From the IMG/VR virus record IMGVR_UViG_3300009285_000825, positions 1 to 21,336 of that record: a stretch of 21,336 bases of DNA; one strand, given 5' to 3'. A model generated the notes under the pieces. It made no database searches. It had not been told where the DNA came from and saw only the letters and a list, made by a program, of their open reading frames with translations. Shown here piece by piece: positions 1-21,336 of this stretch. The position numbers and the translations under genes were made by a program. Position 1 is the first letter of the stretch; the number at the start of each line of letters is the position of its first letter. This stretch comes from a virus.

Positions 1-2699
1 GGCGTGAACTCCGGCGTCTGCGTCTGGTCGGCGGCGTACCTCGTCTCTGCCTCCCGCATCGCGTCCAGCTTCTCGCCATTGCCTTCCTGATATTGGCGAT
101 ACAGTTGGGGCCTTTTGTCCGCATCAATCAAAATCTGCGGGCCATCGTCGTGCCAACTAAACTTCTCAACTATTGTAAGACGAGATTGGTTTATCGCTGC
201 CTCAACAGCTTCAATGTGAGTACCCCCGCGCTCAACAGGATACGTGGACTGTGGCAATTTAATGCCACGTTTACCAAGAGCTACATCCAGAATCTCTAGT
301 TGGTCATCGGATGTCTTTCCGCGCATGAAATCCAGCGCTTCGCGTTCGTCAATACCGAATTCCTGCATCACCGATTCGGCGTAATCCCGAACTTCAGGGA
401 TATTCATTTGCCATGGGATGGTATTGTCTTGAGCGCGCATGGCACCGTGGAAGGCGGTGGCGTACTTCAAATCCTCCTGCCCACGCGCGGCCGCTTCGTC
501 GGCTGCTCGTTCGCTCCCGGTCAGTGTAAAGTCCTGCCGGAGATCGTCTGCCCGAGCCCTGCGTCCGGCGACTCGTTCGGCTTCGCCTCGCTGCCTTTCT
601 GCTTCGCCTTCTCGCTCGATGTCCTGTTCTGTCTGAGCTTCCAGCGCGAATACTTGGTCTGCTTCGCCCACTCCAGGACGCCCAGGTGCCACGCCTTGCT
701 GCGCTTCGTTGATTGCATCGGTCAACCTCCGTTGGTTCTCGGCTTGGGTGAACTGATCGGCTTCCATGGCTATGCGTTCGGCCAAGCCTTCATCCAGGTC
801 CGCAAGTTGTGCGTACAGGCCGGCAATCGCTTCATCTTCGGGCGCGGCCTGCGCCTCATAGGCCGGAACGAAATCGGTGAATCCGGCCAACGTCCCGGCA
901 TCAACGTAGGGCTCGGCGCGCTCGGCTTCCATCTGGTCAATCGCCGCTTGCCTCAATCGCTGATCTTCTTCCCAAGCCATCAGCCGCTCGCTATCGGCCA
1001 TCGAGTAGTGCTTCTGCCCGCCCAGCTCCTCGCGGATCATGGCCGAGAGTTGCGCTACCCCACCGTCGGCATCGCTCACGTCGATGTCCCAGCCCTCGTC
1101 GGCCAGCCGGGTAGCGATGTCATCCAACCCGGTGCCCTTGCCGCCTTTCCACGTCCCGCGGGCGAAAAGGCCCACCGGAACGCCCTTGACCCCCATCCTC
1201 GATTCCCCGGTCAGGTCTTGGCTGTAGGATGGATCAATGCCCCCCATTTCCTTGATGCGCTGCAACAACGACTGGACTTTCGGCTGTTCCAACTCCTGCG
1301 GCTCGCTGGGACCGTGCCAACGCACCACCCCGTCCCAGCGTTGGCCCTCCGGCATTTCAGGAAGCTCCAGGGGCGCGAAGGCCGCCGGTTGGGCCTCCGG
1401 TATTGCCTCGGCCTCGATCGCAGCGGCGGCGCCCGCCTGTGCAGCCGGTTCTGCGGCTGGACGTGGCCGCGCCGGGGCGACTGGCGGCGGAACCGGGGCG
1501 CGGGGTTCGGCCATGATCGTCTCGGCCCCGGCCCCAGACAGCGCGGCAATCGCTTGGGCTTCTGCCGCTCCGAGGGTTGGGCGTGGCTTCTCGGGCTGTT
1601 GGAACGCGGCACCGGCCCCACCAATCGCCGCACCGCCGAAGAACCCAGCGAAGAAGTTGTCGGCAAACTCAATGACCTTCTGGTGGGTATCTTTTTGACT
1701 TCCAAGCCAGTCCTGCGCCCACTGGCTGAATACCTGCTGAGTACCCTCGGTCGAACCCTCGACGATTGCCCCAGTCGCCATTCCCCGCACTACCCGGCGC
1801 ATCAGGTCCGCCTTCGCCGCCTTGAAGGAGGTTCCAAGAAAGGTCGCCAAACTGGCCGCATCCAGAAGCGCAATGGGGACGGCAGCCACCACCGCGGTCC
1901 CAGCAACCGTGCGCTTGGAAAGTTCCTTCGAGGCTATCTTCGCGGCAATTTCTCTGTCCTCGATCGCCGACCCGTACACGTCACCCAAGTTCTGGCCATA
2001 AGACGGGCCAAGAGCACCCACAAGCATTCCAAGCACCGGATTCGCGGTAGCCGCCGCAGTCAATGAGCCGGTGATGATCGAGGGCATTGTCGTGCCGAAC
2101 GCCTGGCCCATCGACGATCCGATGAAGGCAGGTACGTCTCCCGGTCTTTGAATCTGTGAAACACTGCCTACGCGCGGCTGAAATTGCCGCAATTCATGGA
2201 TGCCGTAGGCTGCGATCTTGCTTCCCTGCTGTTCCAGCGTGGAGCTGTCCAGCAGGACGCCGATCGCTTCGAGCGCGTGTCCCACCAACTTCGGGTTCGC
2301 GCCGACCAAGGCCCCCGTGAATGACCGTCCAAGCTCAGTGAGAAAGCCGGTCGGATTCGCCGACATTTGCTGCTGAACGTAGGCCGTGCGCTCCGGCGAT
2401 CCCGGCCAAAGCTGCGCCTCGGCCATCTCAAGCGCCTTGATGTTGGAAAGCGGATTGACCTTCGGTTTGGCGGGACCGAACAGGGAGACCACCTTATCCA
2501 CCGCGCCGCCGACAATGTCCGTGAAGTCTGCTGGAGCAGCCGCAGGCGCGCCCGGCTTCGTTGGTTCAGGACCGAGGAACTGATCTACCGTTGGAGCCGC
2601 GCCGATAGGCGGTGGCGGGCCAAGGAATTCATCGACGTTCGGCAGCCCCCCCGGAGGCGGACCAAGAAATTCCTCCACCGACGGAAGGACTTCGGCCAT
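1..2699 (-). CDS. Large putative ejected internal virion protein, 3' end missing
   Basis: The frame is open without a stop for 899 codons from the ATG at 2699 to the window edge, so the protein is C-terminally incomplete here. The start overlaps the stop of the gene before it (TAATG). Residues 7-16, 21-30 and 37-46 are three copies of a V(D/E)(E/Q)FLGPxP peptide. Residues 205-231, 264-292 and 349-366 are hydrophobic, Gly/Ala-rich and could insert in a membrane. A Pro/Ala linker (about 367-440) leads to a compact block at about 478-561 (begins LLQRIKEMGGI, later GTGLDDIATRLADEGWDID) resembling accessory domains of very large polyvalent phage proteins. Residues 700-745 are highly charged and include FTLTGSERAADEAAARGQED. 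No catalytic motif is visible. Position at the end of the tail block and the size suggest a protein injected with the DNA, as T7 gp16 is. That role is inference; coding status is secure. Confidence 0.8.
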   Translation of the reverse strand, partial: MAEVLPSVEEFLGPPPGGLPNVDEFLGPPPPIGAAPTVDQFLGPEPTKPGAPAAAPADFTDIVGGAVDKVVSLFGPAKPKVNPLSNIKALEMAEAQLWPGSPERTAYVQQQMSANPTGFLTELGRSFTGALVGANPKLVGHALEAIGVLLDSSTLEQQGSKIAAYGIHELRQFQPRVGSVSQIQRPGDVPAFIGSSMGQAFGTTMPSIITGSLTAAATANPVLGMLVGALGPSYGQNLGDVYGSAIEDREIAAKIASKELSKRTVAGTAVVAAVPIALLDAASLATFLGTSFKAAKADLMRRVVRGMATGAIVEGSTEGTQQVFSQWAQDWLGSQKDTHQKVIEFADNFFAGFFGGAAIGGAGAAFQQPEKPRPTLGAAEAQAIAALSGAGAETIMAEPRAPVPPPVAPARPRPAAEPAAQAGAAAAIEAEAIPEAQPAAFAPLELPEMPEGQRWDGVVRWHGPSEPQELEQPKVQSLLQRIKEMGGIDPSYSQDLTGESRMGVKGVPVGLFARGTWKGGKGTGLDDIATRLADEGWDIDVSDADGGVAQLSAMIREELGGQKHYSMADSERLMAWEEDQRLRQAAIDQMEAERAEPYVDAGTLAGFTDFVPAYEAQAAPEDEAIAGLYAQLADLDEGLAERIAMEADQFTQAENQRRLTDAINEAQQGVAPGRPGVGEADQVFALEAQTEQDIEREGEAERQRGEAERVAGRRARADDLRQDFTLTGSERAADEAAARGQEDLKYATAFHGAMRAQDNTIPWQMNIPEVRDYAESVMQEFGIDEREALDFMRGKTSDDQLEILDVALGKRGIKLPQSTYPVERGGTHIEAVEAAINQSRLTIVEKFSWHDDGPQILIDADKRPQLYRQYQEGNGEKLDAMREAETRYAADQTQTPEFT

Positions 2700-4126
2700 T
2701 ATCCCGGCAGGCCAAGCGCCCGCAGGCGTCTAGTCGCCTCCCCCCGGGTGATTTTCCCGGCCTGATAGTCGGCCTTGATCTGTTGCGCCTTGTTGAGATC
2801 AACGCCGCCCTGTTTTCCCACTTTCGCTTTTGGCGCCTCTGCCTTCGGCGCAACAGGCGCGCCCTCGGGCCGGCCCTCGCGCTCGTAAGGATCGCCTTTC
2901 TCGGTCGCCTTCAGCCAAGCCGTAACCCGCCCGGCGAATATGTGATCGAATGCCTTATTGTCCACCGGGAAACCGCCAGGTCCGGGAATCTTGCGTGTCA
3001 GTTTTTCCTGAATCTTCGGGTCGCTCGATTGTCCGCTCGGTCCGATCTTGTTGTTCTCAAGAAGCTCCACCGCCCTGTCGTAGGCCGCCTTCTCGCTCTT
3101 GAGTTTTTCGCGCGCCGCAGCCGTCAGTTCGTTGCCCTTCGCGGGCGCGCCGCCGACGACTTCCCAAATCAGGTTGCCGTCTTTGTCAGTGCCCTTGAAG
3201 CGCTGCTGGGTTGTGGTGCCGTCCTTGTTCTTGATCTCCTGAATTGCGCCAAGCGTCGGCAACCGATCAGGGCGCTCGGCCACGCGCGCAGCCGACTTTT
3301 GGCCCTCGCGTATCGCCTCGGTGGTTTTCAGGCCCAAATCGCCAAACCACGCCTCTTGGCGTTCGATCGTGCCCATCTCGTCTTTTGTGAAGATCGCCTC
3401 GCCGGTGTTCAGTTCGGCCAGATCGGCCAGCGTGAATCCGTCCTTGCCGACCTTTTTCAGCCGCTCGGAGACGATCCGCATTTTCTTCTGAATGTCCGGC
3501 AGGCGCTTCGTGTCCACGGTCTTATACATAGTTTTGGACAAAGAATCATCCTTGATCGCGCCCATCCAGCACGCCTGCTGATCCGGGGCGTTGCGGCAGG
3601 CCTTGAGGATCATCTGCTGCACGTCGGAATCCTTGACGATGGAAATCATGCCGTTCACGGCATCTTCGTACTCGGAACCCGCAGCCTCGAATAGCGGCGC
3701 GAACTGCGGCCCGACGGCCTTGCCGAGTTCGGTTGCAACCGCTTTTCGTTGGATGCTCCCTGGCGGGAGTTTGCGTAGGATGTTCATGCCCTTTTCCAGG
3801 GTGTTGATCGTCGTAATCAGGTCCTCGCGTGCCGACTTCTCCTGCGCCCGCCGGTTGGTGAGCAGCGTGTCGATCGGGTTGGGCCTGCCTTCGTAGCCAG
3901 CAGCAAACGACTGAAGCGCAAGGCCGATCTTCGCCCCTGTCGGCAGGCTGTCCAGGAAGTCCCTGTCGGATTGCGTGCGCGCGGCCGGCCCAGCGAAGCC
4001 CAAGGGGGCCGCCTGGTCCAAACCTTGGGGCCGCAGTTCGGGCTGTGCCGGCACTCCAAGACCGACATCCTCCATGATCGGGGGCAACTCGTCGCCGCTC
4101 ATTTCGTTGAATAGCCGCTGGACCAT
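2699..4126 (-). CDS. Putative internal virion protein, 475 aa
   Basis: A hydrophilic, mostly helical protein without a signal peptide or membrane segment. The N-terminus (about 1-60) is Pro-rich, the centre (about 90-330) is charged and probably helical with a pair of cysteines (CRNAPDQQAC), and the C-terminal 60 residues carry a Pro/Ala/Lys linker (APVAPKAEAPKAKVG) followed by a short basic helix (ITRGEATRRLRALGLPG). The last segment resembles small SHOCT-like helical tails, but this is only a resemblance. The start at 4126 has GGGAG six bases upstream and lies 14 bases after the preceding gene. The stop overlaps the start of the 899-codon gene, so the two are likely made in fixed ratio. I do not recognise the family; ejection or core protein is inferred from position between the tail genes and the large membrane-active protein. 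Confidence 0.7.
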   Translation of the reverse strand: MVQRLFNEMSGDELPPIMEDVGLGVPAQPELRPQGLDQAAPLGFAGPAARTQSDRDFLDSLPTGAKIGLALQSFAAGYEGRPNPIDTLLTNRRAQEKSAREDLITTINTLEKGMNILRKLPPGSIQRKAVATELGKAVGPQFAPLFEAAGSEYEDAVNGMISIVKDSDVQQMILKACRNAPDQQACWMGAIKDDSLSKTMYKTVDTKRLPDIQKKMRIVSERLKKVGKDGFTLADLAELNTGEAIFTKDEMGTIERQEAWFGDLGLKTTEAIREGQKSAARVAERPDRLPTLGAIQEIKNKDGTTTQQRFKGTDKDGNLIWEVVGGAPAKGNELTAAAREKLKSEKAAYDRAVELLENNKIGPSGQSSDPKIQEKLTRKIPGPGGFPVDNKAFDHIFAGRVTAWLKATEKGDPYEREGRPEGAPVAPKAEAPKAKVGKQGGVDLNKAQQIKADYQAGKITRGEATRRLRALGLPG

Positions 4127-4140
4127 CGCGTTCTCCCGCC

Positions 4141-6012
4141 TCAGAACAACCTGTTGGTGCCGTACATCAGGCTGCCGACGCCGCCGGCCAGACGCGCGTA
4201 GTCGCTCATGCCCAGGCCGCGCGAGCCCGACGTGCTCACCGTGGACTGCGACAGGCGCTGATTGCCGAGGTTGAGGGCTAAATTCCCAGCGGCGTTACTG
4301 CTCTGCGGCAACTGGTAGGGGTTGGACAACAGCCGGTAGCGGTTGGCCGCCGCGGACTCCGCCAATTGGGCGCGAAAGTTCTGTCCGGCAAGGTTCAGGC
4401 TGCCCGCCGATGATGCCACGGCGCTCTGCGCCTGAGAGGCCGCCAGCGGATAATTCAGCCGCGCCGCGGCTTCGCCGGAAATCATGTTGTTGAGCAGGAT
4501 GCCCTGTTGGCGCGTAACCTCGCCGGCCAATCCGGGCGAGTCCCCGGCCGTACCAAGCAGGTTCAGGATCGGGGTGTCCGAGGGGCTGAGACCGCGCGCC
4601 GCGGCGACTTCCTCGGTGATCGCCCGCGCTGTCTCGGTTCTGAAACGGTCGATCTCGGCCAGTCCGGCGCCGTACAGGCCGCCGGTACGCTCCTCACCCT
4701 CGCCGAAGAACACGGTCTGAATGTCGCGCGCCTGCTCCTTTGTGGCCCGTCCGCCCTGCCTGAGAGTTTCAAGCTGGATCGTCTCGATTTCCTCCTGGCG
4801 CAGCGCCGCGCGTTCGGCCGCGCTCAGAGGCACGCCGGTATAATCGCTCACCTGCTGCGGTGTGTAGCCCATCACATCGCCGACCCGTGTTGCGCTCACG
4901 CCGTAGGTCAGCATGGCGTCCCTGATCGCCTGTGGATTTTTCATGTTGGCATTGACGAAATTGCGGATCACGTCCGGCTCCTGCGCGCGGGATCGTCCGA
5001 GCGTTCTCATCAGCTCATCGATCTGCGCCTGATAGAAGGGCGCAAGCTGGGCGTACAGGGCGTCGTCTGCCTTGATCCGGTTGATGGTGAGTGTGAGCAG
5101 TTCGCGTTCTTCCGGGGTCATCGGTGGCGCGGTCGTGGTCTGCGTCTGGGCGGCGGTGCCCCCGCCGGCCCTCAGCCCGGCAATGGTGAGCAGTCCGCCG
5201 GTGAGCAAGGTCGAGGCATTGCCGAGCAATCCCCCGCCACCAGTACCACCACCCAACACCCTGCTTACCCCGGTCGTGATCGCGGAGATCGCCTGCTGGA
5301 CCGTCAGGCCTTGAGTGACCGGGGTAATGACGCCCTCGACCACCGGGGCGAGCGCGCTAGCGGTCGATGCGGTAGCCGCCCCCTCGGCCAGCCCGAGCGC
5401 GTTCGATGTGATCCCGGCGGCGGTATCGACGACCGGGAAAGCGGTCGCGGTCGAACCCAGGCCCGTCAAGTTCGGCAGTCCGTAGTCCATGCCGTAGGTT
5501 AGGCCGAGATCGGTTGCTCCAGTGGCAGCGCCGGTACTAAGAAACTCAGCACCTAGCCCGCCCCCAAGAACGGTCGTCGCCCCAAACAGGCTCGCCTGCT
5601 GCTGGGCGCGCCGGTTCGCGGTCAGGTTCTGGTTCTGCCATTCCTGGAGACTGCGGAAGGCGCCCTGAATCTGCGCCACCTGTCCCGGATCGGTAATCCC
5701 GTAGCGGGCCAGCGCATCGCCATCAACGATGTCGTCGTAGCCAAGGCCCATCGTTCGGGCGATCGCGACCGTTCGATTGACAGTCGGGTCGTTCGTGCCG
5801 GTCTGCGATGGATCTGGATTGAAGCCTCCGGCATCGACGATTTCAGCCGCCGCTGCTGGACTGGTCGCCACCCAATCCAGAAAGCCGGGGGAATTGTCGC
5901 CGCCCGGCTCGTAACCGCGAATCCTGATCCCGCCCGAGTTCAGCAGGCGTTGCGCGGCCTCGACAGTGAGCCCGGTATTCCTTGCAATCAAGCCGATGTC
6001 TGGTGTCGCCAT
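4141..6012 (-). CDS. Putative internal virion protein, 623 aa, Ala/Gly-rich
   Basis: A long Ala/Gly/Thr-rich protein starting MATPDIGLIARNTGLTVEAA. Residues 1-130 look like short helical modules. About 140-300 is low-complexity, Gly/Ala-rich and weakly hydrophobic (LGGGTGGGGLLGNASTLL), which may be a membrane-associating stretch. About 300-480 is charged and helical and contains RVGDVMGYTPQQVSDYTGVP, a short helix-turn module of a kind seen in large phage virion proteins. The C-terminal third is Ala/Gln/Asn-rich. No enzyme motif is visible. AGGGGG lies just upstream of the ATG at 6012 and overlaps the TAG of the 123-residue gene. With its two downstream neighbours it forms the three-gene set that podoviruses typically place after the tail genes for DNA ejection; this assignment is inference. 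Confidence 0.7.
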   Translation of the reverse strand: MATPDIGLIARNTGLTVEAAQRLLNSGGIRIRGYEPGGDNSPGFLDWVATSPAAAAEIVDAGGFNPDPSQTGTNDPTVNRTVAIARTMGLGYDDIVDGDALARYGITDPGQVAQIQGAFRSLQEWQNQNLTANRRAQQQASLFGATTVLGGGLGAEFLSTGAATGATDLGLTYGMDYGLPNLTGLGSTATAFPVVDTAAGITSNALGLAEGAATASTASALAPVVEGVITPVTQGLTVQQAISAITTGVSRVLGGGTGGGGLLGNASTLLTGGLLTIAGLRAGGGTAAQTQTTTAPPMTPEERELLTLTINRIKADDALYAQLAPFYQAQIDELMRTLGRSRAQEPDVIRNFVNANMKNPQAIRDAMLTYGVSATRVGDVMGYTPQQVSDYTGVPLSAAERAALRQEEIETIQLETLRQGGRATKEQARDIQTVFFGEGEERTGGLYGAGLAEIDRFRTETARAITEEVAAARGLSPSDTPILNLLGTAGDSPGLAGEVTRQQGILLNNMISGEAAARLNYPLAASQAQSAVASSAGSLNLAGQNFRAQLAESAAANRYRLLSNPYQLPQSSNAAGNLALNLGNQRLSQSTVSTSGSRGLGMSDYARLAGGVGSLMYGTNRLF

Positions 6013-6021
6013 ACCAACCCC

Positions 6022-6393
6022 CTAGAGGTCGAATCTCAGAAAACGCACATTGCAGGCCCCGGTGTCGGCGATCGCAAAGGGCGCCGAAGCGTCGGCGCCG
6101 ACCCGGAAAATAGCCCACTCGCCGGCCAGCAGCTTGATGAAGTTCGTCGCGCCGGTCCCCGAGCGCAGGGATACAAAGTTCGTCGAGTCCATGTTCTGCA
6201 CGAACCAGTAGCCCCCGACGGCCACATCGCCAAGCAGGACGGCTTCCTCGGTTATGCCGATGGCTTGGACGTTATCCATGTACTGCGTCCCGGAAACTGT
6301 TATTTGATCCGTGTCCGCAGTGATGTCAACGGCCGGCATCCCGCTCTTGACCAGCGTGATCCGAAGGCCCTGCAACGTCAGTTCGTTCGCCAT
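6022..6393 (-). CDS. Small beta-rich virion-type protein, 123 aa
   Basis: A compact, mostly beta-strand protein without cysteine pairs or membrane segments (one Cys near the C-terminus). It begins MANELTLQGLRITLVKSG and ends CNVRFLRFDL. Central hydrophobic strands such as GGYWFVQNMDSTNFVSLRSG and KLLAGEWAIFRVG suggest a sandwich fold like small tail or capsid accessory proteins that follow phage tail-fibre genes. AAGGAG six bases before the ATG is a strong ribosome-binding site and overlaps the end of the upstream 57-residue gene. The exact role is unknown; a structural role is inferred from fold type and position. Confidence 0.65.
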   Translation of the reverse strand: MANELTLQGLRITLVKSGMPAVDITADTDQITVSGTQYMDNVQAIGITEEAVLLGDVAVGGYWFVQNMDSTNFVSLRSGTGATNFIKLLAGEWAIFRVGADASAPFAIADTGACNVRFLRFDL

Positions 6394-6396
6394 GCC

Positions 6397-6570
6397 CTAC
6401 TCCTTTTCCTGCTCCCCATTATCCCCCTGTTTTGGTGCATCTTCAGGCAAGAGGTTCGCCAGCGCAAGGTGCAGCCCGTTGGCCAGATCGACGCTGAGGA
6501 CGCTACCAAGGTTGCGCTCCAGCACGCGGGCGTACTCGGTGAGCGCCTTTATGCGTTCGTCCTTGGTCAT
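6397..6570 (-). CDS. Small acidic protein, 57 aa, coupled
   Basis: A 57-residue frame beginning MTKDERIKALTEYARVLE and ending in a Gln/Glu/Lys-rich tail (QGDNGEQEKE). Its ATG overlaps the stop of the exported 72-residue protein (ATGA), and its stop TAG lies next to the strong AAGGAG of the 123-residue gene, so it exactly fills the space between two genes. It is predicted to be soluble and helical with no cysteines. I do not recognise a family. Coding status is supported by tight coupling at both ends and by the absence of any other gene in this stretch; function is unknown. Confidence 0.6.
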   Translation of the reverse strand: MTKDERIKALTEYARVLERNLGSVLSVDLANGLHLALANLLPEDAPKQGDNGEQEKE

Positions 6571-6785
6571 TTGCGCTCCGCGAGCTGGCGCTCTAAGTCA
6601 GCGATGCGGCCTCGGAGCACATAGTTATCTGACGAAAGCTCAAACAGCAACCTTACAGCACTGTGTAGCTCTATTACAGGAACACATGCAGTTTGCTTGC
6701 GGCTTGCTGCTACAGCGTCAGCTAACGACGTTTGTGCGTTCGCTGAAAGAGTCACAAGCATGAGCGCCGCTGCGATGAGTTTCAT
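6567..6785 (-). CDS. Exported small protein with signal peptide and C-terminal coiled coil, 72 aa
   Basis: The N-terminus MKLIAAALMLVTLSANA is a textbook Sec signal peptide with an A-N-A cleavage motif at residues 15-17. The mature part is about 55 residues with one cysteine (C34) and a C-terminal amphipathic helix (NYVLRGRIADLERQLAERK) likely to form a coiled coil. The start at 6785 is chosen because AGGAG precedes it at good distance and because a longer frame would put residues before the signal peptide. The SD overlaps the stop of the tail-fibre gene. Exported coiled-coil proteins in this size range occur in phage lysis cassettes (spanin-like), but there is no lipobox or transmembrane anchor after cleavage, so a spanin call is not justified. 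The gene is AT-richer than its right-hand flank. Confidence 0.6.
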   Translation of the reverse strand: MKLIAAALMLVTLSANAQTSLADAVAASRKQTACVPVIELHSAVRLLFELSSDNYVLRGRIADLERQLAERK

Positions 6786-6793
6786 AAGGTCTC

Positions 6794-7924
6794 CTAAGTC
6801 CATGCTGGTACGTAAAAAGTGGTCGTGTCAACGATGAAAGTAAGCCAGGAATTTGAAGTGTTGCTGCCGGGCTTGTCGTTACCAGGAAAGGTTGCTGTGG
6901 CTGCCCCTGCTACTGCACCGCCAGTCCAAGAATAAGTATGCGCCGCGCCGCCATTATTTGCTGTCGTAATGGGAACGATGTTTGCACTACCATTAAACGA
7001 CACCCCACCGATGTTACGGCCAGTTTGAAGCGTCGTTGCAGTAGTTGCATTGCCCGACAAAGCGCCAGTGAATGTCCCTGCTGTTACACCACCTAAAGTC
7101 CAAACGGCCTGCTGACCAGCGCCAGCAGTAACAATTACAGCCGCAGAACTCGTATTTCCTGTGGCGCTTAATGCTGCCCCAGTACCTAAAGTATTACTAA
7201 AACGACCTCCATCACCTGATCCAGTTGCAACACCTATAACGCCATTTCCAGTACCCGTAGCCCAAAATGATCCACCGTGATAGTTTGCTGTTGAAGGGAA
7301 CCCGTTGATAGCCGCCAGACCATTGCCGCCATCTACACCACCAGTAGCCTTAACGTAACCAGTGGTGTTAAATGTTCCACCGCCAACTATTGTTATATTT
7401 CCCCCCTGCGTAATCGTCACAGTTGGCGAGCCCGTTGGCCCTGCCGTGAACGCCGTCGCCCCAGAGGAAACAATCGTCGTGTTGCCGCCGCTCGTCGCGG
7501 TCATGGTCGTCGCGCCGAGCGTGAAGCCGCCAATAAAGCCTTCAACCGCTGTAATGAGGCCGGTTTCAGTATCGAGCGTAAAGGACGACGCGCCGGAGGA
7601 GTTGTAGCCAGCAATGCCCGCCGAACCAAAGACCACACCAGCCAAGCCGTTCATCCTCTTGAAAAGCGTCGCGCTGTTCATCTGGATGGATGCCGCCCGA
7701 GATTCCAGCGCCGCCCGCAATGGCGCGCTGATGTTCGCTGCGTTAGGTGAAGAAAGCGGGCCTCCTAGCGCTGCGGAGCCGTCCAGCAGCCCGGCGTTGA
7801 CCAGCTCGCCCACGGTCACGTAGCGGTCCAGCCCGGCCCCAGCGCGGCCATAGTTGGCCCCCGGCGGTCCCGACAGGTTCGGCATCCCCGGTGGGGTGAA
7901 GCCGCGTTTTGGGTCCCAGGTCAA
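6794..7924 (-). CDS. Tail fibre protein, 376 aa, mosaic
   Basis: The N-terminal ~160 residues, including a Pro/Gly-rich start (MTWDPKRGFTPPGMPNLSGP), probably attach to the tail. The C-terminal ~215 residues are Gly/Thr/Ala/Asn-rich repeats of short beta strands typical of trimeric fibres. The segment LSGNATTATTLQTGRNIGGV followed by SFNGSANI matches the repeat common in T4- and lambda-type tail fibres. The start codon is TTG at 7924, overlapping the TGA of the beta-propeller gene, with GGAG about eight bases upstream; the next in-frame ATG is at codon 14. GC content falls in the C-terminal half (bases 6800-7440; for example 28 of 60 at 7141-7200), consistent with replacement of the receptor-binding part. 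No chaperone domain is seen at the C-terminus. Confidence 0.8.
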   Translation of the reverse strand: MTWDPKRGFTPPGMPNLSGPPGANYGRAGAGLDRYVTVGELVNAGLLDGSAALGGPLSSPNAANISAPLRAALESRAASIQMNSATLFKRMNGLAGVVFGSAGIAGYNSSGASSFTLDTETGLITAVEGFIGGFTLGATTMTATSGGNTTIVSSGATAFTAGPTGSPTVTITQGGNITIVGGGTFNTTGYVKATGGVDGGNGLAAINGFPSTANYHGGSFWATGTGNGVIGVATGSGDGGRFSNTLGTGAALSATGNTSSAAVIVTAGAGQQAVWTLGGVTAGTFTGALSGNATTATTLQTGRNIGGVSFNGSANIVPITTANNGGAAHTYSWTGGAVAGAATATFPGNDKPGSNTSNSWLTFIVDTTTFYVPAWT

Positions 7925-9459
7925 AGCGTTGACTCCATCGAGATCGAACCGGCCTTCACCGCCGCCTGGAAGGAATGCACCTCCATGTCCTGGGAGGCCC
8001 CGGCCTGCGAGAATTCGTACTGAACCTGCCTGAATTCGCCGCTTGTCTCGGTTTCAAGAAACTTGTCGATAAACTTGGTGTCCGACGTGCCCTGGGTTGC
8101 GGTCGCCGTCTGCTGCGTGTTGCCGTCGCGCTTCCAGCCGAAGGTGAGGGTATAGACCCCCTTGGGCACGATCTTGGCCGCCACCCATTCGATGGTCTTG
8201 GTCAGGCTCCCATCGCCGTAATGCGTGAAAGGCATGGTCGCGGTCGCGGTATAGGCCCCCGAGGTATCGATCGAGCGATCCGCTGCATTTGTCTTACGCA
8301 CGAAACCGTCCGCGCCGCCTGCGAAAATCTTGCGCTTGTTCGAGTCCGCCGGGTCGATGACGCTGGCGAGGCAAGAGCAGTTGTACGCCGTCCAGCGCGC
8401 CCAGAACAGTTGATCGCGCGAGAAGTCCATCATCAGGATGGTGTCCGGGAAGTTTGTGGTCGTCGGGATCGCAAACAGCGCGAGCGAGCGTTCCTTGTCC
8501 ACCGCCGCCCAGCTTCGCCGGATGTGGGTGTAGTTCATGTTCGCGCGAATCCACTTGTGGATCGGGCGCGAAAGCGCGGCGTCCTCTAGCGCGCCGAAAT
8601 TCAACGAATAGGCCAGGCTGCGGATGCTGCCGTCGGACCACATGAACCCGACATCGCCCCGGTACTTGAAGATCGTGTTCTGCCAGACGCAGCCGATGCC
8701 GCTCACCAGCCGGCGCAGCGAAAAAGCGTCCGAGCCAGTGGGCGATGATCCGGTCAAGATGTGGATCGAGCCGAAGTACGGTCCCTTGAAGATGTAGAGT
8801 TCGTCGCCGTGGGATACCAAGCCGGTGATCCGGTCGCCGTCATTCACCGCGACGCTGATGCTGCCGGAGGTTCCGGTGCCGTTCCACTGCGCGGCGTTGT
8901 TGGAACTGCTGTAGTACAGGGTTGATTGGTTGGAAGTCACCCCGGCGGCCCAGACGCGGTTTTTGTGCTCGGCGCTGAAGGAAAAGGCCGGAGGCGAGCC
9001 GCCCAGGGCCGCGCAGGTCGTGCCATTGTAGGTCTGCACCGCGTCCCCGGCATCGCTCGACATGATGACCGAGCCGCCGAAGGACGTGTAGCACGGAATC
9101 GCGTTGTCGGTCAGGCCGGTCTGAATGTTGGCAAAGGTGCCATCGGCTGCATCGGCCATGATGACCGTGCTCAGATGGACGATGCGCTGTTGCGTGCCGG
9201 TGCCTGCGGCGCCCATGACCCAATAATCGTACAGGCCCATGATCTCGGCACCCGAGGCGAGCGCGGAGCTGTTCAGTTTGGTCGTTCCGCCGATCTTGTG
9301 CGGGCCGCCGTCGGGCTCGAAAAAGACATTGGTCGCCGCCGTCAGGTAGGGAAACACCAAGTTGCCGCCCTGATCCGGGCCAACCGCGGTCGTGTCGCCT
9401 ACGTCGGAGACCCAGCCCCCGGCGAAGCTGTGGTTGATCGTGGTTTGCCGGCTTGCCAT
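7921..9459 (-). CDS. Beta-propeller tail protein (stabilisation/hub type), 512 aa
   Basis: A long beta-rich protein with repeated blade-like strands containing aromatic residues (MGLYDYWVMG, FSAEHKNRVWAAGV, STLYYSSSNNAAQW, VGFMWSDGSIRSLAYS, DQLFWARWTAYN) spaced as in a propeller. The start MASRQTTINHSFAGGWVSDV is like that of podovirus proteins that cap the adaptor and close the portal channel (a place filled by P22 gp10 or T7 gp12). It follows the adaptor gene after eight bases and overlaps the fibre gene by four, which is the order known in such phages. The SD is weak (GTGAGCG directly before ATG), so coupling to the adaptor gene is likely. Fold and neighbourhood agree; the precise family is not proven. 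Confidence 0.7.
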   Translation of the reverse strand: MASRQTTINHSFAGGWVSDVGDTTAVGPDQGGNLVFPYLTAATNVFFEPDGGPHKIGGTTKLNSSALASGAEIMGLYDYWVMGAAGTGTQQRIVHLSTVIMADAADGTFANIQTGLTDNAIPCYTSFGGSVIMSSDAGDAVQTYNGTTCAALGGSPPAFSFSAEHKNRVWAAGVTSNQSTLYYSSSNNAAQWNGTGTSGSISVAVNDGDRITGLVSHGDELYIFKGPYFGSIHILTGSSPTGSDAFSLRRLVSGIGCVWQNTIFKYRGDVGFMWSDGSIRSLAYSLNFGALEDAALSRPIHKWIRANMNYTHIRRSWAAVDKERSLALFAIPTTTNFPDTILMMDFSRDQLFWARWTAYNCSCLASVIDPADSNKRKIFAGGADGFVRKTNAADRSIDTSGAYTATATMPFTHYGDGSLTKTIEWVAAKIVPKGVYTLTFGWKRDGNTQQTATATQGTSDTKFIDKFLETETSGEFRQVQYEFSQAGASQDMEVHSFQAAVKAGSISMESTL

Positions 9460-9467
9460 CGCTCACG

Positions 9468-10493
9468 TCAATCTTCGAGCCGGTCAAATCGACCATTGAT
9501 ATCGTAGCGCCGCCCGCCGCCGCCGCGCGAGTATGGCCTGCGCGCCGCCCGCACATAACTGGTGATGCGCGGCTCCAGTTTCGGGCGCACGCCGCCGACT
9601 TCTGTATCCATGATGATCCGGCTCATGATGTCGGTGTACTCCCCGGCGGCTTCTTGCGAGCGCCCGTCGTCCTTCTTGTCCCGGTAGAACATCGCCAGGG
9701 CTTTGTAGAAGATCGCCGCACGATACCGCAGCGGCACGATCGGCTCGTCGCTGTTGGCAGCCAGGTTGGCTTGCGCCGTACCGGCACTGTCCGTCGCCAG
9801 CATCGAAGTGATGTAGGCATACGGAATCTGCATGAAGGCGTTGGGCGGCGAGGCGAAACGCACGCGGCGGATCGGCGTGGTGTTCGCCGAAGGCGCATAA
9901 TCGAGCAGGCAGGCCACCGTAGGCCGCCCGGTCACGTCGTTGGTCGGAAACCGCCTGCGGAACTCCGTGCGTGAAATCACCGGGATATTCAGCACGTCGG
10001 AGAACTGCTGCAAGTCCACCAGCCGCAGGAAGTCCGAGGCAAGCGCGTACTCGTCCTCGAAGTAGGTGTAGGTTTCGGCGGCCAGCGCCGTTTCGGTGAA
10101 TTTGACCGTCAGCACGATGGTCGTATCGTCGCTGACCGAGGATACCGTGTATGGCGTGCGCGAACCGGCGAATACGATCTTGCCGTTCGCCCTCGCGTTC
10201 TTCACGCTGAAACTGTTGTCCGTGTTCCAGAGCGTGCTCGCTCCGGTGACGGTCGTACTGCCCTGTGTGGTCGTGACCGTGCCGGTGGTGTAGGGAACCT
10301 GAGTGATGAGGACTCCGCGCCGCTCGGCCCAGGGCAGCTTGTAATCTAGGCCAAGGTGCATGTCATAGAGCGCCATGTTGACGGCGCGCTTGGCCTGGCT
10401 CACGGTCGCCGTGCCGGAGGTATCTCCGCGCACCGAGTTGATGAGCAGCGTGTACAAGTCGGAAAAATCTCTGGGTTGTTCGGTGACGGCCAT
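9468..10493 (-). CDS. Head-to-tail adaptor (neck) protein, 341 aa
   Basis: An N-terminal helical part (MAVTEQPRDFSDLYTLLINS, then VSQAKRAVNMALYDMHLGLD) is interrupted by an Ig-like beta insert with the familiar pattern TGTVTTTQGSTTVTGASTLW, YTVSSVSDDTTIVLTVKF and YTYFEDEYALASDFLRLVDL. It then returns to helices (RYRAAIFYKALAMFYRDKKD) and ends in a basic Gly/Arg tail. This layout is typical of adaptor proteins that bind below the portal in podoviruses. GGAGG seven bases before the ATG is a strong SD, and the ATG overlaps the stop of the 56-residue membrane-protein gene (TAATG). Its location directly before the beta-propeller gene supports the role. Confidence 0.75.
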   Translation of the reverse strand: MAVTEQPRDFSDLYTLLINSVRGDTSGTATVSQAKRAVNMALYDMHLGLDYKLPWAERRGVLITQVPYTTGTVTTTQGSTTVTGASTLWNTDNSFSVKNARANGKIVFAGSRTPYTVSSVSDDTTIVLTVKFTETALAAETYTYFEDEYALASDFLRLVDLQQFSDVLNIPVISRTEFRRRFPTNDVTGRPTVACLLDYAPSANTTPIRRVRFASPPNAFMQIPYAYITSMLATDSAGTAQANLAANSDEPIVPLRYRAAIFYKALAMFYRDKKDDGRSQEAAGEYTDIMSRIIMDTEVGGVRPKLEPRITSYVRAARRPYSRGGGGRRYDINGRFDRLED

Positions 10494-10663
10494 TATTTAA
10501 CCTCCAAGTGCCGATCAAGGCGCGAGCGGTCGGTGTCTTGCACGCGTTCCATGCGATCAATGCGAAAATGTATATTCCGCAGATCAGCGCGAATTGCTCC
10601 CCAAATGGCCGCGCCTGCGATCAGTTGTCCGAGGATAAAGAGCAGCAGGTTGTTCAGTTCCAT
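10493..10663 (-). CDS. Small one-pass membrane protein, 56 aa
   Basis: A 56-residue frame with a single N-terminal transmembrane segment (LLLFILGQLIAGAAIWGAI) followed by a charged amphipathic helix (RNIHFRIDRMERVQDTDRSR). An upstream AGGA overlaps the stop of the lipoprotein gene (TAGGA), and its own stop overlaps the adaptor start (TAATG). Such short membrane proteins with cytoplasmic coiled-coil tails are frequent in phage lysis or tail regions (holin-like, XhlA-like). A holin role is possible but only one membrane span is seen and no endolysin is in the window, so I leave function open. Confidence 0.65.
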   Translation of the reverse strand: MELNNLLLFILGQLIAGAAIWGAIRADLRNIHFRIDRMERVQDTDRSRLDRHLEVK

Positions 10664-10675
10664 GTTGTTGCGTTC

Positions 10676-10975
10676 CTATGCGTGCTTGCACCCAAATGCG
10701 TGCTTTACTTCGTGCCCCAGAATCACGTCGCTCATCTTGGCCGGCGACTCCGCGTACAAAACGCAGGACGTGGCCCCCGCATACGGCTCGTAGCAGGAAA
10801 TGCAGGCGCCGCCGCGATCCAGCGTCGTCGCGCCCCGTTCCTCGCAAGTTGCCTTGGGGTCGGCAACGCGCACCCAGGTAATCGTGCTGGTCTGAACCTC
10901 GCGCGAGCAGTCCATCGGCGTCCAGTCTCCGCACCCGGCGAGCGTCAGAGCGAGGATAGCGGCTGCTCTTTCCAT
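10676..10975 (-). CDS. Putative lipoprotein with C-terminal metzincin-type zinc motif, 99 aa
   Basis: The N-terminus MERAAAILALTLAGC is a short lipoprotein signal with lipobox L-A-G-C (Cys15). The mature protein is only about 85 residues and has six further cysteines (23, 44, 58, 61, 71, 96), so disulfides are likely in the periplasm. The last dozen residues are HEVKHAFGCKH plus Ala: His88, Glu89, His92, Gly95 and His98 fit HExxHxxGxxH, the metzincin zinc-binding signature. The chain stops right after the third histidine, so the Met-turn and the rest of a metzincin domain are absent. The gene overlaps the preceding one by 31 bases and has a weak SD. Next to a small membrane protein, a role at the outer membrane (lysis, envelope modification or superinfection) is conceivable but unproven. 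Confidence 0.65.
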   Translation of the reverse strand: MERAAAILALTLAGCGDWTPMDCSREVQTSTITWVRVADPKATCEERGATTLDRGGACISCYEPYAGATSCVLYAESPAKMSDVILGHEVKHAFGCKHA

Positions 10976-11238
10976 TCCAGCACCTGTGCGATCTCGTCCT
11001 TGACGAGTACGTTCCGGCAGCGCTCATCGACGCCGATGTGCCAGTTCGTTCCGACTGGCTTGCCATCCTTGTCCGTGTCCTGATAAGGAATCGCCCACCG
11101 CGCCGTCCCGGCCTTGCCCGCCGAGAAAATATAGAGCGCTACACTCTCCGCGTAAAGCGGGCTATCAGCGATCAGTGCGACGTGAATCTTGTCGGCGCGG
11201 GCCTGTGCGTCAGCTTTGCTTGCAAATGTCAGTTTCAT
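10945..11238 (-). CDS. Small conserved-looking phage protein, 97 aa
   Basis: A soluble alpha/beta protein, MKLTFASKADAQARADKIHV at the start, with RWAIPYQDTDKDGKPVGTNW in the middle and a charged C-terminus. It has one cysteine and no membrane segment. The ATG overlaps the stop of the lectin-like gene (ATGA). The SD is weak, so coupling probably drives translation. I recall similar short proteins next to phage tail-fibre genes, but I cannot name a function. Its 3' end overlaps the lipoprotein gene by 31 bases. Confidence 0.6.
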   Translation of the reverse strand: MKLTFASKADAQARADKIHVALIADSPLYAESVALYIFSAGKAGTARWAIPYQDTDKDGKPVGTNWHIGVDERCRNVLVKDEIAQVLEWKEQPLSSL

Positions 11239-12596
11239 AGCGCTATTCCGTGAATCGCGGCGAGCCGCTGCTGTATCGCCAGCCGCGTTGCGGCACTGTC
11301 GGCGACGGAGCGGACGATGAGTTCCTTGATTTGAATATTACCGTAAGCGATTAGAGTCCTATAAGCCGCCAAAATTATCCCCCCAGGATTAGCTGTGCCA
11401 ATATCACCAGTTTGTGCGGCTGCGGCATTTAATGTGAACAAAGATGAAGCACCACTAAAAACAGCGGTTAAAATGGCGTTGATGTTAAGAGCCGGGCCTA
11501 TTAGAGGAGCGAAAGTGGTTCCAGCGTACATTTTCAGATTCGGGGATACGCCCGCATTTTGCTGAAACAAATCACATTCTGCTGTTGCGCCTCCTATTAT
11601 TCTGGCGTTGGACACCCACGTTATTTCCTTACCGACGAAATATAATGTAAATGGCTGATTTAACGTGAAAGTTGCCATCATATAATGTGAAGTGCCGTTA
11701 GTCAGTAGTTGCGGACTGCCAACGATCTGCGCCGGCGTGGCTCCAGTATTGTTCAGCGTCCAGGTCTCACCGGTCGCGGCGACGAATGTTGCTCCGTTGG
11801 TCGTGGTTTCAGTGGCGAGAGCCGGATTGAAGTCTACAACAGGACTTCCGCCAATTGCATTTGCCACAGTAAAGGAAAACAGGCGTATAATCCCGGGGTT
11901 TGTTACTAACGATTTCCCTCCTGCTACCATTGCCGAAGTGGTTTTAAATGCTTCATTCGGCGCTGCTGTTTTCGGCGCGCCATTTTGCACATATGTTATA
12001 CCATCAACGCTAGTCCAGAAGGTCACAACTCCGGTTGTTTTTACCCTGGTGATTTTGATGTATCCGGTCGTGGCATCAGTGAAGCCCGTTACGTCATCCG
12101 ATGTTGCGCTAACTGACCCACTGATTACGTAGTCTCCTTGAAATACGATTGTCCCATCTGTCTTTATATAACTAGTATACCCACCATTACCAGCACCACC
12201 GGCATCCCATTTTCCAGGCAAACTAACTGCCGTTACGGGAGTCCAATCTTCAAGCAATATTGAGTAGATTATCTCTATGTCTCCAACGATTTGATTCGCA
12301 GCAGCAGACGGAGAACTATAATAGTTATCCGTTACCGTGCCTAAATAGGCATAGTTCGTCCCCGTCCACGACAGCACGACAGGCTGCGCCACGCTGGTGG
12401 CTTGGGCCAGGTCCGCCGCAGCCCCGGCAAAGCCAAACGAGTTCGCCCACAGGCTGGCGTTCAGCGCGCCGGTTACGCCGATGCCGGGGATGTAGTGAGC
12501 CGCGAGCGCGCCGTCTGTTCGTATCAGCCGGGCAAGTTGTTCCCGCAGCGTCTCAGGCCGATAAAAAACGCTGCGGCCCGTGGCGATGAAGGCCAT
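11235..12596 (-). CDS. Lectin-like (laminin-G/concanavalin fold) putative adhesin, 453 aa
   Basis: The start MAFIATGRSVFYRPETLREQ is chosen at 12596, two bases after the stop of the previous gene; an in-frame extension upstream would only be a shadow of that gene. Residues about 60-240 and 260-453 show jelly-roll strands (GYIKITRVKTTGVVTFWTSV, PFTLYFVGKEITWVSNARII). The last residues (GNIQIKELIVRSVADSAATR, then LAIQQRLAAIHGIAL) match the usual ending of laminin-G/concanavalin-like phage proteins, in which a final strand is followed by a short helix with a YGI/HGI end. The likely role is receptor or surface glycan binding, or a head-surface adhesin. GC content drops sharply through the centre (20 of 60 at 11641-11700) while both ends remain GC-rich, which points to a swapped middle domain. 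Confidence 0.65.
   Translation of the reverse strand: MAFIATGRSVFYRPETLREQLARLIRTDGALAAHYIPGIGVTGALNASLWANSFGFAGAAADLAQATSVAQPVVLSWTGTNYAYLGTVTDNYYSSPSAAANQIVGDIEIIYSILLEDWTPVTAVSLPGKWDAGGAGNGGYTSYIKTDGTIVFQGDYVISGSVSATSDDVTGFTDATTGYIKITRVKTTGVVTFWTSVDGITYVQNGAPKTAAPNEAFKTTSAMVAGGKSLVTNPGIIRLFSFTVANAIGGSPVVDFNPALATETTTNGATFVAATGETWTLNNTGATPAQIVGSPQLLTNGTSHYMMATFTLNQPFTLYFVGKEITWVSNARIIGGATAECDLFQQNAGVSPNLKMYAGTTFAPLIGPALNINAILTAVFSGASSLFTLNAAAAQTGDIGTANPGGIILAAYRTLIAYGNIQIKELIVRSVADSAATRLAIQQRLAAIHGIAL
11374..11401 (-). promoter_or_regulatory. Candidate internal sigma70 promoter
   Basis: On the minus strand TTGGCA (11401-11396) and GATAAT (11379-11374) are separated by 16 bases, one mismatch to consensus in each box. 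It lies in the low-GC part of the lectin-like gene, 136 bases before the next start codon, and could drive the lipoprotein and membrane-protein genes. Such matches arise easily in AT-richer DNA, so this is only a candidate. Confidence 0.25.
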
Positions 12597-12597
12597 A

Positions 12598-13137
12598 TCA
12601 GTCTTGCAGAATGCCCAAACGCAGAGTAAAAATTTCCCTAGAAACCGGCGTGTATGCGTTGCGCGCCACAAGGATGCCGTAGATCTTGCGCCCGTTACGG
12701 CATGCGAACGGGATGTTGAGATTACTCGCGACAATGATTCCGTTCGCTCCGGCAACCTTGAAATTCGCACCTGAAGGCCCATCGAACGATATCACCCCAA
12801 TCGCGGCCTCGACCTCGGTGTCGGTCGGCGCCGCGGCGGCGTTATCGGCGACATTCGTCACCGGAGAATCGAACAGCAAAAGATCGAACGAGGGCTTCGT
12901 CGATTCGGAGCTTGAATCGACAAGCACCGCGTGGGTGATAATGCCGGTGCCGCCGTCACCTCTGGCAACCGTGAACTCCAGATTGCGGTTGTTCGCCGCC
13001 GTGGTGCTGGGGGCAACTTGGTCTGCAGCCGTGTACTGCGTCGTGTCGGCGGGACGCTGGAGCGAATCGCTCGCTATCGCCGTGACACCGCCGACATTTA
13101 CCCTGTCCCCGCCCTCAGTCTTGATGGCAGTGGCCAT
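12598..13137 (-). CDS. Putative virion structural protein, 179 aa
   Basis: A beta-rich protein with N-terminal MATAIKTEGGDRVNVGGV, a central segment with FTVARGDGGTGIITHAVLVD and FDLLLFDSPV, and a C-terminal RKIYGILVARNAYTPVSREI. I have the impression that this pattern (bare Y/C-x-x-IYGxLVA-x-x-AYTP near the end) recurs in structural proteins of many tailed phages near decoration and fibre genes, but I cannot name the family. AGGAG six bases upstream defines the start at 13137; 55 in-frame codons upstream overlap the previous gene and look like shadow. Its stop is one base from the ATG of the lectin-like gene, so the two may act together at the virion surface. Confidence 0.65.
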   Translation of the reverse strand: MATAIKTEGGDRVNVGGVTAIASDSLQRPADTTQYTAADQVAPSTTAANNRNLEFTVARGDGGTGIITHAVLVDSSSESTKPSFDLLLFDSPVTNVADNAAAAPTDTEVEAAIGVISFDGPSGANFKVAGANGIIVASNLNIPFACRNGRKIYGILVARNAYTPVSREIFTLRLGILQD

Positions 13138-13150
13138 GACATTCTCCTGG

Positions 13151-13804
13151 CTACCGGGGCCACTCGGCCCAAACGAGCCCGCAGAACGCAGCCGTCGCTG
13201 CGGCAACCGTCGTGCAGGCCGCTGCAAGCGAATCCGGGCCGAGAATGATACGGCCTTTGAATTCGTGCTCGCACGGTGAAATGACCGCTGCCGTGACCGC
13301 ACCGAAACTGAACATCCCGTAGAAAGGGATCGGAACGGCGGTCGCGGCAGTGACGCCGGGAATGGCCACGTTGGTCAGGGTCGCCTGCGAATAAACCGCA
13401 GCGCGGGCCGTGTTGCTGCTGGGTCCACAGGCGGAGGCAACGACAGAAGTCGTCGAAGTCGGAACCCCCGATGTCGTGGACAGATTGCGCTGGATTGCCA
13501 TACCGACGCCGTTGACAACCGTGGTCGCGGAATCGATGCCCATGACGAAACTTACCAGCTCGACATCGTTCGGCGAGCTTGCCGGATTGTGGATCGTGAA
13601 CTTGCTGTTCAGGGTCGCCGCAGCGACCGGCAGCGCAACCCCGGCGATGACGGTATAGGCCATGAATAGCCTCCCCTCCATGGCCGCCTCAAAGTAATCC
13701 CCGTGGAGTTTACCGACAACCTGTTGCGCTTCCTTGCCGAGACGCATGATGCCGGTCGCGCCGCTTGCGAGTTTTCGACTGCCTTCCTGACCTTCATTGA
13801 ACAT
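13151..13804 (-). CDS. Putative capsid-associated structural protein, 217 aa
   Basis: A mainly beta protein rich in Ala/Val/Thr. It begins MFNEGQEGSRKLASGATGIM, with helix HGDYFEAAMEGRLFMAYTVI, then strands such as KFTIHNPASSPNDVELVSFV and PIPFYGMFSFGAV, and ends in CGLVWAEWPR. The ending and the overall plan resemble virion proteins encoded in capsid-to-tail regions, but I cannot give a family name. The start at 13804 has AAGGAG at normal distance; an upstream in-frame extension covers the previous gene. It is followed after 13 bases by another structural gene. Confidence 0.65.
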   Translation of the reverse strand: MFNEGQEGSRKLASGATGIMRLGKEAQQVVGKLHGDYFEAAMEGRLFMAYTVIAGVALPVAAATLNSKFTIHNPASSPNDVELVSFVMGIDSATTVVNGVGMAIQRNLSTTSGVPTSTTSVVASACGPSSNTARAAVYSQATLTNVAIPGVTAATAVPIPFYGMFSFGAVTAAVISPCEHEFKGRIILGPDSLAAACTTVAAATAAFCGLVWAEWPR

Positions 13805-13820
13805 GATATTGCTCCTTCTC

Positions 13821-14027
13821 TCATGTGATTGACGCTGCGATGTCGGCGCGCAGCTGCGCCAAATCTTCACGGGTGCCGCCGGTCTGGTGGAGCAGGAACG
13901 AAATTACCTGAAGCTCGATCAGAATCCGCATCTGGATTGACGAAGCCCCGCGGTTGAAGGTGCTCGTTTCGGCTTGCTCGCTCTGCGAGTTTCCGGTTAC
14001 CAGATAAACGCCGTCTTTGGGTGCCAT
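13821..14027 (-). CDS. Small protein, 68 aa
   Basis: MAPKDGVYLVTGNSQSEQAE is followed by a helical C-terminal half (SSIQMRILIELQVISFLLHQ, then TREDLAQLRADIAASIT). The second half is amphipathic with one hydrophobic stretch, so it may be membrane-peripheral or an oligomerisation helix. GGAG, part of a TAGGAG that includes the stop of the preceding gene, sets the start at 14027. No family recognised. Confidence 0.6.
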   Translation of the reverse strand: MAPKDGVYLVTGNSQSEQAETSTFNRGASSIQMRILIELQVISFLLHQTGGTREDLAQLRADIAASIT

Positions 14028-14037
14028 AACGGCTCTC

Positions 14038-14691
14038 CTACGTGGTGACAAACCCTGCGATCAGTCGCTTGGCAAGGGCGCGCTCGTCGTTGCTCATCGT
14101 GGCGACGCTCTCGGCGATCTCTGGCGCCATCGCGCGCAAGGCGTCCATTTCCTTTTCCGAAAGCACGATCACCTGGCCGCTCACGTTCTCGACGTTGAAG
14201 TGCATCGCCCGCGGAACAACCGCGTTGTCCAAGTTAAGACGGCTCAGGGTCGGTCGATAGCGCTCCAGGTTGGCCGCCTCCTGCTCTCCAGGACGCAGCC
14301 GCAGTTGCAGGTTCTTCCACGCCAGAACCTTGCGCTTGTTGTCGCGTTGCCAGCGCAGGTTCTCGTCTGGCGCCCCTGGCGGGCAAGCGCGCATCTCGGC
14401 GTGGGAAAGCATGCCGTCCTGGATGATCTCGTCGAGCAGCCGGCGCGAGAGCTTTGCCGCAGCGCCCTCCTCATCCGCGTTCGCGAACGGTTTGGGCGCC
14501 TGCTCGTTGTAGGACTTGCGAAGCCGCAGCAACTGCCTGCGAACCTCTCCCTTGTCCTGGATCGCATTGTTGGACAACTTCGCTTCCGCGCTCTCGATGT
14601 CGTGGCGCAGGTTTTCGGCCTGCTCCGGGCGCAGCAGAGGCTTGGTCTGAAACAGCGGGTTGCTCTCCAGTTCTGCCAGTTGTGTGGTCAT
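14038..14691 (-). CDS. Charged helical protein of unknown function, 217 aa
   Basis: The protein begins MTTQLAELESNPLFQTKPLL and is highly charged and almost entirely helical. Features are a Lys/Arg-rich first helix (EVRRQLLRLRKSYNEQAPKP), a Cys-Pro-Pro-Gly loop followed by ENLRWQRDNKRKVLAWKNLQ, and a C-terminal domain with a short beta segment (NVENVSGQVIVLSEKEMDAL). AGAGG before the ATG at 14691 sets the start; a 16-codon extension would overlap the previous gene. The CPPGAP...W...NK...WKN pattern looks like a specific family seen in phage structural regions, but I cannot name it. There is no signal peptide; a virion-assembly or virion-minor role is possible. Confidence 0.6.
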   Translation of the reverse strand: MTTQLAELESNPLFQTKPLLRPEQAENLRHDIESAEAKLSNNAIQDKGEVRRQLLRLRKSYNEQAPKPFANADEEGAAAKLSRRLLDEIIQDGMLSHAEMRACPPGAPDENLRWQRDNKRKVLAWKNLQLRLRPGEQEAANLERYRPTLSRLNLDNAVVPRAMHFNVENVSGQVIVLSEKEMDALRAMAPEIAESVATMSNDERALAKRLIAGFVTT

Positions 14692-14702
14692 TCGGTCCTC
14701 TG

Positions 14703-14942
14703 TTAGGTTGGATAAAGCGTCAGTTCTGCCTCTACACATTCAATCGGTTCTGATTGAAGCAATTGGCCTTTGTCGCCTTCGATCACGGCGCGGACCCAAT
14801 ACCAGTTTTGTTCCACTGGAGGACTGCCGATTCCGCGAACTGACGCTCGCACGACGACAAGACGCTGCGCCGGCTTTATTGCCGATGTATGCACCATGCC
14901 CACATGCGTAACGACTTGCCCGATGAAATAAAGAAAGGACAT
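14703..14942 (-). CDS. Small beta-rich protein, 79 aa
   Basis: MSFLYFIGQVVTHVGMVHTS begins a short beta-rich protein that ends CVEAELTLYPT, with central strands RLVVVRASVRG and NWYWVRAVIEGDKGQLLQSE. It lies four bases after the beta-helix gene and has a poor SD, so coupling is likely. No membrane segment is convincing despite a hydrophobic start. It may be a minor virion component. No family recognised. Confidence 0.55.
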   Translation of the reverse strand: MSFLYFIGQVVTHVGMVHTSAIKPAQRLVVVRASVRGIGSPPVEQNWYWVRAVIEGDKGQLLQSEPIECVEAELTLYPT

Positions 14943-14946
14943 CGGT

Positions 14947-15921
14947 CTACAGGTTCGTCATCAGACCACCGGCCGCCGCTGCGGTCGGCGCGCCCATGTT
15001 CGCCCAGATAATGCCTTCAGTCCCCGCGGTCCACACCGGAGCCCCGCCGTCGTTCAGCGTGGCGCAGTTGAATAGCGCAATGGCTCCCTGGCTGATCCCA
15101 GCGGGAATATTGAATACTTCGGTCATGTCCACGGTCTTGTTCGTGGACTTGGAGATAAACAAGCAGTCGCGGAAGATGAGCCAGCGGTCAATTGCGGTCG
15201 TATCGGCGAGCTTGACGTGGCAGGCACCTGCTGCGCTGATGTATTCGGTGAACAGACACTTGTCGAAGAAGTTGCGGGTTGCAGCGGTATCGCACAGAAG
15301 GCCAACGCCATCGCCGTCGCGGGTAATGGTGTCCAGGCCGATCGTGCAATTCCTGAACACGTTTTCCGCCCCGGCATCCAGCGAAAGCGAGGCACAGCCA
15401 GCGGCTGATTGCGTTGCGTTGCCGATCCCGGCAAAGTGGATGTGATCGAACACGTTGCGCTCACCCGATACCGTGCTGGCGATCAGGGATGTCGCATCAT
15501 CCACGCCGTGAAAGATCGCTAAGTTCGAGAAGTAACAGCCATTTGCCGTGACACTCACCAGCGGGCTGACTCCGGTCGCTGTCGAGAGCTGCGCGATCCT
15601 GGAGCGCTGGCTGACCATCGTCGGCGCACCGACCCCGATCAGGTGGCACAGATTCTTGCTCCAGGTCAGGGTGGCGCTCTGGTAATCGGTGGTACTGCTG
15701 GCGGTGTTGTGTTCGGCCAGAAAGTACGCGATGTCGTTCTGATTCGCGGTCATCAGCGTGTGCGCCCGCGCCACCGTCTTGACCGCCGAAGCCGGGCTCG
15801 TCCCGTCGTTGGAATCCAATCCGGTCCTGGGCTTGATGTAGTACACGTTGCCCTGGGTGACGTCGCCCGTGATCGGGCTCGCGCCCTTGTCGAAGAACTT
15901 GGTGTTGAAAGGTGAACCCAT
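14947..15921 (-). CDS. Right-handed beta-helix (pectin-lyase-like) virion protein, 324 aa
   Basis: After a short start (MGSPFNTKFFDKG) comes the pattern YYIKPRTGLDSNDGTSPASA followed by a helix (VKTVARAHTLMTANQNDIAY), which introduces right-handed parallel beta-helices in phage surface proteins. Repeated coils follow: GCYFSNLAIFHGVDD, RNVFDHIHFAGIGNAT, ENVFRNCTIGLDTI, TRNFFDKCLFTEYISAAG, RWLIFRDCLFISKSTNKTVD. These show the F-x-x-C/H-x-F ladder of that fold. AGGAG seven bases before the ATG supports the start. The location close to capsid genes rather than tail genes favours a capsid-surface or collar protein; glycan binding or depolymerase activity is possible, but no catalytic set can be identified. 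Confidence 0.7.
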   Translation of the reverse strand: MGSPFNTKFFDKGASPITGDVTQGNVYYIKPRTGLDSNDGTSPASAVKTVARAHTLMTANQNDIAYFLAEHNTASSTTDYQSATLTWSKNLCHLIGVGAPTMVSQRSRIAQLSTATGVSPLVSVTANGCYFSNLAIFHGVDDATSLIASTVSGERNVFDHIHFAGIGNATQSAAGCASLSLDAGAENVFRNCTIGLDTITRDGDGVGLLCDTAATRNFFDKCLFTEYISAAGACHVKLADTTAIDRWLIFRDCLFISKSTNKTVDMTEVFNIPAGISQGAIALFNCATLNDGGAPVWTAGTEGIIWANMGAPTAAAAGGLMTNL

Positions 15922-16000
15922 GCTATTTCTCCTGTCTAGGAACGCCTGCCGCAGTAACGGAGGCCGCCAGCCGGAATCTCACCGGCCATTACCCTGGTTG
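15922..16000 (-). promoter_or_regulatory. Structured untranslated leader before the beta-helix gene
   Basis: This 79-base gap carries two hairpins on the minus strand: GCCGG/CCGGC around a TGAGATT loop, and GCCTCCG/CGGCAGGC with one bulged base. Neither is followed by a T run, so neither is an intrinsic terminator. The AGGAG of the next gene follows. No promoter boxes are visible. Confidence 0.35.
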
Positions 16001-16219
16001 TCACAGTCCTTCCTGTTTCACGTGGAACGGTCCCCGCTTGCCGCGCTTGGGCGTGCCCAGCGAACGCTCCGGCCCGGTCTTGCCGGGCAAGCCCGGCCAG
16101 GCCGCCGTTTTCATCGGCATCGCGCTCGGCGCGGGCGTGCCCTTGCCCTCGCCTGCGTCGGCCGGATTCACCTTGCCCCCGCCCTTGGACGAGAGATCGT
16201 TATAAAACTTGTTCGGCAT
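16001..16219 (-). CDS. Small basic Gly/Pro/Lys-rich protein, 72 aa
   Basis: MPNKFYNDLSSKGGGKVNPA begins a low-complexity, basic, probably disordered protein that ends GKRGPFHVKQEGL. It has no cysteine or membrane segment. AGGAGG six bases upstream of the ATG is a near-perfect SD and overlaps the stop of the 57-residue gene (TAGGAGG). A disordered basic protein next to capsid genes could be a minor capsid or DNA-binding component, but this is a guess. Its last codons contain the parS-like palindrome annotated separately. Confidence 0.6.
   Translation of the reverse strand: MPNKFYNDLSSKGGGKVNPADAGEGKGTPAPSAMPMKTAAWPGLPGKTGPERSLGTPKRGKRGPFHVKQEGL
16014..16029. promoter_or_regulatory. parS-like palindrome
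   Basis: The plus strand reads TGTTTCACGTGGAACG; the chromosomal parS consensus bound by ParB/Spo0J is TGTTTCACGTGAAACA, so 14 of 16 positions agree. It lies in codons for FHVKQ at the 3' end of a small gene. The match is unusual by chance in this length, but no other copy and no parA/parB gene is visible in the window. Confidence 0.3.
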
Positions 16220-16229
16220 TTCGTACCTC

Positions 16230-16403
16230 CTATCGCTTGGCCTTGCCGCGGCGCCTTACCGCGGCGTTACCCGCGCGCACCGCGCGACCTTCGTTTCCCG
16301 TTTGGGCCAGCACCGAGTTCGCCACACCCGCCCAGAGGCGCTTCTTTTTCGCCGAGGACGCGGCCCGGGTATGCCGGGCCGCGTCGCTGGAACCCCAGGG
16401 CAT
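16230..16403 (-). CDS. Small basic phage protein, 57 aa
   Basis: A 57-residue frame starting MPWGSSDAARHTRAASSAKK with KKRLWAGVANSVLAQTGNEG in the middle and a basic end (NAAVRRRGKAKR). The pattern HTxxAxxxKKxxxWAxVANSVLxxTGxEGxAxRxxNAAV is one I recognise from many short phage proteins of unknown function; most lie among structural genes. The ATG overlaps the stop of the HNH gene (TGATG) and a GAGG lies seven bases upstream within that gene; the stop overlaps the next SD. It is likely a genuine gene that was originally next to the capsid gene before the HNH gene arrived. Confidence 0.75.
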   Translation of the reverse strand: MPWGSSDAARHTRAASSAKKKRLWAGVANSVLAQTGNEGRAVRAGNAAVRRRGKAKR

Positions 16404-17131
16404 CAGCCAATCCTCACTTTGGTGATACCAAAAACCGAAAACACGAGACCAGAAATCACAAACTCATCGCCATCTTTGCCAATACGAATGTCGTGAATCT
16501 TGCGATGACACGTTCCGCATAAGCAAATCAGGTTGTCGATGCCGTGATCGTTCATCTCAGCCTCGGTCCTGTAAAATGCGTGGTGAACGTGCGGCTTGCA
16601 CTCGACACCGCAGGCCCGACACTTCCCGCCATCGCGCTCGATGGCCTGTTTCTTGGCGCGCTTCCACGCCGAACCGTTGAGGCGACGGTTGTATGGTCTT
16701 GTGTCTGCTGCGACGGAGCGCCTGGCCGTCGCAATTTTTGCGCATTCCGGAGAACAATATTTCGTTTTTCCGACGCCGAATTTGTTCGGCATGAACGCCA
16801 GACCACAGATTGCACATTCTCGTTTGGCGCGTTCTAAACGCTGCGCAGATTGCCGCCTCCGCATCGCGTTCATCCGCGCTTCGTTGCATTTGACCGAACA
16901 GGTCAGCGCACCCGAATGTGTCGGGTCCGTAATGAATTGAACCCCGCACACCACGCATAACCGGCGCAATTCCTCCTCCGTCTTCGGTGGATTGCGGCGC
17001 CGCCAATGACGCCGGTTGTTCGCCACCTGTCTGCATCGAGGGCCGCAATACGTCTGCCGCCCTCTGCCGAAGTTCCTGCTGTTCGCATCGAATGCCGTCT
17101 CGCAGATGACGCATTTTTTGATGCTCTTCAT
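16403..17131 (-). CDS. HNH endonuclease with three Cys knuckles, 242 aa
   Basis: The C-terminal 75 residues are an HNH nuclease with the Cys4 zinc site: C171-x2-C174, H183-H184 (HVHH), N200, C205-x2-C208-H209, H213. Before it lie three repeats of C-x2-C ... C-x3-C (residues 7-33, 59-82, 106-130), each followed by an Arg-rich helix, which probably bind DNA. The start at 17131 is preferred over one eight codons earlier because GGAGG precedes it. It sits alone between the capsid gene and a small phage gene, the usual position of a free-standing homing endonuclease, and is AT-richer than its neighbours (26 of 60 G+C at 16441-16500). Its SD is buried in a long hairpin. Catalytic residues are complete, so it may be active; its cut site is unknown. 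Confidence 0.85.
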   Translation of the reverse strand: MKSIKKCVICETAFDANSRNFGRGRQTYCGPRCRQVANNRRHWRRRNPPKTEEELRRLCVVCGVQFITDPTHSGALTCSVKCNEARMNAMRRRQSAQRLERAKRECAICGLAFMPNKFGVGKTKYCSPECAKIATARRSVAADTRPYNRRLNGSAWKRAKKQAIERDGGKCRACGVECKPHVHHAFYRTEAEMNDHGIDNLICLCGTCHRKIHDIRIGKDGDEFVISGLVFSVFGITKVRIG

Positions 17132-17132
17132 G

Positions 17133-17171
17133 GTGACCTCCGTGGAAAACTGCATTTTCCACTTTGGTCAC
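17133..17171 (-). promoter_or_regulatory. Long hairpin sequestering the HNH ribosome-binding site
   Basis: On the minus strand GTGACC (17171-17166) pairs with GGTCAC (17138-17133) and GTGGAAAA (17162-17155) pairs with TTTTCCAC (17149-17142), around a five-base loop, with a 3x3 internal loop between the stems. The SD GGAGG is 17141-17137, lying in the internal loop and outer stem. The ATG follows one base after the stem. This would block ribosome access on a long transcript from the capsid gene. Confidence 0.75.
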
Positions 17172-17234
17172 ATAGAAGTCAAATGGCGTCTGTCTGTTCA
17201 TCTTGTCTTCCGACGCGTTCATGTAAATGCTTGA

Positions 17235-18152
17235 TTAGGAAACCAAAGCTCCGATGATCCACCGCCAGTTTGCATAGGTCATTCCGTAACGCATGTACCC
17301 GCGCCATTTGCCGACCAGGGTATCAAAGTCTTCGACCATGGCGAATTCCATCGGCGTGCGATCCGACCAGAACAGGTACATCTTCCGCGCCCGGGCCTCG
17401 CACATGAACCAGTTGTTGGTATCGGTCATGTGGTGCCACTCGTAGGGCGTGTAGCGGCCTTCGTGGAAGTTGCGGTTGTTGTACGTCGTATCGACCTTGC
17501 CGGTGCTCTTGATGATCTCGAACCCCTTTTCCGACAGATCCGGCGGATACCAGAGTTCGTCCGGCCCCACGTCGTACTTGCCGGCCTGATCGTCCCTGAA
17601 CTTGGTCATCTGCAAGCGCGTCGTGAACACCGCAGTTGCCGTCAAGGCATCGGTCACCAGGTTATCGAAGCCGCTCGCTGTCGATGCCCCGGAGGTCGTG
17701 GTGTGCGAATCCGAGCACAGCGCGACGCCCTCACTGTGGTTGTAGAAGTAGGTGTCCACCGAGAAAGCGTTGTTGAAAATCCGCGCCGCATCCTTCTCGC
17801 GCCGACGGTAGCTGCCGCGGATCAAGCCCTTGGGACGCTGATCGAAAATGTGATGCTGACCGTCGTCGTAGAGCTTGCGTTCGACCTGGATGCCCTTGGC
17901 GAACTCCACCGGAGTCAGGGTCACGTCGTAGCCCTGGTTGATGGACGAGTACGGGATCGTCCCGGTGAATTCGTCCCAATCGGGCAGCGTTCCGATCTCG
18001 CTGAAGGTCATGTTGTTGCGCCCGTTGGTCCCGACGTTGGTGTACAGCGTCGAGATCATCGATTTCAGATCCTTCTGTTCCTCGTGGAACATCTTCTGAA
18101 ACCTCGGATCCAAAACATCGGGGAATGCGCTTGAAAGCATTGGGGTTGCCAT
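17235..18152 (-). CDS. Major capsid protein (HK97-fold, Mu gpT-like), 305 aa
   Basis: MATPMLSSAFPDVLDPRFQK begins a protein with an extended, partly helical N-arm (KMFHEEQKDLKSMISTLYTN), an E-loop-like region (TPVEFAKGIQVERKLYDDGQ), a spine helix (RRREKDAARIFNNAFSVDTY) and the A-domain (PDELWYPPDLSEKGFEIIKS, then ARKMYLFWSDRTPMEFAMVE). It ends RYGMTYANWRWIIGALVS. The pattern of SHTTTSG, then ALTATAVFTTRLQMTKFRDD, and YANWRWI is typical of Mu gpT-type capsid proteins. AAAGGAG six bases upstream is a strong SD. It follows the scaffold-decoration cluster, as expected. No embedded intron or frameshift is visible. Confidence 0.85.
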   Translation of the reverse strand: MATPMLSSAFPDVLDPRFQKMFHEEQKDLKSMISTLYTNVGTNGRNNMTFSEIGTLPDWDEFTGTIPYSSINQGYDVTLTPVEFAKGIQVERKLYDDGQHHIFDQRPKGLIRGSYRRREKDAARIFNNAFSVDTYFYNHSEGVALCSDSHTTTSGASTASGFDNLVTDALTATAVFTTRLQMTKFRDDQAGKYDVGPDELWYPPDLSEKGFEIIKSTGKVDTTYNNRNFHEGRYTPYEWHHMTDTNNWFMCEARARKMYLFWSDRTPMEFAMVEDFDTLVGKWRGYMRYGMTYANWRWIIGALVS

Positions 18153-18177
18153 GTGTGTCTCCTTTCAGATTCCGGGC

Positions 18178-18894
18178 TTAGGCGGGCCGACCAGCATTGA
18201 AGTGGTCGTGGAACTTCGCCAGCACCCAGGAACTGGTCCGGCCTTCGTGCGCGATCGAATTCAAGATCAGCTCGATCGTCTGCAGCGAGGCGCCACTGCC
18301 CACGGCAACCGAAGCGTCCGCTGCCGTCAGATCCGTCGAAAATTGCAGCGTGACACTCTGCAGCGGGTTGTACGGGCAGCGCAGGAAATTGTCCCCGACA
18401 ACGGTGTCGTAGGGAAACGCAACCGTGACCGTGCCGGCGGTGGCCGAAGTCGAGGTGATCTTCCGCGCCTTGCCGGCGTTCGCCCCGTCGTAGCCCCAGG
18501 CCGTGCCCTCATCGAACTCGGTGCTCGTCCAGCTCGTGCCCGTGGTCACGGCAAGCCCGTCGGTAGAAGCCGTGGTCACCGGGTACAGGGTAAGCGCAGC
18601 CTTGGCGGCCGAACCGACCATGAGCAAGCGGTACACACCGAACGGATTGAGGATGATCTTGGTCATGCGCGCGGTGTCGGAGTTGTCCGATTGCTGCGCC
18701 GTGACGTAGGTGCCGGCAGTGTCGAGATTGACCCCGACCGCATCGGCTGCGCCGGTGGTCGTACCTTGCACGAGCCCTGCCCCGTCTGCTACAGGCACCA
18801 GATAGGGAATGCCCTTGACCGTGTTGCTGGCGGCCACCTGATAGGACCGGACAGCGGCGTTACTTGTACCGCCCAAATCGTATGCAAATTCCAT
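18178..18894 (-). CDS. Putative head decoration protein, 238 aa
   Basis: The start MEFAYDLGGTSNAAVRSYQV is chosen at 18894 because AGGAGG lies five bases before it; 39 codons upstream in frame overlap the previous gene and lack such a signal. The protein is a Thr/Ala/Ser-rich beta structure with repeated short strands (KGIPYLVPVADGAGLVQGTT, VTVAFPYDTVVGDNFLRCPY) and a charged C-terminus (SSWVLAKFHDHFNAGRPA). Such proteins lie next to the major capsid gene and stabilise the shell from outside. The role is inferred from fold type, size and position 25 bases before the capsid gene; a second capsid component cannot be excluded. Confidence 0.6.
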   Translation of the reverse strand: MEFAYDLGGTSNAAVRSYQVAASNTVKGIPYLVPVADGAGLVQGTTTGAADAVGVNLDTAGTYVTAQQSDNSDTARMTKIILNPFGVYRLLMVGSAAKAALTLYPVTTASTDGLAVTTGTSWTSTEFDEGTAWGYDGANAGKARKITSTSATAGTVTVAFPYDTVVGDNFLRCPYNPLQSVTLQFSTDLTAADASVAVGSGASLQTIELILNSIAHEGRTSSWVLAKFHDHFNAGRPA

Positions 18895-18913
18895 CGCAAC
18901 CTCCTGGTCGATC

Positions 18914-18930
18914 AAACCGCATCGCTGCGG
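18914..18930 (-). other. Small hairpin before the decoration gene
   Basis: The minus strand reads CCGCA-GCGA-TGCGG followed by TTT, a five-base-pair stem with a tetraloop in the 43-base gap between the 119-residue gene and the decoration gene. The T run is too short for a firm terminator. It could tune transcript decay or read-through, making capsid genes separately controllable. Confidence 0.3.
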
Positions 18931-18937
18931 CGTTCGT

Positions 18938-19297
18938 TCAACCTGTTGCGATGGTCGCGTATTCGCGGTCGCGCCGGAACTGTTCCCAGCTTCGCCTGAA
19001 CTCGACGGCATCGCTGCCGTTCACGTACAGGTAATGCAACCCTTCGCCGCGGCACACATCGCAACTGCCAATCACGCGCAGCAGCTTCGGGTCCGGGTGC
19101 GGCTCGTAACGGGCCGCGCGCGGCGAAAACCGCCTTGCGTGCGCTTCGCAGAGAACGATGGCCTTGCCGAGACAGATCAGATCGTCCAGGTGCGCCGACC
19201 CGCTGGTGTAGCGGTTGCGGCGAAATTCAGCGGCCTTCAGGACCGCCCGCTTTACCTGGTGCGGTGTCCAATTCTGACGAATCAGAAAATCGAACAC
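18938..19297 (-). CDS. Small protein with Cys-x2-Cys site, 119 aa
   Basis: Translation starts at GTG (19297), which follows directly the TAA of the scaffold gene, a clear sign of coupling. The protein MFDFLIRQNWTPHQVKRAVL is basic and mostly helical, and contains CLGKAIVLCEAHARRF and SCDVCRGEGLHYLYV. The CDVC pair plus other Cys/His (CEAH) could bind a metal, but the spacing is unlike a known finger. No membrane segment. Its place between scaffold and decoration genes suggests a head-assembly factor; no family recognised. Confidence 0.6.
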   Translation of the reverse strand: MFDFLIRQNWTPHQVKRAVLKAAEFRRNRYTSGSAHLDDLICLGKAIVLCEAHARRFSPRAARYEPHPDPKLLRVIGSCDVCRGEGLHYLYVNGSDAVEFRRSWEQFRRDREYATIATG

Positions 19298-20062
19298 TTA
19301 TCGCCTGACTCGCGGCTTTGCGAATTTGAGTTCTTCCTTGACCTCGGTCCAGTCTTTGTAGACGCCCTGAGAGATGGCGTGCTCGTAGTACGCTTTGAAG
19401 CGCGGTTCCAGATTCTTTGGAGGACCATCCTTGTCCTCCGCGCCCGTGTCGCGTTCCGCCGATCCACCTGTCTCCGCAAAAGTCTCCGCAGGACCAGACC
19501 TGCCTGTGGCTCGTGAGCGCCGAATCGCCGCCGGATCGCCAAAGGCCGCCCGCATCGCGGCAACCTCGGTGCCCTTGGTCGCTGGAAACCCCATCCCGAC
19601 AAGCGCCTCGTACTCTCGTGCGACTCGCCCCCGGTCCTTCGTCCCCGGCTCCCAGGCATCCGGGACCAAACTGCGGTATTCGGCCAGATCGGCTTCGATC
19701 CTGCCCGACACTTCCCGCTGCCTGACCTCGTTTGCCGCCGCCGCCGCCGCCCGGGTTTCCGCCGTCGCAATTACCTGGCGTTCCCACTCGGCATCGGCCG
19801 CTTCCTGCGTCAGCTTGCCGTCGGCTACCGCCGCGTTCAATTCCGTCCGGGTCAACGCCTTGGGTTTCGCGGCTTCGACCTGCGCTTTCGCAAGAGCTTC
19901 GCGCTCCGCGTTCGAGCGGGCCAGATCGCCACGCAATTCGTTGATCCGCGAATCGAACACTTTCTTCGGTATCCACGAACCATCAGAAGGAGGTACAAAT
20001 TCGCCGCCCTTCTGCGACTCTTTGCCAGATTGAGCTTCTGACCCTTCCGTTTCAGTGCTCAT
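19298..20062 (-). CDS. Putative capsid scaffold protein, 254 aa
   Basis: A highly charged, Glu/Ala/Arg-rich protein without cysteine. It has an acidic disordered start (MSTETEGSEAQSGKESQKGG), a long predicted coiled coil (RINELRGDLARSNAEREALA, then TRAAAAAANEVRQREVSGRI), a central helical part, a disordered linker (GSAERDTGAEDKDGPPKN) and a basic C-terminal helix (TEVKEELKFAKPRVRR). This plan and its place between portal and major capsid genes are those of internal scaffolds. The start has no good SD; an upstream 15-codon frame overlaps it (ATGA). It is the first gene after the promoter at 20130-20158. A run of GCC-type codons (19734-19752) encodes the Ala stretch. Confidence 0.7.
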   Translation of the reverse strand: MSTETEGSEAQSGKESQKGGEFVPPSDGSWIPKKVFDSRINELRGDLARSNAEREALAKAQVEAAKPKALTRTELNAAVADGKLTQEAADAEWERQVIATAETRAAAAAANEVRQREVSGRIEADLAEYRSLVPDAWEPGTKDRGRVAREYEALVGMGFPATKGTEVAAMRAAFGDPAAIRRSRATGRSGPAETFAETGGSAERDTGAEDKDGPPKNLEPRFKAYYEHAISQGVYKDWTEVKEELKFAKPRVRR

Positions 20063-20129
20063 AGATCAGCGCCATCCCCGCTTTGCAGGCACCGTCGGCG
20101 TGCCATGTTTCGACCAGACTGCTTTACAT

Positions 20130-20158
20130 ACAATAGTGAGGGCTTACTAACTTGTCAA
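20130..20158 (-). promoter_or_regulatory. Strong sigma70-type promoter for the capsid operon
   Basis: The minus strand carries a perfect TTGACA (20158-20153), a 17-base spacer and TATTGT (20135-20130). Transcription would begin near 20123, giving a leader of about 60 bases before the scaffold ATG. It lies just downstream of an intrinsic terminator, in the longest real gap of the window. Host RNA polymerase use is likely. Confidence 0.75.
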
Positions 20159-20162
20159 GCAC

Positions 20163-20189
20163 AAAAAAAGGCGGCTCAAAGGACCGCCC
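20163..20189 (-). terminator. Intrinsic terminator after the portal-end transcript
   Basis: The minus strand has GGCGG (20188-20184) and CCGCC (20174-20170) around a nine-base loop, possibly extended by TC/GA pairing, followed by seven T (20169-20163). It begins 17 bases after the stop of the 125-residue gene. It would end transcripts from the packaging/portal genes before the capsid promoter. Confidence 0.8.
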
Positions 20190-20205
20190 AATTCCCCACC
20201 ACGCA

Positions 20206-20583
20206 CTACGCTACGTCCGACTCTATTCCCTCGACCAGCCTCTTGCCGTGCTCGCCCTGCTCGATCAGCCATTTCGGCATCATCAGAACGTCCCGCAGGG
20301 TCTGCGCCCGGACCTGTGCTGCGGTGCACAAAACGGCGTGATGGCGCGCCTTGGCCTCGTCGATCAGGACCATTTCCGCCGCCTTGCCCTTGTGATGCTC
20401 GCTCAAGCCCTCGGCGGCCTTGATCTGCGCCTCGACATAGCGCAGGAACCAATCCCAGCTTTCGCTGCCGGTCAAAGCCTGTGCCCGGACGGCCTCCTGC
20501 TCCAAGTGGCGGACTTGGGTGAGCCGGTCGGCAGACCGGTCCTGGGGAGCTCGCCTGCGGAACTCGTCCAATGAGATCGTCAT
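20206..20583 (-). CDS. Small helical protein after the portal, 125 aa
   Basis: MTISLDEFRRRAPQDRSADR begins a charged, almost fully helical protein (RHLEQEAVRAQALTGSESWD, then LRYVEAQIKAAEGLSEHHKG) that ends LIEQGEHGKRLVEGIESDVA. It has one cysteine and no membrane segment. The ATG overlaps the portal stop (ATGA), so it is translated with the portal. Short helical proteins at this position can be portal or packaging accessory factors, but no family is recognised. Its 3' end is followed by the terminator. Confidence 0.65.
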   Translation of the reverse strand: MTISLDEFRRRAPQDRSADRLTQVRHLEQEAVRAQALTGSESWDWFLRYVEAQIKAAEGLSEHHKGKAAEMVLIDEAKARHHAVLCTAAQVRAQTLRDVLMMPKWLIEQGEHGKRLVEGIESDVA

Positions 20584-21336
20584 TGGATCATCCCTGGACC
20601 AGGATTGCCGCCGCCGCCAGCGCCGGGCATGGTTTCGTCGGCCAATTCACCCTGCCCCAAAGGCGCCTGCGACATGCGCGCCGGAGGCTGCCCCGGCACC
20701 GGCCCCGGCACCCCTTCCTGTCCGGGCGCGGCCCCGCCGCCTCCGGCCGCCGCAATCAGCGACTGGCGTTTGGCGTCCTCGGCGACCTGGCGCATCAGGG
20801 CTTGCAGGTAGACCTTCAAAATGTCGGTCTGTGCCGGCGACAGCAGGCCAAGGTGTTCCGATCCTGCAAAGTCCATGATCTTCTGCATGTGCACTTCGGG
20901 CGGCTCCAACGGCCGCACGTTCGGCAACTCGCCGGACATGATGCTGGTAATGACTTCCTCGGCCAGCATCTTCGGCAGCATGGACTCCGGACTCGGCGCA
21001 CTCAGGTACTTGTCGGCATCCTGGCCGAAGCTCTTGCCGATGTCGCGCAGCAGCTGATAGGCGCCATCGGGGGTAACGACGCCCATTTGCAGGGCAAGCG
21101 GGGTCAGATACGCCCCGGCCAGTGTCCCCAGGGCCTCTTGCAGCGCGAGTTTCGAGGTATTCATCGGGTTCGCGGTGAAATCGAACTGGAAGCGCCCGCG
21201 GATCATCGCCGGATCCTCCAGCACGCGGTAGGGATCCTCTCCCGGACGCGACATGCCGGCCACCCGGTATTGCTTGCCGCGCGGCAGGAATGCCTGGTTC
21301 AACTCGTGCATCTGGGCAAAAATCTCGGTCAGGCAC
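20580..21336 (-). CDS. Portal protein, C-terminal part (5' end missing)
   Basis: The frame is open to the right edge (251 residues visible; a Met at 21311 is internal, as coding reads through it from LTEIFAQ). RGRFQFDFTANPMNTSKLAL and the following EALGTLAGAYLTPLALQ are characteristic of portal proteins of many podovirus-like phages. Later comes a helical barrel region (MLAEEVITSIMSGELPN, LLSPAQTDILKVYLQALMRQ) and a low-complexity Gly/Pro-rich tail (PGQEGVPGPVPGQPPARMSQ, then GAGGGGNPGPGMIQ). As a C-terminal end, the tail would project into the head or form the crown. Gene order before scaffold and capsid agrees. Confidence 0.75.
   Translation of the reverse strand, partial: CLTEIFAQMHELNQAFLPRGKQYRVAGMSRPGEDPYRVLEDPAMIRGRFQFDFTANPMNTSKLALQEALGTLAGAYLTPLALQMGVVTPDGAYQLLRDIGKSFGQDADKYLSAPSPESMLPKMLAEEVITSIMSGELPNVRPLEPPEVHMQKIMDFAGSEHLGLLSPAQTDILKVYLQALMRQVAEDAKRQSLIAAAGGGGAAPGQEGVPGPVPGQPPARMSQAPLGQGELADETMPGAGGGGNPGPGMIQ

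Follow-up and report, generated by a model that had tools for sequence, protein, structure and literature searches.

Very small zincins have a described precedent in Acel_2062, a mini-zincin with the motif HExxHxxGxxD near its C-terminus and no Met-turn, whose C-terminal Tyr possibly takes over the job of the Met-turn Met (PMC3890501). Here, we compare with it the product of a small gene in a virus contig of 21,336 bases (the window, by which we mean this whole stretch of DNA), which is probably a disulfide-stapled, mini-zincin-type envelope zinc protein and a putative hydrolase. Acel_2062 (MEROPS M94) and the family to which the window protein belongs would share a single small zincin domain, HExxH near the C-terminus, a Gly before the third ligand and the absence of a Met-turn. 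Most relatives also have an aromatic residue before the last His, a possible parallel to the C-terminal Tyr of Acel_2062. They differ in the third ligand, which is Asp in Acel_2062 and His in the family. Unlike the M94 mini-zincin, the family is also exported and cysteine-rich, and the M94 Pfam profile was matched neither by the window protein nor by the relatives scanned. In the window protein, the place of the motif and the missing Met-turn fit a mini-zincin; for the fold, the comparison runs via weak structural matches. A preliminary description of this DNA had pointed out a tiny envelope protein with a zinc-type motif, and this is borne out by the sequence. Its remark that the protein lies far below known sizes was overstated, since the mini-zincin described in PMC3890501 means that the size is not exceptional in kind.

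YbeY (UPF0054) has a similar three-His motif, HxxxHxxGxxH (H114, H118, and H124 in Escherichia coli). Unlike the family, it is annotated as an endoribonuclease, has no Glu after the first His and continues with further residues past the motif; no YbeY sequence match was found in a PDB sequence-profile search. Metzincins resemble the window protein and the Xanthomonas phage Rb1 member in HExxHxxGxxH, but only by spacing, and in contrast to them the family has neither a Met-turn nor a lower domain and most commonly carries a motif that is one residue longer. No metzincin Pfam profile was matched by the window protein or by 19 relatives scanned at E ≤ 1. The initial assignment of the motif as metzincin type was therefore given up: with the longer commonest motif, no Met-turn and no Pfam peptidase match, the window protein is not a metzincin. 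On the same three grounds, we find it hardly credible that the protein is a genuine metzincin reduced to the active-site helix, even though the window and Rb1 sequences both fit HExxHxxGxxH exactly, which would speak for it.

A lipoprotein gene on the minus strand

The open reading frame (ORF) runs on the minus strand from 10975 to 10676 and comprises 99 codons with an ATG start; the plus-strand translation of the same interval is unrelated. The gene and its surroundings contain the following features.

10676..10975, minus strand: gene for a 99-residue putative minimal zincin-type lipoprotein (ORF and family profile, E 1.2e-10), with its stop codon at 10676-10678
10931..10975, minus strand: signal peptide and lipobox, residues 1 to 15 (MERAAAILALTLAGC), with Cys15 as the predicted lipidated residue (from sequence)
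10682..10714, minus strand: putative metal motif H88-E89-x-x-H92-x-x-G95-x-x-H98 (from sequence; H88 to H92 on a predicted helix, residues 83-93)
10981..10985, minus strand: AGGTG, resembling a ribosome-binding site, ahead of the ATG (sequence only)
10945..11238, minus strand: upstream ORF of 97 residues that shares 31 bases with the start of the gene (matching no family)
10493..10663, minus strand: downstream ORF of 56 residues that contains a single hydrophobic stretch (no family clearly matched)
9468..10493, minus strand: downstream gene for a 341-residue tail-type protein (weak PHROG tail matches)

The protein ends on GHEVKHAFGCKHA-stop. Its last residues, H88-E-V-K-H92-A-F-G95-C-K-H98-A, contain an exact HExxHxxGxxH followed by a single residue after H98, and the minus-strand sequence thereby confirmed the ending that had been noticed beforehand. 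The description as a lipoprotein with 85 mature residues and six extra cysteines likewise proved correct: the lipobox LTLAGC with Cys15 leaves a mature part of this length, in which further cysteines occupy positions 23, 44, 58, 61, 71, and 96. Judged from these features, export of the protein is very likely.

HExxH occurred twice in the six frames of the window, near chance expectation (60 Markov copies averaged 1.45), and the full HExxHxxGxxH occurred once, compared to none in the 60 copies. When 497 six-frame segments were searched by hmmsearch with a family profile built from 48 relatives, the ORF was retrieved at E 1.2e-10, and the next best segment at 0.19. Sequence comparison thus identifies 10676-10975 as a real gene because of its homology to relatives, HExxH alone being not rare.

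A capsid gene and tail genes were recognizable by profile on the contig. The lipoprotein gene is separated by 12 bases from the 56-residue ORF, which is followed by the 341-residue gene, all on the same strand. We found 24 relatives of this tail gene and inspected the upstream region of 23; none of the 23 carried the lipoprotein, so the slot beside the tail gene is variable. In four tail-gene relatives (L099, at 2426-2957, and also L100 to L102), the slot is occupied by a small ORF of hydrophobic character, together with two overlapping ORFs that resemble an inner and an outer spanin (75 residues and an 86-residue lipoprotein, respectively) and gave no Pfam match. Another protein of the window's tail region (512 residues; 7921-9459, minus strand) matched phrog_5107, "amidase," over residues 123-457 (E 7e-23), a name that could mislead in the case of a tail protein.

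An unnamed family of small exported proteins in phages and bacteria

Used directly as a query, the window protein retrieved little: none of four candidates from a related-locus search was confirmed, tblastn of phages gave no match, and nothing rose above noise in Pfam and PHROGs. Relatives were therefore obtained mainly via degenerate motif patterns and not by whole-protein searches. The first pattern, GHEVxHCFxGx followed by a TRB codon, yielded 79 stretches in IMG/VR, all of which contained a similar small ORF with the C-terminal motif (two were cut by the end of the contig or locus). Profile alignment of the window ORF with these relatives covers its helix and strands together with Cys44, Cys71, and the motif, and in pairwise comparison it matched gene 29 of phage Rb1 at E 4e-7 and one of the environmental relatives (L011) at E 1e-7. 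Allowing other residues in place of Val gave at least 120 stretches in IMG/VR and 93 distinct segments among the matches listed, nearly all of them family members by eye. In total, at least ∼200 phage contigs carried a family gene. In genomes, the GHEVxHCFxGx-type motif was found in 57 stretches, mainly from Limnohabitans and other Comamonadaceae as judged from the record titles; 53 were assigned to the family by eye, and L116, L123, L141, and L152 were rejected.

Eight of eight family members tested matched phrog_27783 (88 positions; unknown function, none being given by PHROGs) with E values of 4e-7 to 0.02, and this PHROG is also family-like in length and in its C-terminal motif region. The window protein itself gave no phrog_27783 match, nor was there one when phrog_27783 was searched against the window's own record. 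Neither the window protein nor the relatives tested reached any curated Pfam or NCBIfam cutoff, and a literature search retrieved no paper on GHEVRHCF or on phrog_27783. With relatives as queries, tblastn of phages returned no match for two queries and a few weak or moderate matches for others. Four named-phage relatives emerged from these whole-protein searches.

A lipobox-like motif was present in 27/132 phage and 37/51 bacterial pattern matches (among the matches listed), and those without one mostly had a plain hydrophobic N-terminus by eye. Entries with fewer than 60 residues before the motif (183-sequence count) and others without a suitable start codon were left out; L037 and L046 are absent from A3/A5. 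With its significant profile match across the mature domain, its export signal, and the conserved Cys44, Cys61, and Cys71 of the phrog_27783-type family, the window protein almost certainly belongs to this unnamed family of small exported proteins, which is common to hundreds of phage contigs and to Limnohabitans chromosomes.

Conservation and spacing of the C-terminal motif

The search patterns themselves demanded GHE, HCF, and the later Gly, whose constancy among pattern matches is given by construction; free observations are limited to the third His, the length of the tail, and the upstream cysteines. Among the matches listed, the third His was present in 181 of 183 distinct pattern matches, and 167/183 ended no more than 5 residues past it. 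The two without a third His at this position were L063, with a His two residues further on, and L141, a chance match. The motif and the near-immediate stop are thus conserved in homologues. The suggestion that the protein might be a fragment that keeps the motif was not sustained, its relatives being of the same length. In individual relatives, an insert precedes the motif helix (L005), or C-terminal extensions reach ∼17 to 24 residues past the last His (L105, L144, and L192).

The commonest family motif, HExxHCFxGxxH, is one residue longer than that of metzincins. Whereas the majority form reads HCFxGx(W/F/Y)H with a Cys after the second His, the window protein has HAFGCKH. Both the lack of the family Cys beside the second His and the motif shorter by one residue count against reading the window protein as a zincin. 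In Rb1, the corresponding stretch is HCFGARH, i.e., the spacing is short but the Cys is kept. Gene 29 of this phage encodes a lipoprotein of 112 residues that ends on GHEAWHCFGARHN-stop, with the same spacing and the same one-residue tail as in the window. The pattern GHEVxHxFGxxH found 0 loci, and we considered whether the window alone has this spacing and whether the short form might be an artifact; this was refuted by Rb1 gene 29 (GHEAWHCFGARH), which the pattern had missed because it demanded Val. Since its spacing is identical, the short form is natural, and by sequence the window and Rb1 proteins constitute a short-spacing subtype of the family.

We also rejected a deletion arising from a direct repeat of 9 bases within the last codons; the window holds 11 such repeats against a Markov average of 3.15, and the gene holds 2. 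Forms of the same spacing with another residue for Cys (codons not starting with T) were found at 0 loci, and among the 15 loci matching GHExxHAFG, no family member was seen by eye. One of these 15 is a different phage ORF (L303, 12335-12739) of 134 residues, with no signal peptide by eye, that also ends on a metzincin motif (GHELGHAFGMKHT-stop) and weakly matched Peptidase_M66 (E 3e-4, just under the cutoff) and reprolysins in Pfam.

Cysteines and candidate disulfides

Cysteines were counted in an alignment of 74 proteins, in which Cys34, Cys53, and Cys61 of the L059 query correspond to Cys44, Cys61, and Cys71 of the window protein. Four positions are of particular relevance.

10844..10846, minus strand: Cys44, a family Cys, first putative disulfide with partner Cys61 (co-loss)
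10793..10795, minus strand: Cys61, putative partner of Cys44 (co-loss)
10763..10765, minus strand: Cys71, a family Cys on the strand before the motif helix (in 73/74 rows)
10688..10690, minus strand: Cys96, which may take the role of the family Cys that adjoins the second motif His, where this protein has Ala93

The residues corresponding to Cys44 and Cys61 were both present in 70 of the 74 rows and both absent in the other 4, and were never lost singly. The Cys after the second His, which was imposed by the patterns, occurred in 73/74 rows, with the window protein as the sole exception. This joint loss and retention suggests two disulfides in the family proteins. In the relatives, the counterpart of Cys71 would be bonded to the Cys that follows the second motif His; in the window protein, Cys71 would be bonded to Cys96, which may stand in for the absent family Cys. 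A third disulfide of the window protein could be formed by Cys23 and Cys58.

Predicted fold and structural matches

AlphaFold2 modeled the window protein (74 sequences) with a pLDDT of 75.5 and a pTM of 0.58 and placed the motif on the helix at residues 83-93. A canonical mature member was modeled at a pLDDT of 89.2 and a pTM of 0.79, with predicted strands at 21-27, 52-57, and 60-66 and helices at 30-40 and 71-83, the latter bearing the motif. Foldseek against the PDB gave no match at E ≤ 0.001 for either model, and the PDB sequence-profile search returned nothing below E 0.27. The best VIA rows were VOC/glyoxalase half-folds (Z 3.4 and 4.0); the highest Z scores, 4.0 and 3.8, also came from VOC half-folds and covered residues 18-72 and 18-70, respectively. 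We read these matches as the common beta-alpha-beta-beta arrangement in the models. The zinc hydrolases of the YbeY type (1xm5 and 7y7o) aligned weakly over the greater part of the chain and through the motif (66 and 69 residues; Z 3.3 and 3.2); the offset at the end of the 1xm5 alignment (model residue 85, chain position 3123 read as residue 123) would put H76/H80 on YbeY H114/H118. SPRTN was matched at Z 2.4. BFVD contained one clear relative (60% identity, E 2.6e-12), followed by weak matches that included proteins named IrrE and SprT-like. The absence of Acel_2062 (3E11) among the structural matches listed bears on nothing either way. Overall, the structural matches of these models are weak and are consistent with, but no proof of, a minimal zincin-like core.

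Bacterial copies and motif-less paralogues

Matches were present in 32 of 60 genomes of the GTDB genus that contains Limnohabitans parvus II-B4 (the genome of L110, G001), compared to 3 of 200 in its family. One site that recurs in the bacteria adjoins genes whose products we named, from reading their sequences, as a short-chain dehydrogenase and a Tex-like S1 protein. A total of 26 matches stopped before the end of the motif (query_to 78 or less), and in 20 of them a full match was located within ∼600 bases. Tandem pairs of motif-bearing and motif-less copies were present in Limnohabitans and in a Hydrogenophaga genome (L295 to L299, regions of G001 to G004). In all six motif-less copies that were read (five neighbors and one solitary), HExxH was gone and the Cys after the second His position was kept; the corresponding stretches read GHLLLHC, GRLFLLC, GHLFILC, GHLVRFC, GILFSAC, and ANAVRGC. 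Since these copies keep the Cys and lose the metal residues, the structural Cys is separable from the metal residues, and the sequences of the bacterial pair suggest an enzyme with an inactive partner.

Relatives without the histidines or the glutamate, which had been named beforehand as evidence against a zinc protein, were encountered only as these Comamonadaceae paralogues. All four phage relatives found by tblastn keep HExxH and the third His. The persistence of motif-less paralogues implies that the fold is useful without the motif, and it is one of the points in favor of a noncatalytic zinc-binding lipoprotein, for example one that buffers metal or a surface lipoprotein of the exclusion type in which the site only stabilizes the fold. 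The very small size of the protein and the fact that the Glu was fixed by the search patterns point in the same direction. However, the Glu is kept in the four named-phage relatives, which were found without a pattern, and a purely structural site needs no Glu. We consider a noncatalytic protein of this kind possible but rather unlikely.

Proposed function of the window protein

Our preferred interpretation, which we favor on balance, is that the window protein belongs to a family, so far undescribed, of very small zinc proteins of the zincin type that are exported, and that it acts on the envelope by means of Glu89. The protein would be exported and lipidated at Cys15, and its 85-residue mature part would adopt a beta-alpha-beta-beta-alpha fold with two or three disulfides. 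The last helix would present His88, Glu89, and His92, and His98 just after the helix would complete a three-His C-terminal zinc site, with Glu89 acting as the general base. During phage production, it would attack a peptide or protein in the envelope of the host, either in the periplasm or in the outer membrane. In this scheme, we infer zinc, hydrolysis, the substrate, and the benefit to the phage. The predicted metal site at the motif is likely, the putative hydrolase activity is reasonably plausible, and the particular role is doubtful. Against a peptidase stands the fact that no Pfam or NCBIfam family supports such an activity. A broader reading, which we find conceivable though unlikely, takes the family as disulfide-stapled exported zinc peptidases of ∼85 residues, among the smallest zincins and common to phages and Limnohabitans; the bacterial enzyme would pair with its adjacent inactive paralogue, and the phages would edit a host envelope protein.

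If the site binds zinc and cuts, the family would rank among the smallest zincin scaffolds: it would lack a Met-turn, occur naturally with two motif spacings, and have a disulfide where a lower domain would otherwise be. It would also be a tool that phages direct at the cell envelope and that many environmental phages encode under the name "hypothetical protein." The effect of the motif could be judged against the linked motif-less paralogues, which are a natural control.

Phage settings and a possible role in lysis

In Rb1, the family gene lies between the tail-fiber region and a gene for a "capsid assembly protein." In Alteromonas phage PT11-V22, gp25 is located between a tail protein and a tail fiber; its assignment rests on the lipobox and the HELMHCLYGNYHK end, because the tblastn E value was only 2. 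In phage C48C1, two family copies are surrounded by genes that have no assignment, and one copy lies close to tRNAs. In a survey of neighbors (40 of 65 nonredundant phage loci, 150 of 248 neighbor proteins), the neighbors varied widely, and no single function dominated. Radical SAM families led with 9 to 10 members, and several endolysin and head-protease families had 2 to 3 each. Ten neighbors were scanned singly; one was a major tail protein (L193), and the others revealed nothing telling.

These settings bear on a lysis protein, either an outer-membrane spanin or a protease that weakens the envelope at lysis, which we regard as improbable. The product is a lipoprotein and its gene adjoins the 56-residue ORF with the hydrophobic stretch, the same slot holds spanin-like genes in tail-gene relatives L099 to L102, and endolysin families occur among the neighbors, with no listed family exceeding 3 members across the 150 neighbor proteins. 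Yet, most neighbors are not recognized lysis genes, and no endolysin was recognized among the window ORFs tested (the 512-residue protein with the "amidase" match sits in the tail region). Moreover, the annotated endolysin and outer-membrane spanin of Rb1 are encoded ∼17 kb away from the family gene. A role as a spanin is unlikely because Rb1 has separate spanin genes.

In several phages, the family gene is accompanied by a gene for a 72-residue IF-1 homologue. One example, at 1623-1841 of L006 (Pfam eIF-1a, E 2e-19), lies behind a 60-residue ORF that is weakly similar to MazE/AbrB.

Follow-up and report, generated by a model that had tools for sequence, protein, structure and literature searches.

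What does a hairpin that lies across the translation start of an HNH endonuclease gene, directly behind the major capsid protein (MCP) gene of a phage, do for the expression of that gene? The question arises in a 21-kb record of an uncultivated tailed phage (IMG/VR record IMGVR_UViG_3300009285_000825, positions 1 to 21,336; 'the window' hereafter means this whole stretch of 21,336 nucleotides), where an initial annotation had proposed that the hairpin gates the HNH gene by burying its ribosome-binding site. The best explanation, which we consider likely, is that the hairpin and a promoter of the gene's own together constitute an expression switch of a free-standing, homing-type HNH gene, in the style of the dual control described in phage T4.

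The HNH gene and its insertion behind the capsid gene

The minus strand of the window carries the structural genes, with those at 20062, 19297 and 19011 preceding the MCP gene (Table 1). The HNH gene follows after a gap of 103 nt, and its stop codon overlaps the next small gene as TGATG. As a scan of the minus strand of the window found no terminator-like site between the start of the MCP operon and the HNH gene, read-through RNA is expected, and the MCP gene would be its source across the HNH leader. The small gene that follows the HNH gene has a perfect 12-bp hairpin within its start (GACGCGGCCCGG/CCGGGCCGCGTC, 16357-16385), the most stable local fold of the window.

Table 1 Features of the HNH locus in the window, and leader hairpins of its relatives with the cost of opening positions -13 to +3 (read-through RNA/own RNA, kcal/mol).
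Feature	Position	Strand	Details
Terminator-like (intrinsic) hairpin	20189-20169	minus	Precedes the promoter-like element
Promoter-like element	20158-20130	minus	TTGACA-17-TATTGT; probable structural-operon start
MCP gene	17235..18152	minus	Mu gpT / Phage_capsid_4 type; Pfam PF25209 and PF10124; PHROG_371 major head protein
Stretch resembling the MCP 3' part at 17302-17329	17161..17188	plus	20/28 matches; overlaps -35 and lower 5' arm
Sigma70-like promoter	17154..17182	minus	TTGACT-17-GAAAAT; unsupervised consensus scan, 9 of 12
RNA hairpin over start region	17133..17171	minus	Lower stem 17171-17166/17138-17133; upper stem 17162-17155/17149-17142; loop 17154-17150
Shine-Dalgarno (SD) GGAGG	17137..17141	minus	5 nt before ATG
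HNH endonuclease gene	16403..17131	minus	242 aa; PHROG_1271 HNH endonuclease, E = 2.5e-27
L002 hairpin			CGTGA..CCCT..TATAGC/GCTATA..AGGG..TCACG-ATG; 12.8/3.9
L003 hairpin			ATACATGAC..CTCCAG/CTGGAG..GTCATGTAT; 16.7/5.4
L020 hairpin			GTACGCTTCGGTG/CACCGGAGCGTAC-CG-ATG; 19.8/6.0
L048 hairpin			CCATAACG..CCTC/GAGG..CGTTATGG; 15.9/9.2
L091 hairpin			GTTTCTATGA..GTACTC.CC/GGGGGTAT..TTATGGAAAC; 18.1/3.0
L143 hairpin			TGTCCGGTC-agagga-GATCGGGCA-TGG; SD in apical loop

The encoded protein has three zinc-ribbon-like modules (CxxC..C) followed by an HNH nuclease domain whose catalytic residues (HVHH, N and CxxCH..H) are intact, and conserved over the seven homologues described below. Its PHROG_1271 match spans both the zinc modules and the HNH domain, which it thus shares with the HNH endonucleases of that group; in the papers that could be searched we found no description of leader control for these. 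The Pfam HNH score is 17.1 bits, under the cut-off of 21.4, and there are profile matches to the HNH domains of IscB and GVE2. A structure model (mean pLDDT 81, pTM 0.38) returned matches at the level of the HNH domain from the PDB, none with E < 0.001. Among isolated phages the only related sequences were haloviral (23-30% identity for the HNH protein, 21-27% for MCP), and a search of bacterial genomes found no HNH homologue.

The gene is present in seven lineages and absent from most related phages, and wherever it is present it occupies the same junction behind MCP. In HNH-less relatives a TGATG or TAATG overlap frequently joins the MCP gene to its downstream neighbour and the leader is absent together with the HNH gene, which points to promoter, hairpin and HNH gene as one inserted cassette; these would travel as a unit, with MCP and the small gene after it flanking the insertion site. 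The MCP tree unites the window with L020 (support 99/98), whereas the HNH tree parts the two across a 100/99 split, a conflict that indicates movement of the HNH cassette. On the sequences, the best reading of the gene is that of a free-standing, homing-type endonuclease gene.

Hairpin and promoter-like element in the leader

On the minus strand, 17171-17133 reads GTGACC aaa GTGGAAAA tgcag TTTTCCAC gga GGTCAC, and a single C separates it from the ATG at 17131, so that the start codon begins one base after the stem, as had been noted. The 39-nt hairpin of 14 base pairs in two perfect stems that the initial annotation described holds in position and stems; folded alone with RNAfold, it forms 6 bp plus 9 bp (eight and a closing U-G pair) at -19.4 kcal/mol. 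What needs revision is the SD, which had been taken to be flanked by the stems: half of it is paired, with GG in the lower stem, and GGA lies in a 3x3 internal loop between two firm stems, so that its being 'buried' depends on the stems that enclose it. An additional 4-bp helix (CTTC/GAAG) can enclose the ATG as well.

In a 136-nt context the structure has a z score of -3.6 and none of 200 shuffles reaches the same stability. Its stability by itself is unexceptional, since 327 of 14,194 45-nt segments of the GC-rich window equal it; what is exceptional is its position on a start site. Opening positions -13 to +3 costs 19.6 kcal/mol, which is matched by a single start among 422 from other genes of this phage group (the controls used throughout, themselves called by a simple rule), and the cost stays at 18.1-19.9 kcal/mol over fold contexts of 60 to 700 nt. 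We looked for a more stable fold with the SD open and found none, and the leader matches no known RNA family in Rfam.

Upstream of the apex lies a sigma70-like promoter that escaped the initial annotation. Within the 100-nt leader no site scores higher, and 13 of 500 shuffles do as well; its predicted -10 sits in the upper 5' arm of the hairpin and its predicted transcription start, at about 17147, falls just beyond the apex; a better promoter site in such a placement occurs at only one of the 422 other starts. The -10 (GAAAAT) is weak, and the consensus scored is that of sigma70. The RNA predicted to start here lacks the 5' arm, and its start region opens at 3.0 rather than 19.6 kcal/mol. A T4-type late promoter (TATAAATA) was not found, a sigma70-like element standing in its place, so the leader would work like the T4 leaders without being a T-even member.

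The resemblance of part of the leader to the 3' end of the MCP gene is weak (p = 0.004 against dinucleotide shuffles). Among six leaders compared, it recurs in L003 at another spot of the MCP end (p = 0.014), reaches p = 0.09 in L048 and is absent in L002, L020 and L091. The stretch is a possible operator or homing-site copy.

Leaders of diverged relatives

By protein searches and by surveying MCP loci across IMG/VR we obtained six further, diverged HNH homologues, every one directly behind an MCP gene, which makes seven with the window, all from uncultivated phages. Their identity to the HNH protein of the window is 53-54% for L002 and L003, 43% for L048, 34% for L020 and L143 and 31% for L091, whose leader is identical to those of L092 and L093. 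The leaders of the relatives cannot be aligned and have no invariant column, and their arms vary and still pair, so that structure and geometry are kept without sequence. In L003, L048 and L091 the start codon itself lies within the stem, as the hairpins run through the ATG.

The start region is strongly closed in six of the seven leaders, at 12.8-19.8 kcal/mol compared to 6.5 +/- 3.1 for the 422 other starts. L143 has no clear gate, with an ordinary opening cost of 8.8 kcal/mol and a predicted gain on the short RNA of merely 1.0. Taken together, the seven leaders exceed the controls in opening cost (Mann-Whitney, p = 4e-8), in promoter score (p = 4e-6) and in how much the long and the short RNA differ (p = 5e-7), and none of the 422 controls equals the leader of the window on promoter and difference jointly.

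A TTGA(C) promoter-like element that puts the predicted start near the apex is found in all seven leaders, and the top-scoring site, chosen by score alone, places the start -7.5 to +5 nt from the apex in the window, L002, L003, L020, L048 and L091. The -10 elements of L020, L048, L091 and L143 are poor, and shuffled leaders equal the promoter score in 81 of 500 cases for L048 and 170 of 500 for L091. Comparison of the sequences gives good support to the idea that the hairpin gates translation; the internal promoter, a prediction, is supported by its placement across the seven homologues. The design has the appearance of a genuine on/off switch under selection, since the relatives retain it with unrelated sequences.

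No close relatives with partial changes in the arms were found, L001 being identical to the window here. The distant HNH genes L094-L110 showed no MCP context when examined and were left out of the comparison. One of them, in L095 (2660-2700), has TTGAAC-17-TATAAT; an AT-rich hairpin, which ends at the ATG, holds the -10 in its 5' arm, and there is no clear SD.

A probable T4-style switch and its alternatives

Dual control and its spread among T-even phages have been described for I-TevI, I-TevII, I-TevIII, segB and Aeh1 mobE (PMC2988022, PMC3014915). As positive controls we took I-TevI and segB from the T4 record, and our folding gave 14.3/4.9 and 15.5/5.5 kcal/mol on long/short RNA, and in both the late -10 falls within the 5' arm. 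The neighbouring T4 genes mostly have low opening costs, but some are closed too (for example, alc at 15.5), so closure alone is not proof; the signature is closure of the start together with a promoter in the arm. The parallel with I-TevI that had been drawn from the hairpin is therefore apt and extends further, to a promoter that overlaps the 5' arm as in I-TevI and segB.

The window shares with I-TevI, as with I-TevII and I-TevIII, a start that is closed on RNA initiated upstream, a promoter in the 5' arm and a short RNA that is open. Whereas I-TevI has a T4 late promoter, sits in a group I intron (td) and is a GIY-YIG enzyme, the window has a sigma70-type promoter, no intron that we could find, an HNH enzyme and a capsid gene as host gene. 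T4 segB and mobE of Aeromonas phage Aeh1, the latter an HNH gene like that of the window, are likewise free-standing between phage genes with a hairpin and an internal promoter, but belong to T-even phages, use late promoters and lie at tRNA or nrdA loci. Closure of the ribosome-binding site in an inhibitory structure is also known from T4 gene e (lysozyme) and soc, with late promoters within the 5' strand of the structure in gene e (PMC3014915); these resemble the window in the closure but are ordinary phage genes, not mobile endonucleases. In the open-access papers that we searched, we found no report of such combined hairpin and promoter control outside T-even phages. New here relative to the T4 set are the sigma70-type promoter, the location at a capsid gene and a set of natural replicates whose sequences are unrelated.

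Read-through RNA from the capsid operon carries both arms and these, as sequence and folding show, lock the SD and the start region. Because of this lock, we propose, little endonuclease would be translated from the abundant capsid message; the silence on read-through RNA that had been claimed for the HNH gene is thus supported by the modelled opening cost. In the window the MCP stop codon lies 63 nt before the foot of the hairpin, a distance at which terminating ribosomes would not open it. Transcription from the predicted sigma70 promoter, with its -10 in the 5' arm and its start probably just past the apex, would instead yield a short RNA without the 5' arm, on which the SD is exposed and translated. 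The HNH gene would thereby be insulated from capsid-gene dosage and expressed through its own promoter. Coupling to MCP translation was considered and rejected, the hairpin foot lying 17-79 nt past the MCP stop.

A host-type promoter could mean that the endonuclease is made early and the late capsid RNA is muted by the hairpin, the reverse of T4. In T4, I-TevI is in addition a repressor of its own promoter, acting at an operator similar to the homing site of the enzyme (PMC2988022). A bolder, joint version of the switch, in which early expression would let the incoming DNA of a co-infecting phage be cut and the enzyme would also repress itself through a leader copy of its capsid target, strikes us as unlikely.

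Distinctly unlikely, in our view, is a hairpin that gates translation with no internal promoter, to be opened by a protein, temperature, RNA cleavage or a small RNA, or else keeping the gene near-silent. Such a gate would suit a hairpin that is strong in every fold context, the weak -10 of the window and the poor ones of several relatives, but it does not account for the near-apex placement of the TTGA(C) element in seven of seven leaders or for promoter scores above those of other starts. As for temperature, the cost falls just from 22.2 to 18.0 kcal/mol between 20 and 45 C, an effect too small for an RNA thermometer.

The arms also form a 24-nt inverted repeat, 75% complementary, and the leaders of the window and L003 resemble the MCP 3' end much as I-TevI operators resemble the homing site (PMC2988022), all of which would suit a feature at the DNA level, either a site at which the HNH protein or another dimer binds as operator or recognition sequence, or what is left of an insertion boundary. 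We regard this as highly improbable, since the arms are unrelated even where the proteins are 53-55% identical, three of the hairpins extend through the ATG itself and empty sites carry no palindrome; the earlier suggestion of a boundary remnant or recognition palindrome accordingly finds no support, the more so as the foot of the hairpin is set 17-79 nt beyond the end of MCP. Six such empty sites (L006, L015, L016, L017, L018 and L111) show only the junction of MCP and the next gene. That the structure arose by chance in a phage rich in GC, or serves the capsid message simply as a terminator or as an RNA-processing hairpin, is scarcely credible: many hairpins in the window are equally stable, and strong hairpins with the SD uncovered follow MCP in the HNH-less L067 and L069, but a start region closed in six of seven homologues is something that few of the 422 controls match. 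As for a terminator, no T run follows the hairpin and the scanner does not call one.

Finding the T4-style design in diverged, uncultivated phages suggests a recurrent solution for keeping a mobile nuclease in a high-output operon without overproducing it. Its signature, a hairpin that covers an SD and has the -10 of a promoter in its 5' arm, could be searched for to find gated mobile nucleases elsewhere, and the window with its relatives offers a testable case that has natural replicates.

Further genes at these loci make the capsid gene region, as far as can be judged from sequence, a hotspot for putative endonuclease genes. Sense LAGLIDADG genes lie at the same MCP 3' junction in L021 (2157-2637), L022 and L073 (956-1430); their starts overlap the MCP stop and they have no hairpin leader, an expression strategy opposite to that of the hairpin-gated HNH gene at the same site. 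Antisense LAGLIDADG genes lie directly behind MCP in L072, L171 and L178. The L178 gene has its SD closed by a minus-strand hairpin (TTCCTT..ATGGC/GCCAT..AAGGAA; 10.5 versus 1.6 kcal/mol) situated some 45 nt before the ATG in GGAAAAATCATGCTCACC, and a TATACT -10-like element lies in the loop of this hairpin; unrelated endonucleases at the MCP site may thus have evolved the same switch. An endonuclease VII-like HNH gene is found one gene downstream of MCP in L086 (4113-4499), and in L006 (2435-2990) a LAGLIDADG gene shortly precedes MCP.

The hairpins between MCP and the next gene in L067 (3700-3745) and L069 (1440-1480), which are relatives of L002, have 14-15 bp and are perhaps elements for processing or stability of the capsid mRNA. 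In L010 (2900-2970), and in L011 and L012 too, a tRNA-like sequence with a TTGACA promoter-like element of its own immediately precedes an HNH gene.
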